Of a stretch of DNA of 64,000 bases, positions 1 to 64,000 are shown piece by piece; position 1 is the first letter of the stretch, and the number at the start of each line of letters is the position of its first letter. The stretch lies in the NCBI RefSeq assembly GCF_000230715.2, contig NC_019792.1:1860001-1924000 (forward strand). Reading direction: 5' to 3'. Position numbers and translations under genes: made by a program. The DNA comes from Natronobacterium gregoryi SP2 (GTDB lineage Archaea > Halobacteriota > Halobacteria > Halobacteriales > Natrialbaceae). The notes beneath the pieces were generated by a model, which was not told the DNA's origin, made no database searches, and saw only the letters and a program-made list of their open reading frames with translations.

Positions 1-741
1 ATGATCGAGGACTCGGCGCCAGACGACAAACACTGGTGCCCGAAGTGCGAGAAATACGGCGAGTTCGTGGTTCTACAGGCCGTTGAGCGCACACAATTCG
101 GTGTGGAGAACGACGTGATCGGTTGTCCCGACTGTCGATACACGACCATCGACGCGACCGCGTGGCGTTCCATTGACGCGGATACTGATCGTGAGCTCGC
201 GACAGATGGTGGTCGCGACATCGACTACGACGAGGTTCGCCAGGAGGTTCCGTTCTTCGTTCGGCGAGCGAACGCTCGCGGGGCGAAAGCCGCTCTCCAT
301 CTCCCGACCGAGGACGCCACTCGCGAGGACCTCGCAGTCCGGTGCCGGTACAACAACCGCGACGGCGTCTCGTGGCGCGTCCAGGAGACCGAATCGACGC
401 CCGACTGGCAACTCGACAAACGCGCGTGTTCGGAGTGCTTCGGCCGATCCGACACGACGACGTCAAAGTACGGCCGCAGTCCCTCGGACGTCCTCGAAGA
501 AGCCGGCTTCGACGTCGTCACCGACGGCGGCCGTCGCCTTGAGGGACGTCAGGCGTTCCTTTCCGGGGACGCACACTGGTGTGACATCTGCGAGGAACCG
601 TTCGACACCCTCGCCGACCTGGTCCGGCACGATTGCGACGAAGAACCCGGCCAGGTCGCGATCGCCGACGGCTGTGGATCGGGATCACGCTCCTGGACGG
701 GCCCCGGTGAGGTTCACGAACCGGAGGGTGGTCGCCGATGA
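1..741 (+). CDS. Multi-zinc-finger protein of the integrated element
   Basis: This acidic protein of 246 residues has several metal-binding pairs: C13/C16 with C42/C45 (a zinc ribbon), C143/C146, and a C-terminal C2H2-like finger at C194, C197, H210 and C212. Two ATDGG/VTDGG linker peptides sit at about 67-71 and 173-177. The ATG is the first base of the window, so an upstream start cannot be excluded. Its end overlaps the next gene by 4 bp, making it the first visible gene of a tightly coupled operon on an integrated element. No family is recognised. A nucleic-acid-binding role is inferred only from the fingers. Confidence 0.7.
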   Translation: MIEDSAPDDKHWCPKCEKYGEFVVLQAVERTQFGVENDVIGCPDCRYTTIDATAWRSIDADTDRELATDGGRDIDYDEVRQEVPFFVRRANARGAKAALHLPTEDATREDLAVRCRYNNRDGVSWRVQETESTPDWQLDKRACSECFGRSDTTTSKYGRSPSDVLEEAGFDVVTDGGRRLEGRQAFLSGDAHWCDICEEPFDTLADLVRHDCDEEPGQVAIADGCGSGSRSWTGPGEVHEPEGGRR

Positions 742-1298
742 GCTACATTGCCGAATGCGAGGCCTGCGGCGTGATCGAACGCGGCGACCTCGAGCAGGTC
801 GGAGACGCCATCGACGATCACGAGCAGTTCCACGACGTCCAGGTCAAACGCGCCGCGACCGACGGCGGTCAGTGCGTGGGCGGTACTGAACGGTGCGAGG
901 TTTGCGGAGAACCCCTCAACGGCGAGGGGAACTGTCCCGGAGTGCAAAAGATGCTCGGCGGGATCGAAGAACTCGAACGCCAGTCACTACACACGGCGAC
1001 CGACGGCGGCGTTGACTTCCGTGCGTTCGACCGTGACGCCCTCGTCGATCTGGCAGCAGAGCGAATAGAGGACCAGCGGCGGGAACACCCCGAAAACGGC
1101 CGCGTCCGCGTTACGGAACTCGTGCGTACTATGCGGGAAATCGAGGAAGCGGCGGTCCTGAGCTGCGAACGCGACCTACTATCCCGTGACTTCGCTCTCG
1201 GGATGTGGACCGCACTAGCCGGTATTCGATACGACTTCGGGATCGAAGACTCCCGCTACGTCGACACGAAAAACGACTACCCGGGAGGTGAGCGGTGA
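738..1298 (+). CDS. Zinc-finger protein with ATDGG linkers
   Basis: This 186-residue protein begins with a C2H2-like finger (C7, C10, H28, H32) and has a second Cys cluster at C53, C56 and C66. ATDGG peptides occur at about 40-44 and 87-91. The C-terminal third is helical and carries no recognised domain. Its start overlaps the previous stop and its stop overlaps the next start by 4 bp each (ATGA type), so the operon is probably translationally coupled. The function is unknown. The element context points to a viral or plasmid accessory protein. Confidence 0.7.
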   Translation: MSYIAECEACGVIERGDLEQVGDAIDDHEQFHDVQVKRAATDGGQCVGGTERCEVCGEPLNGEGNCPGVQKMLGGIEELERQSLHTATDGGVDFRAFDRDALVDLAAERIEDQRREHPENGRVRVTELVRTMREIEEAAVLSCERDLLSRDFALGMWTALAGIRYDFGIEDSRYVDTKNDYPGGER

Positions 1299-1606
1299 TG
1301 TTCTACCGCCTCCGCTTTCATCTCGCACGGGCGGTCGCCGTCGCGATCTGCGAACCCCAGATGCGACTCGGACGGCGCCGTCACGACAACTACTGCGACG
1401 AGTGCGGCGAGCACTGTGGTCGGTACTTCGCCGACAAGCTCGACTTCCCGCTCGACAACCTTGAGCCCGAAGCGACGTCGAAGTGGGAGAAGCTCCGGGC
1501 GATGTTCAACGCCGACTACATGCGGGTCTGTCTCGAGTGCAGCGTTGAACTCGAAGCTGCAGAGTCTGAGAACTCGACCGGAAACGAGGGGGGTGAGCAG
1601 GCGTGA
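1295..1606 (+). CDS. Small zinc-ribbon protein of the element
   Basis: This 103-residue protein has a basic, partly hydrophobic N-terminus followed by a Cys-rich segment (C34, C37, C41) and a second CxxC at C79/C82, so the two pairs could form one zinc ribbon. It overlaps both neighbours by 4 bp. No family is recognised. Small ribbon proteins of this kind are common on haloarchaeal viruses and plasmids, but the sequence alone does not assign a role. Confidence 0.65.
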   Translation: MMFYRLRFHLARAVAVAICEPQMRLGRRRHDNYCDECGEHCGRYFADKLDFPLDNLEPEATSKWEKLRAMFNADYMRVCLECSVELEAAESENSTGNEGGEQA

Positions 1607-2070
1607 CCGACCGATACGTTGTCAACGTCGGGAACACGAAGGAACGCCTCCGAACTGTTCGGTGCCCGATCCCAGGATGCGGGGCACAATACGGAGTGGA
1701 CTACCGCCAGTTCGCGAGCCATCTCCGGACCCATGACGCCGATGAACTCGGTGACGACCCCACGCCGATCTCGGCACCGACCGACCGGCGAGTCGCAACC
1801 GATGGCGGTGTGATCGAGCCGTCGACGGACACCGACCTCGAGGTTTTCGTCCCGAAACATGCGAAGAAACGCGTCTACCACACCGACCGTGGCTGTCGCT
1901 ACCTCCCCGACGACAACGAGGACGTCCAACACTGGCCACTCGAGACCGCCGAATCATGGGGACTCCGCGAATGTAAATGCTGCCAGGACGATGAAAAACG
2001 GCATCCGCGGGACGAACCGACGCTCGCCCAACGCGTAAACTGCAACCACGGGGGTGGTGACGGTGACTAG
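1603..2070 (+). CDS. C2H2 zinc-finger protein with C-terminal Cys/His domain
   Basis: This 155-residue protein starts with GTG, which overlaps the preceding stop by 4 bp. The N-terminus holds a C2H2 finger (C21, C26, H40, H44), then a VATDGG linker at about 64-69. The C-terminal half has a YHTDRGCRYL motif and ends with an ECKCC cluster, which looks like a second metal site. It shares an EVFVPK/EVFVGD-type segment with the next gene, suggesting that the element reuses modules. A nucleic-acid-binding role is likely but unproven. Confidence 0.65.
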   Translation: MTDRYVVNVGNTKERLRTVRCPIPGCGAQYGVDYRQFASHLRTHDADELGDDPTPISAPTDRRVATDGGVIEPSTDTDLEVFVPKHAKKRVYHTDRGCRYLPDDNEDVQHWPLETAESWGLRECKCCQDDEKRHPRDEPTLAQRVNCNHGGGDGD

Positions 2071-3580
2071 CGGAACCGATCTCCGCCGGGTCGCCGACGT
2101 CGTCGACGCTCTGCAGGACGACACAGCAATCGACATTGACGGCGCCCAGGTTGTCGAGACGACCGACGACCAGATCCATGCCCAGCTGACCGTTGCGATC
2201 CCGCGGGGAACCGACCTCGAGGTCTTCGTCGGCGACCAAGAGGCAGGTGACGAGAACCTCGACGATCGTCTCGACGAAGACCCTGTCGAGGACGTCGGTG
2301 AAGGGGCGGATGACGACCAGCCAGACCCAGAGGACGAAGATGTCGACGCCGGCGACGACGGCGACGAGGAGTACTGGTGTGAGCGTTGTGGGTACGGGCC
2401 CTCGAGCGAGGCTGGCGTCGCACGCCACCACGGTCAGCAGCACGACGGAAGCGTCTCGATCGTCACCTCACCCCCCGATGATCCTCTAAGTGGCGAGGCC
2501 GAGGTCGCTGACGACCAGGACGAAGCCGACGACCTGACCCCAGAACACGTCCACGCGGAACTGCTCGCGATGGTCGAAGACGACGGCTACGACTGGGTTG
2601 CGGCCGGCCATCTTGCCGACCGGCTCGGATCGACCGGTCAGAAAGTCGGTCACCGGCTTCGGAAACTTCGCGAACGCGGCGATGTCGAGAAGCGTGAGAA
2701 GAACGCGGCCGCTGCTGTCTGGCAACCGACAGACGCCGACGTTCCTGAACCACCGGTCGCGAACGAAGACGAGGACGAAGACACCGAGGATGCGTTCATC
2801 TCGGCAGCAAACCGCACCAAAGGACCCGACGAAAGCGACGAAACCGGCGCCTCCACCGAGGACACCACCACCGAACCGGAGTCAACGTCAGAGGCAGAGG
2901 CACGTACCGGTGACCTCGAGGAGGACGCCGAGGCCGACGCGCCGGACCAGGACGCCGGCGCCGAGGATCAAAACGACGATGACGCTGAAACGTTCCCTCG
3001 CGAGTGTCACTGCGGAGCGACACTCGAGGACTCACTCGAGTTAGCGATTCATCGGACTGAAGCCCACGGTGTCCCGCAGTCCCAGTTCAACAACCTCGAG
3101 CCGGGCGAGTTCGAAGCGATCGTCAGAGACGCCGACAGCCTGCAGGATATCATCGACGAGACCGGCTGGAGCTCGACGAGGACGCTCCGGGTGATGGGGA
3201 TCTACGGCCTCGGTGACGTCGTCGGTCCTGACGGGATCGAGTTCTCCGATCTGGGCGACTACGAGTTCGACGGCGTCGCGACCGTGTCCGAGACCGCGAG
3301 TGATCCGGCCGGCGACGACATCGATGACCCGTCGATGGCTGATCGTTCGGAACAGCGTGTCGCGAACGACGGCGGCGCGGTTGCGTTCACCGACTACAGC
3401 GCGTCGACGGGGACCACTGATACGCAGTGTCAGAACTGCGGGTCGCACGTTGACAAGCAGTTCGCGAAGGTGTTCGAACCCGAGAAGGAGGGTGCTCCCC
3501 GCTGCTGCCCGAACTGCGAGAATCTCGTTCGCGAGGGCGACGGGACGATTCGACCAGCCCGCAACGGAGGGGGTGCCTGA
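2063..3580 (+). CDS. Large modular zinc-finger and winged-helix protein
   Basis: The protein is about 505 residues. In order it has an N-terminal domain of about 60 residues, an acidic linker, a C2H2-like finger (YWCERCGYGP...HHGQQH), a winged-helix segment (EHVHAELLAMVEDDGYDW through the basic KLRERGDVEKREK), a long Asp/Glu/Thr linker, a second finger (CHCGATLEDS...HRTEAH), a short helix-turn-helix-like stretch, a VANDGG linker, and a C-terminal CxxC...CCPNC ribbon. GTG codons at 2054, 2057 and 2063 are possible starts; 2063 gives the 8-bp overlap most like the neighbours. It is probably a DNA-binding regulator or replication accessory of the element. No named family is recognised. Confidence 0.65.
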   Translation: MTSGTDLRRVADVVDALQDDTAIDIDGAQVVETTDDQIHAQLTVAIPRGTDLEVFVGDQEAGDENLDDRLDEDPVEDVGEGADDDQPDPEDEDVDAGDDGDEEYWCERCGYGPSSEAGVARHHGQQHDGSVSIVTSPPDDPLSGEAEVADDQDEADDLTPEHVHAELLAMVEDDGYDWVAAGHLADRLGSTGQKVGHRLRKLRERGDVEKREKNAAAAVWQPTDADVPEPPVANEDEDEDTEDAFISAANRTKGPDESDETGASTEDTTTEPESTSEAEARTGDLEEDAEADAPDQDAGAEDQNDDDAETFPRECHCGATLEDSLELAIHRTEAHGVPQSQFNNLEPGEFEAIVRDADSLQDIIDETGWSSTRTLRVMGIYGLGDVVGPDGIEFSDLGDYEFDGVATVSETASDPAGDDIDDPSMADRSEQRVANDGGAVAFTDYSASTGTTDTQCQNCGSHVDKQFAKVFEPEKEGAPRCCPNCENLVREGDGTIRPARNGGGA

Positions 3581-3903
3581 TGTCCTGCGACGGTCGCGGA
3601 CTCGAGCAGCAGTCCCAGCCCGAGGGCGTCTACTGCCCCCGCTGCAGCGGACAGGGCGAGTTCATCGACTGTCACGAGGAAATCTGTCACTGGAAGGGAC
3701 AGTGCTTCCACGACGGAACCACCGAGTGCGAATTCTGCGACGGCTCCGGCCGCGTGTCGGCCCAGACGCGGAATCGGTACTACGCGAATCGTCTTGCTGA
3801 CCGCGCCCAGCTGACGCCGTTGAAGACGATCGCACTTGGGGTTATCCTCGCACTTACGCTCTGGGTGACGCTCACGATCATCTACGGGGTGATCTACGCG
3901 TGA
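3580..3903 (+). CDS. DnaJ-type CxxCxGxG protein with C-terminal membrane helix
   Basis: This 107-residue protein carries two CxxCxGxG-like motifs (CPRCSGQGEF and CEFCDGSGRV) with further Cys/His between them, as in the zinc domain of DnaJ. It ends in one hydrophobic helix at about 84-107 that would anchor it in the membrane. There is no J domain. Its start overlaps the previous stop by one base. The arrangement suggests a membrane-tethered zinc protein of the element; its partner and role are unknown. Confidence 0.6.
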   Translation: MSCDGRGLEQQSQPEGVYCPRCSGQGEFIDCHEEICHWKGQCFHDGTTECEFCDGSGRVSAQTRNRYYANRLADRAQLTPLKTIALGVILALTLWVTLTIIYGVIYA

Positions 3904-4223
3904 GCGTCCGGTTACCCGACGCCGACGTCGCCGAACGCGAACGCCGGCGTGCTGCGGATCTCTCGATCGGCGAAATCTCCGGCCATGTCGAGGACCGCTG
4001 GCCCAATCGCGCGCTCCTGGACGACGTCGACGTCGAGGAGGCTTGGACTGAGGCTAGCCCCGTCCACTATCCCAGCGCCCACCGTGGCGCTGTCGCCCGC
4101 TACCACCGTCGAACCGACACCGTACTGCTCGCCCGTCAGGGCGGGCTCGTGACGTGCATCGAGCTGATGGACCGCCCGTGGTCCGAGCGCATCTACATCC
4201 GAAACCAGGTGATCGACCAATGA
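3900..4223 (+). CDS. Small element protein of unknown function
   Basis: This 107-residue soluble protein starts with GTG, overlapping the previous stop by 4 bp, and overlaps the next start by 4 bp. It has no Cys motif. The C-terminal half (HRGAVARYHRRTDTVLLARQ to SERIYIRNQV) looks like a compact beta-rich fold. The operon position and overlaps support it as a real gene. No family is recognised. Confidence 0.6.
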   Translation: MSVRLPDADVAERERRRAADLSIGEISGHVEDRWPNRALLDDVDVEEAWTEASPVHYPSAHRGAVARYHRRTDTVLLARQGGLVTCIELMDRPWSERIYIRNQVIDQ

Positions 4224-4399
4224 GCCAAGCCAACTACGTCGAGAGCAACGACGATCTCGAACCCGACGACGGTATCGAAGCCCTCGAAGACCATCGTGAA
4301 CTATTCGAACGAATCGCCGACTCCAATCTCCCCGCAGCCGAGCACTTCCAGCGGGCACTCGAGCGCGCCGAGTCCAAGGAAGGTGATGGCGATGTGTAG
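4220..4399 (+). CDS. Short acidic protein at the end of the element operon
   Basis: This 59-residue acidic, helical protein (RELFERIADSNLPAAEHFQR and on) overlaps the previous gene by 4 bp. It is the last + strand gene before the convergent integrase, whose stop lies 1 bp downstream. No motif is recognised. The coupled start is the main support. Confidence 0.5.
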   Translation: MSQANYVESNDDLEPDDGIEALEDHRELFERIADSNLPAAEHFQRALERAESKEGDGDV

Positions 4400-4400
4400 T

Positions 4401-5738
4401 TCAGTCCGGCAGGAGCAACTGTTTGAGCTCGGGATTCTCCTCGAGCGCCTTCCGAGCCTCGAGCATCTCCTCGGGTGTGACGTCGACGCCCTCGTCTTGG
4501 GCGCTTTCGGCGATACTCTCGGCGACATCGTCGTCGACCGCGTCGACCTTCTCGGTCGCCTCGAAGGAGAGCGCGTTGTGACACCACATGCAGAAGTCCT
4601 TATCACGGGGCGTGTCCCGGTGGCACCGCGGACATTCGATCGGCCCCGTCTGTTCGGGCTCCTCGCTTTCGACCTCGATTCCATGCAGTCGCGCGTACGC
4701 GTTCTCGTTGCTCTCTTCGCCGAAGCGAGCCATGTACCGGGAGGTGTGGTCGGATCCACGCTTCCGACCCTGCCGGTCTTCGATTCGAGCGGTGGAGAAT
4801 CCCTGGGTTACGAGCCATCGAGTGTTCGCCTTCCGGAAGGCCGTCGGCGTGACATCCTTCGAGATGTCGACGCGCTCCGCAGCGTACTTGAAATAGTTCA
4901 GGAACGTGGGGTAGCTGGGCCGGTCGCTCGAGGAGAGTTTACTCCAGAGCCACGCTTGGTCGTCATCGCTGGCGGGATGCTCGTCGAGCCAGCGCTGGAG
5001 GTAGGGAACCGAGGAGATCAGGTGGACGGATCGTTCGCCTTCCTTGCCGTTGACGTGGATGCCGACCGAGTGATCGCTGTCGAAGACGTCGCCGACCTGG
5101 AGGTCGTAGAGCTCGCCACCGCGGAGGCCCGCCTCGAACTGGACGGCGAGCAGTGCCTCATCACGCGGATTTCGGGCGGCGTTGATCAGATCCTGGAGGT
5201 CGTTCCACGTGAGGAGATCTCGCTCCGAGGGGACGGGATCGAAGTCGTTGCTGGTTCCCGTCGGGATCCAGGCGAGCGTCTCGGGCGGCTCGTCTCGCTT
5301 CTGTCGGTACCGACCGAACGAGCGCAGTGCCGTCCGGTAGTCCTGGTTGGTGTGTTCGTTGTCGTACTCGGAGTTGATCCAGCGGACGATCGTCTCGGCG
5401 ACAGCACGGTACTCGAGTGCCGCTCCGAGGAGGCCGTGGTCCTCGAGGAGCTCGTCGACGTCGTCCTGATCGTCGACGCCGGCGTCGTCGGCTTCGTCGT
5501 TGTCTTCGAAGTCTTCGACGGAGGGCGGTGTGGCGAGGGTGGCCATCCGCGTGCAGTGTCGGAGCAGTTTGAGGTGGCGGTGGTCGCCGATCTCGGAGGG
5601 GACGAGCCGGATGTTGTCGCTGAACTTCAGCAGATGCCGGCGGTCGGTATCGTACTGGACGTATCGAGCGTCTTCGCCGTTCGATCGGAGGCGTTGGCGA
5701 AGTGTGTCGACCTCCTCACGTGGGTCGCTGTCAGTCAT
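4401..5738 (-). CDS. Tyrosine recombinase (integrase) with C-terminal zinc ribbon
   Basis: This 445-residue phage-type integrase would catalyse site-specific recombination between the element and the tRNA-Lys region. The N-terminal SAM-like core-binding domain is followed by the catalytic domain, with box I Arg at about 206 (AGLRGGEL), the beta-hairpin Lys at about 232, box II Arg at about 302, a His at about 331 and the Tyr nucleophile at about 335 (HTSRYMARF). The first residue of the HxxR box is Thr299 (TAFR) instead of His, which is unusual and may lower activity. A four-Cys ribbon (C369, C372, C383, C386) follows, as in many haloarchaeal integrases. It is convergent with the element operon and lies 450 bp from the tRNA. 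Confidence 0.9.
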   Translation of the reverse strand: MTDSDPREEVDTLRQRLRSNGEDARYVQYDTDRRHLLKFSDNIRLVPSEIGDHRHLKLLRHCTRMATLATPPSVEDFEDNDEADDAGVDDQDDVDELLEDHGLLGAALEYRAVAETIVRWINSEYDNEHTNQDYRTALRSFGRYRQKRDEPPETLAWIPTGTSNDFDPVPSERDLLTWNDLQDLINAARNPRDEALLAVQFEAGLRGGELYDLQVGDVFDSDHSVGIHVNGKEGERSVHLISSVPYLQRWLDEHPASDDDQAWLWSKLSSSDRPSYPTFLNYFKYAAERVDISKDVTPTAFRKANTRWLVTQGFSTARIEDRQGRKRGSDHTSRYMARFGEESNENAYARLHGIEVESEEPEQTGPIECPRCHRDTPRDKDFCMWCHNALSFEATEKVDAVDDDVAESIAESAQDEGVDVTPEEMLEARKALEENPELKQLLLPD

Positions 5739-6035
5739 ATCACTCTACACGACTGTATGGATTGTAAGGGTTTGGCTAGAATCCGGCCCTTGGCTCTCAT
5801 ACGTTACCCGAAAGTCCGAGACGACTACGTCTTGGCAAGACTTCCTATTTCGAGATGCTGTGTATGGTTCCTGAAATAAAGAGCTGTCTTCCCTCGAGTT
5901 CTTGGCTTCTCTGTTCTCTCACCTCGATAGCAGGAGTGGGTACCTTCGCGTCGACGGAAGAAGACCTAATCCAGCCGGTATCGTTTCGAATTTGTCACTC
6001 GATACCGGGTTCAAACTACTGTCACAAAAATACGA

Positions 6036-6058
6036 GCCGAGCGTGATTTGGACACACG
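6036..6058. other. Candidate old attachment-site remnant
   Basis: This 23-bp segment matches the 3-prime part of the tRNA-Lys gene as written on the + strand (6191-6213) at 19 of 23 positions, with only transitions differing. It retains the T-loop core GATTTG.ACAC. It could be a decayed att copy from an earlier integration or a leftover tRNA fragment. The similarity is modest, and T-loop sequences are conserved, so chance is possible. Confidence 0.35.
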
Positions 6059-6115
6059 GTCGATCGCTTCCTCGCTCAGTTCGTTCGCGAGATTGCGCTT
6101 TTCCTGCATTGAAAT

Positions 6116-6148
6116 CTCGCTGATTCCTCGCTGATTCCTCGCTGATTC
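6116..6148. repeat. Three-copy 11-bp tandem repeat
   Basis: The unit CTCGCTGATTC occurs three times in a row (6116, 6127 and 6138) just downstream of the 3-prime end of the tRNA-Lys gene. Such repeats next to tRNA attachment sites can be arm-binding sites of an integrase, but nothing here shows that directly. Confidence 0.6.
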
Positions 6149-6187
6149 CGCTATCTGTTGCTCACGAAGTTGTTCACGACGAGAAAG

Positions 6188-6261
<74 letters not shown>

Positions 6262-6352
6262 TGCAACTACACCTATTGGTGAGTGCTGGTTAAACGTTTT
6301 CTTTCGTCTCGAGGATGGCGGCGCGAGTTCTCTCTTCGTTGTGTTGTCTCGT

Positions 6353-7069
6353 TTACTCGAGGTGGTTCTCGAGTGCTTCGGTGACGATTTTGCTAGGGTC
6401 GATGTCGTCGATAGCGGCGCGGCGTCGGAGGTCGCGGTAGGTGGGCGGTGAGAGTGTGAGTTCGAGTTGGCCGAGGGTGACGTCGTGTTCGGCGAGGGCT
6501 TGTTCGATCGGTGTGCCGTCGTTCGTGGCGCTTGCGGCGCGGCGAACGTCGCGGACGGTGAGGTTGCTGTCGAGGATGGCCCAGGCGAGGAGGAGTCGGG
6601 CTTCGCCGCCGACGCGGGCGATGTGTTTGGCGGCGGTGGGAGCGATGTCGCCGCTCGCGACCTGTTTGCGGATGGATCGAGGCAGGTCGTGGACTCGAGC
6701 CCACTTGCGGATGAACGAGACGGTGACGTCGGTGCCGGCGCGTTCGGCGGCGGCTTTGTAGGACCCTTCGCCACGGACGAGTGCGGCACAGGCCGCAGCG
6801 CCACGGAGCACGAGGAGGTGGTCGTTGCCGTGGCTGTCGGTGGCGAATCTGCGGACGGTGTCGGCGGCGTCCTCGAGACTGTCGGGGTCGGCTGGATCGA
6901 ACTGGACGGCCTCGTGGGCGTGGCTGCCGGTGACTGATTCGTCGCCACGGATGACTGGTTCGCCGACGGGTGATTCGCGATCGGTCGGGGTGGATCTGGA
7001 TTGATTCTGGTTCTCTCTGTGGGCCTCGTCGCGGCCGTTGGGAGAGTTCCGAGGCCGTTCGTCGGTCAT
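6353..7069 (-). CDS. ParB-type HTH protein (DUF7119-like)
   Basis: The product is 238 residues from the ATG at 7069. The first 50 residues are polar and disordered. From about 60 to 190 there is an all-helical region (AAERAGTDVTVSFIRKWARV, then SIRKQVASGDIAPTAAKHIA) that closely resembles the helix-turn-helix of ParB/KorB proteins. The C-terminus (TYRDLRRRAAIDD to ALENHLE) resembles a ribbon-helix-helix. The ParB N-terminal nucleotide-binding domain is absent. I recall the family as haloarchaeal DUF7119; that name is from memory. A TTTTTACTT box lies about 27 bp before the ATG, so the mRNA is probably leaderless. A DNA-binding role is inferred. Confidence 0.75.
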   Translation of the reverse strand: MTDERPRNSPNGRDEAHRENQNQSRSTPTDRESPVGEPVIRGDESVTGSHAHEAVQFDPADPDSLEDAADTVRRFATDSHGNDHLLVLRGAAACAALVRGEGSYKAAAERAGTDVTVSFIRKWARVHDLPRSIRKQVASGDIAPTAAKHIARVGGEARLLLAWAILDSNLTVRDVRRAASATNDGTPIEQALAEHDVTLGQLELTLSPPTYRDLRRRAAIDDIDPSKIVTEALENHLE

Positions 7070-7472
7070 GAAATACGGTATGGTTTTTGGAAGTAAAAAG
7101 GCCGCTACTGTGGCGATTCTCGCTGTCGTTTCACTCGCTGGTTGTGTGTCGCTGTCTCTGTGATCTCGTCGAAGACAGTCCACAGGGCAGTTCGTCGCTT
7201 GCTTTGCTTTTGTTGACGCTGGTACGTGTCGCGGTTCGCCGTGGCATTTGTCTCGATCGAATGTGTGTGGTGTCTCGTCAGTCGCCCGGACTCCCGCATG
7301 CTGCATGCTGCGTGGCGCGGCCCAGAAAAATTGACACTGTTTGCTACACACCGCGAGGAGAGCCGAAAGCACGCCACCCGTCTCGAGGACGATGAGGGTG
7401 GGCGAGAGGAGTTGCTGGTTGGACTCGTCGGCAGCGGACAGTTCTTTTACGGTTCGTGCGCTATCTGCAGAC
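7070..7472. other. Divergent intergenic region without a gene
   Basis: The left part holds the leaderless promoter of the minus-strand ParB-HTH gene. Short open frames are present, but none has recognisable content or a good start context. The right end leads into the acetyltransferase gene. Confidence 0.5.
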
Positions 7473-7946
7473 GTGACAGTCCAGTTCCCGGCGGATCGGA
7501 ACGGCGATCTCTCGATTCGGCCGGCAGAGCGTGCAGACTTGCTCGCGGTCGTCCGGATCGAGAACGCGTCGTTTCCCCAGCCCTGGCCTCACGAGGCGTT
7601 CGAGCGGTTTCTGGGGGAAGCGGGGTTTCTGGTCGCCATCAGCGACGGCGCGGTCGTCGGCTACGTCGTCAGTGACCTGGTTTCGAACGCCGGTCGGCCG
7701 TTTGGCCACGTCAAAGATGTCGCCGTCCATCCGGATCGGCGCGGGAGCGGAATCGGTTCGGCATTGCTTTCTCGGTCGCTGGCTGTCCTCGCAGCACACG
7801 GCGCGAGTAGTGTCAAACTCGAGGTTCGGGCGTCCAACGATCCGGCGAAGCGACTTTACCGCGAGTTCGGGTTCGAGTCGCTGCGACGCGTTCCGGACTA
7901 CTACGATGGTGAGGACGCGATCGTGATGATCCGCAAACTCGAGTGA
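7473..7946 (+). CDS. rimI: RimI-like GNAT N-acetyltransferase
   Basis: This is a 157-residue GNAT protein from the GTG at 7473. The fold begins with LSIRPAERADLLAVVRIENA and the acetyl-CoA loop reads VHPDRRGSGIGSALL (R/QxxGxG/A). The C-terminal part, EVRASNDPAKRLYREFGFE through VPDYYDGEDAIVMIRKLE, is the typical RimI ending. It would acetylate protein N-termini, as archaeal RimI/ArdA-type enzymes do. An in-frame extension to 7341 has no family similarity, so the GTG was chosen. Confidence 0.85.
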   Translation: MTVQFPADRNGDLSIRPAERADLLAVVRIENASFPQPWPHEAFERFLGEAGFLVAISDGAVVGYVVSDLVSNAGRPFGHVKDVAVHPDRRGSGIGSALLSRSLAVLAAHGASSVKLEVRASNDPAKRLYREFGFESLRRVPDYYDGEDAIVMIRKLE

Positions 7947-7985
7947 CGGCGAGGGCGTTTTACCGATGGGGACGTACTCTCGAGT

Positions 7986-8366
7986 ATGGGATACGCCTGC
8001 CCCGTCTGTGCGGCCGAACAGGCCGATGCGGTACACCTCGCGAACCACCTCGCGATCACTGCGTCGCTGGGGCGTGAAGACCACCTCGAGTGGCTCGAGG
8101 AACGCGCACCCGACTGGAGCGAGCGGACGCCCGAGGAGTTGGGCGAGATTGTCGCTGAGGACGCACCCGAGGTCGAGACGCCGGAGTTCGCTTCGGCACC
8201 CGACAACGCTCACACTCCTGCTCGTGGCCGTCCCGACTCGCTCGAGGGTGGATTGGCCCGGCAGGGACGCCAGCCTGGACGTGGTTCGCTGACGGCAGAG
8301 GCTGAGGGCGTCCTCGAGGAGGCACGCGAGCTGACTCGGCAGATGCAAGACGACGGTGACGCGTAA
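7986..8366 (+). CDS. DUF5810-type zinc protein
   Basis: This 126-residue protein starts MGYACPVCAAEQADAVHLAN, giving a C2H2-like metal site (C5, C8, H17, H21), followed by a charged linker and a helical C-terminus. It matches my memory of haloarchaeal DUF5810, which is usually next to DUF5809, as here. A GTTTTAC box about 28 bp upstream fits a leaderless transcript. No function is known for the family. Confidence 0.8.
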   Translation: MGYACPVCAAEQADAVHLANHLAITASLGREDHLEWLEERAPDWSERTPEELGEIVAEDAPEVETPEFASAPDNAHTPARGRPDSLEGGLARQGRQPGRGSLTAEAEGVLEEARELTRQMQDDGDA

Positions 8367-8398
8367 CTGGTAACTCTCTGCCGCTGGCACGGTCTATT

Positions 8399-8809
8399 AT
8401 GCATACAGTCGGTACGTTCGCGCCGTCGTCGGTCGAGGAGGCACGGGAGCAGTTCGAGTCGGTCGGCCCCGCGGCTCAGACTGTCGTTCGCGAAGTCACG
8501 AAGGTCATGGAGTTCGATCCCGATGAGTACGACGATCGCGTCACGGGCGAGGTCGTCGAGACTGCCCGGGACGCCCTGTTTGCGAGTCTGCTCGAGGTGC
8601 AGGTCGGCACTCGAGAGGAGTACGAGTCGTGGCGTGACGCTTACGATGGTGGGGTCACGAAGGTCGGCCACGAGCGCGTCGATCACGTCGTCTGGCACGC
8701 CGGCCCCGAAGGTGAGGCGGTCGCGGCCACGTTCCAGGACGAGGAGGCGGCTGCGGTTGCGACGCTTCGCCGGCAGGCGTTCGGGCGGCTCTACCGGGAG
8801 CAGTTGTAG
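8399..8809 (+). CDS. DUF5809-type haloarchaeal protein
   Basis: This 136-residue soluble alpha/beta protein contains the conserved stretches GPAAQTVVREVTKVM, SLLEVQVGTREEYE and VWHAGPEGEAVAATFQDE. It agrees with my recollection of DUF5809, found beside DUF5810 in haloarchaea. No catalytic motif is seen and the function is unknown. It lies 32 bp after the DUF5810 gene and may be co-transcribed. Confidence 0.8.
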   Translation: MHTVGTFAPSSVEEAREQFESVGPAAQTVVREVTKVMEFDPDEYDDRVTGEVVETARDALFASLLEVQVGTREEYESWRDAYDGGVTKVGHERVDHVVWHAGPEGEAVAATFQDEEAAAVATLRRQAFGRLYREQL

Positions 8810-8854
8810 ACGGCATCGCCATCTATTCGACGGTCGAGTCCGCAGAGTTCTTCG

Positions 8855-9436
8855 ATGACCGAACCGGATTCCGAGGCGTGGACTCACCGCGAGTCGGCCA
8901 CCGAGTACAAGACTGGGTGGTACGACGGGGGGTACGATTTGGTCGAACAGCCCGACGGCACGGAGAAACGCTACTACTGGGCGGAGCTGCCGCCTGCGGT
9001 CGTCGTGGTCGCTCGCGTCGACGGTGATCGTCTCGCAGACGAGAGCGAGATGGGTAGTGAGGATCGACTCCTGTTCGTCGAACAGTACCGACCACCGATT
9101 CGCGAGACGCATCTGGAACTCCCTGCCGGTATCGTCGAGGACGGCGAGTCCTACACGCAGGCTGCCACGCGAGAACTCGAGGAGGAGACTGGTTTTCGCC
9201 CTTCGAGTACGGCTTTGCTGCAGGAGTATGCCGTTGCGACGGGCGTGCTCCGGCACGACCGTGGTGTCGTCTACGCGGCGGGACTCGAACTCGGCCAGCG
9301 AGAACTCGACAACAACGAGTTTCTCGAGGTGACGACGGTGCCGGTCGGGTCGGCGCTCGAGTGTGCTCGCGAACAGCCGGCCAACGACTCGACGCTGACG
9401 GCGCTGTTGCTTGCGAAAGAAGAGGGGTTGCTCTGA
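8855..9436 (+). CDS. NUDIX hydrolase (ADP-ribose pyrophosphatase type)
   Basis: This 193-residue NUDIX enzyme has a complete Nudix box at about 92-114 (GIVEDGESY...RELEEETGF, matching Gx5Ex7REUxEExGU). Upstream, LLFVEQYRPPIRETHLELPAG is typical of ADP-sugar and ADP-ribose pyrophosphatases. It would hydrolyse a nucleoside diphosphate linked to another moiety, using Mg ions bound by the Nudix glutamates. The exact substrate cannot be read from sequence. It is convergent and adjacent to the MCP gene. Confidence 0.9.
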   Translation: MTEPDSEAWTHRESATEYKTGWYDGGYDLVEQPDGTEKRYYWAELPPAVVVVARVDGDRLADESEMGSEDRLLFVEQYRPPIRETHLELPAGIVEDGESYTQAATRELEEETGFRPSSTALLQEYAVATGVLRHDRGVVYAAGLELGQRELDNNEFLEVTTVPVGSALECAREQPANDSTLTALLLAKEEGLL

Positions 9437-10621
9437 TCAGTAGAGACACCGCATGTCGTCGGTGTCGCGGCGAGTGATGAACCCCTCGACGGCGACTGCT
9501 GCTCCGGTCTCGTCGAAGACGCCTCGTCCTCGTTCGCGGACCGGGACGGCCGCGCCACGAGCGGTTTCGATTCGGTACGCGACGTCGAACGCGCGGTGGT
9601 CGGCGAGTGCTTCCTGGACGGCGTCCCAGACTGCGTCGGCGTCTTCGTCGTGGATGATGTCTTCGCCGAGTGTTACTGTTCCCGAGACCAACTGGTCGCT
9701 GTCGTAACCGGTGAGTCGTTTCGTTCCCTCGGAGGCGAAGACGACGGGCCATCCTTCTTCGTTCTCGACGCGGTAGGCCATCCCTGCCAGTCCGTCGACG
9801 TACGACGTGAGGTGATCGACGATTTCGGCCTGTTGCTCGACCAGCGCGCCGGCCTCGTCCATCTCGCCGTTGATCTGCGCTGATCGCTCGTCGACTTGTT
9901 CGACGCTGTCGGCGATCGTCTCGACGGTCTGGGCCTGATCGTCGTTGACTTCGGCGACTTCGGCGATGCCGGTCGCCGCTTCGTCGACGGTTTCGGTGAT
10001 TCCCTCGAACCGGTCGATGACGTCCTCGAGTTCGTCGCTGGTTTCGCGGAGCAACCTGTCGGTCTGTTCGACCTCTTCGCGAGTCGTGTTGGTCTGTTGC
10101 TGGAGTTCCGTGAGCTGCTCGGAGATGTCGTCGGCGTGTTCGCTGGTCTCGGTCGCGAGTGATTTGACTTCGTTCGCGATGACCGCGAACCCGTCGCCGC
10201 CGTCCCCGGTACGTGCGGCTTCGATCGAGGCGTTCAGCGCAAGCAGGTTCGTTTCGTCGGCGACGTCGCTGATTATCTCGATGACTGCGTCGACTTCCTC
10301 CATCTTCGACTCGAGTTCCTCCGTCGCTTCGTCGAGTCGTCGTGCGGAGTCGACGACTTCGGCCATCGTCTGCCAGACGTTCGCGCTCGTCCGGTGTCCG
10401 GTTTCTGCGCTTTCTCGGGCCCGTTCAGCGGCGTTCGACACTTCTTCGGAGCTTGCAGCGACTTCTTCGAGGGACGCGCTCAGGGCTTCGATTTCGCGAT
10501 AGATGTCGGAGAGCTCCTCGCTCTGGACGGTCGTCAGTTCTACCGTCTCCTCGACGTGGTCTCGCAACTGCGAGACGTGACTGCGGGCCCTCGAAAGTTC
10601 TCCCTGTCCGGCGTTCGTCAT
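9437..10621 (-). CDS. Soluble methyl-accepting transducer with C-terminal PAS domain
   Basis: This 394-residue cytoplasmic transducer has no membrane segment and no HAMP domain. An MCP coiled coil covers residues 20 to 270. The signalling tip lies at about 113-158 ([35 protein letters not shown]), which binds CheA and CheW. A PAS-like domain follows (about 280-385: [31 protein letters not shown]). Most transducers place PAS before the coiled coil, so this order is unusual. It lies far from the che cluster at 50-59 kb but should feed into it. The ligand or cofactor is unknown. Confidence 0.9.
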
Positions 10622-10743
10622 ATCCTAAAGAGCAACTATACTGCAATAAGGGTTGTCGCCAACCGCCGCTCTCTCCCAGTGTCAGGCTACCACACGCTAT
10701 TTCGGGTGGCGAGCGTGTCTCGCTGCTCGGCGTGATCGAGCGC

Positions 10744-12171
10744 TCAGTGATCGGGGTCGTGATCGTGGGTGTGGTCGTGGTCGTGGGAGTGGCCGCTCCC
10801 ATCGCTTGCTTTTCCGATGTCACCGCCCGCGACGAGCGCGTCGTGGTCGCCTTCGATCATGTCCATGTTTTTCAGGTTGTCTCGTTCTTCGAACTCCTCG
10901 ATAGCCTCCCGCAGGTCGTTCTGGGTCAGCGTCGTCCGGTCCTCTGTCAGCGCCTCGAGGACGGCCTCTCGAAGCACCATTCGGAGGTCGCTGCCGGTTA
11001 GTCCTGCCGTCGCTTCGGCGATCAGTTGTGGGTCGAACTCCTCGATGTCCATCTGTCGGGTGATGACGCCGAGGATGTCCGCCCGCATCCCTTCGTCTGG
11101 TTTCGGGAAGTTGATGATCTCGTCGAAGCGCCGCCAGGCAGCGTCGTCTAGCTGGTCGGGGTGGTTTGTCGCGCCGATGAGCAAGACGTCGTCTTCGATG
11201 AGCGAGATGTTGTCGATGCTCTTCAGTAAGGTGTTGACGGCACGTTTGAGAGCGGCGTGTTCGTCGCTGCGTCGCGTTTTGGCGACGAAGTCGAACTCGT
11301 CGATGAAGAGGATACACGGCGAGAGCCGTTTTGCGACTTCGAACGTCTTGTCGACGTTTTTGGCCGTTTCGCCCAGATACTGGCTCGTGATCATCGAGAG
11401 TTTGACCTCGACGAACGGCAGATCCATCTCCTGGGCCAGTGCCTGTGCCGTCGAGGTCTTGCCTGTCCCAGGAGGACCGACGAACAGCAACTTGCCGATC
11501 TCGCGCAGTCCGATCTGGGAGAGGTAGTCCCGGTGTTCGATCGCCTTGGCGATCTTGTCGAGTTCGTTCTCCTGATCGTCGGTCAACACGAGGTCGTCTA
11601 GCGTCGTCTCGACTTCCTCGGGAGCCCGGACATCGACGAGGTCGAGCATCTCCTCGTCTTCCTCGTCGTCGAAGTACTCCTCTAACAGGCCGTCGATCCA
11701 GACCCGGTCGGCCTGGATCGGTCGGTTTCGCTCGCGTGCCGCCTCGTGGCCGACGTCGACGTCGTACTCGTCGTGTTCCTCGAAGTATTTCGCGAGCGTC
11801 GGGTTCTCGAGCAGTCGTTTTTCGTCGACTCGCTCGAAGAACCACTCTTCGGCCATGTCCTGCTGTGTGAGCGAGAGTGTGCCAGAGAACTCGTCGCGTT
11901 CGGTAAACAGCAGGTCGGAGACGGCGCTCCAGGGTTGATCGATGTCCGTCGCCTCGCGGGCGGCGGTGGTCGTCACCGAGAGCGGTCGGCTGATCCCGGC
12001 GTGGCGGTCGGTCGTTTCGCTCCCGTCTTCGTCGCTTGCGTTACCGCCGGCTCCGGTCCAGAATACCCGGCGAAACGACGGTGGGAGGTCGTTCTCGTCT
12101 AACGTCCGGTCGTCGGAATATACGCTCGTCGTGAGCAGGAACTCGACGACATCGAGCGCCCCAGTACTCAT
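10744..12171 (-). CDS. AAA ATPase with histidine-rich C-terminal tail
   Basis: The product is 475 residues from the ATG at 12171. The N-terminal 180 residues have no recognised domain. A single AAA module follows, with Walker A GPPGTGKTS at about 232, Walker B ILFIDEFDF at about 291, sensor-1 LLIGATNHPDQLD and arginine finger region RRFDEII. The last 16 residues (GHSHDHDHTHDHDPDH) contain seven histidines, a likely Ni/Co/Zn-binding tail. It is related to the proteasome-ATPase/Cdc48 class of AAA proteins but has one domain only. The remodelled substrate is unknown. Confidence 0.85.
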   Translation of the reverse strand: MSTGALDVVEFLLTTSVYSDDRTLDENDLPPSFRRVFWTGAGGNASDEDGSETTDRHAGISRPLSVTTTAAREATDIDQPWSAVSDLLFTERDEFSGTLSLTQQDMAEEWFFERVDEKRLLENPTLAKYFEEHDEYDVDVGHEAARERNRPIQADRVWIDGLLEEYFDDEEDEEMLDLVDVRAPEEVETTLDDLVLTDDQENELDKIAKAIEHRDYLSQIGLREIGKLLFVGPPGTGKTSTAQALAQEMDLPFVEVKLSMITSQYLGETAKNVDKTFEVAKRLSPCILFIDEFDFVAKTRRSDEHAALKRAVNTLLKSIDNISLIEDDVLLIGATNHPDQLDDAAWRRFDEIINFPKPDEGMRADILGVITRQMDIEEFDPQLIAEATAGLTGSDLRMVLREAVLEALTEDRTTLTQNDLREAIEEFEERDNLKNMDMIEGDHDALVAGGDIGKASDGSGHSHDHDHTHDHDPDH

Positions 12172-12296
12172 TCGTTCGACGTACCATCCACACGGTCTTA
12201 ACAGCGTCGTCATCCAGAGCGCGTGTAGGCGAGTTCCCCACGGCCGAGCGCCCGTTCAACATAACGGTTTTCGTCCGTCGGCACGCACGCATTCGT

Positions 12297-12665
12297 ATGA
12301 ACGTGCTGATGGGCCTCGGAGGTAGTGATCAATCGATCAAAACGCTCCGACGGACGATCAGTCGAACGGAGGAGGTCGGGGACGACCTCACGATAGCAAT
12401 TCTCGAGAAACCGGAATCGAAGCGGTCCCAGGAGGAGATGCGGGACCGAACCGTGGCGGTTCTCGCGGAATCCGATGTCGACGCCGAAATCGTCACGCTC
12501 GAGGGTGACCCCGGCAGCGCACTGGTCGACTACGCCGAACAGGGAGAGTTCGACCAACTCGTAATCGGTGGCGGCACCCTGAGTCCGATGGGGAAGATCC
12601 AGCTCGGCCCGATCACCGAGTTCGTCCTGCTGAACGCTCCGACGACGGTCAAACTGGTGCGATAA
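12297..12665 (+). CDS. Short UspA-family protein
   Basis: This 122-residue universal-stress-type protein (MNVLMGLGGSDQSIKTLRRT) is shorter than the usual 140-150. The nucleotide-loop region (VIGGGTLSPMGKIQLGPITE) departs from the standard Gx2Gx9G(S/T), so ATP binding is doubtful. A TATA-like GGTTTTCG lies about 28 bp before the ATG. It ends 2 bp before the GNAT gene and the two are probably one operon. Confidence 0.8.
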   Translation: MNVLMGLGGSDQSIKTLRRTISRTEEVGDDLTIAILEKPESKRSQEEMRDRTVAVLAESDVDAEIVTLEGDPGSALVDYAEQGEFDQLVIGGGTLSPMGKIQLGPITEFVLLNAPTTVKLVR

Positions 12666-12667
12666 CG

Positions 12668-13243
12668 ATGTCAGGAACGCGCGTCTACCCGGACGAACCG
12701 GTCGGCTCGTTCCCCTCGCCACCGACGACTTTCGAGGATACGGAGGGGCGCTCGATCGAGATTCGGGTGCCGGACGCGTTCGACGACGTCATCGACGACG
12801 TCGTCGACATGTACGAGGCGTTCGATCCGACCGACCGTGCCCAGGGTATTCCGCCGACCGGCGAGAAACGCATCCGGGGCTGGCTCGAGACGATCGCCGA
12901 CGAGAGTATCAACGTCGTTGCACGCCATGGCGAGGACGTGGTCGGTCACGCGATGCTCGTCCCCGACGCCGAAGAGCCGCCGTCGGTCGAGGACGGCACC
13001 GTCACCGACGCCGACGTCGAGTGGGAACTGGCGATTTTCGTCCTCCAGGAGTTCCAGCGAGCCGGGAACGGGACGGCACTGCTCGAGACCCTGCTGGGCC
13101 ACGCCAGCGATGTCGGCATCACTCACGTCTGGCTCACCGTCGAGCGCTGGAACAGTTCGGCTATCGCACTCTACGAGCGTGTCGGGTTCGAGGCGATCGG
13201 TTCGGAGAGTTTCGAGCAGGAGATGACGATTCTGCTACACTGA
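12668..13243 (+). CDS. GNAT-family acetyltransferase
   Basis: This 191-residue GNAT enzyme has the acetyl-CoA loop at about residues 125-135 (EFQRAGNGTALLETLLGHA) and the common C-terminal strand HVWLTVERWNSSAIALYERV. The N-terminus includes FEDTEGRSIEIRVPDAFDDV. The substrate is unknown. It follows the short UspA gene, and its 3-prime end overlaps the convergent UspA gene by 9 bp. Confidence 0.85.
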   Translation: MSGTRVYPDEPVGSFPSPPTTFEDTEGRSIEIRVPDAFDDVIDDVVDMYEAFDPTDRAQGIPPTGEKRIRGWLETIADESINVVARHGEDVVGHAMLVPDAEEPPSVEDGTVTDADVEWELAIFVLQEFQRAGNGTALLETLLGHASDVGITHVWLTVERWNSSAIALYERVGFEAIGSESFEQEMTILLH

Positions 13244-13693
13244 AAGCACTGGCTGGCTGGCATAAGAGAGGACGTATTCGGCTGCTTTCTCGAGGACTTC
13301 CGCGGAGGGTTCGGTGACGGGCTCTCTCGGAAGGACGATGAAGTCGGCGTCGACCTCGTCGGCGGTGTTGAGGACGACGTTGCCTGGATGGCGGGCTTTG
13401 CGGGTCTGGGAGAAGCCGTCGTCGACGGAGGTCGTAAGTGTCACGCCTTGGTCGTCGGCAATGCTGCCCACGTCGTCGAAAAATCCTTGCGTTTTCTGTG
13501 CGACGTCGTCTTCGTCGACGGTTCCTGCGTCCAGTCCACGAACGACGCCGCGCCCGAGCACGAACAGGGCGTGGACGTCTGCGTCGTGCCGATCTGCGAT
13601 GGAGACAGCGTACTCGACGGCGGTAGCGGACTCGTCACTTCCGTCGACCGGTGCCAGGACTGTGTCGACGGAAAACTGCGCGATATCGTCCAT
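13235..13693 (-). CDS. Universal stress protein (UspA family)
   Basis: This is a 152-residue UspA protein starting at the ATG at 13693 (MDDIAQFSVDTVLAPVDGSDESATAVEYAV). The C-terminal loop VLPREPVTEPSAEVLEKAAE replaces the canonical glycine loop, so nucleotide binding is uncertain. It is divergent from the UspA gene at 13827 and shares a 133-bp promoter region with it. The role is inferred from the family only. Confidence 0.85.
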   Translation of the reverse strand: MDDIAQFSVDTVLAPVDGSDESATAVEYAVSIADRHDADVHALFVLGRGVVRGLDAGTVDEDDVAQKTQGFFDDVGSIADDQGVTLTTSVDDGFSQTRKARHPGNVVLNTADEVDADFIVLPREPVTEPSAEVLEKAAEYVLSYASQPVLSV

Positions 13694-13826
13694 ACGCGCC
13701 AGTGTGTCCCCACGACGCAAAAAAGCTCCCCCACCGAGTCTGATCGAAACCGATCGAGTCCCATCGACGTTCGATCGACGCCGACGAGCGGGGACGTTTA
13801 AGCCATCGGAGGGTAAATCCACGTCT

Positions 13827-14279
13827 ATGTTCGATACGGTCGTGGTCGCCACTGATGGCTCCGAGAGCGTCAAGCGGGCCGTCGACGTCGCGGTCGATCT
13901 CGCCGCGCGGTTCGACGCCGACGTTCACGCGCTGTCGGTCGTCGACGCCAGCGAGGTCGATGCCTCTCCCGAACAGCTCCAAGACGAACTCCGAACGGCA
14001 CTCGAGACGACGGCAGACGCCGCGCTCGCGACCGTCGAGGACCGCACCGACAGGGCGGTGACGACGGCCGTCCGTGAGGGCCGACCTGCCGCCGAGATCG
14101 GTGAGTACGTCCGCGAGGTCGACGCCGATGTCGTCGCCACCGGCACTCGTGGTCGCCACGGCGAGAACCGACTGCTGTTGGGAAGCGTCGCCGAACGCGT
14201 CGTCCGCACGTCGCCCGTGCCCGTCCTCACGGTCCGACAGATCGAACGGGGAGACGGCGACGAGGAGGCAAGCGCCTGA
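13827..14279 (+). CDS. Universal stress protein (UspA family)
   Basis: This is a 150-residue canonical UspA protein starting MFDTVVVATDGSESVKRAVD, with a complete nucleotide-binding loop GTRGRHGENRLLLGSVAERV (Gx2Gx9GS). A TTTAAG box 28 bp before the ATG marks a leaderless start. Its TGA stop is also the first three bases of a dispersed palindromic repeat (see 14277-14361). Confidence 0.92.
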   Translation: MFDTVVVATDGSESVKRAVDVAVDLAARFDADVHALSVVDASEVDASPEQLQDELRTALETTADAALATVEDRTDRAVTTAVREGRPAAEIGEYVREVDADVVATGTRGRHGENRLLLGSVAERVVRTSPVPVLTVRQIERGDGDEEASA

Positions 14280-14361
14280 GACGGATTACTGTACCGATTT
14301 ACCGGCGCAACCGCCGCCCGGGTCGCAGTTGTGCCGGAACTGACTTACAGTAAACCGTATG
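14277..14361 (+). repeat. Dispersed palindromic repeat, copy R1
   Basis: This 85-bp palindromic element begins TGAGACGGATTACTGTACCG and ends ACTTACAGTAAACCGTATG. The terminal inverted repeats (ACGGATTACTGTA and its complement with one change) are followed by an inner GC-rich inverted repeat around ACCGGCGCAACCGC. A partial second copy (TGAGACGGATTGCTGTCCCG) starts directly at 14360. The first TGA is the stop codon of the UspA gene. It is near-identical to the inverted copy at 18671. Confidence 0.85.
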
Positions 14362-14500
14362 AGACGGATTGCTGTCCCGATGTGTTGGTGTGGTGTCACC
14401 GCTTCGGACCGCGGTCGCACCGCAAGTGACACACAGGACCCGTCTGTTCCGGCCTCTCCGGACCGGCGCTTACTTCCCCCGTCGCCCCCGAGCAGGTGAT

Positions 14501-15691
14501 ATGTACGACCAACTCATCGAAAGCGGTGATCTCCCGATCGCCCGCAAGTCCGTGCTGCCGGGAACCGGCTTCTTCCTTCCCGACAGCCTCGAGGCAGATC
14601 TCGAGGACGAGCAGACTGCGGCTGCACTCGAGGGGGCAGAGGTCGCCGTCGTCGCGGACCCGGACGCGGACGGCCTCGCCTGCGTCGCCCTGCTTCGGGA
14701 GGCCTACGACGATGTCCGTGACGTACCGGAACCGGAGTCCGACGACGAAGACGAAGACGAAGACCCGTCGCTCGAGGAGATCGAGCCGACGCCACACGAG
14801 GTCGCCTTACTCCCCGCGAGCCCACACGACATCGAGGACGCACTCGAGCGCGTCGCCGACCACGCTGCCGAGGGGATCGACCTCTACGTCTGTGACCTCG
14901 CACCGGACAAATACGAGTACGTCGAGGACGAACTCGAGGCAGCTACAGAGACTGCGGAGTCGATCGCGTGGTACGACCACCACCAGTGGGACGACGATGT
15001 TGCCGCGGCCGTCCGAGCGGCCGGCGTCGATCTCGTCGTCGGCGACTCCGATGAGGAGTGTAGCGCCGATGTCGTCTCCCGGTCGCTCGAGTACGACTTT
15101 TCCCCGATGTACGAGGAACTGGCCGCGGTCACTCGAGACCACGACCTCTGGCTGCGCGAGGATCAACGAAGCGACGACCTCGCGGATTATGCCTACTGGA
15201 CCGACCCTGCCGAGTACGTCGAAGTCGTCCGCGAGTACGGTGTCGACCTCCCTGACTGGGTCCAGGAGTTCATCGAGGAGCGCCGCGTCGAGAAGGAGGC
15301 GCTAATCGAGCAGGCGACCATGCGGGCGGAGTTCCGGGAGATCGGCGACTACACGGTCGGCGTCACCTACGGTCGCTGTTCGCAAAACGAGGTCGCCGAG
15401 GCGATGCGCGAACGGGGTGCCGACGCGTCGGTGATCGTCAAGCCTGCCGGCTCGGCCTCCATCCGCGGCACCGACGAGTTCGACCGCTGCCACGAGGTCG
15501 CGGGGAAGGTAAACGGCGGCGGCCACCCGAAAGCCGCAGGCTGCAAGCCCGACATCTACGACGACATGCTCGACTACGCTACCCACTGGACCTCCCGCGG
15601 TGCGGTGGCCAAACAGGTCATCCTCGATGCGTTCCGGGACGTAGTCGAGGCCGAAACCGAGTCGGAATCCCCGGACGATTCCGAAGCGTAG
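14501..15691 (+). CDS. DHH-family phosphoesterase (RecJ-like)
   Basis: This 396-residue DHH/DHHA1 protein has motif I DPDADG at 53-58, motif II CDLAP at about 131, the DHH motif at 159-161 (WYDHHQW) and the DHHA1 signature GGGHPKAAG at about 339. It would be a Mn-dependent exonuclease or oligonucleotide phosphatase of the RecJ/GAN/Nrn class. An acidic insert at about 79-95 is lineage-specific. An SD-like AGGTGAT sits immediately before the ATG. It lies between the two repeat copies R1 and R2. Confidence 0.88.
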   Translation: MYDQLIESGDLPIARKSVLPGTGFFLPDSLEADLEDEQTAAALEGAEVAVVADPDADGLACVALLREAYDDVRDVPEPESDDEDEDEDPSLEEIEPTPHEVALLPASPHDIEDALERVADHAAEGIDLYVCDLAPDKYEYVEDELEAATETAESIAWYDHHQWDDDVAAAVRAAGVDLVVGDSDEECSADVVSRSLEYDFSPMYEELAAVTRDHDLWLREDQRSDDLADYAYWTDPAEYVEVVREYGVDLPDWVQEFIEERRVEKEALIEQATMRAEFREIGDYTVGVTYGRCSQNEVAEAMRERGADASVIVKPAGSASIRGTDEFDRCHEVAGKVNGGGHPKAAGCKPDIYDDMLDYATHWTSRGAVAKQVILDAFRDVVEAETESESPDDSEA

Positions 15692-15696
15692 AGTCT

Positions 15697-17658
15697 TTAC
15701 TCGCGATCTCCAGCTAATTCGATTGCTGGAAGCTCGTCCGCCGGCTCGAACCCGAACACCTCGCCGTAAAACGCAAGTTCGAGTTCGGACGCCCGCTTTC
15801 TCGACCCTGCGTTGCGGAACCCGTGCTGTTCGTCCTCGAAGACGACAAGGTCGTGGGGAACGTCGTTCTCCTCGAGCGCGTCGGCCATCGATTCGGCCTG
15901 CGAGAGCGGGACGACGGGGTCGTCCTCGCCCTGGAGCAATAGGACGGGCGCGTCGACCTCGTCGGCGTGGTGGCGAGTTGACCGTTCGCGGTAGGTCTCT
16001 TCGAGTTCGGGGTAGGGACCGACCAGCTGGTCGAGGTACTGCGACTCGAACTTGTGGGTGAGTTCGGCGAGTCGCTCGAGGTCGGCCACGCCGTAGTAGC
16101 TCGTCCCGGCGGTGAAGGCGTCGTGGAACGCAAGCGCCGAGAGAACCACGAACCCGCCGGCGCTCCCGCCACTTACCGCCAGTCGGTCCGGATCGACCCG
16201 TTGCTCGTCGGCGAGGTGGTCGGCGGCGTCGATGCAGTCGGTGACGTCGACGTGACCCCAGTTGCCATACAGTTCCTGGCGGTACGCTCGGCCGTAGCCC
16301 GTCGACCCCCGGTAGTTGACGTCCGCGACGGCGAACCCGCGGCTGGTGACGTACTGGATGCCGAGGTCGAACGCCGGTTGAGTCGAACTCGTCGGACCGC
16401 CGTGGACGGTCACGAGCAGCGGTGGCGCTTCGTCCGCTGGCGGTTCGGCGTCAGGATTCGTCGGCGGGTAGACGAACGCGTGGGACTCGGCACCGTCGCG
16501 GGTCTCGTAGGTGACGTGTTCGGGTCGGGAGAGATAGGCGTCGTCGACGTCGGCCTCGGGTCCCTGGCGCAGCACCTCGTGGCCCGTTCCGTCGCCCGGC
16601 GACCACCGCACGATACTGGTCGGTGTCGTCGGCCCGCTGGCAGGAACGACGATCGATTCACCGTCGGTCTCGAGTCGCGGCGCGGACGTGGCGTAGGGGA
16701 ACGCGACGGCCTCGCGGCCACCGTCCTCGTCTACGAGTTCGAGCGACCGTTCGCCCTCGCGGGTGACGATCGCGGCGACGCGACCGTCCGTGAGGAAGCC
16801 GTACGTCGAGAGGCCGAGCAACCACTGCGGGACGCCGTACTCGGCGGTCTCTTCTCGGTAGGGGAGCCACTCGCCGTCCTCGCGGCGATAGAGGTTCCAC
16901 CAGCCGGTCCGGCCCGAGACGGCGTGGAGCGTCCCGTCGGCACGCCACTCGGGTTGGAACACCGATTCGTCGGGACTGCCCATGACGACGCGTTCGTTCT
17001 CGAGTTTGCCGTCGGCGACGATGTCGGCGACGTGGAGTTCGGTCCCGTCCCATGGCAGTCCCGGGTGGTCCCAGGTGAGCCAGGCGAGTCGGTCGCCGTC
17101 GGGAGAGCGTCTCGGCGCGGCGTAGAAGTCGTGGCTCGAGGCCACGACCTGTGGCTTCTCGCTCCCGTCGGCGAGGAGTCGAACCAGCGTCGTCACGGGT
17201 TCGTCGTCGTCACCCGTCTCGCTGGCCGCGTCGTGGTTCTCCCGGACACAGTACAGGTACCTGTCGCTGCCCTCGAAGTCCGCGTACCGGAGGCCGCGCT
17301 CGGTCTCGGGTTCCGGGGTGATCGGTTCGGGTTCGTCGTCGATCGGCTGCCGGTAGACGCGCTGGTCGTCGTCGCCGGCGAAGAAGACGACGCCGTCTTG
17401 CACCGTGAAGTCGCCACCACCGTACTCGTGGACGAGCGTCCGGACGTTCGCGTCGTCGGGCGTTACGTCCTCGCGTTCGTCGCCGTCGTGACGAACGACG
17501 ATGCCGCGACTGTCCTCGTCGGGACGCTGCTCTCGCCAGTAGACGGTTCCGTCGTCGACGGTCAGGTGGCCGAAGTCGATGCTCCCTTCCGCGACCATCT
17601 CTGCTGAGATGGGGGATTGCCACGCCCCGTACGGGGTAGCCTCGGTGTTTGGGTGCAC
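15697..17658 (-). CDS. S9 family peptidase (prolyl-oligopeptidase/acylaminoacyl type)
   Basis: This 653-residue serine peptidase has an N-terminal beta-propeller (about 40-400) and a C-terminal alpha/beta-hydrolase domain. The catalytic Ser lies in GGSAGGF at about 499, Asp in GEDDPVVPLS at about 580 and His in DEQHGFR at about 612. The oxyanion segment TVHGGPTSST is present. There is no signal peptide, so it is probably cytoplasmic and cleaves peptides or acyl-peptides. It is convergent with the DHH gene, with only 5 bp between the stops. Confidence 0.92.
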   Translation of the reverse strand: MHPNTEATPYGAWQSPISAEMVAEGSIDFGHLTVDDGTVYWREQRPDEDSRGIVVRHDGDEREDVTPDDANVRTLVHEYGGGDFTVQDGVVFFAGDDDQRVYRQPIDDEPEPITPEPETERGLRYADFEGSDRYLYCVRENHDAASETGDDDEPVTTLVRLLADGSEKPQVVASSHDFYAAPRRSPDGDRLAWLTWDHPGLPWDGTELHVADIVADGKLENERVVMGSPDESVFQPEWRADGTLHAVSGRTGWWNLYRREDGEWLPYREETAEYGVPQWLLGLSTYGFLTDGRVAAIVTREGERSLELVDEDGGREAVAFPYATSAPRLETDGESIVVPASGPTTPTSIVRWSPGDGTGHEVLRQGPEADVDDAYLSRPEHVTYETRDGAESHAFVYPPTNPDAEPPADEAPPLLVTVHGGPTSSTQPAFDLGIQYVTSRGFAVADVNYRGSTGYGRAYRQELYGNWGHVDVTDCIDAADHLADEQRVDPDRLAVSGGSAGGFVVLSALAFHDAFTAGTSYYGVADLERLAELTHKFESQYLDQLVGPYPELEETYRERSTRHHADEVDAPVLLLQGEDDPVVPLSQAESMADALEENDVPHDLVVFEDEQHGFRNAGSRKRASELELAFYGEVFGFEPADELPAIELAGDRE

Positions 17659-17763
17659 GGAACATGGGTTCTCGCGGGGTTAGTATCAAGACTCGGGTCG
17701 CGGTGAGCGTTCGATACTCGATCTCGATGGGGTCAGCGGTTCGGACCGAACCGAGGGGCTGGA

Positions 17764-18465
17764 TCAGTCCGCTTGCGAGAGGAAGTACTGTCGCACGAGC
17801 TGGAGCACGTGGACGAAGACGCCGGCGACGGCGATGTAGACGCCGATCGTCTGAAGTGCAGTCGAGACGTTCCGGCGATCGCGGACCTGCCAGATCTCGT
17901 AGCCGAGCCGGAGCACGAATCCGAGAAAGAGCAGGACGAAGCCGACCAACAGAAGGATCTGCACGACGAACGAGCCGATCGCGATGGCGACGACGCCGCC
18001 GATGAACGCAAACGTCGAGAACGTTCCCCAGTGTTCGAACGTCGCCGAGCGAGCGTAGACGTACCCGGTGACGACGGCAGTCATGAGCGCCGTGACGATC
18101 GCCGTGAGCCCGAGAATCGCGAGCTGTGACTCGGGCGGTGCAAACCGGAGGACGCCCGCACCGAAAATTCCGAAGGCCAGTTGCAAGACTACCATCCCGC
18201 CGAACGCGGTCCCGACGTCGCCGCTTTTGACGCCACGTTCGGCGATCCGCTGGCCGACGTAGAGTGCAACACCGTAGACGAGCACGCCGAGGATCGGGGC
18301 AGCCCCGAACAGAACGTCGTTGACGCCGGCGAGCGGCGTCGCCAGGAAGACGTACATCAACAGGACGTTGATCGCCATCAGGGCGCTTGCACCGCCCATC
18401 ACTTTCCCTTCACGACCAGTCAGCGTGAATCGCCCCGTCTCGTGGGACGTCTCTAACGAACGCAT
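17764..18465 (-). CDS. Seven-helix integral membrane protein
   Basis: This 233-residue protein has about seven hydrophobic segments separated by short loops (for example ALMAINVLLMYVFLATPLAG, AILGLTAIVTALMTAVVTGY and ILLLVGFVLLFLGFVLRLGY). Size and topology resemble the Bax-inhibitor-1/YccA class, but I see no decisive motif. The N-terminus is polar and cytoplasmic. The function is unknown. It ends about 100 bp beyond the S9 peptidase start, on the same strand. Confidence 0.75.
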   Translation of the reverse strand: MRSLETSHETGRFTLTGREGKVMGGASALMAINVLLMYVFLATPLAGVNDVLFGAAPILGVLVYGVALYVGQRIAERGVKSGDVGTAFGGMVVLQLAFGIFGAGVLRFAPPESQLAILGLTAIVTALMTAVVTGYVYARSATFEHWGTFSTFAFIGGVVAIAIGSFVVQILLLVGFVLLFLGFVLRLGYEIWQVRDRRNVSTALQTIGVYIAVAGVFVHVLQLVRQYFLSQAD

Positions 18466-18538
18466 TGGACAGGAGTATCTCTCCCGTTCTGAAAAGGATG
18501 CCGGCAGATCGGCCGTGGCAGGCGTCCGTCTGGAGCAC

Positions 18539-18673
18539 GAACCGCTTTCTCGGCCCGTATTCGCTGTGGATCACATCGTGACCGTCCGACTCGAGTATCT
18601 CGCCGATCCGTTCGGCGACGGTCTCTGTCTGCCCTTCACTCGCGCTGTGGGCGACGGGAGCCTGTGGTATCAT
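18539..18673 (-). pseudogene. Flavodoxin-domain gene remnant
   Basis: On the minus strand, about 40 codons (PVAHSASEGQTETVAERIGE and ILESDGHDVI) match the N-terminal FMN-phosphate loop of flavodoxin or HemG-type proteins, whose usual form is AYGSxEGQTxxxAexIa. After this the frame loses similarity and runs into unrelated sequence upstream of the membrane-protein gene. The normal first residues are missing, because the palindromic repeat R2 abuts exactly there (18671). It is best read as a decayed fragment, probably non-functional. Confidence 0.6.
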
Positions 18674-18755
18674 ACGGTTTACTGTAAGTCATTTCCGCCA
18701 CAACCGCGACCAGGGCGGCGGTTGCGCCGGTAAATCGGTACAGTAATCCGTATCA
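18671..18755 (-). repeat. Dispersed palindromic repeat, copy R2 (inverted)
   Basis: This 85-bp copy, read on the minus strand, begins TGATACGGATTACTGTACCG and ends TTACAGTAAACCGTATG. It differs from R1 at only a handful of positions and lies in inverse orientation 4.3 kb away. It abuts a flavodoxin remnant. R1 and R2 together could recombine to invert the DHH/S9/membrane-protein segment. Confidence 0.85.
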
Positions 18756-18813
18756 GGCGTCACCTCTCGCGGAAGCCGCTTCGGACGACGGGCGAGTCGT
18801 TCGCGGTCGAGCC

Positions 18814-19032
18814 CTATCGAAGCGACAGGAGTCGGGTCCGTCGGCGAGCCAGGTCGATGCCGGCGAAGGCGACGACGGCGAACTGGACGCCCGTGCCGAC
18901 GGCCGCCCCGATTTCCGCCGCCGGGACGAGGATCGGAGCCGTGTCGTCGGCAACGAGCCACCAGTCGAGGAGACCGACGCTGACGACCGAGACGACGGCG
19001 ACGACGCCACCGGTCAGCCCTGCGAGTCTCAC
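18814..19032 (-). CDS. Small membrane protein, distal member of a coupled pair
   Basis: This product of about 72 residues (from GTG 19032: MRLAGLTGGVVAVVSVVSVG) has two membrane helices. The GTG overlaps the stop TGA of the preceding gene by 4 bp (GTGA), which indicates translational coupling and argues against a simple frameshift. No family is recognised. Confidence 0.5.
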   Translation of the reverse strand: MRLAGLTGGVVAVVSVVSVGLLDWWLVADDTAPILVPAAEIGAAVGTGVQFAVVAFAGIDLARRRTRLLSLR

Positions 19033-19277
19033 GTCGTCGACGTTCGCGTGCAAACGAGTGCAACGAGAGAGGCGAAACCGACCAGCAGATCGTAGACGGC
19101 GACGAACGTCACGAATCGATCCGCGACCGTGATCTGTGTGGCCGTCTCGCCGGTCGACGCTATCGAACCGAGTTCAAAGAGCACGTTGGTCGATCGACGT
19201 CGAACGCTCGCGAGCACCGCTGCAACGGCACCGACGACCGGGAACAGACGGGTACCTCGCACCGATCCAACAACCAC
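19029..19277 (-). CDS. Small membrane protein, proximal member of a coupled pair
   Basis: This 82-residue protein starts with GTG at 19277 and has a hydrophobic segment at each end (LFPVVGAVAAVLASV and FVTFVAVYDLLVGFASLVAL). It is coupled to the next small membrane protein. The pair could form a four-helix unit. No function is recognised, and a split of one ancestral gene cannot be excluded. Confidence 0.5.
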   Translation of the reverse strand: MVVGSVRGTRLFPVVGAVAAVLASVRRRSTNVLFELGSIASTGETATQITVADRFVTFVAVYDLLVGFASLVALVCTRTSTT

Positions 19278-19314
19278 TAGACAGTCATTTCCTATTTGAT
19301 TTCTGGGGTGATCG

Positions 19315-20553
19315 CTACACCTCGAGTCGCTCCCCGAGTTCGGGCGCAGTCGCCGCGAACCCCTCGGCCCGCAGTTCCTCGGCGAACGCCTCGCAGCGGT
19401 CGCCGTGGTTGACGAGCACCTCGCTGTCGGCGTAGGACTCGAGAAACTCGAGCACTCCCTCCCGGTCGGCGTGTGCAGAGAAGTCGTACTGTTCGACCTG
19501 GGCGCTTACTCGCATCGATCGGCCGTCGATGACCGCGCTGCCGGTCTCGAGGAGTTCGCGGCCCGGCGTCCCTTCGACCTGGTAGCCCGTCATGGCGATT
19601 TTGTTTGCTGGGTGGGAGCGGATCGCCGGTACGTAGGTCATCGCGGGGCCGCCATGGAGCATCCCACTGGTCGTGACGATCACCGTGTTCTGTTCGGCGA
19701 TGCGTTCGCGCTGGCCGTCGCGGCCGCCGACGAACCGGGCGTTGCCCTTCGCTCGCCGCAGCAAGTCGGGATCGCGGAGAAAGTCACGGTTGCCCGCCTG
19801 CAGGAAGATCTCGGTGACGCGTTTGCCCATGCCGTCGACGTAACACTCGAGGTCGTGTTCCTCGCAGAGACAGAGCACCTCCTGGGTGCGTCCGATCGCG
19901 AACGCTGGGACGACGACCGTGCCACCGCCCCAGATCGTTTCTTCGACGCTCTCGACGAACTCGGACTCGATCTCCTCGCGTGGTGGCCTGTCGACGTCGG
20001 AGTAGGTACTCTCACAGATCACGATGTCGGCGTCGGGCCGAGCGGTCGTTCCAGAGAGCAGTCGCTGCTGTTCGGTATGGAAGTCGCCAGTGTAGAGCAC
20101 TCTGGTCCCCCCATCGGAGACGAGAACGTGTGCACTGCCGGGAACGTGGCCCGCGTCGAAGAACGTGATCTCGTATCCCGCTGCCTCGAACGGTTCGCGG
20201 TAGTCGTGTGTTTCAGAGACCTGGGCGAGGCGGGCGACCTCAGTCTCGGTGAACGGGCAGTCGTAGGTGCCGCCGTGGAGGCGAAGCGTATCGCGGGCGA
20301 GCACCCGCGTGAGTTCGTCCGTCGGCGGCGTCCAGTGGATCGACGGGCGAGCATCGCCCGAGAGCAGAGACGGGACCGAGCCGACGTGGTCGAGATGGCC
20401 GTGGCTGACGACGACAGCGTCGGGATCGACGTCGTCGATCGGGAACGTTGGTGGGTTCCCCGAGTCCATCCCGAAGTCGAGCAACAGGCTGTCGTCGACG
20501 AGAATCGCGCTCCGACCGATCTCGCGTGCACCGCCGAGAAACTCGACGTCCAT
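19315..20553 (-). CDS. Metallo-beta-lactamase/beta-CASP ribonuclease
   Basis: This 412-residue protein has the MBL zinc motif HGHLDH at 51-56, later metal ligands in DAGHVPGS and TGDFH, and beta-CASP motifs A-C (CESTYSD, VVVPAFAIGRTQEV, TTSGMLHGG, QYDFSAHADR). It belongs to the archaeal CPSF/RNase J-related group that cleaves or trims RNA. There is no KH domain, so it is not aCPSF1. It is monocistronic on the minus strand. Confidence 0.92.
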   Translation of the reverse strand: MDVEFLGGAREIGRSAILVDDSLLLDFGMDSGNPPTFPIDDVDPDAVVVSHGHLDHVGSVPSLLSGDARPSIHWTPPTDELTRVLARDTLRLHGGTYDCPFTETEVARLAQVSETHDYREPFEAAGYEITFFDAGHVPGSAHVLVSDGGTRVLYTGDFHTEQQRLLSGTTARPDADIVICESTYSDVDRPPREEIESEFVESVEETIWGGGTVVVPAFAIGRTQEVLCLCEEHDLECYVDGMGKRVTEIFLQAGNRDFLRDPDLLRRAKGNARFVGGRDGQRERIAEQNTVIVTTSGMLHGGPAMTYVPAIRSHPANKIAMTGYQVEGTPGRELLETGSAVIDGRSMRVSAQVEQYDFSAHADREGVLEFLESYADSEVLVNHGDRCEAFAEELRAEGFAATAPELGERLEV

Positions 20554-20773
20554 GGTCCCCGGTTGTGACTCGAGGGGTTTGCGTCCGTCGGTCTTGTCGA
20601 GCGGTCTTCGGCGTCTCGCTCGAGGTCGTGCTCGTCGGTCTCGCGAGATCTCCAGTTGTCAGCGTCTGCACTGGCCGAACCGATGCTCGGGACGATCGGG
20701 TGGTCTACGAAAAAGCAGGCCGAGTGCCCCAGGATCGTACGAAAAGCGACGACGTTCGTGATCCCGAGGCGGT

Positions 20774-20980
20774 TTACGCCCCTCCATTGCTGAGCAGCGC
20801 TAGCAAGCTAAGCAGTGCTAGCACGAACAGCGCCAGGACCGCGAGTGAGATCGCGACCGAAAACACAGTCACGACCATCGGGTACGCGATCCCGGCGAGC
20901 GTCGCGATCACGCTGAGGATCACGAGGCCGAAGACGAGGACGCCGATTCCCACGAGTATGAACGTGCTGAGTCGGCCCAT
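20774..20980 (-). CDS. Small two-helix membrane protein
   Basis: This 68-residue product from the ATG at 20980 is nearly all hydrophobic, with two helices (FILVGIGVLVFGLVILSVIA and VVTVFSVAISLAVLALFVLA). An AT-rich stretch upstream (TATAAAAATCACC) fits a promoter. No family is recognised. Confidence 0.6.
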   Translation of the reverse strand: MGRLSTFILVGIGVLVFGLVILSVIATLAGIAYPMVVTVFSVAISLAVLALFVLALLSLLALLSNGGA

Positions 20981-21104
20981 ACTTGATCTTCGAATAATGA
21001 CTATAAAAATCACCCGATAGGTAAGAATTTTGTCTCTTACAGGGCGCCACGAGCGGAGCCGCGCCGGGACGGTTCATACGGACCCGCCGACTGGACCGCT
21101 GGGA

Positions 21105-21443
21105 TCAGGAACCGTCCGAACGCGGCTCTGCCACCGGTGAAGACTCCGTTTGCTGGGCCAGTCCGATGAGATAGACATCGAGTAGACAGACGATCAGGAC
21201 GGCAAGCGGAAGCGCGACGTCGGCGAAGGCCACTTGCTCGAACTGTATCGCAGTGACGACGAACGGGTCGCCCAGTTCGAGCGCGTCCGACACCGTCCGA
21301 GCACTCAAGAACGCGAGCGCGAGCACGTACAAGAGAAACCAGATCACGCCGCGTTTCCAGTGGCCCAGATAGCAGTGTCCGAGCCCGGCGACGAACACCG
21401 ACAGCAGATACGCAGGCCAGACCGGTCGCGTAAACGAAATCAT
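21105..21443 (-). CDS. Small GLGHxYLGxWxRG membrane protein
   Basis: This 112-residue protein has three to four hydrophobic helices and the motif GLGHCYLGHWKRGVIWFLLY. That motif is common in haloarchaeal small membrane proteins, often fused to zinc ribbons; here the ribbon is missing. The start overlaps the stop of the upstream gene by 4 bp (ATGA), so the two are translationally coupled. The function is unknown. Confidence 0.75.
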   Translation of the reverse strand: MISFTRPVWPAYLLSVFVAGLGHCYLGHWKRGVIWFLLYVLALAFLSARTVSDALELGDPFVVTAIQFEQVAFADVALPLAVLIVCLLDVYLIGLAQQTESSPVAEPRSDGS

Positions 21444-22339
21444 CGCTCTGTAAACGGGACCCGCGTCGCTCGCTCGAGTCGCTCCAGCGACGGCCGAGAC
21501 CGCTCACCTGCGGGAGTAAGCTCGGGATTCGTGACGGCCTCGAGGCGTTCGAGTGCGTTTCGGGCGCGCTCGAGATGTTGCTCGACTGACTCCGAGACGA
21601 TCGCGGCCGAACTGGAAGCGCTCGTCCCGTCTCCCAGCTTGTAAGCAGTGCGACCGCGTCTGTCGGACGGCTGATCGTCGCCGCTGAGGATCTGTACCGT
21701 CAGTTCACACGCGTCGTCGATCGGTCGCCGCGACGAACTCGGTGATCGAGCAGAGAGTGCACCACCGAGCGAGCGACCGTAGGTTTCCATCGCCGCTCGC
21801 GTGTCGGTCGTCGCACCGAGTGCCGTCGCCCCCAGTTTGGCGGCGATGCCGGCGAGCGTCGCCGCCGAATCGGCACTCCGATCGTCGCTTTCTGCATCCT
21901 CACAGAAGTCGTGAGACAGCGTCGTCGACCCCGTCGTCAGAATTCGGTACAGTTCGAGCGCTCGCCGATCCGGGATCGGTGCCTCGTCAACTGCAGCGTA
22001 CGCCGCAGCGTGGAGGTAGTCGCCCGCTAGCAGGGCTGCGTCTCGTTTTTCTGCTGTCGCGTCGTACCGTTCCGTGTTCACCAACTCGCGTCTGATGTCG
22101 ACGTATCCCTCGAGAGGGACGACGACACGCACGACGGACGCTACGATGTCGTCCGTCGATTCGTCTGTCACTCGATTGGCCTCGGCTGCGACTGCTCCCG
22201 CGGCGGTACAGAGTGCTGCCGGAACGGACCGGGAACGCGGCGGGAGCGCCTCCGAGGCGACCCGTCGAGCGGGCGGTTCCAGCCCTGTAAGGGCCGTGTC
22301 GTAGCAATCGGCGTCGGAAACGAACGTGTATTCTGTCAT
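21440..22339 (-). CDS. Degenerate isoprenyl-synthase-fold protein (DUF7114-like)
   Basis: This 299-residue all-helical protein from the ATG at 22339 contains KRDAALLAGDYLHAAAYA, which resembles the KxxLLxGDxLxAxAF segment of polyprenyl synthases. The DDxxD catalytic motifs are absent. I recall a haloarchaeal family DUF7114 of this type; the name is from memory. It lies 8 bp after the TetR gene and is coupled to the next membrane protein, so the three form one operon. It is probably non-catalytic. Confidence 0.65.
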   Translation of the reverse strand: MTEYTFVSDADCYDTALTGLEPPARRVASEALPPRSRSVPAALCTAAGAVAAEANRVTDESTDDIVASVVRVVVPLEGYVDIRRELVNTERYDATAEKRDAALLAGDYLHAAAYAAVDEAPIPDRRALELYRILTTGSTTLSHDFCEDAESDDRSADSAATLAGIAAKLGATALGATTDTRAAMETYGRSLGGALSARSPSSSRRPIDDACELTVQILSGDDQPSDRRGRTAYKLGDGTSASSSAAIVSESVEQHLERARNALERLEAVTNPELTPAGERSRPSLERLERATRVPFTER

Positions 22340-22347
22340 CGTCGGGA

Positions 22348-23046
22348 TCACTCGTGGTCGTCGTCGGCCGTCTCGTCGCCACCTCCGGGTTTATCGAGCG
22401 ACGGCCACGCACGCTCCCACTCCTCGGCAGGGAGCGACTCGGTCGGAAACGAAACGTCTTCCGCGAGCAGATCTGCGAAAATCCGTGCGACGATCGCCGA
22501 CCGGACCTGCTCGAGGTAGACGTCGTGCTCGAGTGTCAACTGCCGAATTCGAGCGCCATCGAGCGTGGCGATCAACAGCGCCGCCGTCTCTTCGGCGTCG
22601 TGGTCGACGAACTCGCCGGCCTCGACACCGTCCCGGAGGATTTCCTCGACGATCTCCCGGAGTCGATCGTCGGTCCGTCGCAACTGTTCGCGGTACTGGG
22701 CGTTATAGGGTGCCTGAGTCCGAATCTCGAGCATCGCCGTGTGGAACGACTGACGTTTGTCGTCGTCGTCAGTCGAGCCATAGAGAAACCAGTCGACGAA
22801 CGTCGCCAGACGCTCGACCGGTGGCAACTCCTCTGTCATCTCGACTCGCTCGCCGAGCCAGTCGACGAGATAATCGACGAAGTCGGCGACGAGATCTTCT
22901 TTCGAGTCGTAGTGATAGAACAGCAGTGACTTGCTCTTGTTCGTCCGATCGGCGATGTCCTGTGCCGTTAAATCGGTGTAGCCGTGCTCACACAGCGCCT
23001 CGTAGGTCGCTCTCATGATCTCGTCGCGGACGTCCGGATCGGTCAC
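22348..23046 (-). CDS. TetR/AcrR family transcriptional regulator
   Basis: This 232-residue regulator starts with GTG at 23046. The N-terminal helix-turn-helix is at about 25-47 (LTAQDIADRTNKSKSLLFYH, then YDSKEDLVADF). The C-terminal ligand domain resembles the AcrR/BetI type. A palindrome lies directly before the start codon (23049-23066), so autoregulation is likely. It heads an operon with the isoprenyl-synthase-like protein and a small membrane protein. The ligand is unknown. Confidence 0.9.
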   Translation of the reverse strand: MTDPDVRDEIMRATYEALCEHGYTDLTAQDIADRTNKSKSLLFYHYDSKEDLVADFVDYLVDWLGERVEMTEELPPVERLATFVDWFLYGSTDDDDKRQSFHTAMLEIRTQAPYNAQYREQLRRTDDRLREIVEEILRDGVEAGEFVDHDAEETAALLIATLDGARIRQLTLEHDVYLEQVRSAIVARIFADLLAEDVSFPTESLPAEEWERAWPSLDKPGGGDETADDDHE

Positions 23047-23048
23047 TA

Positions 23049-23066
23049 GCTGACTAGTTGGTCAGC
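23049..23066. promoter_or_regulatory. Candidate TetR operator
   Basis: The palindrome GCTGAC-N6-GTCAGC, with centre TAGTTG, starts 2 bp upstream of the regulator's GTG. It would overlap the transcription start of a leaderless mRNA. Position and symmetry suggest autorepression; this is inference. Confidence 0.55.
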
Positions 23067-23093
23067 CGATCATAAAATGCGTTTCGCTCTCCA

Positions 23094-23372
23094 CTACGCC
23101 CGATACCGGTCGATCCGGAACGTACCGTAGTCCCCGAAGGCAATCTCGAGCGAGCCGATCCACCAGTTCCACCGATCCGCGGGCGTCCCGTCGGGTGCGT
23201 CTGCAAGTTCCGCGACGACGACGTCGTTTGTCAGCGGTCCACCGGTGTCCTCGCGGTACTGCCCGGAATCCGCGAGGTCGACGGCCTGGCGCACGACGAC
23301 ACGTCGCTCCCCGCTCGTGCCGTCGAACTCCTCGCGCAGGCGCGTCTCGAGACGATCGGGATCGATGAACAC
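23094..23372 (-). CDS. Small haloarchaeal protein of unknown function
   Basis: This 92-residue product from the GTG at 23372 reads FIDPDRLETRLREEF at the start and WNWWIGSLEIAFGDYGTFRI at the end. It is soluble, acidic, and appears to have a beta-rich C-terminus. A longer in-frame extension upstream has no protein-like content. No family name is certain. Confidence 0.6.
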   Translation of the reverse strand: MFIDPDRLETRLREEFDGTSGERRVVVRQAVDLADSGQYREDTGGPLTNDVVVAELADAPDGTPADRWNWWIGSLEIAFGDYGTFRIDRYRA

Positions 23373-23758
23373 GGCTACCCGTAGGACGGCAGCGTACTTG
23401 ACTGTTCGAGTCGGGCCAACGATGGAATCGTCCCAACGGCCGGGAGCGACCTCGCTGAATTCGGCGAGATGGCGACCCAACGGAAGAGCAAGCTTCCGCT
23501 CAACGGGGAAGGGCAGGCTACTACCCGATACTGACCGCGAGCGACCGCAAGGAGCGAGCGGGCCGACGACCGATGTGACGGCCCGCCGCGGGCCGGAACG
23601 GAGGGAGGAGGCTTTTGATCGACCTTTTACCGAGGGACGTCGCGCTGACGGCAGCATAGCTGCCACACAGCGTAGCTGCCACACAGCGCGACAGACCGGA
23701 GAGCAAAAGGTCGGTGTGAAACGATGTTCTTTTGAGCGACGACCGTCTTCCGTCGAGC
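23373..23758. other. Intergenic region upstream of rps6e
   Basis: No gene is seen. It contains a two-copy 16-bp tandem repeat (TAGCTGCCACACAGCG at 23657 and 23673) and the promoter and leader of the S6e gene. Short frames on either strand lack recognisable content. Confidence 0.5.
23657..23688. repeat. Two-copy 16-bp tandem repeat
   Basis: TAGCTGCCACACAGCG occurs twice without a gap, about 70 bp upstream of the S6e start. It could be a regulatory duplication or simple slippage. Confidence 0.6.
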
Positions 23759-24151
23759 ATGGCAAGTTTCACTGTCGTCGTCGGTGATCCCGACTCCGGG
23801 ATGACCTACCAGCTCGAGGCCGAAGAACAGGACGCAAACCGGTTTATCGGGAAGTCGCTCGGTGAAGAAGTCGAGGGCAACGCCGTCGGACTCGACGGCT
23901 ACACTCTCGAGATCACCGGTGGCTCCGACGAAGCCGGCCGTCCGCTCAGCGAAAGCGTCCCCGGAGCAAACCCGAACGAAGTGCTCATGAACGAGCGCCA
24001 GACGGGCTATCATCCGGACCGTGACGGCGAACGCCGCCGCATCACGGTTCGTGGCCGCGAAATCTCCGACGCAGTCGCACAGGTCAACGCCTCGATCGTC
24101 GACCGCGGAAGCACCGACGTCGACGAACTGCTCGGCGAAGACGACGAGTAA
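23759..24151 (+). CDS. rps6e: 30S ribosomal protein S6e
   Basis: This 130-residue product starts [20 protein letters not shown] and contains [20 protein letters not shown] and [18 protein letters not shown]. It is the archaeal/eukaryal S6e protein of the small ribosomal subunit at normal archaeal length. An in-frame start at 23732 would add nine residues that do not fit the family. The acidic C-terminus is typical of halophiles. Confidence 0.95.
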
Positions 24152-24179
24152 CCCGCTGGACGATTTCTCGAGAACGCAC

Positions 24180-24620
24180 ATGGCAGAGAGAGTCTCGAGT
24201 GACCATCCATCGGTTCGGACGGTCCGCACGACGTGTACCGAAACGGCAACTGGCGTCGAGCTATCGATCCCCGCAGACGATCGCGGTGCGTTCCCGACCG
24301 ACGAAGTCGTCCGGATCGTCCTCGACGGCGACGAACGATTCGCTCGAGTGAAGCGGGCGTTGACCGGCGACGAACTGTCGATTCCGGCCGTCTACGAGAC
24401 GCCGGACCTGGCCCGCGACCCTTCCGGCGGCGTCGATCGACTCGCCGAGTGGGTCGACGACCACGGCATCGTGACGGGTGGGTCCGTACTCGTCGACGTC
24501 GTCGAGCCCGACTTTCTCTACGGGCTCCGCGAGCCCGGTGATATGGCTTACTACGACGCCTACGAGCCGCCAGAAGAGAGTCTCAGCGACATCGCGGAGA
24601 ATCTCGAGGACGGGACGTAG
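24180..24620 (+). CDS. DUF7112-type haloarchaeal protein
   Basis: This 146-residue product from the ATG at 24180 begins AERVSSDHPSVRTVRTTCTE and includes GGSVLVDVVEPDFLYGLREP. The pattern matches my recollection of DUF7112, a soluble beta-rich family of unknown function restricted to haloarchaea. It follows rps6e by 28 bp and is probably co-transcribed. Confidence 0.75.
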   Translation: MAERVSSDHPSVRTVRTTCTETATGVELSIPADDRGAFPTDEVVRIVLDGDERFARVKRALTGDELSIPAVYETPDLARDPSGGVDRLAEWVDDHGIVTGGSVLVDVVEPDFLYGLREPGDMAYYDAYEPPEESLSDIAENLEDGT

Positions 24621-24687
24621 GTCGGCTGTTGTACCTGCGTCGAGAACCCGAAGTCGGGTCGACGGTCACGCAGGGCGAACCCGTCGG

Positions 24688-25182
24688 CTACAGCCGGGAG
24701 AGAAACGCATAGAGCAACAGTCCAAACGAGAGATGTTGGATCATCGTCTGTTCGACGGTCTGCTGGACGTAGGCCTCGTCGTCGATCGAGTATTCTTTCG
24801 TCTGGACTTTCGCTTGCATCGACAGGACGTCTTTCTCGTCGAGTTCGTGCAGTCGGGGGTAGACGGTGCCCGGGCTGACCGTCGCATCGAAGAGGTACGA
24901 CAGATCCGAGAGCAGTTCCTTGCCGTGAGTTTCCTCGTGGAGAGCGATGAGCAACAGGAGCACCTCGTCGAGGTTTTCCTTGACGAGGTCCTCGTCGAAC
25001 GTGATCTCCTCGATCGGGAGCGCACTGTCGACGTATGTCATCATCTCGTCGAGTTCGCGTTCGATACCATCATCCGCTTCCGTCTCTCGGCCGATCTCTC
25101 TCGTCGCTGACTGCTCGGCCGTCGCTGCTATCCGGGCCAACTCGGCGAAGACGGACTCAGTACTGGTTGTGTCCTTACGCAT
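24688..25182 (-). CDS. PadR-like transcriptional regulator
   Basis: This 164-residue protein has an N-terminal acidic region of about 65 residues. A PadR-type winged helix follows (LDEVLLLLIALHEETHGKEL, ATVSPGTVYPRLHELDEKDV), with a wing (AKVQTKEYSI) and a C-terminal dimerisation helix ending in a hydrophobic stretch. It borders the motility island. A link to archaellum control is possible but not shown by the sequence. Confidence 0.85.
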   Translation of the reverse strand: MRKDTTSTESVFAELARIAATAEQSATREIGRETEADDGIERELDEMMTYVDSALPIEEITFDEDLVKENLDEVLLLLIALHEETHGKELLSDLSYLFDATVSPGTVYPRLHELDEKDVLSMQAKVQTKEYSIDDEAYVQQTVEQTMIQHLSFGLLLYAFLSRL

Positions 25183-25602
25183 TGACGATCACCGGTTTGG
25201 GTCCCGTGACTGCCGCTGCTCGTTCGCCGTCGGCCACACCGGTCCGACGATCCACCGAAGCACGGTACCACACACGACTATTCAATCACTGGGACACGTA
25301 TTAAACGACAGGGAACCGAACGAACCAGATTACGATATTTTAACTCGTGGTGATGAATATAATAATCGTCAGGTAGCAGTCTCGCCGGAGGATTCTCATT
25401 CCAGCATCAGAAAATCCACAAAACAGTAGATAATCTCTCGAGAACATCTCGAGCGTCTACATCCAGCGCAGAAACTAGGGCCGGTAATACTGTTTTGGCC
25501 ACTCATCTACACAGTATCCAGATGAACACTGTTCGTTCGGTTGGTATGTGGGGGAGCAGGCGGGCCGTTGCAGTTATTTTTCGAGACGGGAAGACGGTCC
25601 GT
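25183..25602. promoter_or_regulatory. AT-rich divergent promoter region
   Basis: This 420-bp gap between the PadR gene and the next + strand gene is unusually AT-rich in the middle (ATTTTAACTC, GAATATAATAATCG). It contains the PadR promoter side and, at about 25573-25580, a TTATTTTT box that would start a leaderless mRNA at 25603. No gene is seen in between. Confidence 0.5.
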
Positions 25603-25848
25603 ATGGAACGTATCGATGTCACAGACGGATTCAGTATTCACGACCATCGACGGAAACTCAAACTGCTGAAAGACAGCGGTGACACGCGCATCCTCGAGCA
25701 CCGCGGAGGGATCAGCTGTCCAGCGTGTGGCGAGACGTTCGATCGACTGTTCGTCACTGAACAGTCTACGACATCGTTCGAGACACCCCCTGATCGCCCC
25801 TTCTGTCTCGCGCGTACCGACGAAAAGCTCCTTTTGATCACTCACTAG
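25603..25848 (+). CDS. Archaellum-cluster zinc-ribbon protein (DUF7385-like)
   Basis: The 81-residue product from the ATG at 25603 begins MERIDVTDGFSIHDHRRKLK and contains ISCPACGETFDRLFVTEQ, a single CxxC. It matches small proteins recalled as DUF7385 and labelled flagella cluster protein in haloarchaea. A TATA-like box about 27 bp upstream favours this start over in-frame ATGs at 25495 and 25522. Its role in motility is not established. Confidence 0.65.
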   Translation: MERIDVTDGFSIHDHRRKLKLLKDSGDTRILEHRGGISCPACGETFDRLFVTEQSTTSFETPPDRPFCLARTDEKLLLITH

Positions 25849-25970
25849 CGAATCGACACACGGAACGTCGATAACCGAGAACCCCTCGCGGTGTCGTGGT
25901 CGCCTCGAGAACGCCGTGTTCTTTCGGACGGTTTCGGCTCGACCTGTGGCGGCCGTCCCAACGACGACCG

Positions 25971-28592
25971 CTACACTTCTCGGATCGTGATCCCTTCGGG
26001 CCGGAGAACCACACCGACCTGCTCGGTCTCTTCGCCGAACGTCTCTTCGTGTGAGGTGATGTCGTCGACGCCAGCACCGACCTCGAACCGGTCCGCATCC
26101 GGCAGCGTGTGGAACGTCCGACGCTCGCTCTCGCCGAGTTCGAAGTCCTCGAGGAACACGACGTCGTTGCCGGCACTGACGCGAATGCGAACGAGCGTCT
26201 CGCGTGGCAGATCGTTCTGGACGATGATGGCGCCCGACCCGATGCCGGGAATTGCGTCCATGGCGGCGTTTTGTAACTGACGGACGCGAGCGCGGACGGC
26301 CGCCGGATCGTTCCGGTACTTGACCACGCCTGCGCCGACGAGAGCCAGGCCGAGTAACGACGCGAAGAGCAAGAGTGCGTTCGCACTGCCTGGCATGCTC
26401 GGAAGCGTTATCGGGTCCGACGTTTCGCCGTCCGGCGTCTCCCCCGTCGTCGCGGTCGCGGCGGTCGAGTCGTCTTCGGTCGAGGCACCGTACGAATGGG
26501 TCACTCCGTCTTCCTCCGCAGCCGGCACGTCCGAAGAGACGGTCGCTTCTTCGTCCGGTTCGAGGGTCATCTCTTCGGAGTGAACCGTCTCGCCGTCGAA
26601 CTCGAGCGAGACCGTCTGCGTGTCCGTGACGCCACCGGCGTTGCGAACTGTGGTCGCTATCTCCATGCCGGATTCGGGGTCTTCGATCCCGACGAGTGAC
26701 GTCTCGTCGATTTCGAACTGAGCCACGTTGTCCCGGACTTCGACAGTCGTCGTAGCCGTCGCGTCGCCCACGGACGCGCGCAACTCGAGTTCCGGCGGTG
26801 CGTTACTGGTCAGGTCGAACGTGACGGCTTCGTCGATCGATTCGCCGGGTTCGAGCTGGATCGATCGCATCGTGGTCCCGTTCGATTCGACGGCGAAGGA
26901 GTTCTCGATCTCGAACGTGAGCGTGTCCTGTCCGGGCGTTTCGCCGTTCTCCGTCACGATAGCAGTAGCGTCTAGCGGTTCGTGACGGGCTGCGGGATCG
27001 GTGACGTTCGCGAACGCGACGTCTGTGTCCCGGTCGAACGTGACTGTCGCGTCTTCACCTGGCGTCTCGATTGCGACGTCGGTTATCGGCGGCTCGTTGG
27101 CGTCCCGATCGTAAGTGAACGTCTCTGCGACGTCTGCACCGTCTTCGAGCGTGATGTAGCGGTAGTCTTCGAGCGTTCCATCGATAGTGAAGTTTGCGGG
27201 GAACGTCGTCTTTCCAGCGGGAAGGTCGCCATCGTACCCGAAGGAGCCGTCGACCTCGAGCGTGCCACTGGAGCCGAGTTCGTCGATGTTGGTGCCCGTG
27301 ACCGACGCTTCGATGTTGTCTTCGTACTCCTCTCTGGAGATGACGTCGACTTGGTCGGTACTCGAGTCGGTGTCGCTTGCGACCCGAACGTCGACCTCCG
27401 GCACGTCGTCGTCTTCCGTTTCGTACGCGTACGTAATCTCTCTGGTCGAACCTGCCGACAGCCCGATGATTTCGGTTCCGACCTCCGAGCCGTCGACGTA
27501 GAAACTGATCGGATACGACACTGCTCCTTCTGGAACGTCTCCATACCGGTGTACCCGCGCCGTTACCTCGAGTTCGTCACCCTGTATCGTCGGTGACGTC
27601 GTCTCGGTGATCGACACTGCCGCTCCGGCTGCTTCGATGGTGACGTCTTGCGATTCGACGGCTTCCCCATCGGCGATGTCGATCTCGAACTCGTTTGCGA
27701 TGTAGTGTGTCGCTCGCGTTTCCAGATCGAACGTATGCGTGATCGACTCGCCGCCGTCGATGTCGATCGTCTCGTTCGACGCTGCGAGCTCGCCGCTGCG
27801 CTCGAGCAGTCGAATTACGCCGTCGACTTCGTGAGCGTTCCCCCAATCGTGGTTCTCGATCTCTGTCTCGACGGTGAGCGTCTCGCCCTCGTCGGGATCG
27901 TTCGCCTCGAGAATCTCGACCGTCAGGTCGTATACGTCGTAGTCCTCGTACTCGACGGGAGCGCCGTCGACGAAGAGTTGTTCGTCGCTTTCGGTCTGTA
28001 CGGTTCCGTCCTCGCGGTTCACCTCGAGCGAATCGGTGTCGGTGATCGATCCGTGAGAGTCCCGTTCGAACACGACGAGGTCGGGATCGTCACCGCTAGA
28101 GATGTGAGCTGGTTTCCCATCCTCAGTCTGTGCAACGTCGCCGCCGTCCATCGTCTGGACGACCCGCCGATCGTGCTCTTCGTGATCGTCGATCACGAGG
28201 TACTCGCCCCCAGCGGTTACTTTCGGATCGGGAGGCAGATCGTCGTCGGTAACGATCTCCCCACTCACGACGTGATCGTCCTCGAACCGAACGACGATAC
28301 GCTTCTCGTCGTCCGGCTTATTCACGTTGGGTGAATCGGACAACACGGGGGCGTGACTCGAGTCGTCGACACTCGACGTTTCGATGTCTGTGGCGTCGTT
28401 TTCCAGCACGCCGTCTACGGCACCGGCGTTTCCAACGACGTAGACGAGACTGCCGGCGACCGCGAGAACGAGAACGACAGAGAGGATGACAGCGAGGAGA
28501 ACCTTCGCCTTCTGGGCGGACGAACGGGAGGCGATACGGGTCACAAACGTTCGCAAAGAGGACAGCGGCTTGGTAAGCAGGGTCACGTTCAT
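25971..28592 (-). CDS. Large membrane-anchored surface protein with CARDB-like repeats
   Basis: This 873-residue protein starts at the ATG at 28592. A basic cytoplasmic N-terminus leads into a membrane helix (about 30-53: KVLLAVILSVVLVLAVAGSL). A long acidic extracellular region follows, with repeated beta domains of about 100 residues (for example LTVEILEANDPDEGETLTVE and MEIATTVRNAGGVTDTQTVS) resembling CARDB/NEW3 modules. A second membrane helix lies near the end (ANALLLFASLLGLALVGAGV), with a cytoplasmic tail of about 125 residues that ends in a beta-rich domain. Two helices put both termini inside. No known function. It sits at the edge of the motility island. Confidence 0.75.
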   Translation of the reverse strand: MNVTLLTKPLSSLRTFVTRIASRSSAQKAKVLLAVILSVVLVLAVAGSLVYVVGNAGAVDGVLENDATDIETSSVDDSSHAPVLSDSPNVNKPDDEKRIVVRFEDDHVVSGEIVTDDDLPPDPKVTAGGEYLVIDDHEEHDRRVVQTMDGGDVAQTEDGKPAHISSGDDPDLVVFERDSHGSITDTDSLEVNREDGTVQTESDEQLFVDGAPVEYEDYDVYDLTVEILEANDPDEGETLTVETEIENHDWGNAHEVDGVIRLLERSGELAASNETIDIDGGESITHTFDLETRATHYIANEFEIDIADGEAVESQDVTIEAAGAAVSITETTSPTIQGDELEVTARVHRYGDVPEGAVSYPISFYVDGSEVGTEIIGLSAGSTREITYAYETEDDDVPEVDVRVASDTDSSTDQVDVISREEYEDNIEASVTGTNIDELGSSGTLEVDGSFGYDGDLPAGKTTFPANFTIDGTLEDYRYITLEDGADVAETFTYDRDANEPPITDVAIETPGEDATVTFDRDTDVAFANVTDPAARHEPLDATAIVTENGETPGQDTLTFEIENSFAVESNGTTMRSIQLEPGESIDEAVTFDLTSNAPPELELRASVGDATATTTVEVRDNVAQFEIDETSLVGIEDPESGMEIATTVRNAGGVTDTQTVSLEFDGETVHSEEMTLEPDEEATVSSDVPAAEEDGVTHSYGASTEDDSTAATATTGETPDGETSDPITLPSMPGSANALLLFASLLGLALVGAGVVKYRNDPAAVRARVRQLQNAAMDAIPGIGSGAIIVQNDLPRETLVRIRVSAGNDVVFLEDFELGESERRTFHTLPDADRFEVGAGVDDITSHEETFGEETEQVGVVLRPEGITIREV

Positions 28593-28732
28593 CCAGACGA
28601 CACCGGTCGTGTGTCTGCAACTGTTTGCATGGGTCCGTAATATACTCTCTGGGCGAACGCATTCATGAACAGGTCCCAAACGTCGAATCGGCCGACGCGC
28701 TTTTCACTCATTGGTGAGACGATACCGTAACG

Positions 28733-29422
28733 ATGAGCACGGGTCACGGGTGTGATAACGACGATATCGACGACGACCCCAGTCGTGAAGCAAGTGGTCG
28801 GTCGGTTACGGGAGTAACCGACCGATCGACGTTCGACCGTCGGCAGGCTCTCTCGGCTCTCGGCACTCTCTCGCTTGCGACGACTGCGGGCTGTCTGGGA
28901 TCGCTCGATCTCGGTGGTGGTCGAGAAGAAATCTCACCGGTCGAGCCCGGTGACGACCCCGACGCAACCCCCGGCGAGTTCTACTACCTGCTCGAGGCAC
29001 ACGAGATCGACGTCGACAGGCTTCAGCTCGATCCGGAGTACCGAATCGAAGACGAAGTCGCCAAAGCGATGTTCCTGTTTTACAACTCGAACGCCGAGGA
29101 CTTCGAGGCGTCCGACAGCGAGATCTGGACGATCTACGAAGCGTTCAAAGAGCTCGTCGACCACGGCACGGACGTCGAGTATCTAATCACCGACGTCCAG
29201 GGTGGCTTCGACGAACAGGTCGATGGCTGGAGCGTCAACGCAGTGTGGGCCGAACAGCACCTCAACGAGGACGGCATCACCGACGACGACATCTGGCATT
29301 CGATCGTCACTCACGGGAAAGTCTACGAGGGCGAACATCGATACGAGGACGGCAGCGGAGGCATCGAGATCGGAGGCGACGGAGATCAAGCAGGTGAAGA
29401 CGGTGAAATCGACGAGGGATAG
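28733..29422 (+). CDS. Tat-exported lipoprotein
   Basis: This 229-residue protein has a Tat signal (DRRQALSALGTLSLATTAGC) whose lipobox Cys follows TTAG, so it should be exported folded and lipid-anchored outside the membrane. The mature part is acidic, with a helical core (FYYLLEAHEIDVDRLQLDPE, IWTIYEAFKELVDHGTDVEY) and a Gly/Asp-rich tail. No family is recognised. A CTTTTCAC box about 30 bp upstream suggests a leaderless start. It is the gene before the HEAT/CheF pair. Confidence 0.75.
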   Translation: MSTGHGCDNDDIDDDPSREASGRSVTGVTDRSTFDRRQALSALGTLSLATTAGCLGSLDLGGGREEISPVEPGDDPDATPGEFYYLLEAHEIDVDRLQLDPEYRIEDEVAKAMFLFYNSNAEDFEASDSEIWTIYEAFKELVDHGTDVEYLITDVQGGFDEQVDGWSVNAVWAEQHLNEDGITDDDIWHSIVTHGKVYEGEHRYEDGSGGIEIGGDGDQAGEDGEIDEG

Positions 29423-29585
29423 CGATAGCAGCCGCTCTCCCGCCCGCCGTCTACAGGTAGGACGATTGCTGGGCCCGATGCACACACCGACGCTCAAAAC
29501 CAACGTTGAATATCTAGCGGTCCAACACGTACACACGAACGCGAGACGATGGCTGCGCCCCGCACCGTGCAGGTGATCTAGAAAT

Positions 29586-30848
29586 ATGTCGCTATTCGAA
29601 CTCGAGCGAAACGCGGAATTCGAAGAGCTCGTGACCTATCTCGAGGAGAGTTCCAACACGGACATCCGTCGTCGAGCGGCGGAAATCCTCGGCGGACTGG
29701 CTTCGGAGGTCACCAAGAGTCGATTTCCGCGGGAAGACATCGTCAATCCGTTGATCGCGACCGCACAGAACGACGACGACGACGAAGTCAGGGCGGCAGC
29801 GATCGACGCGCTCGATCAGTACGGACAGGACGCACTCGAGCAGTTCATCGGCGAAGTGTCGGGCCAGGATGTCGAGAACGTCGCCAAGTGGAAAAAAGCA
29901 CAGATACTGGCGAAAGGGCTAAACGCCGATCGCCCGGAGTTGCGGATGGCTGCTGCAACGGGCCTGGGCCGGATCGGCGAGGACAACGTCGTAGAACACC
30001 TCGTGAAGCGGCTGAGCGATCCAGACCCACGGGTTCGAAAACGAGTCGCGCGCGCACTAGGACGCATCGGGTCACCCGAGCCTGTCCCAGCGCTTTCACA
30101 GCGACTCCACGAGGACCGATACGGCATCCGGGTCGAGGCCGCATACGCCCTGGCGGATATCGGAACGAACAACGCCTTGCGCGAACTCGTCGACGTGGCA
30201 GAAGCCGACGACGAGCGACTCCGCCGGATCGCCGTCGACGCCCTCGGCCGTCTCGGAAGCGTCGAAGCAGTGGAAGTCCTCGCGGAAAGCCTCCAAGACG
30301 AGGCCGAAGTCGTCCGTCGGACCGCGATGTTCTCGCTGGTGGAGTTGCTGTCGGAAGCGCCGTCAGACGCGAGTCACAAGATCCGAGAGAAGATCGTCGG
30401 TGAACTCGAGCAGGTAAACGAAGCACAGGTCGAACAGCCCCTGATCGACCTGCTCGAGAAGAGTACCGAGACTGCACAGCGCCGAAACGCGGCGTGGCTG
30501 CTCGGTCGGGTGACAAGCGAGCAGTACCGCGAAGAGGCCCAGGAGACACTAATCGACACCCTCGCCGACGACGACGAGATGACCTCGAAGTTCGCCGCGA
30601 CGAGCCTGTCGATGCTCGACGGCGGGAGTCTCGAGGAGCGACTGCTCGAGCTCGTCGAAGACAGGCACCGCGACGAAGGGGCCCGCGTGAAGGCGCTGTT
30701 CGTCCTCGGCAAGATCGGCGGCGAGGAGTCTCGAAAGCGAATCTCCGGGTTCGTCGACCGGACAGAAAGCGATCGACTGCGCAAACGCGGGTTCTCGGCA
30801 CTCTCGAAACTCGGCGGAGCCGGCGCACCGAGTGGTGACTTCGCATGA
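29586..30848 (+). CDS. HEAT-repeat taxis protein (CheF partner)
   Basis: This 420-residue protein is built almost entirely of PBS/HEAT repeats, about 10-11 units of roughly 31 residues (RMAAATGLGRIGEDNVVEHL, RVRKRVARALGRIGSPEPV, RRIAVDALGRLGSVEAVEVL). In Halobacterium salinarum the syntenic HEAT protein OE2401F was found to bind CheF-type proteins, CheY and the archaellum accessory proteins. The stop overlaps the cheF start by 4 bp. An SD-like AGGTGAT lies before the ATG. It is probably a scaffold between CheY and the motor. Confidence 0.85.
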   Translation: MSLFELERNAEFEELVTYLEESSNTDIRRRAAEILGGLASEVTKSRFPREDIVNPLIATAQNDDDDEVRAAAIDALDQYGQDALEQFIGEVSGQDVENVAKWKKAQILAKGLNADRPELRMAAATGLGRIGEDNVVEHLVKRLSDPDPRVRKRVARALGRIGSPEPVPALSQRLHEDRYGIRVEAAYALADIGTNNALRELVDVAEADDERLRRIAVDALGRLGSVEAVEVLAESLQDEAEVVRRTAMFSLVELLSEAPSDASHKIREKIVGELEQVNEAQVEQPLIDLLEKSTETAQRRNAAWLLGRVTSEQYREEAQETLIDTLADDDEMTSKFAATSLSMLDGGSLEERLLELVEDRHRDEGARVKALFVLGKIGGEESRKRISGFVDRTESDRLRKRGFSALSKLGGAGAPSGDFA

Positions 30849-31708
30849 GCACATCCGAGCAAAAACTCGCGGACGTTACCGGACAGTTCACGCAGGTGGT
30901 CCGGGACGGTCGAAAACTCTCGGATACCGACTGGTCTAACGGACGTATCATTCTGTCGAACAAACGGATCGTGATCGCGACCAACAGCGGGAAACAGACG
31001 ATCCAGCTCCCACAGATCCAGTCGATCCGGGGGCGATACGACGTCAATCAGACGGTCGCGAAGGTCTCGGACTACATCAGTATCAACGCCGGGAGTGACG
31101 TCTACCTCGTCTCGATGGGCAACGTCGAGGAGTTCGAACTCCAGTTACAGAAGGCTATCCTCGACGGCGAGATCGTGTTGATCAAACACCCGGCGGTAAA
31201 AGGTGGCGTCGTCCAGGAGTCTTCCTGGGAGAAAGCCCGCGTGAAGATCAACGAGGGCGTCGCGAACTTCGCCGTCGAATCCGGCTCGCTGGTCCAGATC
31301 GAAGTCGACGACGTTGGCACCGTCGAGAGCGACGAACGACACATCCGCGGACAGGAGCGGCCGGTGATCGAAGCCGAACACACCAAGGAAGGCTCGAGCG
31401 TCCAGACGTACCTCTCCGGTGGTGCACAAAACTGTGCGATCCTGAAGTCGGTACTCGACCGCGGTGCCGAGAAAAACGCCTCACAGATCGACCTCTCCGG
31501 AAAAGAAGAAGAAGTACTGATGGCGATCTACTCTGGGGTGTCGCCGTTCGAAGTGCCCGAGTTCCTGGACATCGACACCGACGAGGTCGAAGAGATTTAC
31601 GAACGACTCGTCGAACTCGACGTGTTAGAAGAGGTCCGAGTCCGCCGAGAGGTTGCTCTGAAGCCTCGCGGACGGAACATCGCCAGCGAAGCGATGAGCA
31701 GCAAGTGA
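30845..31708 (+). CDS. cheF: Taxis protein CheF (first copy)
   Basis: This 287-residue DUF439/CheF protein has an N-terminal PH-like beta domain (GRIILSNKRIVIATNSGKQT, VYLVSMGNVEEFELQLQKAI). The C-terminal winged helix (EEEVLMAIYSGVSPFEVPEF, EEIYERLVELDVLEEVRV) completes it. CheF is the archaeal adaptor that connects phospho-CheY to ArlCDE at the archaellum. Coupling to the HEAT gene supports a joint complex. A second paralog is at 49957. The TGA stop is the first codon of repeat R3. Confidence 0.92.
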   Translation: MSTSEQKLADVTGQFTQVVRDGRKLSDTDWSNGRIILSNKRIVIATNSGKQTIQLPQIQSIRGRYDVNQTVAKVSDYISINAGSDVYLVSMGNVEEFELQLQKAILDGEIVLIKHPAVKGGVVQESSWEKARVKINEGVANFAVESGSLVQIEVDDVGTVESDERHIRGQERPVIEAEHTKEGSSVQTYLSGGAQNCAILKSVLDRGAEKNASQIDLSGKEEEVLMAIYSGVSPFEVPEFLDIDTDEVEEIYERLVELDVLEEVRVRREVALKPRGRNIASEAMSSK

Positions 31709-31790
31709 GACGGACCGCTGTCCTCCACCCCGACACGACCGCCCACCCAGTCGCCACTGTGCCAGCACTGACGCACAGTCCACCGTCTGC
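31706..31790 (+). repeat. Dispersed palindromic repeat, copy R3 (diverged)
   Basis: The sequence begins TGAGACGGACCGCTGTCCTC and ends near GACGCACAGTCCACCGTCTG, with the same end-to-end inverted symmetry as R1 but more changes. The first TGA ends the cheF gene. It lies in the convergent gap before the small zinc-ribbon gene. Confidence 0.65.
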
Positions 31791-31840
31791 AGGCCGTTCG
31801 TGACGAGACACGACACAACTGTCCAGTCGGACGCGCTTCG

Positions 31841-32035
31841 TTACTCGTGTTTGAGATAACTGACGTCGCGCTCGAGTTCGTACCCCCGTGGAACGCCGAC
31901 GTACTCGAGACAGTCGTCACAGATCGGCTTGGCGTAGGTCCGGTTGTTTCGCTTCCCGAGGACGTTCGCGTCCTCGAGCATGACGACGTCCTCACAGCGA
32001 CTGCATTCGATCTTCTCGCCGTCGATGATGTCCAT
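31841..32035 (-). CDS. Small CxxC zinc-ribbon protein
   Basis: The 64-residue product MDIIDGEKIECSRCEDVVML has two CxxC pairs (CSRC, CDDC) and a basic middle (LGKRNNRTYAKPICDDCLEY), which together form one zinc ribbon. It is a conserved type of haloarchaeal micro-protein. Start codon and size fit such proteins. The function is unknown. It is convergent with cheF and divergent from the first archaellin. Confidence 0.75.
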   Translation of the reverse strand: MDIIDGEKIECSRCEDVVMLEDANVLGKRNNRTYAKPICDDCLEYVGVPRGYELERDVSYLKHE

Positions 32036-32300
32036 TCTACTATGGGTTCGGTGGACTGATGGAATAAGTCTCTCGGCCGGCGACGCGAACGACGTACGAA
32101 CCGATGGCAAACGGTGCGTCGAGAGACCGGCGGCCGGCGCTCGAGTACGCTTTTATTTTCTGACACACCGTACGCACTGGCTCGCAGGGTGCTCGAGTGA
32201 CCAGTTCTCGAGGAACCGCTCGTCGACAGCCACAACGCTTGCTCCGGTTTGTCGTGTCGTCTGGAGTGACTCCGAAGAAGACATTTAGGGAAAATTGGTC

Positions 32301-32409
32301 TGGCAATTATAGTTAAGTATGAACGTCGAATATCGGCAATAAGGTTTAAATTAGGCCTCTGAACGGCAAGTAGGCTTAAGTAATGTAAGGGGGGCGAGTA
32401 GATTTATGT
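32301..32409 (+). promoter_or_regulatory. Four-copy 18-bp box array before archaellin 1
   Basis: Four related 18-mers start at 32301 (TGGCAATTATAGTTAAGT), 32334 (CGGCAATAAGGTTTAAAT), 32364 (CGGCAAGTAGGCTTAAGT) and 32392 (GGGCGAGTAGATTTATGT), spaced 33, 30 and 28 bp. The last contains the likely TATA box and lies 96 bp before the ATG. The 450-bp gap holds no gene. The array type recurs before the other archaellins with almost constant spacing. Confidence 0.8.
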
Positions 32410-32487
32410 CGAGCCAGTCAAGTGTGTCTGACACGTTCCGCAGCCACTGGTCCCTCCATGGCCAGCACTGGGGAACAATCACCAACT

Positions 32488-33540
32488 ATGTTCGAACGAG
32501 TAACAGACGAGGAAGAGCGCGGCCAGGTGGGTATCGGGACGCTCATCGTGTTCATCGCGATGGTGCTTGTCGCAGCGATTGCGGCAGGGGTCCTGATCAA
32601 CACCGCCGGCCTTCTGCAGTCACAGGCAGTTGCGACCGGTGAGGAGAGTACAGCACAGGTGTCGAACGTCGTCCAAGTCAATACGGCGACGGGTCAGGTG
32701 ACCGAAGATCCTGGCCAGACATATAACTTCGAGAACGGACTCCAGTTCGTTCTCCCCGGTGACACCGGAGTGGGTGAAAACGAGATTGATTCCGATTTCG
32801 ACGGGGCTGTCTGGGGTCCAGATGACGTGGAGCTCGATGATGGGGATATCCACGTAACCGTCGAGGATAACAACGGCGACACCATCGAGAACGAAGAAGA
32901 AGACGACCTCGAAGGTGACCTCGATTCCACTGACGTTGACTTCCATGATGAGGTTGAGCTCACCGGTGAAACCACCGTTATAGTCGAGTTCGACGAGAGC
33001 ATCGACGGCGATGCAGAAGACGCAGTCGATGAAGACGACGAAGACACCATCGAACTTCGCCTGAACAGCGACCTCGCTGAAGAGAACGACGAGCTCGCGT
33101 TCCACATCGAACCAAACGGCGATGAAAATGACGAGCTCGACGTCCGTCTCGACGACAGCGACAGTGACGCCCTCGACGACGGCGTCTACGACGAAGTCCG
33201 CGAAGCCTCGGTCATGGTTTCGCTCGGACCCGGCGCTAACGCCGTCGACCTCGGTGCAGCGACGTTCGAATTCGTCGGCGACACCACCGTCCGTGGCCAG
33301 GCCGAAGAACTCGACGACCTCGAGATCCAGTCTCTCGATGGCGATTCGACGGACAATCAGGTCCTCGAGGGTGACCGGAATCTGCAAGTTCACATCGAAC
33401 TCTCCGAGGACAACGACGGTTTCAACACGATCGACGCCGGTGACTCCGCGGAGTTCCGCATCACCACGGCTGACGGCTCCCAGACCGTCGAAGTGCTGAT
33501 GGCTCCGTCCGCGATCACCGACAGCGCAGTGAGCCTGTAG
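32488..33540 (+). CDS. arlA: Archaellin 1 (major filament protein)
   Basis: This 350-residue type IV pilin-like archaellin has signal peptide [12 protein letters not shown], cut by ArlK/PibD after G12, then the conserved N-terminal helix [20 protein letters not shown] that forms the filament core. The outer domain is long and very acidic, and the C-terminus ([20 protein letters not shown] to [17 protein letters not shown]) is conserved. Typical halophile archaellins are about 190-220 residues, so this one carries an insert of over 100 residues in the surface-exposed middle. It is the first of five long tandem paralogs. Confidence 0.95.
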
Positions 33541-33800
33541 GATCGCTGCCGTCGTGTGACGAGACCGACCGCACACGTTTGCGGTCGGGTCGCCTTTGTG
33601 ACGTTCGGAATTTCGTGACCGTGGCCGTCGTGCTACGGGAAGACACGCCCCGTTTTGGGCGGTCCTTCACGTCGCGCGGTTGGTCGACAGAAATATACTC
33701 TAGCTGTCCTTTCTACAGTAAGTAGATAAATATATTTGCCGCCAGGGGTTGTATTTATTCACTCGTGGGATCTGGTCTCGAGGGTGTTTAATCGCTTGTA

Positions 33801-33898
33801 CGGCCAAAGTAGGTAAATACTATAATCGGCTGGGGGAAGTACTGAGACGTATCGGCAAATAGATTCAAGTCATGTCGGGTTGGCGAGTAGCTTTATTA
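33801..33898 (+). promoter_or_regulatory. Decayed box array before archaellin 2
   Basis: Two clear 18-mers start at 33853 (CGGCAAATAGATTCAAGT) and 33881 (TGGCGAGTAGCTTTATTA), 28 bp apart as in the other arrays. A poor third match, CGGCCAAAGTAGGTAAAT, lies at 33801 out of phase. The last box includes the TATA-like TTTATT and lies 96 bp before the ATG. The rest of the 436-bp gap has AT-rich stretches but no gene. Confidence 0.65.
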
Positions 33899-33976
33899 CG
33901 AGATAGTCGAAACTGACGGCCACGTTCCGACGCGCGACAGGTAGTTGTGGCGCTGTCGGGGCAATGTAATCCAACA

Positions 33977-34990
33977 ATGTTCGAACGAGTTACAGACGAG
34001 GAAGAACGCGGTCAGGTGGGTATCGGGACGCTCATCGTGTTCATCGCGATGGTACTTGTCGCAGCGATTGCGGCAGGTGTCCTGATCAACACTGCCGGTC
34101 TTCTGCAGTCGCAGGCAGTTGCAACGGGTGAAGAAAGTACGGCACAGGTCTCTAACGTCGTCCAGGTCGACTCTGCGACGGGGCAGGTGACCGAGGACGC
34201 TAACGACGAGTACGACTTCGATAACGGTATCAGCTTTAGCGTCGACGATGATTCGGAGTGGCTCAATGATGACGAACCCGATGTGGAGAACTTCGAGGTG
34301 ACTGTCAAGAACTACGATGGAGATCCTATTGACGAAGATAACCATGAGGTCGATACCGGCGACTTCGGCCTCGAAGACGTCGCTGCAGATGAGTTTAATA
34401 ACGACGAACTAATCACCCTCACTGGTGAAACTACCGTTGAAATCGAATTCGAGGACGGCACTGCAGCTGGCGACCTCGATGAAGACGCCGAAGACACCAC
34501 CGAACTCCGTCTGAACAGCGATCACGTGGACGAGTACGATGAGATCGCCTTCGTAATCGAGTCGAACGGTGAGGACAACGACCAGATCGACCTCACTCTC
34601 GACGATGATGCCCCTGACGCCCTCGCGGATGGCGTCCACGACGACGTCCGTCAGGCATCCATCATGGTCTCGCTCGGCCCAGGCGCTGACGCCGTCGACC
34701 TCGGCGCAGCAACCTTCGAGTTCGTCGGCGACCAGACCGTCCGCGGTCAGGCCGACGAGCTAGAGGACCTCACGATCGAAGACCTCGAGGGTGACGACGT
34801 CGACAACGAAGTTCTCGATGGAGACCGTAACCTGCAGGTTCACATCGACCTCGCAGAGGACAACGACGGCTTCAACACGATCGACGCCGGTGACTCCGCG
34901 GAGTTCCGCATCACCACGGCTGACGGCTCCCAGACCGTCGAAGTGCTGATGGCTCCGTCTACGCTCACTGACGACGCAATCAGCCTGTAG
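33977..34990 (+). CDS. arlA: Archaellin 2
   Basis: This 337-residue paralog has the same signal peptide and N-terminal helix as archaellin 1. The acidic middle differs, and the last third is nearly identical in DNA to archaellin 1 (both share the stretch encoding [20 protein letters not shown]). It is followed after 8 bp by a short archaellin-like gene, so the two are probably one transcript. It would be another filament subunit, major or minor. Confidence 0.95.
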
Positions 34991-34998
34991 ACAAGCTG

Positions 34999-35535
34999 AT
35001 GTTGGTGACGGCCGCTGAGAGCGACCGCGACCGCCGCGGTCAGGTCGGCGTTGGGACGCTCATCATTTTCGTCGCGATGGTGCTCGTCGCTGCACTAGCA
35101 GCGGGCGTCCTCTTCCAGGCTGCCGACGAGTTGCGCTCGCAAGCCGAGGTAACCGGCGAAGAGAGCACGGCACAGGTTGCAAACGACCTCACCGTCTACT
35201 CGACTGTCGGCACAGTCGACGGCACCGGTGAAAACATCGACCGGATCGAGATGACAGTCGGAATGGTCTCCGGTTCGAACCCGATCGACGTCGGCGGCTC
35301 GCTCGTCGACTACCGCACGTCGAACGGGCAGACGTACCTCGAGGTCGAAGACGTGAAAAACGGAGACGCCGTGCTCGAGTCGGACGACGACCGGCGGACG
35401 GTCGTGATCGAGGTCGACGACCTCGAGGCAGGTGCGGAGGCGACGGTGACGCTGATCACGAGTGATAATACACGGATGACTACTGATCTGGAAGTCCCCT
35501 ACGAACTCGAGGCCGGCGAGTCCGTCCCGTTGTAA
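34999..35535 (+). CDS. Short archaellin-like protein
   Basis: This 178-residue product begins [20 protein letters not shown], a class III signal cut after G14, then the archaellin core helix ([20 protein letters not shown]). The outer domain is unrelated to the five long paralogs and lacks their C-terminus. It ends as a beta-rich domain ([20 protein letters not shown]). It lacks its own box array and starts 8 bp after archaellin 2. It could be a minor subunit, a filament base or cap subunit, or a relic of the shorter ancestral archaellin. Confidence 0.88.
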
Positions 35536-35785
35536 ACGCCTCGAGACGCTTCAGGGCCGGGCCGAATCCTGTCGTGGCGATTCGATCTTTTAGCCGACGC
35601 TTGGGATGGCATCAGACGAACGCAGATTCGTCCGTTCGCTATCGTTTATATTCGGCGCTTGTTTGGGTTCTCCTAATTATAACGGAATTGAGGGGAATAG
35701 TAGTGGAAATTAGAAATGAATAGAACTCTTGCGAACGTTCGTAGATGGCGGTCACAGCCAATTTGCCACTTAAGACGGACAGTGA

Positions 35786-35892
35786 TGGCAATTAGAGTTA
35801 AGTGTGGTGCAGCCTTTCGGCAAACAGATTTAAATACAAGACTCTTCGGCAAAGAGAGTTAAGTCATGTCGGTTTGGCGAGTAGATTTAATA
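35786..35892 (+). promoter_or_regulatory. Four-copy 18-bp box array before archaellin 3
   Basis: Boxes start at 35786 (TGGCAATTAGAGTTAAGT), 35818 (CGGCAAACAGATTTAAAT), 35847 (CGGCAAAGAGAGTTAAGT) and 35875 (TGGCGAGTAGATTTAATA), spaced 32, 29 and 28 bp. The last holds the TATA-like TTTAATA, 112 bp before the ATG. A conserved leader containing AGGAGTGTCTACTCACGTTC follows. The remainder of the 450-bp gap has no gene. Confidence 0.85.
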
Positions 35893-35986
35893 CGGGGCAG
35901 TCAGGAGTGTCTACTCACGTTCCGGCACCGGCTGACCTCGAGTACTCGAGTGGTGAAGGCGGTTGCTGGAGCAAGCTAATCCAACA

Positions 35987-36955
35987 ATGTTCGAACGAGT
36001 TACAGACGAAGAAGAACGCGGTCAGGTAGGTATCGGGACGCTCATCGTGTTCATCGCGATGGTGCTCGTCGCGGCAATCGCGGCCGGTGTGCTGATCAAC
36101 ACCGCCGGTCTCCTGCAGTCCCAGGCAGTCGCAACGGGTGAAGAAAGTACGGCACAGGTCTCTAACGTCGTCGAGATCAACTCCGCCACTGGTCAGGTGA
36201 CCGAAGACGCCGACGAGGTGTACGAAGACATTTACCTCGAGTTTTCGGAAGGTGATGGAGTGTCTGGCGATCTCGCAGATATTGACATAAACATCGAGGA
36301 TGCTGCCGAGGAGAACGACGGCATAGATGACGATACTGCTGACACCTTCGACGATGGTGGCCCAGCCGATTCGCTCGCTGGTGAAACTACCATTACAGCC
36401 ACGGCAACTGATGGTGCCGACGTAGACGGACTCGACGACGATGCATCCAACGTCGATGCAGACCTCGACCTCCGTCTGAACAGCGACCTCGAGGAGGACC
36501 TCGACAGTATCGACGTTACCATCAGCGCAGATGAAGAGGACGGACTCAGTCTCGACATCGAGGAAGAGGAAGATGGAGCTGACGCCATCGATGACGGCGT
36601 CTACGACGCAGTCCGTCAGGCCTCTGTCATGGTCTCGCTCGGTCCTGGCGCTGACGCTGTCGACCTGAGCTCGGCGACGTTCGAGTTCATTGGCGACGAA
36701 ACCGTTCGTGGCCAGCCAGACGAACTCACGGATCTCGAAATTCAGGACCTCGACGGAGAGCCAGTCGACAATCAGGTTCTCGAGAGTGACCGCAACTTGC
36801 AGATCCACATTGAACTTGCAGAGGATACCGACGGCTTCAACGTGATCGAAGCTGGCGACTCGGCCGAATTCCAGATCACGACGGCTGACGGTGCCCAGAC
36901 CATCGAGGTCCTGATGGCTCCGTCCACGCTCACTGACGACGCAGTGAGCCTGTAA
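35987..36955 (+). CDS. arlA: Archaellin 3
   Basis: This 322-residue archaellin has signal peptide [12 protein letters not shown] and the core helix shared with the other paralogs. The acidic middle is distinct. The C-terminus carries [20 protein letters not shown] and so groups it with archaellins 4 and 5. It has its own box array and a long gap on both sides, so it is probably a single transcription unit. Confidence 0.95.
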
Positions 36956-37214
36956 GACGACAGCTGTCGGTGACGGTCGCTGAGAACGACCGCTGCAGTT
37001 GCGGTCTACGTTGGTTTTTGGACGCACGTCGTTTCGTGTGTCTTCGACGTGTCGCTCTAATCGGTCGGCGTTCCGACCGTTTTCTCGCTGGAGCATCTGT
37101 CGATAATTATATCTGAGCTGTGAATGTTTTAATAAAATGTTGAATAGGATTCCCCTTGCAGGATCTGTTCACCGACGTACTGCTGCGAACTTTTCTATTT
37201 AAACACGTACACAG

Positions 37215-37321
37215 CGGCAATCAGAACTAAATAGGTCTGGTGGGAGCGGCAACAAGTCTTAAGTGGAGAAAATATCGGCAAGGAGAGTTAAGTCATGTCG
37301 GATTGGCGAGTAGATTTAATA
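37215..37321 (+). promoter_or_regulatory. Four-copy 18-bp box array before archaellin 4
   Basis: Boxes start at 37215 (CGGCAATCAGAACTAAAT), 37247 (CGGCAACAAGTCTTAAGT), 37276 (CGGCAAGGAGAGTTAAGT) and 37304 (TGGCGAGTAGATTTAATA), spaced exactly 32, 29 and 28 bp. The last lies 108 bp before the ATG. The 456-bp gap contains no gene apart from a short hairpin region after archaellin 3. Confidence 0.85.
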
Positions 37322-37411
37322 CAGGACAGTCAGGAGTGTCTACTCACGTTCCGGCACCGCTGAGCACGTGACGTTGTGTGCAGACGGTTGCTGGAGCAAG
37401 CTAATCCAACC

Positions 37412-38398
37412 ATGTTCGAACGAGTAACAGACGAAGAAGAGCGCGGTCAGGTGGGTATCGGGACACTCATCGTGTTCATCGCGATGGTGCTCGTCGCAGC
37501 AATCGCGGCCGGTGTGCTGATTAACACCGCCGGTCTCCTGCAGTCGCAGGCAGTCGCAACGGGTGAAGAGAGTACGGCACAGGTCTCCAACGTCGTCGAG
37601 ATCAACTCCGCCACTGGACAGACGACTGAACCAGCGGACACTGAATACGAGGATATTCAGCTGGATCTTGAGTCAGATGCAGCTGAGGGTCAAGACTGGA
37701 ACCTCAACGACGTCACGATAACAGTGAATGACTACGACGACGAAGAAATCGTCAGTTACGCAGAGACTGAGTTGGACGATTCTGAGTCACAGGATGAAAT
37801 CCTCGACCACACTGAGGCAGAAGAGGAGTTCCTCACGGGTGTTACGACTATCGATGTCACTGTTGACGACGAAGATATTGAGGGGGGCTCCGACACAGTC
37901 GAGCTTCGCCTAAACAATGACCTCGAGGAACAGATCGCTAACGACGAAGACGACAACCTCGTGCTCACGATCGAGACGGAAGGCGAAGATGACGACCAGA
38001 TCAACGTCGATGTCGAGCCCTCTGATGCTGTTGATGACGGCGTCTACGACGCTGTCCGCCAGGCCTCCCTGATGGTTTCGCTCGGTCCCGGTGCTGACGC
38101 CGTCGACCTCAGCTCGGCCACCTTCGAGTTCATTGGCGACGAGACCGTCCGCGGTCAGCCATCCGAACTCGAGGACCTCGAGATCCAGGACCTCGATGGT
38201 GACGATGTCGACAACCAGGTTCTCGAGAGTGACCGCAACCTGCAGGTCCACATCGACCTCGCCAGTGACACCGACGGCTTCAACGTGATCGAGTCGGGTG
38301 ACTCCGCCGAGTTCCAGATCACGACGGCTGACGGTGCCCAGACCATCGAAGTGCTGATGGCTCCGTCCACGCTGACCGACGACGCAGTCAGCCTGTAA
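37412..38398 (+). CDS. arlA: Archaellin 4
   Basis: This 328-residue archaellin has the same signal and core helix as its paralogs. Its variable acidic middle differs from all others (for example [20 protein letters not shown]). The C-terminal third is close to archaellins 3 and 5. It is a separate unit with its own box array. Glycosylation or assembly differences cannot be read from sequence. Confidence 0.95.
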
Positions 38399-38605
38399 AT
38401 CAGTCGCAGCGATTGACGACCGAAGACGGTCGTGACCACCACTGCGATATTGGGTGTTCGTTACGACTGTCCTCTTTCTGCCCGTGGAGTCGTTTCGGAC
38501 AGTATATTCTCGCCGCAATACGTATAAAATATCATATGGTAGGGAAGAGAAGACAGCATATCTATGGATTAGGAGGCGGGAAGGTATACTTAAACAGAAA
38601 CGGAA

Positions 38606-38712
38606 CGGCAAGCAGAGATAAATGGGTTCGTCGCTTTTGGCAAGTAGATTTAAGTTTAGGAGGGGTTGGCAAGGAGAGTTAAGTCATGTCTGTTTGGCGA
38701 GTAGATTTAATA
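38606..38712 (+). promoter_or_regulatory. Four-copy 18-bp box array before archaellin 5
   Basis: Boxes start at 38606 (CGGCAAGCAGAGATAAAT), 38638 (TGGCAAGTAGATTTAAGT), 38667 (TGGCAAGGAGAGTTAAGT) and 38695 (TGGCGAGTAGATTTAATA), again spaced 32, 29 and 28 bp. The last lies 112 bp before the ATG. No gene is seen in the 408-bp gap. Confidence 0.85.
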
Positions 38713-38806
38713 TAGGACAGTTAGGAGTGTTTACCCACGTTCCGGCACCGACTGACCACGAGTACTCGAGTGGTGAGGACGGTTGCTGGAGCAAGCTAAT
38801 CCAACT

Positions 38807-39763
38807 ATGTTCGAACGAGTAACAGACGAAGAAGAGCGCGGTCAGGTGGGTATCGGGACGCTCATCGTGTTCATCGCGATGGTGCTCGTCGCGGCAATCG
38901 CGGCCGGTGTGCTGATCAACACCGCCGGTCTCCTGCAGTCGCAGGCAGTTGCAACGGGTGAAGAAAGTACGGCGCAGGTCTCCAACGTCGTCGAGGTTAA
39001 TTCCGCTACCGGTCAGGTAGTCGATCCTGACTGGGAGGAATCCGAGGATTTCGACGATGTGACCTTTGAATTCAACACCGACATCGACGTAGCCGGAGAC
39101 GATACTGTCGGGGTTACTCTAGAAGACGTCGACGAAGAGATAATCGACGGTGAAGACGGTACTGAGATTGCCCTTGATAGTGATGGTACGGATACAATCG
39201 AGGATGTGGATGGAGTCACTGGCGTGACCGAAGTTACTGTTGACTTCGATGCAACTGATGACTCTATAGTGGATGAGGAAAGCATCGAACTCCGAGTGAC
39301 TGAGAGCCTCATCGACGAGCATGAGGATGGTCTCCCAATCACCATCGAAGACGACGGCGATGGCGAGATTTCACTCAGCGCACCTGATAATCTCGTCAAC
39401 GACGGCGTCTACGACGAAGTCCGCTCGGCTTCCATCATGGTCTCGCTCGGCCCTGGCGCTGACGCAGTCGACCTCAGCTCGGCGACCTTCGAGTTCATCG
39501 GTGACGAGACCGTCCGCGGTCAGCCATCCGAACTCGAGGACCTCGAGATCCAGGACCTCGACGGCGAGAACGTCGACAACCAGGTCCTCGAGTCCGACGA
39601 GAACCTGCAGGTGCACATCGACCTCGCCAGTGATGTCGACGGCTTCAACACGATCGAAGCTGGCGACTCTGCCGAATTCCAGATCACGACGGCTGACGGT
39701 GCCCAGACCATCGAGGTCCTGATGGCTCCGTCCACGCTGACCGACGACGCAGTCAGCCTGTAA
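38807..39763 (+). CDS. arlA: Archaellin 5
   Basis: This 318-residue archaellin is the last long paralog, with signal [12 protein letters not shown] and the shared core helix. Its acidic middle is unique ([20 protein letters not shown]), while the C-terminal third is shared with archaellins 3 and 4. The archaellum accessory genes arlF and arlG follow 280 bp downstream. Confidence 0.95.
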
Positions 39764-40042
39764 CCGGGCGACTCGCCGTCTTCGGTAATTCGTAATTCGA
39801 ATCGTTTCGATCGGGACGCAATCGTCGTCGGCCACCGCTCGTTTGCCGACGGCGACTCCCGGTTTGTACCGTTTCCGACACCACTACTTCCTGCGCCTGG
39901 CGTCTCCCGCACGGCCAGGCATTGGTGTCGCTCGAGACCGAAAGCGACGCCGATCTCTCCGCTCTCGAGCGGACGATTCAATGACGGCGACAGTCCGCTG
40001 GCCAGAGCGCTTTTGCCAGTGGCATCCGTTTCCCAGAGACGA

Positions 40043-40504
40043 ATGGGGTTCAGTACTAGCGCTGCTGCTGCGATCATGCTGATCGCGTTTCTCGTAGCGG
40101 CTGGTGTGATGTTCCCCGCGATATTCACCGTGAGTTCCGATACGGGCGATGCATTCGCCGCCCAGGCGGACCAGACTCGCGACCAGGTGAACACTGCGAT
40201 TGCCGTCGAACCGATCGACGACAGCGGGGGCGACATCGTCGTGGCCGTCGACAACGAGGGCACGACCTCGCTGACGATCACCGACACTGACTTGCTGGTA
40301 AACGGCGAGTTCGTCCAGCCCGACGGGACGGTCGTCGACGACGGCGAGACAGAGCGCGACGAGACCGACATCTGGCTTCCGGGAACGACCCTCGAGCTGA
40401 CGGTCTCCGAGACGACGCTCTCCGAGAGCGGCATCGACGACGTCGAACGCGTGAAAGTAGTCACCGAGACGGGAATCGCGGACGCGACGGAGGAGGGATC
40501 GTAG
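40043..40504 (+). CDS. arlF: Archaellum protein ArlF
   Basis: This 153-residue product from the ATG at 40043 begins MGFSTSAAAAIMLIAFLVAA, an N-terminal membrane helix, followed by a beta-sandwich outer domain (VVAVDNEGTTSLTITDTDLL). ArlF and ArlG form the stator that ties the motor to the S-layer in the pseudoperiplasm. The stop adjoins the arlG start directly, so the two are coupled. An in-frame start at 40013 would disrupt the N-terminal helix. Confidence 0.9.
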   Translation: MGFSTSAAAAIMLIAFLVAAGVMFPAIFTVSSDTGDAFAAQADQTRDQVNTAIAVEPIDDSGGDIVVAVDNEGTTSLTITDTDLLVNGEFVQPDGTVVDDGETERDETDIWLPGTTLELTVSETTLSESGIDDVERVKVVTETGIADATEEGS

Positions 40505-40981
40505 ATGGCGAGCGTTTCTGCCACTCACATCATCCTCTTTATCGCGAGCGTCGTGGTCGCGGCGGGCGTCGCGGGGACGATCGTCGTGGAGGTAAACCAG
40601 TTGAGCGACGCGGTCGAGACCCGCGGTTCGGGTGTCTCCGACGAGATTGCGACGGATATCCAGATCACGAGCGACGCGGGGTACGCCGAGTCGATCTACG
40701 ACGGGGCCGACGACGAGGTGACTGTCCTCGTAAAGAACGTCGGTTCACAGAGCGTCCAAGCACAGCCGTCGGCGGTCGACGTGTTAGTGGACGGGCGGTT
40801 CGTCCAGAGTGACGACATGACGGTCGAGCGGGTCGACGTCGACGACGACACGTGGCGGCCCGGCGGCGTCGTCGAGGTGACGATCGACGTCGGCGGCGAC
40901 GACCTCGAGGTCAGCGGCGACACTCGCGTGACGGTTATCGTGAACGATAACGAGGACAGCATCGACTTCCCCGCCGACTAA
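40505..40981 (+). CDS. arlG: Archaellum protein ArlG
   Basis: This 158-residue protein has an N-terminal membrane helix (THIILFIASVVVAAGVAGTI) and a beta domain (VTVLVKNVGSQSVQAQPSAV). ArlG is the ArlF partner and forms a filament that caps the stator. Start and size fit haloarchaeal ArlG. It directly follows arlF with no gap and precedes the ArlCE-like gene by 11 bp. Confidence 0.9.
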   Translation: MASVSATHIILFIASVVVAAGVAGTIVVEVNQLSDAVETRGSGVSDEIATDIQITSDAGYAESIYDGADDEVTVLVKNVGSQSVQAQPSAVDVLVDGRFVQSDDMTVERVDVDDDTWRPGGVVEVTIDVGGDDLEVSGDTRVTVIVNDNEDSIDFPAD

Positions 40982-40992
40982 CCTGACAAACC

Positions 40993-42072
40993 ATGAGTAG
41001 CCTACTCGACGACGCCGACGACGAACCGGACGAAACCGACGACGACCTGCTGGGCGGTGCTGACGAGGGGTTGATGGGAGACGACTCCCTGTTCGAGGAG
41101 GAAGACGACGACGGCCGAGCCGACGAACAGGAGATGAACTACCGGCTCGACGAGATCGAGAAGGAAGTCGATAGTCTCGAGGGCCAGATCGAGACCGTCC
41201 GCAGCGAAAACGAGAAGATCAGTAACTCGATCGATACCGTCGAGCGAAACGTCGAGAAGCTCGTCGAGATGTACGAGATCGTCACGCAGGGTGTCAACCC
41301 GTTCGTCGGCGATCAGGAGATCGGCAGCGCTTTCGATTCGGCGACCGACGGGATGTTCGATCCCGACGAGGGTGGCGAAGGGTTAGACGACGACCTCGCC
41401 GAGAGCGAAGCCGATGAGTTCCTCGACGACGACCTCGCCGAGGACGAAGACGAGGGGTTCGATGACGAGTTCGAGGATGGACTCGAGGACGAACTGGAGG
41501 AGGACATCGAGATGGAAGCGGACGACGAGGAGTTCGACGATCTCGACGATTTCGACGACGAGGACGAAGAGTTCGACGATCTCGACGACCTCGACGACGA
41601 ACCGGACGAGTTCGCGGAGGAACTCGAGGCCGACAGCGAGCCCGTCGACGAGCTCGGTGGGCTCGAGGACGAGCCGCCGGTCGACGAGAGTGAGGAGCTC
41701 CCGGAGAACGGCGAACTGGACGAGCCGCCGTATCTGGTCCGGCATCCGTCGCGTAACGACGCCGAGCTCGTCACTCTGGAGTGGCTTCAGTATCTCATCG
41801 AGACTGGCGGGACCGAGGGGGCGGCACAGACGATCGCGTACTACGAGTCGATCGGCTGGATCTCCGAGCCGATCGAGACCTACCTCTTGTCGATGCTCCA
41901 GGGGTTCGACGACAGGGCTATCGACGACGATCTCGAGCCTCGGTCGGTGTTGAGTGCGGACGAGCACAAACGCAGCCTGCAGTACATCGCGTGGATCGCA
42001 CGGCCGGAGCGTGCGCCTGAACTGGATCTGATGAGTGGTCTACCCGGAGATTCCGCCGCTGACCCACCGTAA
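40993..42072 (+). CDS. ArlCE/ArlD-type archaellum protein (first copy)
   Basis: The 359-residue protein has a coiled coil at about 48-100 (NYRLDEIEKEVDSLEGQIET, then EMYEIVTQGVNPFV, the ArlC-type motif). A highly acidic linker of about 120 residues follows, then the ArlD/E domain (VTLEWLQYLIETGGTEGAAQ, YYESIGWISEPIETYLLSML). ArlCDE form the cytoplasmic switch complex that receives CheF-CheY signals. It is paralogous to the frameshifted gene at 45431. Which of the two is ArlD and which ArlCE is not decided by sequence. Confidence 0.85.
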   Translation: MSSLLDDADDEPDETDDDLLGGADEGLMGDDSLFEEEDDDGRADEQEMNYRLDEIEKEVDSLEGQIETVRSENEKISNSIDTVERNVEKLVEMYEIVTQGVNPFVGDQEIGSAFDSATDGMFDPDEGGEGLDDDLAESEADEFLDDDLAEDEDEGFDDEFEDGLEDELEEDIEMEADDEEFDDLDDFDDEDEEFDDLDDLDDEPDEFAEELEADSEPVDELGGLEDEPPVDESEELPENGELDEPPYLVRHPSRNDAELVTLEWLQYLIETGGTEGAAQTIAYYESIGWISEPIETYLLSMLQGFDDRAIDDDLEPRSVLSADEHKRSLQYIAWIARPERAPELDLMSGLPGDSAADPP

Positions 42073-42178
42073 CCGGTGGAACAGCCAGAAGTTTTGTATG
42101 CTGTGCATAACTACGTAGTCCGTACGATCGGACGAGTCGTCGGGCCGAACGTGCCGGGCGATGCCAGGGTCATCGAAT

Positions 42179-43924
42179 ATGAGCATTGCTGAAAACGCGT
42201 CGTCGGCAGCCAATCTGAGCAGGTCCATCATTCGGTCGTACGACCAGATGGAGCTGCCGACGCGGATCTACGTGCCTTTCGTTCTCGCTCCCGCATTTCT
42301 GATATTCCTCGGGACGATCGTCGCCGCGATCGTCATCGACGCGTTCCTCCTGGTCAAGCTCCTGATCCCGGTCTTCGGGCTATTGATGTTCGCGTCGGCA
42401 GTCGGTTATCCACGACTGGCCGTCGACAGCCGTCGGATCGAGATGGAAAACCGGTTTCACCTGTTCGTGATCCACATGACGGTCCTGTCGACGACGAACA
42501 TCGACCGGATGGAAGTCCTGCGGAAGCTGGCGGCCGAAGACGAGTATGGCGAACTCGCCAGGGAGTTTCAGCGGGTCGTCGACCTCGTCGACGTCTGGCA
42601 CATGAGTCTCGGCGACGCCTGTCGGCGGCGAGCGGCCGAGGTGCCGAGCGATTCTGTCGCCGACCTGCTCGAGCGGATGGCGTACACGCTTGGGGCGGGC
42701 CAGGGGCTCGACGATTTCCTGCTGAAAGAACAGGAAGTGCTGATCGACAAGTACTCCTCGGCGTACAGACAGTCACTCAGTAATCTGGACGTCCTGAAGG
42801 ATCTCTATCTCGCGATGATCATCTCGATGACGTTTGCGCTCGTGTTCGCGGTCGTGCTCCCGCTGTTGACGGGGAACGATCCGACGCTGACGGTGACGCT
42901 GGTCATCGTCTTGTTCCTGTTCGTTCAGATCGGGTTCATGTTCGTGATCAAGGCGGTTGTTCCCGACGACCCGATCTGGTATCTCGAGGACGGGTATCGG
43001 ACGTTCAGAAAGAAGTTGTTGCTCGCGTCGACGGTCGTCGGCGTCGTCCTGAGTATGATCTTCATCGTCGTCATGACGCTGATTTTCTTCGAGCTCATTC
43101 CGGGGTCGGAACACGTTCCGATCAAGGCCATTCCGTTGTTGATGTACATGCCGATCGCGACGTCGCCGCTTTTGATCCCGGGATTCGTGTTCTGGTATCA
43201 CGAACGACAGGTGTTCAACCGGGATCGGGAGTTCCCGAACTTCATTCGTGCGCTTGGGGCAAGCGAGAGTGCGAAGCAGTCGACGACGACCGAAGTGCTG
43301 TCGACGCTCCGGAAGAAAGACTTCGGACCGTTGACTGATGCGGTCGACGACCTCTATCGGCGACTGAATATGCGCTTGAGTACGGGGCAGTCCTGGCGGT
43401 ACTTCACCGGCGACGTGGGCTCGTATCTGATCCAGAAGTTCAGTGAGATGTACCTGGTCGGCCGAGACATGGGTGGCAGCCCGAAGAAACTCGGCGAACT
43501 CATCAGCAAGAACATGAGCGAGATCGTCAACCTGCGCGAGGAGCGCAAACAGCAGACGACGACGCTCGTCGGAGTTATCTACGGTATCACCGCTGCGTCG
43601 TCGTTCGCGTTCTTCATCGGACTCGAGTTAGCGATCATGATGTCTGGGTTCGACATCGGCCTCGATCGGACGGTTGCCGGCACGAGCCCGAATCTCGGTG
43701 CACAGCTCATTCACACCGAACAGTACGACATCCTCATGCTTCGGTATCTGATTATCCTCGTGTTGATCTTCAATGCTTTCCTCTCGTCGATCGTGATCCG
43801 CGTGGCCGACGGTGGTCACTTCGGGAACTCTTATATCCATTTCACTGCGCTGCTGTGGCTGGGGGCGATCACTGGCGCGATCACCCAGCGGCTGATCGAC
43901 GCGCTCATCGTGGTCGACCTGTGA
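42179..43924 (+). CDS. arlJ: Archaellum membrane platform protein ArlJ
   Basis: This 581-residue polytopic protein from the ATG at 42179 has the T2SF-type cytoplasmic domains (RMEVLRKLAAEDEYGELARE, GDACRRRAAEVPSDSVADLL, and a second near STTTEVLSTLRKKDFGPLTD) separated by groups of membrane helices. ArlJ is the membrane anchor on which the ArlI hexamer works. In most haloarchaea arlJ follows arlI; here it lies 3.5 kb upstream of arlH, between the two ArlCE-like genes. Confidence 0.92.
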   Translation: MSIAENASSAANLSRSIIRSYDQMELPTRIYVPFVLAPAFLIFLGTIVAAIVIDAFLLVKLLIPVFGLLMFASAVGYPRLAVDSRRIEMENRFHLFVIHMTVLSTTNIDRMEVLRKLAAEDEYGELAREFQRVVDLVDVWHMSLGDACRRRAAEVPSDSVADLLERMAYTLGAGQGLDDFLLKEQEVLIDKYSSAYRQSLSNLDVLKDLYLAMIISMTFALVFAVVLPLLTGNDPTLTVTLVIVLFLFVQIGFMFVIKAVVPDDPIWYLEDGYRTFRKKLLLASTVVGVVLSMIFIVVMTLIFFELIPGSEHVPIKAIPLLMYMPIATSPLLIPGFVFWYHERQVFNRDREFPNFIRALGASESAKQSTTTEVLSTLRKKDFGPLTDAVDDLYRRLNMRLSTGQSWRYFTGDVGSYLIQKFSEMYLVGRDMGGSPKKLGELISKNMSEIVNLREERKQQTTTLVGVIYGITAASSFAFFIGLELAIMMSGFDIGLDRTVAGTSPNLGAQLIHTEQYDILMLRYLIILVLIFNAFLSSIVIRVADGGHFGNSYIHFTALLWLGAITGAITQRLIDALIVVDL

Positions 43925-44118
43925 CCTGCCTCGGGGTCGAGTGGTTCGAGACGCCAAGCGTCTCGTCATCAAGCGAGACCAGTGGTATCGCGGACATCGC
44001 AGAGTTTTGCTCCGCTCGGTCACGAAACTCTCGGGTTTTCGGACGACCTCGAGCACTCGGCCTGTCTTTTCTGTCGGCGGCCGAAAGATCATTTACGCGC
44101 GACTGTCGAGGATACAGT

Positions 44119-44256
44119 ATGCGAGTCGACGAACTCCGGGGCCGATCGAATCGCGGCATCGAATCGGTTCACGCCGCAACGTTGCTGTTCGGGTTCACGA
44201 TCGTGTTGTCACTGTTTATGGCTGGCGTCATCTTCCTGAACGGAACCGGACACTGA
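44119..44256 (+). CDS. Single-helix micro-protein after arlJ
   Basis: The 45-residue product MRVDELRGRSNRGIESVHAA has a basic N-terminus and one membrane helix (LLFGFTIVLSLFMAGVIFLN). A TTTACG box 30 bp upstream supports a leaderless start. The stop TGA is the first codon of repeat R4. It is unrecognised, and the micro-protein fits the surrounding archaellum cluster only by position. Confidence 0.5.
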   Translation: MRVDELRGRSNRGIESVHAATLLFGFTIVLSLFMAGVIFLNGTGH

Positions 44257-44342
44257 GACGGAATGCTGTCCCGGTTTCCCGGCGCGACCGCAGGAGGGCT
44301 CGCGGTCGGCGGTCGGCGGTAACTAGTTACGGCATTCCGTAT
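44254..44342 (+). repeat. Dispersed palindromic repeat, copy R4
   Basis: The copy begins TGAGACGGAATGCTGTCCCG and ends GTTACGGCATTCCGTATG, so the ends are inverted repeats around a GC-rich centre. A partial second copy (TGAGGCGGTTCGCTGTCGGC) begins at its last base, as in R1. The first TGA ends the small membrane ORF. The gap to 44557 holds nothing else. Confidence 0.75.
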
Positions 44343-44557
44343 GAGGCGGTTCGCTGTCGGCCGTTGCCGGTGTTTTCGCGATCCGCGGTGGTTGTACCGG
44401 GACGTCGGGACGACACCCCGTCCGAGGGCCGAGCTGTGAGCGTGGGTTCTCGCTGATCACCAGTCGCTGGTGGTGGTCCGAGGCTGCACTGCTGGGTCGA
44501 ACTCGGCCGTGTGGGCTGGTTCGACAGTCAGATACGGCAGAAAGCGTGACAGACGCG

Positions 44558-45184
44558 TTACTCGAGTTCCGCGAGTAGTTCGCCGACGGTGCTTGTCGTG
44601 TCGAGGTCGTGTTCTTTGAGGGCTGCTCGAATCTGGGGCGCGGTTAGTGCCGCGTCGAAGTCGGACTTAGCAAAGAGCAGCGACGCTGCGCGGTCGGTCC
44701 GGGTGTTGCGTGCGACGTTTCGGGCGTACCAGAACACGAGGCTGTTGAACGTGTCTAGTACGTCGTTCGACGTCATCCGGTGGCGGGCCGTGTCGTCGCC
44801 GAACCGGGCGACGATGTCGAGTCCGTAGCGGGTGTCGGTCCGCTCGAGTTCGTCGGCCAGGAGGGATCTGGCGGCTTCGGGGCTCTGGACTGACCGGTCT
44901 GTGGGTGGTCGAGCGTCGCGACTGTCCCGCCGTTCCGGGCGAGTCTCCGACTGCCGTGCAGGAAGCGATTCGTTCCCTCTTCCAGGGACGTTCGGTGGGG
45001 TGCGGTCTGCCGACACCACGTATCGCCCCTCGGAGATTTCGTCGACGTACGGGCTCTCGGAGATGTCGAGGTCCTCGGGAGAGAGGACGCCGCCAGTATC
45101 GGACGCTGTCTGCTGTTCGTTCGGCAAGACCGGCGGCACGTCCGCGTTGTCTTTCGGGGAGCCCCCTTCGTTAGTGTCTGTCAT
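44558..45184 (-). CDS. Archaellum-cluster protein (DUF7500-like)
   Basis: This 208-residue acidic protein has a disordered N-terminus with the segment PPVLPNEQQT and LSPEDLDISESPYVDEISEG (recalled from DUF7500). The C-terminal helical domain is about 85 residues (SLLADELERTDTRYGLDIVA, LDTFNSLVFWYARNVARNTR). It is divergent from arlCE and convergent with the upstream arl genes. ATG 45184 was chosen over GTG 45190. The role in motility is not known. Confidence 0.7.
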   Translation of the reverse strand: MTDTNEGGSPKDNADVPPVLPNEQQTASDTGGVLSPEDLDISESPYVDEISEGRYVVSADRTPPNVPGRGNESLPARQSETRPERRDSRDARPPTDRSVQSPEAARSLLADELERTDTRYGLDIVARFGDDTARHRMTSNDVLDTFNSLVFWYARNVARNTRTDRAASLLFAKSDFDAALTAPQIRAALKEHDLDTTSTVGELLAELE

Positions 45185-45340
45185 GTCCACTCCGATATGC
45201 CGTCGTTCGGGCCCAACGAAAAAGAAACCTTTGCTCGAGCTAACTTACTGGGAGGGCGACACGATTCGTGTGCTGGACTGGTTTCGAGGGGTCCAAACAG
45301 CCATAATTACTTAATACGTCGACACTCAAGAGATTCACAG

Positions 45341-45400
45341 ATGGCTACTCGTCGCAGCCCCAGTCGAAAGAACGGAAATCCCCAGATCGGGGGGCTGTGA
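45341..45400 (+). CDS. Candidate 19-residue leaderless leader peptide
   Basis: The frame MATRRSPSRKNGNPQIGGL starts about 28 bp after a TATA-like ACTTAATAC (45309-45317), exactly where a leaderless mRNA would begin. It is very basic. Its last codons overlap a CCCC...GGGG hairpin at about 45379-45395. It ends 30 bp before the arlCE ATG. It may be a leader or attenuator peptide, or simply untranslated leader sequence. Confidence 0.35.
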   Translation: MATRRSPSRKNGNPQIGGL

Positions 45401-45430
45401 CGTGGTTCGAGCTACTATGGGTGATACGGC

Positions 45431-47397
45431 ATGTTACTATCAATAATCGGGAACATACTCGGAGGCGGCGACGGTGGGAGTTCCGGGAGCAGCGACGACC
45501 TGCTGGGAGGTGATTCCTCCGCAACCGGAAGTACGAGTGACCAGGGCCTGATGCCCGACGCCGGTTCGGGTTCCGGGTCTAGCATGGAGGTAGACGATGG
45601 TATGGGTGGTGGTGACGACTTTCTCGACGACGACGGTGGCGACGGCTTTCTCGATGACGACGGTGGGTTCGACGGCGATAGCGAAGACGAGATGTCGTTT
45701 GGCGGGATGGACGACGGCGGCGCGTCGAGCGAACTCGAGAACCGCATCGACGAGATGGAAAACGACGTCGGCTCGCTGTCGTCGACGGTCAACACCGTCC
45801 AGAGTGAAAACGAGAAGATCAGTGACTCCCTCGAGGAGATCGAGGAGGACATTCGAAAGCTGCTCGAGGTCTACGAGATGGTGACTCAGGGCGTCAATCC
45901 GTTTGTCGAGGGCGACTCGATGAACGAGTTGATGGGCGGTGGCGGTCCTGGCGGCGGCGGCGGTGGTTTCGGTGGTGAGAGTCTCTTCGACAGTGGTGAA
46001 GGCGAGGAAGAGGGCGACGGAATGGACGACGACGTCGCAAACGCCGAAGCCGAGGAGTTCCTCGACGAGAGCGTCATCGACGACGAAGACGAGTTCGACG
46101 ACTTAGACGACGAGTTCGGTGACGATCTAGATGCCGAAGCCGAGTCCGACGGGGCGGACGACGACGTGTCGTTCGACGACCTGAAATCCGAGTACGAGGA
46201 CGGTGACGGGTTCGAGGACGACGAGTTCGAGGACGACGCCCTCGGAGACGACGGTCTCGGGGACGACGCTCTCGAGGATGGCGAAGACGAGTTCGGTGAC
46301 GATCCAGTCGTGGACGGAGTCGACGACGGGTTCGAGGACGACGAGTTCGAGGACGAACTCGGCGTTGCGGACGACACATCGGACGAGTTGGACGACGAAT
46401 TGGGGACAGAGATCGACGACGCAGGCTCCGACAGTGATGACGACGAAGACGTTCCGTGGGACGACGGCGGGCGACCGTACCTCGAAGAGATTCCCGCCGA
46501 GTACGACACGGAGTACGTCGTGATGGATTGGCTCGAGTATCTCGTCGAGAAGGCGGGTCTGAGGGGGCAGCACGGACGATCCGGTTTTACGAGACGATCG
46601 GTTGGATCGGAAAACCGGTCGACGACTGTCTCCAGACGATGCTAAACGGGTTCGACGGCGGCCCAGATGTCGAGGACCCGGAGCCGCGATCCTCGCTCGG
46701 AGTCGACCACAAGCGGAGTCTCTGGCGGATCAGCCAGATCTCGACGCCAGCGAAGAAGCGCCGTTCGTTCGATGAGTGGCTCGAAGAAGAGGGTATCTCG
46801 ACCCGGAAGACAATCGAGATACAGGGAACGGGTGACTCGGACGAGTCCGACACGGAAGAGGTCGACGCGACTGCTGGACCGGCCGACCCAGAGCCGGCCG
46901 ACCCAGAGCCGGCCGACGAGACGTCCGGCTCGGGCGACCTCGAGTCGGAAACGGAGCTGTCTTTCACCGAAACGATTGCGGACGGGCCGAAGAAAGCAGA
47001 CACTGACGAGTCGACCGACGATTCTGCCACTGCTGTTGGGTCCGACGACGATTCTACCACTGCTGTTGGGTCCGACGACGATTCTGACAATGCTGTCAAC
47101 GTCGCTGTCACGGACGCCGAGAGCGAAAGCGGGGGCGACGATGACTACGGACAGATCGCCCACGACGAGTGGATCGTCGACGATGATGTCGAAGCCGACC
47201 GGGAGATGGTCTGGGTAGACTCGGACGTCATGGAGACCGAGTCCGGGACCAAGCTCCACGAGGGGTACTACGGGTACGATAGTCACGACGACTACGCGAA
47301 GCCGATCCTCGTTCCGGAAGAACAGACTGACCTGGAGCCGTGGCAGGTCGAGTTTATCAATTCGGTCCTTATCTCTGACGAAACTGACTATGAGTAG
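45431..47397 (+). pseudogene. arlCE: arlCE, frameshifted
   Basis: Frame 1 (from 45431) encodes a Gly/Asp-rich N-terminus, a coiled coil (ENRIDEMENDVGSLSSTVNT), the TQGVNPFVEG motif, a long acidic linker and the first part of the ArlE domain (EYVVMDWLEYLVEKAG). It is then lost and stops at 46645. The remainder (SEGAARTIRFYETIGWIGKP onward) continues in another frame to 47397. One base is missing at about 46555-46557. With it restored the product is 655 residues, including a C-terminal region absent from the paralog at 40993. The last codons overlap the arlH start by 8 bp. It may be a real mutation or a sequencing error in a G run. Confidence 0.85.
47011..47100 (+). repeat. Three-copy 30-bp tandem repeat inside arlCE
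   Basis: Three 30-bp units begin at 47011, 47041 and 47071. They share GACGATTCT...GCTGT and encode repeats of the type SDDDSTTAVG. A 15-bp unit (GGCCGACCCAGAGCC) is also repeated at 46881 and 46896. These lie in the acidic linker of the C-terminal region and should be prone to length change by slippage. Confidence 0.75.
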
Positions 47398-48151
47398 TAG
47401 AGCCGACATCCTTTCGCTAGGACTTGACGATCGGGATCGCCTGAACAAGGAACTCGGTGGTGGCATCCCGACGGGGAGTATCGTGTTGATGGAAGGCGAC
47501 TACGGTGCCGGCAAGAGCGCCCTTTCCCAGCGGTTCGCGTACGGACTGTGCGAGACCGGGAAAACCGTTACCTTCCTCTCGACGGAGCTAGATGTCCAGG
47601 GGTTCGTCGAGCAGATGGACTCGCTGGATTACAACGTCGAGGAACACTTGCTATTCGAGAACATGCTGTTCTTGCACGGCGACCTCGACACCGGTGGTGT
47701 CTTCTCCTCCGACGACAACGAAGAACAGCAACGCCAGGATCTGCTGACTGACCTGATGGAAGCCGACACGATCTGGTCGGGCGATGTCATCATCATCGAC
47801 ACGTTCGACGCCATCCTTCGGAACGATCCGAAGTTCGAGGCACTCGTCAGGGACAACGAGGAGCGACAGGCTGCCCTCGAGATAATCTCGTTTTTCCGTG
47901 ATATCATTTCACAGGGGAAAGTGATCATCTTGACGGTCGACCCCTCGACTGTCGGCGACGAGGCGATCGGGCCGTTCCGTTCGATCGCCGACGTCTTCAT
48001 GAAGTTGGAGATGATCGAGGTCGGTAACGACATTCGACGCCAGCTGTTCATCAAGCGGTTTGCAGGTATGGGAGAACAAGTCGGCGACCGGATCGGGTTC
48101 TCCGTCCGGTCGGGTACAGGAACAGTCATCGAGAACCGGAGTGTTGCGTAA
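47390..48151 (+). CDS. arlH: Archaellum motor regulator ArlH
   Basis: This 253-residue RecA-fold ATP-binding protein has Walker A GDYGAGKS at 36-43 and Walker B VIIIDTFD at about 135. It has the KaiC-like features of ArlH, which docks on the ArlI hexamer and controls the motor. Its ATG overlaps the arlCE stop by 8 bp, giving coupling. arlI follows after 15 bp. Confidence 0.95.
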
Positions 48152-48166
48152 CGCAGTGACCGCTAT

Positions 48167-49840
48167 ATGACGGAAATGGGGACGCCCAAGCCGTCGGACG
48201 AGCTTCAGGAGCACGCGGCACGGCGGCCACACCTCCGCGAACATCTAAAGAAGTTCAGACAGATCACCGGTGAGTTTCCGGTTTTGATCGACGAACCGAC
48301 GGCGGAACACGAAGTCGACCACCCGAACGTTCTCTACCCCGTCGGTGGACCGATCTACAGCCACGTCTACGGCGACGTGGGGACGAAGATGCAGTACTTT
48401 GCGATCGAGCCGACGCTGTCTGAAGAAGAACAGGACGTCTTCGAGAAGATCAAAGACTCGCTGTTGCGCCGCAGTACGACGAAGAAGGCTCCCGAGAAAG
48501 ACGTCGAGTACGACGACCGCATCGAGGAACTGCTCAACGAGACGACCCACATCAAAGACGAGGAACTCGATAGCCTGATCGAGGAACTGAAGATCAAATT
48601 CCACCCCGGGATTCAGGAGGTCCCACAGGAGACGTACGAAAACATTCGATACAGGCTGAACCGGGACATCGTTGGTCTCGGTCCCCTCGAGCCAGTCATG
48701 CGTGACCCGGAGAACGAGGACATTCACGTGATCGGTCCCAACGAGTGTTACGTCGATCACGGCGTGTTCGGGATGGTCGAGACGTCGGTTGACTTCGGGA
48801 CGCTCGAGGAGTTCGACCGCTGGCTGAACAACATGGGTGAGCGGATCGGCAACCCGATGACCGACGCCGATCCGATCATCGACTCGACGTTGCCGGATGG
48901 GTCGCGTCTGAACGTCATCTACAGCGACGACGTGAGTGTGAAAGGCCCCAGTCTCACCATCCGTCAGGGCGACGAGGTGCCGCTGACGGTGACCCAGATT
49001 ACCAACTGGGGGACGTTGTCGCCCGAACTCGCGGCCTACCTCTGGCTGTGTCTCGAGAACGAACGGACGGTGTTCGTGGTCGGGGAGACGGCGTCCGGGA
49101 AGACGACGACGTTGAACTCCATCATGTCGTTTATTCCCCGTGACTCGAAGATCTACACTGCGGAAGACACTGCGGAGGTGTTGCCGCCACACGACACCTG
49201 GCAGCAGTTGTTGACCCGTGAGAGCCGTGACGAGGACAGTTCGGACGTGAGTATGTTCAACCTCGTCGAGGCAGCGCTGCGATCGCGTCCGGAGTACATC
49301 ATCGTGGGTGAGGTTCGTGGTGAGGAAGGCCGAATGGCGTTCCAGGCGGCCCAGACCGGCCACCCGGTCATGCTGACCTTCCACGCGAGCGACATCGTCT
49401 CGATGATCCAGCGGTTTACCGGCGATCCGATCAACGTTCCCGAGACGTTCATGGACAACGCAGACGTGGCGCTGTTCCAGAACCGCGTCAAGCAGGGTGA
49501 CGATGTCCTCCGTCGTGTCACCTCGGTCCAGGAGATCGAGGGCTACTCCGAGGAGATGGACGGGGTCGTCACCCGGCAGGTGTTCTACTGGGACCCAGTC
49601 GAGGACGAAGTCGTCTTCCAGGGGATGAACAACTCCTACGTCCTCGAGGAACAGATCGCGACCCTGCTGGGGTACGCGGACACCCGGAAGATCTACGACG
49701 ACTTGCAGTTCCGGGCCGACATCATCGAACGGATGATACAGGAGAACATCCTCGAGTACCACGAGGTGAATTCGACGATCGACGCGTTCCAGCGCGACGG
49801 TGTCGAGGGGCTTCCGTTCCACGTCTCTCGGCCGGATTGA
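48167..49840 (+). CDS. arlI: Archaellum motor ATPase ArlI
   Basis: This 557-residue type IV secretion/GspE-superfamily ATPase has Walker A GETASGKTTT at about 306, the Asp box, Walker B YIIVGEVRGEEGR at about 375 and the His box TGHPVMLTFHAS. ArlI hydrolyses ATP to assemble the filament and drive rotation with ArlJ. The length is normal for haloarchaea. The gap to cheF2 is 116 bp and carries an AT-rich promoter. Confidence 0.95.
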   Translation: MTEMGTPKPSDELQEHAARRPHLREHLKKFRQITGEFPVLIDEPTAEHEVDHPNVLYPVGGPIYSHVYGDVGTKMQYFAIEPTLSEEEQDVFEKIKDSLLRRSTTKKAPEKDVEYDDRIEELLNETTHIKDEELDSLIEELKIKFHPGIQEVPQETYENIRYRLNRDIVGLGPLEPVMRDPENEDIHVIGPNECYVDHGVFGMVETSVDFGTLEEFDRWLNNMGERIGNPMTDADPIIDSTLPDGSRLNVIYSDDVSVKGPSLTIRQGDEVPLTVTQITNWGTLSPELAAYLWLCLENERTVFVVGETASGKTTTLNSIMSFIPRDSKIYTAEDTAEVLPPHDTWQQLLTRESRDEDSSDVSMFNLVEAALRSRPEYIIVGEVRGEEGRMAFQAAQTGHPVMLTFHASDIVSMIQRFTGDPINVPETFMDNADVALFQNRVKQGDDVLRRVTSVQEIEGYSEEMDGVVTRQVFYWDPVEDEVVFQGMNNSYVLEEQIATLLGYADTRKIYDDLQFRADIIERMIQENILEYHEVNSTIDAFQRDGVEGLPFHVSRPD

Positions 49841-49956
49841 CCCGTCTCCACGATCGCCGACACGTCGTCGGCCGATCGCTGGCGGGGAAACGGCTGCAAA
49901 AGGTAGTGGAAACGAATATTACAGAGAAACGACTACGATAGATTGTTCAGGCCACA

Positions 49957-50823
49957 ATGAGCGAGGATATCGTCGCCGACATCACTTGCCGGTTTTTCCT
50001 CAGCAAGAAGCGAGGGGACGGAAAACCGGTCAAGGGTCGGATCATCCTGACGGAGCGACGGATGGTCCTCGCGTCTGCGGCCGAGAAGAAGACGATCCCA
50101 CTCTCGAGGGTCGTCGACGTCAACGTCGGGAGCGTCCCGTACCAGGTGAAGAGTTTCTTCGACGATACTGTAACGGTCGCCTACAAGGGAAGTGAGCGAA
50201 CCCAGACGGCGATCATCGAGAGCGAGGACGAAAACGTCGAGAAACTGACTTCGATCCTGTTTCGTCTCCTGTTGAACGACAGGAAGGTCGCGATCCAGCA
50301 TCCGACGCGGATCGACGGCCGTCGGAGAGACGCTCCGGTCGTTCTCGGGGAACTGTCCGTCGTGAGCCAGCAAATCGTCGTCCAGACGCAAAATCGCTCC
50401 GTTTGCATCGACGTTGCCAACATCACACAGCTCGATCAAGCGAACCGGATCGGCGACGACGACCGCACGACACTCGTCGTGACACACATCAACGACGAGA
50501 CTGGGCAGGCGATCACGTCGCTCATCGCCCCAGCACGGAGCCAACACGTGAACCTGCTTGCCAGGTACATCCATCTCGGACTCGACGAACTGCGCGAAGA
50601 GATCGAAAACATTCAGCTCTCTAAACCCGAGAAACGTCTGCTCGTCAACCTCCACTCGACCGGCGGCGAACTGGACTTCAGGAACGTCCTCGACGGCGAT
50701 CCGGCCTACGTGACGAACGTGTTACACTCCGTCAGGCGAAAGAACCTGATCGTCGAGACCGGTAACGATATCTCGCTGACAGCGAGAGGTCGCATCGTCG
50801 TAAGCGAACAGATCGGAGCTTAA
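49957..50823 (+). CDS. cheF: Taxis protein CheF (second copy)
   Basis: This 288-residue CheF/DUF439 paralog has the same PH-like N-terminus (GRIILTERRMVLASAAEKKT) and C-terminal winged helix (DFRNVLDGDPAYVTNVLHSV). It is divergent from the first copy in sequence. Halobacterium also has two CheF-type proteins (OE2402F, OE2404R) of which one is essential for switching. Its stop overlaps the convergent cheC stop by 4 bp. Confidence 0.92.
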   Translation: MSEDIVADITCRFFLSKKRGDGKPVKGRIILTERRMVLASAAEKKTIPLSRVVDVNVGSVPYQVKSFFDDTVTVAYKGSERTQTAIIESEDENVEKLTSILFRLLLNDRKVAIQHPTRIDGRRRDAPVVLGELSVVSQQIVVQTQNRSVCIDVANITQLDQANRIGDDDRTTLVVTHINDETGQAITSLIAPARSQHVNLLARYIHLGLDELREEIENIQLSKPEKRLLVNLHSTGGELDFRNVLDGDPAYVTNVLHSVRRKNLIVETGNDISLTARGRIVVSEQIGA

Positions 50824-52034
50824 TCGAACAGGTCGTCCGGATTGACCTGTGCGTTGTCTGTGTTCTCGACCAGCAAGTCCTCGAGCGCTGCTTCGAGTTC
50901 GTTCCGGTGTGGTAACGCGAGCATCTGACAGGTAAACACCTGATCACTGTTGGTCTCGATGCTCGAGTCCAGCAGGAACGCGTGATCGTCGGTTTTCCCG
51001 ATCTGTTCTGTCACCGGCGTCATCACGGCCGTTCCAGTGTCTGCGACGAAGTTGGGCGGTTGATGTTTGATCTCGGCGCTCAGGACGTTCGCCCAGCCGT
51101 CGACGAAGCCACTGGTCATGATGTTCGACAGCTCTTTGAGTGCCTCTTGCTCCATCTCGTCCCACTGTCCGTCGGTCTCCATCGGGACGAGTGCGTCGAC
51201 GACGGCGCGGCCGGACGGCTGATCGAACAGAATAACGAGGTAGCCACTTATCTTCCCGTCGTACTCCATGACGGTGCCGACGTACCGCTTCGTTCCGACT
51301 TCTTTGGGGATGTCCTCGATGGGGACCAGCGTCAGCCGGCTGATGTTGACGGTCGTGTCGATACCGGTCATCGAGGTGATGTTCGTCGCCGCCTTCTGGG
51401 CACCCTCCTTGGTCATGTCGGTAAAGACCTCGAGCTTTTCGAAGGAGACGCCGTCTTCGGCCTTGGGCTTGAGCGTTCGCTCGAGCGAGTTCGAGTCGGG
51501 GATCAGGAGGATACGGAAGTCGACGGTCTCGTTAGCGTCGCTGCCTTCTTCGACTTCGACGCGGCTCCGGAACACGAACAGGTGACTCTCGATGTCGTTG
51601 ATCGATACCGGGAGGATGTCGGTTCCCTGCCCCTGGATGTACGTCGGCGGCGAACTCTTGATGGTCGCGTTCAGGTAGTTCGCCCAGCCGTCGACGAAGC
51701 CGCTGGTCATGATGTTGCCGACCTCTTTGATGCTACTTTTTTTCTTCTCGGGGTCGTCGGCCGGCACGAGTTTGTCGGTGATCGCTTCTCGACCCTGTTC
51801 GTCGAACGCGAGAGCGACCTGACCCGAAATCTCCCCGGAGAGATCGATGCAAACGCCGGCGAACTCCTTGGCGAAGAACTCGTTCTCGAGGTCCTCGGGA
51901 GACATCAGCGAGACGTTCGTCACCCGAACGTTGGTGCCGATACCAGTCAACTGTGAGAGGGAGTCGGCAGCCGCTTGTGCACCGTCGTGGGCGAGTTCTT
52001 GGTACGTCTCGAGCTCTCGAATGTCGATTTCCAT
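50820..52034 (-). CDS. cheC: Two-domain CheC-family phosphatase
   Basis: This 404-residue protein is made of two tandem CheC-like domains of about 200 residues. Each has the ExxN catalytic pair (E104/N107 in KEVGNIMTSG; E301/N304 in KELSNIMTSG) and the WANYLNATI/WANVLSAEI helices. CheC proteins dephosphorylate phospho-CheY. Two complete active centres in one chain are notable, because single-domain CheC proteins are common in archaea. It lies 6 bp downstream of cheY in the same direction. Confidence 0.9.
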   Translation of the reverse strand: MEIDIRELETYQELAHDGAQAAADSLSQLTGIGTNVRVTNVSLMSPEDLENEFFAKEFAGVCIDLSGEISGQVALAFDEQGREAITDKLVPADDPEKKKSSIKEVGNIMTSGFVDGWANYLNATIKSSPPTYIQGQGTDILPVSINDIESHLFVFRSRVEVEEGSDANETVDFRILLIPDSNSLERTLKPKAEDGVSFEKLEVFTDMTKEGAQKAATNITSMTGIDTTVNISRLTLVPIEDIPKEVGTKRYVGTVMEYDGKISGYLVILFDQPSGRAVVDALVPMETDGQWDEMEQEALKELSNIMTSGFVDGWANVLSAEIKHQPPNFVADTGTAVMTPVTEQIGKTDDHAFLLDSSIETNSDQVFTCQMLALPHRNELEAALEDLLVENTDNAQVNPDDLFD

Positions 52035-52040
52035 GGCAAG

Positions 52041-52397
52041 TTACCCGGAAGTGATGCTGTTGAGTTCTTCGAGCACGCTTTCTTTCTGGAACGGTTTCGT
52101 GATGTAGCCGTCGGCACCGGCTTCGATGGAATCTTTCATCTGTTCGGCCTGTTCGACGCTTGTACACATGACGACCGTCGCGTCGGAGTCCAGATCCGTG
52201 ATCTCGTCGGTTGCCTCGATACCGTCTTTGATCGGCATCACGATGTCCATAAAGACGACATCTGGGTCTTCCTGCTGATAGAGTTCGACTGCTTCGACGC
52301 CGTTCTCGGCCTCACCGACGACGTTGTGGTCCTCCTCAAGGATTTCGCGAAGAAGATCCCGCATGAATCCGGAATCGTCTGTGATCAACACGTCCAT
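52041..52397 (-). CDS. cheY: Chemotaxis response regulator CheY
   Basis: This 118-residue single receiver domain has the acidic pocket at D7/D8, the phospho-acceptor D51 (FMDIVMPIKDG), the conserved Thr near CTSVEQ and the Lys in TKPF. Phospho-CheY binds CheF and the ArlCDE switch to reverse rotation. The ATG at 52397 lies about 27 bp after an AATTAAG box, giving a leaderless start. It is followed by cheC in the same operon. Confidence 0.95.
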   Translation of the reverse strand: MDVLITDDSGFMRDLLREILEEDHNVVGEAENGVEAVELYQQEDPDVVFMDIVMPIKDGIEATDEITDLDSDATVVMCTSVEQAEQMKDSIEAGADGYITKPFQKESVLEELNSITSG

Positions 52398-52509
52398 GGG
52401 CGAGTCAATACACCCATATGACTTAATTATGTTGACCGAACTGCCAGCGATTCGAACGAAACGAAAGGAAGGAACGGCTGTCCTCTCGCTCGAGGAAACG
52501 AACCTGTTC

Positions 52510-52590
52510 TGATACGGATTGCTGTCCCGATTCCCGGTACAACCGCTTTGGATCGCGGGCGCGCCGGCACTGACGGACGGAAAACCGTCC
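52510..52590 (+). repeat. Dispersed palindromic repeat, copy R5
   Basis: The sequence begins TGATACGGATTGCTGTCCCG and ends with an imperfect complement (GACGGACGGAAAACCGTCC), with the GC-rich inner palindrome partly retained. It lies in the 345-bp gap between cheY and cheA, and no gene is seen there. Here the TGA does not end a gene. Confidence 0.65.
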
Positions 52591-52742
52591 GACCGTTCGG
52601 GTGAGCGTGGACAGAACCGAACGTCCGGCGGTACGCCCACTCGAGGGAGCGATATCCGGTCTGCTGTGGTGATGGCCCGACTCGACCGCGGAGGTCGTAC
52701 GTTGATCGCGATCGCATCGGAACGTGCGTCCGACGATCCGTC

Positions 52743-54683
52743 TCAGAGCGTCTCGACGTCGAGAATCATGACGACTTCGCCCTCGCCGAGGACCGACGCA
52801 CCGCTGATTCCTGGCGTCCCGCTGAGTACACCTTCGAAGGGCTTGATGACGACTTCTTCCTGGCCGGCGACGTCGGAACAGCGGAGACAGACCTGTCTGA
52901 CCGAGTCTTTGATCCGGATGACCATGTCGTCGTCTGCGGGTTCGGTGTTGGGAACGTTCAGTCGCTCACCAAGCGACAACAGCGGGTAGACACGGTCGTC
53001 GTGAGTGACGGTGGGTCGCCCTTCGACCGTCTCGACGGTGACGTCGCCGAACTCGGAAATCTCGTCGATGTTCTTGATGGGAACGCCGTACTGCTCGTCG
53101 CCGATGGTGACAAAGAGCACGCGAACGATGGCGACGCTGACGGGAAGCATCAGCGTGATCGACGTCCCTTCGTCGGGTTCGCTCTCGACGTTGATCGAGC
53201 CGTCGACTCCGCGAACGACCTGCTCGACGACGTCCATCCCGACGCCACGGCCGCTGACCTCGGTGACTTCCTCGGTCGTCGAGAACCCGGGATGGAAGAT
53301 GAGGTCGTACACCTCGGAGTCGTCTAGCACACGGACTTCCTCTTCCGTCTTGATCCCCTGATCGACCGCTTTCTGGCGGAGTCCTTCGACGTCGAGACCA
53401 CGGCCGTCGTCCTCGACAGTGACCGAGACCCGGTCGCGTTCGCGTTCACCGATCAGCTTGATCGTTCCTTCGCGAGATTTCCCTTTCTTCTCGCGTTCTT
53501 CGGGCGGCTCGATCCCGTGATCGACGGCGTTGCGGATAAGATGCATCAGCGGATCGCCCAACTCGTTTAGAATCGACCGATCCATCTCGATGTCGATCCC
53601 CTCCATCTGGAAGTCGATCTCTTTGTCCTGCTTGCGCGAGATGTCACGAACGACTCGCGGGAAGTTACCGACGATCTTCTTCAGGGGAACGAGCCGGATC
53701 TCGAGGACGGTATCCTGGAGCCGCGAGGTGATCTTGCCGTGTTCCTCGAGTTCGTCTTCGGCCTCGACGAGTTCGTGGTCCTCGATGATCTTGTGGAGTT
53801 TGATCCGGCTGGTGACCATCTCCTCGACCTGGTTGTACAGTTGGTCGATCTGTTCGACGTCGACCCGGATCGACTCGACTTCCTGGGTACTGTGGGTGGT
53901 GTCGGAATCGTCGGTCGATTCGTCGTCGGCAGTGAGTTCGTCGGCCACGTCCTCGACGCTGACGTCGTCGACGTATCGGTCGTCCTCGTAGAAGTCCACG
54001 ACATCGTCACTGCTGACGCTCGCATCGGTCAACAGGTACACGTCGATTTGACCGTCGAACTCCTCCGACTCGATCGTCTCGTCGTCGGGAACGGTCCGGA
54101 CCAGTTCGTACTCGTTTCTGGTCGAGTCGAGCACGAACATCGCATCGACGTGTGGAGCCTCCTCGTTGGCGATCGCAAGCGACACTCGCAAGAGTTCCTC
54201 GTCGTCGCCCAGATCGACCTCGTCGGCCAGTTCGTCGACCGGCATCTCGCGGGAACCGACCGTCACACCGTCACGTTCCGCCTCCGTCTCGGTGGCTGCA
54301 TCTCCGGTCTCGATCGACGATCGGATCTTCGTGATCGTCGCCTCCGGATTGGTCTCGGTCTCTCCGTCGTCGGAAATCTCGTTGACCATCTCCTCGAGGA
54401 GATCGACCCCGCTGAAGATGAGGTCCATCCGTTCACCGGTGACGGCGAGTTCCCCGTCGCGGATCTCGTCGAGCAAGTCCTCGATCGCGTGGGCCAAGTT
54501 ACTCGCCTTGGAGTAACCCATCACCCCGAAGTTCCCCTTGAGGTTGTGTGCGACCCGGAAGACTGTCTCGATGGCCTCGGATTCCTCCGGATCGGGGTCG
54601 TCCTCGAGTTCTAGCAGTGCGTCGTTGAGTTTTCGGATGTCTTCCTTGCTCTCTTGGACGAACGTCGAGGTGGCGTCGCTCAT
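52743..54683 (-). CDS. cheA: Chemotaxis histidine kinase CheA
   Basis: This 646-residue CheA has P1 HPt with phospho-His46 (VAHNLKGNFG), a variable P2 region, a P3 dimerisation helix pair (IDQLYNQVEEMVTSRIKLHK), a P4 ATPase with N box HLIRNAVDHG, G1 DDGRGLD and G2 GRGVGMDVV, and the P5 CheW-like regulatory domain. It phosphorylates CheY and CheB. The ATG at 54683 overlaps the cheB stop by 4 bp, so cheB-cheA is one coupled operon. Confidence 0.95.
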   Translation of the reverse strand: MSDATSTFVQESKEDIRKLNDALLELEDDPDPEESEAIETVFRVAHNLKGNFGVMGYSKASNLAHAIEDLLDEIRDGELAVTGERMDLIFSGVDLLEEMVNEISDDGETETNPEATITKIRSSIETGDAATETEAERDGVTVGSREMPVDELADEVDLGDDEELLRVSLAIANEEAPHVDAMFVLDSTRNEYELVRTVPDDETIESEEFDGQIDVYLLTDASVSSDDVVDFYEDDRYVDDVSVEDVADELTADDESTDDSDTTHSTQEVESIRVDVEQIDQLYNQVEEMVTSRIKLHKIIEDHELVEAEDELEEHGKITSRLQDTVLEIRLVPLKKIVGNFPRVVRDISRKQDKEIDFQMEGIDIEMDRSILNELGDPLMHLIRNAVDHGIEPPEEREKKGKSREGTIKLIGERERDRVSVTVEDDGRGLDVEGLRQKAVDQGIKTEEEVRVLDDSEVYDLIFHPGFSTTEEVTEVSGRGVGMDVVEQVVRGVDGSINVESEPDEGTSITLMLPVSVAIVRVLFVTIGDEQYGVPIKNIDEISEFGDVTVETVEGRPTVTHDDRVYPLLSLGERLNVPNTEPADDDMVIRIKDSVRQVCLRCSDVAGQEEVVIKPFEGVLSGTPGISGASVLGEGEVVMILDVETL

Positions 54684-55744
54684 GACGACCACCCCCGGAA
54701 GGCGTTGACGACTCCTTCGGCGATCCGGTCTTCCGGCAGGACCATGTCGACGTCGACCTGCTCGGCAGCGACCTTCGGCATGCCGTAGACCCTGGACGTC
54801 TTTTCGTCCTGCACGATAGCCTTGCCGCCGGCTGCTTTGATCTCGGCCAGCCCGTCGGCACCGTCTGCTCCCATCCCAGTCATGATGACACCAGCGAGAT
54901 TGCCGGTGACCGTCTCCGCCGCGGTCTCCATCGTTACGTCGATTGCCGGCTTGACGTTGTGTCGCTTGGGACCGTCGTCGTGGGTGACGGTGAGTTTCCC
55001 GTTCGAAAAGCTCGAGACGGCGAGATGGTAGCCACCCTTTGCCAGGACACCCTCGCCGGCACCGATCGTGTCGCGACCGGCTGCCTCTCGAATGTCGTAG
55101 TCGGTTCGTTTGTCGAGCCGTTCCGCGAAACGTTCCGTGTAATGGTCAGCCATGTGTTGGACTATGAGGATTCGTAACCCTGCGCGCTCGGGTAGTTCGG
55201 ACAGGACCCGCTCGACGACGCGCGGGCCGCCGGTCGATGCACCGATCACGAGCGTTGGCTCGCGTGGAAACGCCTCGGTCGCGTCGACGTCGACCGTCGC
55301 CAGTTCGTCGGCCGTCGATCTCTCGTTGCCGGAATCGGTACTGCCGGAGATGTCCGCCTTGGCGACCGCACGAACCTGTTCGACGATCTCGTCCTGTTTC
55401 GACCAGATCGGGACGGAGTTGTCGCCGCTTGGCTTCGCGATGAAGTCGACCGCACCGGCCTCGAGCGCCTCGAACGTGGCTTCTGCGTTCTTGGTCGTCT
55501 GTGAACTGATGACCAGCATCGGCGTCGGCCGTTCGTCCATCACCTGCTCGATTACTTCGTGGCCCGTGAGACCTGGCATCTGGATGTCGACCGTTGCGAT
55601 GTCGGGCTCGACGTCGGTGATCAGCTCGACGGCTTCGGTGCCGTTTTTCGCACGACCGATCACGTCGATCCCACCGTCTTCGAGAATCTTCCCGAGGGTT
55701 TCACGCATTACTGCAGAATCGTCTGCGATGACGGCTCGGACCAT
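54680..55744 (-). CDS. cheB: Protein-glutamate methylesterase CheB
   Basis: This 354-residue CheB has an N-terminal receiver domain (phospho-acceptor D53 in TVDIQMPG), a linker of about 35 residues, then the methylesterase domain. The catalytic Ser170 is in GASTGG, His197 in VQHMADH and the Asp in GMGADG. It removes methyl groups from the transducers. It is translationally coupled to cheA. No cheR partner is present in the window. Confidence 0.95.
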   Translation of the reverse strand: MVRAVIADDSAVMRETLGKILEDGGIDVIGRAKNGTEAVELITDVEPDIATVDIQMPGLTGHEVIEQVMDERPTPMLVISSQTTKNAEATFEALEAGAVDFIAKPSGDNSVPIWSKQDEIVEQVRAVAKADISGSTDSGNERSTADELATVDVDATEAFPREPTLVIGASTGGPRVVERVLSELPERAGLRILIVQHMADHYTERFAERLDKRTDYDIREAAGRDTIGAGEGVLAKGGYHLAVSSFSNGKLTVTHDDGPKRHNVKPAIDVTMETAAETVTGNLAGVIMTGMGADGADGLAEIKAAGGKAIVQDEKTSRVYGMPKVAAEQVDVDMVLPEDRIAEGVVNAFRGWSS

Positions 55745-55900
55745 CAGTGACGATCGGGGTGTTTGCGGGTCGGTTGCTGCACCGTCTCGGTCTCGAAACC
55801 GGGATTGGAGCCGGATGCGAGTATGGAAACGGGTGTGACGCCGAATACTGGCCGGCCCTGCTGTGTCGGACGTGGAGAGAAGATGGTACTCATAACTGAG

Positions 55901-56089
55901 CTAGCTCCCGTATGCTGGCAGTGGAAAAACGCTATCGACGCACCCTCCGGACGTGATCGCGGAGACGGCGGCGTCGCCGGCCCACGCTGTCTTCTCGTCC
56001 AGGTAACTGTCACTGTCGGCGTCGAAGAATTCGACCGCGGACGGAACCGTCGCGTCGGCGTCGTCAACGAACGATACGGTCACTGCCAT
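55901..56089 (-). CDS. Small acidic protein of unknown function
   Basis: The 62-residue acidic product MAVTVSFVDDADATVPSAVE is preceded by a TTTATC box about 27 bp before the ATG, the expected distance for a leaderless haloarchaeal gene. One Cys is present near the end. It lies between cheB and the parA-like gene. No family is recognised; this could also be a chance frame. Confidence 0.4.
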   Translation of the reverse strand: MAVTVSFVDDADATVPSAVEFFDADSDSYLDEKTAWAGDAAVSAITSGGCVDSVFPLPAYGS

Positions 56090-56207
56090 GGGACTGAATT
56101 GCCAGGTTCGCTTGATAAAGAATTCGGCCGATCCAACCCGCTGGGAGGCCTACGAGATACAGTTGGCCGTGTGAGTTATGTGGTCAGAGTTGAAACGGTC
56201 CAGGAGA

Positions 56208-56996
56208 ATGGCGGAACCCGCTCGGCTGTGTGTAACAAACCAGAAAGGAGGTGTCGGAAAGACGACTGTCGCGATCAACCTGGCCGGGGCCCTGAACGAT
56301 CGCGGACAGGACGTTCTCTTCGTCGATATCGACCCGCAGGGAAACGCGACTGAAGGACTCGGGCTCCTCGAGGCCTACGACGCCGAGCCGCCGACGTTGC
56401 TCGACGCTCTCGTCGATCCCGACGACGTCTCCGCCGAGGAGATCGTCTACGACCATCCGGAGATGGACGTCGTCGCGAGTAACGTCGATATGAACGCCGC
56501 TTCGTCGGCGCTATCGTCGGCGGAAAACGCCGAGATGCGTCTCGATCGGCTGTTGTCGCAGCTCGAAGACGGATACGACTACGTCGTCGTCGACTGCCCG
56601 CCACACCTCGGAGTTATCACCGACAACGGACTGTACGCGGCCAGAAATCTCGTTATCCCGGCACTCGCCGAGCCGACGAGCAAGCGGTCGATCGAGTTGC
56701 TGTTCGACTACGTCGGCGCACTCGAGATGGATCACGACGTGACGATCGAACCGTGTGCACTGGTCGCAAATCGGATCGAGAACACGAACGCAGCCGCGGA
56801 GATGCTCGCGTGGTTCGACGATGCGCTGCCGGAGACGCCGATCTACCGGATTCGCAAGCGGGTCGCCTTCCAGCGTGCGTTCACGGACGGACACTCAGTC
56901 TTCGAGGCCGACGAGGAAATCGACATGAGCGAGGTGTTTGCATCGATGGCAACAAAACTGGACGAACGGCTTGCGAAAGAGGAGGTATCGGCATGA
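56208..56996 (+). CDS. ParA/MinD-type ATPase of the taxis cluster
   Basis: This 262-residue P-loop ATPase has the deviant Walker A KGGVGKTT at 13-20, switch I DPQGNAT and Walker B VVVDCPPHLG. It is a ParA/Soj-type protein, and no parB gene or membrane-targeting helix is adjacent. The start at 56208 is the first Met giving a family-like N-terminus. It overlaps the following CheW-like gene by 4 bp. Location in the che cluster suggests positioning of chemosensory arrays, as bacterial ParC does; this is inference. Confidence 0.85.
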   Translation: MAEPARLCVTNQKGGVGKTTVAINLAGALNDRGQDVLFVDIDPQGNATEGLGLLEAYDAEPPTLLDALVDPDDVSAEEIVYDHPEMDVVASNVDMNAASSALSSAENAEMRLDRLLSQLEDGYDYVVVDCPPHLGVITDNGLYAARNLVIPALAEPTSKRSIELLFDYVGALEMDHDVTIEPCALVANRIENTNAAAEMLAWFDDALPETPIYRIRKRVAFQRAFTDGHSVFEADEEIDMSEVFASMATKLDERLAKEEVSA

Positions 56997-58144
56997 CCGA
57001 CGACAGGGCGCGTCGCATCCGCGAGATGCGAAACCGGGCGAATCCCGCACGATCCGCCTCGAACGACACCGAAGACACTGACGACGGTTCCCCCGACCAA
57101 TCCACCGACGAATCAGAAGACGTCACCAACGAGAAGCGTTCGGTCGACGGATCGACGGGAACCGACGAGACCACAGCTAACTCGAAAGCAGCGAACGAAG
57201 ACGACTCGAAAGCGGAGCCAGCGGCTACCGACGGGACGTCAGACGAGTCGCCCGCGACGAACGAAGCCGCGTCCACGGACTGTGACGAAGCCGACACTGA
57301 CTCCACCGACGAGACTGCTCCCGAGTCCTCGATAGACGATACTGACGCGTCCGCGTCTCCGGCAGACGATACTGACGCGTCCGCGACCGAAGACGCGGAC
57401 ACGGACAGCGCTACGGGAGACGTCTCCGAGTCGGAGACCGACTCCGGCGCTGTCGACACCGAACTCGAGCAGAACATCGACCCGGCGTTGCGGGGTGCCA
57501 TCGCGGGCACTGGTGGCGTAGACTCTGCTACGGGTGACGAGGCAACCGTCGACGCCACGGTCGTCGGCGCGGCCAGTGAGAGCTACGATGACGCAGCGAT
57601 CGGTCGTGGGAAAGAAGTTTTCGAGCGTGGCGACTCGTTGATCGCGTCGGCACACGACGACGAGAATACGATCCAGATGCTCGAGTTCTATCTCGAAGAG
57701 AGTCGGCACGCGATCGAGATAGATCTCGTCAGTGCGATCGTCGAGATGAAAGACATCACGCGGTTCCCGCGTGGGCCGGACGCGATCGACGGCGTCACTG
57801 ACCTCCGGGGCGAGATCACGGGCGTGCTCGATCCGACGGTCCTGTTGGACGTCGAGCGAAACGAACTCTCGGACGACCACTACATCGTTGTCATCGAACG
57901 CGACGACGAGCAGAAAGTCGGTATTCGCGTCTCCGACGTCTCCCAGGCCGTGACCTATCGCGAATCCCAAATCGACGAGACGGCGGATGCAATGGAGGAA
58001 GACGCCGCCGCACAACACAAGTTCGTCGAGGGAATCATCAAGAAAACCGAAGAAGACGAGACGACGCTTGTCACGTGGCTCGACATCGACAGCATTATCG
58101 AGAAGGTTGCGACTCAACGCACCGTCGCCGGGACAGAAGCGTAA
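56993..58144 (+). CDS. CheW-like protein with long disordered N-terminus (ParP-like)
   Basis: This 383-residue protein has about 200 acidic, low-complexity residues after a short basic start (RARRIREMRNRANPARSASN). It ends in a CheW domain at about 226-375 (NTIQMLEFYLEESRHAIEID, VTDLRGEITGVLDPTVLLDV). A DDTDASA segment is duplicated at the DNA level (about 57334 and 57364). It is coupled to the ParA gene by an ATGA overlap. ParA followed by a CheW-like protein with a long disordered N-terminus is the architecture of bacterial ParC/ParP. It could instead be an unusual CheW adaptor. Confidence 0.85.
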   Translation: MTDDRARRIREMRNRANPARSASNDTEDTDDGSPDQSTDESEDVTNEKRSVDGSTGTDETTANSKAANEDDSKAEPAATDGTSDESPATNEAASTDCDEADTDSTDETAPESSIDDTDASASPADDTDASATEDADTDSATGDVSESETDSGAVDTELEQNIDPALRGAIAGTGGVDSATGDEATVDATVVGAASESYDDAAIGRGKEVFERGDSLIASAHDDENTIQMLEFYLEESRHAIEIDLVSAIVEMKDITRFPRGPDAIDGVTDLRGEITGVLDPTVLLDVERNELSDDHYIVVIERDDEQKVGIRVSDVSQAVTYRESQIDETADAMEEDAAAQHKFVEGIIKKTEEDETTLVTWLDIDSIIEKVATQRTVAGTEA

Positions 58145-58432
58145 TCCTGTCTTTCTTTTGTCAGTCCGTCCCGCCGACTCGACGCACCGTTTCTGAAAAC
58201 GCCGTTTCCTGTGGCGCACCTCGAGCGAGTTTCCGCGGTGGTAGACACTTTCTACCGGGCTTCGACACGACCGAGCACACTCCACTCGGAAGAAGCGGGT
58301 TCTCGTGGACGCTGTTCGCCGGACTCTGCAGTACAGGACGTATCGTCGAGACGGGACGCCGAGAGAAGAGGGAGCGTCGATTTTAGTGCCGACGAGAATC
58401 GAGGAGCTTCGACCACCGACTCCCGTGGCGAT

Positions 58433-58867
58433 TTACACGCGAACGTCCGTTGGATTGATCCAGAGCACGAAATCGTCGTCACGGCGGATGACACCTGCGA
58501 TTCCGTCGCCCTCGACGGAGGTGTCGACCTCCTGGAGCTGGATCTCTCGGACCTGGTTGACTTCGTCGGCGAGCCAGCCGATCCGTTCTTTGGAGTCTTG
58601 CTTTCGCTTGAAGACGATAATCCTGCTGCCGAGCGTCTCTCCGTCGTCCTCGCCGAAGATCTTCCGCAGGTTGACGATCTTCGTCGTCTCCCCGCGGAGA
58701 TCCATCACCCCCTCGACGTGGTCGGCCGTATTCGGAACCGCGGTCAGATCCGCGGTATCGACGATCTCTGCGATGTAGCCGATGTCGACGCAGTAGCGGT
58801 TCTCCCCGAGTGCGAACTCGAGGACGTTCGTACGTAGGTCGTCCGTGGTCTGTTTGGTCGTAGACAT
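58433..58867 (-). CDS. cheW: Chemotaxis coupling protein CheW
   Basis: This 144-residue protein is a single CheW domain (NVLEFALGENRYCVDIGYIA, MDLRGETTKIVNLRKIFGED). It couples transducers to CheA. It is a separate, convergent transcription unit after the ParA/CheW-like pair. Size and motifs are standard for archaeal CheW. The gap to 58144 holds no gene. Confidence 0.93.
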   Translation of the reverse strand: MSTTKQTTDDLRTNVLEFALGENRYCVDIGYIAEIVDTADLTAVPNTADHVEGVMDLRGETTKIVNLRKIFGEDDGETLGSRIIVFKRKQDSKERIGWLADEVNQVREIQLQEVDTSVEGDGIAGVIRRDDDFVLWINPTDVRV

Positions 58868-59189
58868 GGTCAGTTACGATGGTTCGTCGGCGCGAGTGGA
58901 GCTGACTGTGACGCCAGGAGCGGCGTCGAGGCCGACCCGAACTCGGCCGCGAGTGCGCTCGATTGGGTCGTTCGGAGCCGACCGGCTTCGTCCGGCATAC
59001 ACACGGAGATTGCCACGTCATCCCCGGAACGCGGTAATCTCCTGTCGGCTCCGGACATAGTCATGAAAGGGTGAGTAACACAGATAAGTGTTTTTGCAGA
59101 TGGTCGCCGGCGACCACAGCGCTGATCTAGCGCGACTCGAGTCGGTCTGTGTCGCGGCTTTTATCCTGCTCGAGGGCCGACAGCGGGTA
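58868..59189. other. Divergent intergenic region after cheW
   Basis: No gene is recognised in this 322-bp stretch. The right end holds the leaderless promoter of the DUF5807-type gene (CTTTTATCC about 29 bp before the ATG), and the left end the cheW promoter. Confidence 0.5.
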
Positions 59190-59645
59190 ATGAGTGACCT
59201 GCGCGCCCGCGAGGAGTTTCTCTCCGGCGACCGGCCGGACGACGTCGTCCTCTTTCTGTCTGACTCGTTCGTCTCCGATGACCGCCTCGATGAGTTTGGT
59301 GAGCGCGTCGACGATGGCGTCCTGCTCGTCGTCGACGGCGAGCGAGGACGAAACGCGTTCCAAGCGGCGATCGGCACCGATGCGATGGATTTTGCCCGGT
59401 CGGCGATGGAGCACGAGGGGGTCGTCGACGTCGACCTCGCCGGTGGGACCTGCCCCGAAACGCCCGGCGACGACGCCGCGGACCACGAGGTCAGGTTCGT
59501 CTTTGCCTTCACGGAGAAACAAAACGAGGACGCTGGCGGTCTCTACGCGGAGGGCGACGTCGTCCACGCCTACGCCCAGTGTTCGTGTGGCGTGGCGTAC
59601 TCGGACCGATGGAATCCGAGCGATGCCGACACGAATACCGACTGA
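59190..59645 (+). CDS. DUF5807-type haloarchaeal protein
   Basis: This 151-residue protein contains FLSGDRPDDVVLFLSDSFVS and FVFAFTEKQNEDAGGLYAEG, then a short Cys pair (AQCSCGVAYSDRW). It matches my memory of DUF5807, a haloarchaeal family of unknown function. The ATG at 59190 is preceded by a promoter-like box about 29 bp upstream. The stop TGA begins a short repeat-like sequence (TGATTCGGTTCCTGTCGG). Confidence 0.8.
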   Translation: MSDLRAREEFLSGDRPDDVVLFLSDSFVSDDRLDEFGERVDDGVLLVVDGERGRNAFQAAIGTDAMDFARSAMEHEGVVDVDLAGGTCPETPGDDAADHEVRFVFAFTEKQNEDAGGLYAEGDVVHAYAQCSCGVAYSDRWNPSDADTNTD

Positions 59646-59684
59646 TTCGGTTCCTGTCGGACGTTCGCCCACACCCCAATCCGA

Positions 59685-59750
59685 GCGACTGTCCCGATGT
59701 ACCGGGTGACCGCAGGAATGCTCGCGGTCGCGCCGGAAAGGCGATTTACA
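59685..59750 (+). repeat. Dispersed palindromic repeat, partial copy R7
   Basis: The segment CGACTGTCCCGATGTACCGG followed by GCGGTCGCGCCGGAAAGGCG is the inner part of the dispersed palindrome, with degenerate ends. It lies in the gap after the DUF5807-type gene, together with the repeat-like TGATTCGGTTCCTGTCGG that starts at that gene's stop codon. Confidence 0.55.
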
Positions 59751-59844
59751 CGAGGTGACTGATCGCGCGAACAACAGGCCGCCCGGTACCGGCAGCCGTT
59801 GCCGCGCTGCCAACGACTTTTCACCCGTTCGTAGTCCGACGGCT

Positions 59845-60264
59845 ATGACGACCGATTCCGACGACCCCGAGTTGAGCGACGCAGAAGCCGACGCGTTACA
59901 CGAAATGCAACTCGGTATCGAGTACGTCCACCGGGCGTACGGCTCGTTGCTCGCGTTTCACCATCAGCTTGGACACGCGATGGATCGAATGGCAGACGCC
60001 GAGGACGAACTTCAGACGGCCGGCCACGACGAGTGGGCCGACGCCCTCAGAAACGAGCATCTGCCGGCAGGTGCAGTCAGCGACCAATGGACGTTCGAAC
60101 TCGTCGAGGAGTTCTCGACGGGGTTTATGGACGACATCGTCGCCTTCGAAGCCGAGGCTCGAGAGGAGTTGGCGGACGGACTCGATCACGTGACCGAACG
60201 CCAGCACAAGCGCCGGCTGCGAGAGCGTGCCGACGGTGACGAGGCGTCGGCTACCGAGAACTGA
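59845..60264 (+). CDS. Helical haloarchaeal protein of unknown function
   Basis: This 139-residue all-helical acidic protein (ELSDAEADALHEMQLGIEYV, SLLAFHHQLGHAMDRMADAE, EREEL-type C-terminus) has no recognised domain. It looks conserved among haloarchaea. The start is supported by a CTTTTCACC box 28 bp upstream. The stop TGA is the first codon of a partial repeat copy (60262). Confidence 0.65.
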   Translation: MTTDSDDPELSDAEADALHEMQLGIEYVHRAYGSLLAFHHQLGHAMDRMADAEDELQTAGHDEWADALRNEHLPAGAVSDQWTFELVEEFSTGFMDDIVAFEAEAREELADGLDHVTERQHKRRLRERADGDEASATEN

Positions 60265-60285
60265 TACGAATTGCTGTCGGCCATT
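60262..60285 (+). repeat. Dispersed palindromic repeat, end fragment R6
   Basis: TGATACGAATTGCTGTCGGC, the left terminus of the repeat, starts exactly at the stop codon of the upstream gene. The inner palindrome is not recognisable beyond it, so only the end or an eroded copy is present. Confidence 0.5.
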
Positions 60286-60391
60286 TCTGTCCGGATCGCC
60301 GGACGAATCGTGATCGTGCCACCCACTCGTGACAGCGACTCGCTTGCCGCGAGTGAGAAGTATTTTCGCTCCCGTTCGCGTATCCTCGCGT

Positions 60392-61519
60392 ATGAGCGAC
60401 CGGTACGACGTCATCGTTCTCGGCGTCGGCGGCGCAGGCAGTGCGACCGTCGCCCACCTCGCTGCCCGCGGCGTCGACGTTCTCGGCCTCGAGCGATACG
60501 ACGTTCCCCACAACTACGGCTCGTCACACGGCTACACCCGTCAGTTCAAACTCACAGACGCCACCGATCCGGCGTCCGCTTCGTTGCTCCGCCGGGCCGA
60601 GGCGCTGTGGCTGGACCTCGAGGACGACACCGACAGGCAGTTGTTCTCCCGGACCGGTTCGATCGACGCCGGTCCGGCGGACGGCCCCCTCGTAGAGGAG
60701 GCGGGGGAGGCCTGTGCTACCCTCGGTTGTGAGTACGAACGTCTTTCACGGACAGAACTCGCCGATCGATACCCGGCGTACGATCTTCCCGACGACTACG
60801 AGGCGATCTCTCAGCCCGACGGCGGATTTCTGGATGCCGAAGCCTGTCTCGTCGCCCACGTCGAACGTGCTCACCGTGACGGGGCGACGATCCGCGCTCG
60901 CGAACGGGTCGTCGACTGGTCGCCGACGGACGACGGCGTCCGCGTCGAAACCGACTACGACGCCTACGAGGCGGCCAACCTCGTGATCACCGCGGGCGCG
61001 TGGACGGCACAGTTCGTCGACGCACTCGAGGACATCGCGGTGCCGGAACGACAGGTCGTCGCGTGGTTCCAGCCCGACGACCCTGCACGGTTCGAGCGAG
61101 CCCGGTTTCCCGTCTGGAACCTCGAGACGCCGGACGGACGGTTCTACGGTGCGCCTGCACACCGCGTTCCTGGGATCACGTTCGCCCGTCGTCACCACCG
61201 CGAGAAGACCGTCGACCCCGACGCCTTCGAACGGGAGCCGACCCAGGCAGACGAACGGTTCCTCGAGGAGTTTGCCGAGCAGTACTTCCCTGGCGGCGTC
61301 GGCCCGACGCTTCGCATGGAGACCTGTCTCTATACGAATACGCCAGACGAGCAGTTCGTCCTCGATACGTTACCGGACCACTCACAGGTCGCGGTCGGTG
61401 CCGGCTTCTCCGGGCGCGGTTTCGCCTTTGCTCCCGTTGTCGGTGAAATTCTCGCTGACCTGGTCGTCGACGCGGAAACGGACCACGAGATCGAGCCGTT
61501 CTCGCTGGAGCGGTTCTAG
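60392..61519 (+). CDS. solA: Monomeric sarcosine/N-methyltryptophan oxidase-like flavoenzyme
   Basis: This 375-residue FAD-dependent amine oxidase has the dinucleotide motif GVGGAGSA at 11-18, the ERYDVPHNYGSSHGYTRQFK segment and a covalent-flavin Cys at about 312 (METCLYTNTPDEQF). It belongs to the MSOX/MTOX family that oxidatively demethylates N-methyl amino acids to formaldehyde and H2O2. The exact substrate cannot be assigned. A TATTTTCG box about 28 bp before the ATG indicates a leaderless gene. It ends within a 14-bp direct repeat. Confidence 0.88.
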   Translation: MSDRYDVIVLGVGGAGSATVAHLAARGVDVLGLERYDVPHNYGSSHGYTRQFKLTDATDPASASLLRRAEALWLDLEDDTDRQLFSRTGSIDAGPADGPLVEEAGEACATLGCEYERLSRTELADRYPAYDLPDDYEAISQPDGGFLDAEACLVAHVERAHRDGATIRARERVVDWSPTDDGVRVETDYDAYEAANLVITAGAWTAQFVDALEDIAVPERQVVAWFQPDDPARFERARFPVWNLETPDGRFYGAPAHRVPGITFARRHHREKTVDPDAFEREPTQADERFLEEFAEQYFPGGVGPTLRMETCLYTNTPDEQFVLDTLPDHSQVAVGAGFSGRGFAFAPVVGEILADLVVDAETDHEIEPFSLERF

Positions 61520-61613
61520 TGGCGGGCCAAGCCTGAACTGATGGGTCGAATCTGGCGGTGTGGCTCGATCCGACCCGTCAGTCGACGGTTGGGACAGTAC
61601 TAGTGGCGGGCCA
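61516..61613. repeat. 14-bp direct repeat flanking the region after solA
   Basis: CTAGTGGCGGGCCA occurs at 61516 (spanning the solA stop codon) and again at 61600, 84 bp apart. The intervening sequence holds no gene. The pair could be slippage, a footprint of a lost insertion, or part of a terminator. Confidence 0.5.
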
Positions 61614-61677
61614 CCCCAGACTAGCGCGTCGAACCGGCCACACGACCGGATGCTGTCGAGCAACGCGGCGTGAGAGC

Positions 61678-62982
61678 CTATCGATCCTCTACTGGGGAGT
61701 TCGTCTCTGTCCTTTCGTCTCTCTCACTTGAGTCGTCCGTCGTCGTTTCGTCGGTCGGTTCCGTGGACCGATCGTCGCTCTCGTCCACACGAGCCGGTCC
61801 GTCGTTCGAGCCGCCACGAGCAGTCGGTTCGAAAACGGACTCGAGAGCCGGCGGCTCGTAGACGTACGCTGCCTCCTCGTGACGGACGACGTACCGTTCG
61901 GTCCGTCGGTCGAAGAGTACCGGTGCGCCGACGTCGATCCCGACTCCTGCCAGATCCGCCAGCGTTTCGACGGGCACGCGTTCGCTGGTACCTCCATCCA
62001 GAACGTCGTCCTCGTCGAACTCGAGTTTCGACGCGGGAAGCCTGACAGGCGTCAGCAACTCGTCGAACTGCTCGCGGTCGTTTCGATAGGCGAGCCACTC
62101 GAGTTCCGTCGACGTCGGTTCCGAGAGTCGTCGTGAGCCGACAGCCAGGCCGACCGTGCCAGCCAGTCCGAGGACGAGGAGCAACGGGCCACCGACGGTA
62201 TGGAGCGGTCCCGCAGTTGCAGGGACAGTGACCGTCTTGGACTCGTCGTAGGACTCGTCGTATGCGTCCGTTCCCGCGTCGTCGATCCGGTACGTGCTCC
62301 CGTCGTATTCGATTGGAACCTGGTACTCGTCCGCGACGGACCGGTGATCGCCCTCGATTTCGCCTTCGACCGTGCGCTCGATTTCGATGTGTATCTCCGT
62401 CGCTCCGGGACTCGCTTCGAGATCGGCTTCGATCTCGTCGATCGTCGCCGCGACCTCGGTGACGTCGACGGTGAAGTCGGCCGTGACATCCTCGTGTGGT
62501 TCGACATCCTTTTCGCTGACAGACGCGAGATTCTCCCGCTGGCTCCAGTAGACCGTGTCGCCCCCGTCGTCGGGCTCGACGGCCCGATACGCGAGATCGA
62601 TGGAGACGCCGAGAGCCACGTTCCTGGCGGTTTCGGCCTCGTACCCGCCAACGAACTCGCCGTCCAACTCCGGCGTCACCGCCGTGTAGTAGAGCGGTTC
62701 GTTCTCGAGCACGGTCCCGTTCGGATAGACCGCAGTGGCGTCGCTCACCATCGCTTCGTGAGCCAGTGCTCCCGTCGCAGACCAGGACGACTCGAGTCGC
62801 TGGTCGGTCTCTTCGGGTGGAGCGGCGTACGCCCCGTAGCTCAACCACCCACCGAAGACGACGAGGACGACACACGTGATCACCAGTGCCGTTCGGTATT
62901 CCGCGAACAGTACCCGAAGCTGCAATCGTCGCTTCGCGTGTTCCTCGTCCCGTCTCTCCCCGTCAGTGTCGGACCTATACAT
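61678..62982 (-). CDS. DUF5305-type membrane protein
   Basis: This 434-residue protein has an N-terminal membrane helix (about 31-53: TALVITCVVLVVFGGWLSYG). A large extracellular beta region follows, then a second helix at about 260-285 (GGPLLLVLGLAGTVGLAVGS) and a cytoplasmic C-terminus that is acidic and disordered at the end. It agrees with haloarchaeal DUF5305, usually encoded next to an S26 signal peptidase, as here. It is thought to belong to a secreted-fibre or surface-protein cluster; that is inference. Confidence 0.8.
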   Translation of the reverse strand: MYRSDTDGERRDEEHAKRRLQLRVLFAEYRTALVITCVVLVVFGGWLSYGAYAAPPEETDQRLESSWSATGALAHEAMVSDATAVYPNGTVLENEPLYYTAVTPELDGEFVGGYEAETARNVALGVSIDLAYRAVEPDDGGDTVYWSQRENLASVSEKDVEPHEDVTADFTVDVTEVAATIDEIEADLEASPGATEIHIEIERTVEGEIEGDHRSVADEYQVPIEYDGSTYRIDDAGTDAYDESYDESKTVTVPATAGPLHTVGGPLLLVLGLAGTVGLAVGSRRLSEPTSTELEWLAYRNDREQFDELLTPVRLPASKLEFDEDDVLDGGTSERVPVETLADLAGVGIDVGAPVLFDRRTERYVVRHEEAAYVYEPPALESVFEPTARGGSNDGPARVDESDDRSTEPTDETTTDDSSERDERTETNSPVEDR

Positions 62983-62984
62983 AG

Positions 62985-64000
62985 TTAGTTTCTTCCTCGG
63001 GAATCCGAACGTCGCTGTTCGCTGTGACTCTCTCGTCGTCGCCTCCGCCTCGTCACTCGCCGGAGACGAGGGTCAGCCGGCTCGAGCAGGAGTCGACCGA
63101 GCCAGTAGAACCCGCCCCCGAGCAATGAGACGATGGCGACGAATGGGACCCACGGATGAACGTCGTACAGCCAGTCGAGTACCGGTAGCGGCAGGAGAGA
63201 CAGAAAGCGATACTCCGTGACGTACGCCGGGTGGTAGCCGGTTTCGTCGGGTGCCGTAATCGAGAGCGTCACCTCGGCCGACTCCCGCGGAGCGACAGTC
63301 GTCGGTCCTGGCTCGACGTCGACGTTCTCACTCTTCGGCTCGATGTAGGTCACGATCGGAACGAAGCCACCGTTTCCTACCTCGTACGGTATCTCCTCGG
63401 TCGTCCCCTGTTCGACCACCAGCGGGCGATCCGACTCGAACTCTGCGCTGATGACGTCGTGAGAGTGAGTCCCCGCTGGTGCGACCATCGCCGCCGCCGC
63501 GGCGACGACTACCAGCAGGGCGAACGCTCCTGCGAGCAATCGTGGGTCGAACGCCGCCTCCACCCCACTTCCGTTTCCGCCTGACCGATCTGACTCGAGC
63601 GACGACCGACCGTCGGATCGACGCCGCTCCCGGACCGTCTCGATAGCGTAGAGACCGATCGAGATTCCTAACAGCAGGTAGGCCAACCCTGCTGTCTCGA
63701 GAAACGTACGGACTCCAAACGTCGTCGCGAACCACCGCTGACCGCGCTCGAGTCCGTCACCGATCGCCATTACGCCGGTCCCGAGGTTCGGGATCGTGAC
63801 GACCTCGTCGTTTACCTGCAGTGCAGACGCGACGATTTGCCCGTCTTGGACGGACGGCTCACCGCTGTCCTGGTCGGTGAAGGGATTTGCGTCCCCGCGA
63901 GTCACGTATCCCCGGTCGGTTTCGTCGACTACCCGATGTGTCGTCAGTCCACCGCCGTCGATTTCCTCGGCGTCGAAGACGACGACGTCGCCGACCGTCG
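62985..64000 (-). CDS. S26 signal peptidase with extended C-terminus (partial)
   Basis: The gene continues past the right window edge. The visible part is the signal-peptidase segment TVGDVVVFDAEEIDGGG, LTTHRVVDE and GYVTRGDANPFTDQD, with the catalytic His in the THR box (archaeal type, His in place of Lys). After that come two membrane helices, a beta domain (VTLSITAPDETGYHPAYVTE) and a third helix near the C-terminus, ending in a basic tail. The N-terminal Ser box is outside the window. It is next to the DUF5305 gene, 2 bp apart, in the same operon. Confidence 0.85.
   Translation of the reverse strand, partial: TVGDVVVFDAEEIDGGGLTTHRVVDETDRGYVTRGDANPFTDQDSGEPSVQDGQIVASALQVNDEVVTIPNLGTGVMAIGDGLERGQRWFATTFGVRTFLETAGLAYLLLGISIGLYAIETVRERRRSDGRSSLESDRSGGNGSGVEAAFDPRLLAGAFALLVVVAAAAAMVAPAGTHSHDVISAEFESDRPLVVEQGTTEEIPYEVGNGGFVPIVTYIEPKSENVDVEPGPTTVAPRESAEVTLSITAPDETGYHPAYVTEYRFLSLLPLPVLDWLYDVHPWVPFVAIVSLLGGGFYWLGRLLLEPADPRLRRVTRRRRRRESHSEQRRSDSRGRN

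Follow-up and report, generated by a model that had tools for sequence, protein, structure and literature searches.

The ParA–CheW Gene Pair and Its Locus

The window, i.e., the whole 64-kb stretch of DNA analysed here, belongs to a haloarchaeal genome made of one contig (3.79 Mb) and carries two consecutive reading frames overlapping by 4 bp, the first encoding a ParA-type ATPase and the second a protein with a CheW domain (hereafter the adaptor). According to Pfam, genes for CheF, CheC/CheX, CheY, CheA and CheB precede the pair, while a plain cheW follows it. The features discussed below are the following (window coordinates):

52743..54692, − strand: CheA (Pfam)
54680..55744, − strand: CheB, divergent neighbour of the pair (Pfam)
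56162..56207, + strand: probable promoter of the pair, a block conserved 5′ of parA whose TATA-like GTTATGTR stands some 27 nt ahead of the ATG
56208..56996, + strand: ParA-type ATPase, 262 aa (Pfam AAA_31, 146 bits)
56244..56267, + strand: deviant Walker A motif of the ParA, KGGVGKTT, near-invariant in the ParA alignment
56993..58144, + strand: CheW-domain adaptor protein, 383 aa, its start codon lying within the ParA stop (ATGA)
56993..57037, + strand: arginine-rich N-terminal peptide of the adaptor, 15 aa, MTDDRARRIREMRNR; proposed ParA-binding, ATPase-activating end
57038..57670, + strand: acidic disordered linker, about aa 16–226 (15% identity over aa 16–160; pLDDT under 50)
57473..57517, + strand: short conserved linker stretch NIDPALRGAIAG, motif ALxGAIA (ortholog alignment)
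57674..58105, + strand: CheW domain, proposed array-integrating cargo domain (PF01584, 77.5 bits; CheW fold; tree lineage)
58433..58867, − strand: plain CheW, a paralog other than the fused domain (Pfam, CheW tree)

The first protein belongs to the ParA Walker-box family, as it combines a deviant Walker A motif (KGGxGK[ST]T) with a ParA fold domain, and its second Pfam match is CbiA (72.8 bits). The earliest in-frame ATG of parA is found at 56178, and since many orthologs show an in-frame TAG just past this upstream ATG, 56208 is the likely start. Immediately 5′ of parA, a block of about 45 bp is kept in nearly all loci of the window's type (type I, see below) and was counted in 30 of 30 distinct loci; it is probably the promoter of the pair. 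The spacing of its TATA-like element would suit a leaderless transcript.

The preliminary description of this DNA had a ParA gene overlapping by 4 bp a gene for a protein with a long disordered N-terminal part and a C-terminal CheW domain, next to cheA and cheB and distinct from the plain CheW at 58433. The reading frames, the Pfam matches of the pair and of its neighbours, the structural model of the adaptor and the CheW tree agree with it on every point, coordinates included. Moreover, the ATGA overlap and the three-part adaptor recur in all 20 loci of our family survey with an orthologous ParA, hence the pair is not due to chance. The same genome features a second che cluster at 512–521 kb (a 1201-aa CheA frame, CheB, CheY, two CheC-like genes and a short CheW), beside which the probes used matched no ParA.

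Anatomy of the Adaptor Protein

Across 25 type I orthologs, the mean pairwise identity of the adaptor reaches 82% for aa 1–15 and 78% for the CheW domain, with only 15% for aa 16–160 and about 0.42 for aa 161–226. Several synonymous codons are used at the invariant arginines of the N-terminus; therefore, the peptide is conserved at the protein level. The Pfam CheW domain spans aa 228–371 (77.5 bits vs. a curated cut-off of 23.5). As a single-sequence AlphaFold model of the adaptor had a pLDDT of only 41.5, the structure was predicted with AlphaFold2 from a 23-row alignment. In this model, a helix is predicted at aa 3–15, the pLDDT is mostly under 50 over about aa 16–222 (some 210 disordered residues), and a CheW fold begins at aa 226, the best PDB match in Foldseek being CheW 2ch4 (E 5e-9). 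The ALxGAIA stretch (57473–57517) sits inside the otherwise unconserved linker and is possibly a second interaction motif.

Distribution of the Pair across Haloarchaea

That the pair should co-occur with che genes across relatives was also part of the preliminary description, and this expectation is borne out in 61 genomes of the family. There, we defined a window-type che cluster by the CheA closest to that of the window (best match 53–100% identity, over 480 bits). Such a cluster is present in 24 of the 61 genomes, 23 of which have a ParA–CheW pair (20 of type I and 3 of type II), vs. none of the 37 genomes devoid of the cluster (Fisher p 6e-16, genomes being counted as independent despite their kinship). 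Within two genera (G040/G014 and G049/G028), the pair and the window-type cheA are either jointly present or jointly absent. The sole exception (G020) has no ParA; its window-type cluster includes a CheW of the fused-domain lineage that is short and unfused.

Across the order, 243 genomes were sampled and pairs were scored by ParA matches adjoining CheW matches; type I was found in 14 genomes and type II in 3, while type III occurs in 32 of the 42 genomes of a Haloferacaceae-like family (f4). Most of these 243 haloarchaea lack any ParA–CheW pair, which implies that the pair is not generally required for chemotaxis. The four-bp overlap is present in every type I locus checked.

Plasmid Partition Relatives

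The nearest other ParAs recovered by tblastn against plasmids are those of haloarchaeal plasmids, which are 50–59% identical to the window ParA. Downstream of most of these plasmid genes, and generally overlapping them by 4 bp, comes a gene for a partner of 129–268 aa, composed of a RAxRLRxRR-type N-terminus, an acidic linker rich in Ser, Glu and Pro, and a common C-terminal domain of about 70 aa. Examples are the modules of Hbt. salinarum pHS4 (WP_049892788/WP_012289596) and of Halocatena (WP_247995737/WP_247995738), each consisting of a ParA and a “hypothetical protein” partner. The partners of the nearest plasmid ParAs start with MSxxxRAxRLRxRR, with another end domain than the adaptor. The window pair displays the parts that define such a module (ParA gene, small overlap and RAxRLRxRR-type partner N-terminus), but the plasmid-specific GTYMYL...EFEKNRHFFPLVV end domain is missing from the adaptor and CheW stands in its place. 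Plasmid modules and che pairs are thus alike in their small gene overlap, N-terminal peptide, acidic linker and ParA (50–59% identity for type I, 76% for type II), whereas they differ in the end of the partner, which in plasmids has neither a Pfam match nor a CheW domain, and in the location of plasmid modules outside of che clusters.

The pattern R[AS].R[IL]R..R lies within the N-terminal 30 residues of 24 of 25 type I adaptors, 7 of 7 type III adaptors and 11 of 16 plasmid partners (those without it go with more distant ParAs), vs. 0 of 762 acidic ORFs in the background, a ratio that is descriptive only because the pattern was chosen with these sequences in view. The C-terminus of the plasmid partners has no Pfam name and only matches families of unknown function in PHROGs, plus one weak RecT-like match, so that a DNA-binding role for this domain is an assumption; a search for the plasmid partner in viral contigs returned nothing. 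Regarding the ATPases, R226 and R228 are invariant across the aligned plasmid and che ParAs, in a basic stretch (RKR/RER) near aa 226–228, and these conserved C-terminal residues, along with the family itself, suggest that the ParA may bind DNA. A further plasmid ParA, on pNRC100 (L141:2031-2795; 46% identical to that of the window), lies directly after gvpO of the Halobacterium salinarum gas-vesicle cluster, with no evident partner gene.

Probable Repeated Recruitment of Partition Modules

The type II pair of Halostagnicola has its own plasmid relatives. Its che ParA is about 38% identical to the window ParA and 76% identical to the Halocatena plasmid ParA, and it branches within the plasmid-B clade of the ParA tree (support: 100/100). 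The N-terminus of the Halostagnicola CheW fusion is almost letter-for-letter that of the Halocatena plasmid partner (aa 1–40, local score of 141 vs. a maximum of 49 over 500 shuffles), whereas no alignment is seen between the C-termini of the two proteins (22 vs. a shuffled mean of 26.5). Since the first 22 residues of type II are net acidic, the arginine-rich rule fails in its simple form for this type.

In the ParA tree, types I and III form separate clades, with plasmid ParAs between them. AU tests rejected both a single ParA origin of types I and II (p = 0.00066) and one common che origin for the ParAs of all three types (p = 4e-7). For types I and III, one shared origin was not rejected (p = 0.094), and we therefore claim only two ParA origins. 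In the CheW tree, a single lineage unites the fused domains of types I and II with short CheWs that adjoin cheY–cheB in other families, while fused type III domains lie outside of this lineage, near plain CheWs. Altogether, these trees and tests lead to at least two recruitments of a ParA and, judging by the CheW lineages, to three apparent fusions with a CheW. On this basis, it is likely that plasmid-partition modules were repeatedly recruited to partition chemosensory arrays, each time through a cognate ParA-binding N-terminus joined to CheW, in convergence with the ParC/ParP system of Vibrio.

The type III pairs examined are located outside of the che cluster, which in these genomes has a plain cheW beside cheB and cheA. 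In 4 of 7 Haloferacaceae-like loci, the type III pair is next to an ArlD/E-like gene (PF04659, 105 bits), and in 3 of 7 a salactin gene (PF25229, 619 bits) is also beside it; hence, an actin homolog, an archaellum-type protein, a ParA and a CheW are gathered in one locus (L151:4153-7923, also L153 and L163, and partly L152).

At face value, the layout shared with ParC/ParP might point to a true member of that family acquired from bacteria. We regard such an origin as very improbable, because the nearest relatives are haloarchaeal plasmid ParAs and non-CheW partners with the same N-terminal peptide, and because the Halostagnicola pair arose separately. The archaeal counterpart of ParC/ParP put forward in the preliminary description is well supported as a functional analogy, in view of the anatomy and the co-occurrence, but is not supported as common descent, the relatives found being haloarchaeal plasmid ParAs and their partners, with at least two origins of the arrangement within haloarchaea.

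Which CheW Was Fused

In a Halobacterium-like genome (G162), the CheW located by cheY–cheB–cheA belongs to the fused-domain lineage, and the CheW found about 3.6 kb past arlI belongs to the lineage of the plain CheW of the window (58433), which by gene order corresponds to the CheW near the arl genes. H. salinarum has cheW1 in its che cluster and cheW2 near its fla genes, CheW1 binding both receptors and CheA, and CheW2 binding receptors only (PMC3579733). As the gene order of G162 matches that of cheW1/cheW2, synteny suggests that the fusion carries a CheA-binding type of CheW domain (H. salinarum CheW1 lineage). An equivalence with CheW2 was dropped, since gene order puts the fused domain at the cheW1 position, beside cheY–cheB–cheA.

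Given a domain assigned by gene order to the receptor- and CheA-binding CheW1 lineage (PMC3579733), the adaptor could act mainly in signalling as a CheW, or compete in the manner of CheV, with the ParA either uninvolved or partitioning DNA rather than arrays. This is rather improbable in our opinion: the four-bp overlap is maintained in all type I loci checked, the N-terminus is as strongly conserved as the CheW domain, and a ParA has been paired with a matching N-terminal peptide repeatedly, in separate lineages.

Proposed Mechanism and Comparison with Known Systems

We consider it quite probable that the pair is a ParA-driven module for positioning and partitioning the chemosensory array, derived from a plasmid module by a swap of the partner's end to CheW. 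Briefly, the CheW domain of the adaptor would sit in the receptor/CheA array, while the disordered linker would hold the arginine-rich N-terminus outward. ParA-ATP, presumably bound to the nucleoid through non-specific DNA binding, would capture the array via this peptide, which would dock on ATP-bound ParA dimers and trigger ATP hydrolysis. Hydrolysis followed by release would then result in net movement of the array, in its spacing or in its inheritance at division. As for its origin, such a device would stem from a haloarchaeal plasmid module (a ParA and a partner made of peptide, linker and end domain) in which a CheW domain replaced the end of the partner.

ParA/MinD ATPases are activated by short extensions of positive charge attached to the N-terminus of cargo domains; TlpT, from a chemoreceptor cluster, is among the examples (PMC7993993). 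The plasmid TP228 ParB consists of a disordered ParA-binding N-terminus and a DNA-binding domain, and its N-terminal helix brings an arginine close to the active site of ParA (PMC5393062). In the window adaptor, the N-terminus is predicted to be helical and its arginines are conserved. PomX, McdB and ParG/ParB-type activators are likewise built from a cargo-binding domain that is extended at its N-terminus by a positively charged segment (PMC7993993), but serve other cargo. In Rhodobacter sphaeroides, the ParA PpfA places a chemoreceptor cluster over the nucleoid and the N-terminus of its partner TlpT is positively charged; however, TlpT is itself a receptor, whereas the carrier in the window is a CheW-domain protein without a receptor domain (Pfam).

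The window pair resembles Vibrio ParC/ParP in that a ParA-like ATPase and a CheW-like adaptor are encoded side by side within a che cluster and, by layout alone, in a protein with a putative N-terminal ATPase-interaction region, a long linker and a C-terminal CheW-like AIF domain (PMC5706961). The AIF residues of Vibrio ParP include L209 (receptor) and W305 (CheA-LID). Differences are that the closest kin of the window ParA, in a comparison with plasmid and haloarchaeal sequences, are haloarchaeal plasmid ATPases, that the N-terminal peptide of the adaptor is common to plasmid partners, and that no HubP equivalent was identified. We found no description of a ParA–CheW pair in haloarchaea in the openly readable literature and file it, as a pair that may work like ParC/ParP, under a further form of ParA-based array positioning.

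The main rival of a nucleoid-based module is a polar anchor, where a landmark protein would hold the ParA at the pole and arrays would be captured there via the CheW adaptor, as with ParC/ParP and HubP. It would fit the polar arrays of H. volcanii in early growth (PMC6509185), an adaptor layout that is the same as that of ParP (PMC5706961), and the salactin and ArlD/E-like genes adjoining type III pairs. Yet, the ParA has its kin among plasmid-partition ATPases, for which use of the nucleoid is expected, and the type I cluster shows no landmark gene, which makes an anchor of this kind unlikely.

A nucleoid-based module of this sort bears on how archaea place and inherit their sensory arrays. 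First, it provides a concrete ATPase–adaptor couple, with a 15-residue peptide open to mutation. Second, a segregation machine of selfish elements would have become a device of cell organisation by a swap of cargo domain, apparently more than once, which would support the notion of modular activators derived from the ParA/MinD systems of bacteria. MinD4 and MinD2 also affect the position of chemosensory arrays in a haloarchaeon, Haloferax volcanii (PMC11588486), but belong to the MinD branch; no CheW partner of the window kind is described for them there, nor is a cargo adaptor named in the texts consulted. With the arrays of H. volcanii dependent on these two proteins (PMC11588486), the ParA may be one layer only. 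A MinD-like gene also lies between arlI and a CheW gene in a Halobacterium-like genome (L180:8321-9301), its protein ending in a possible membrane helix.
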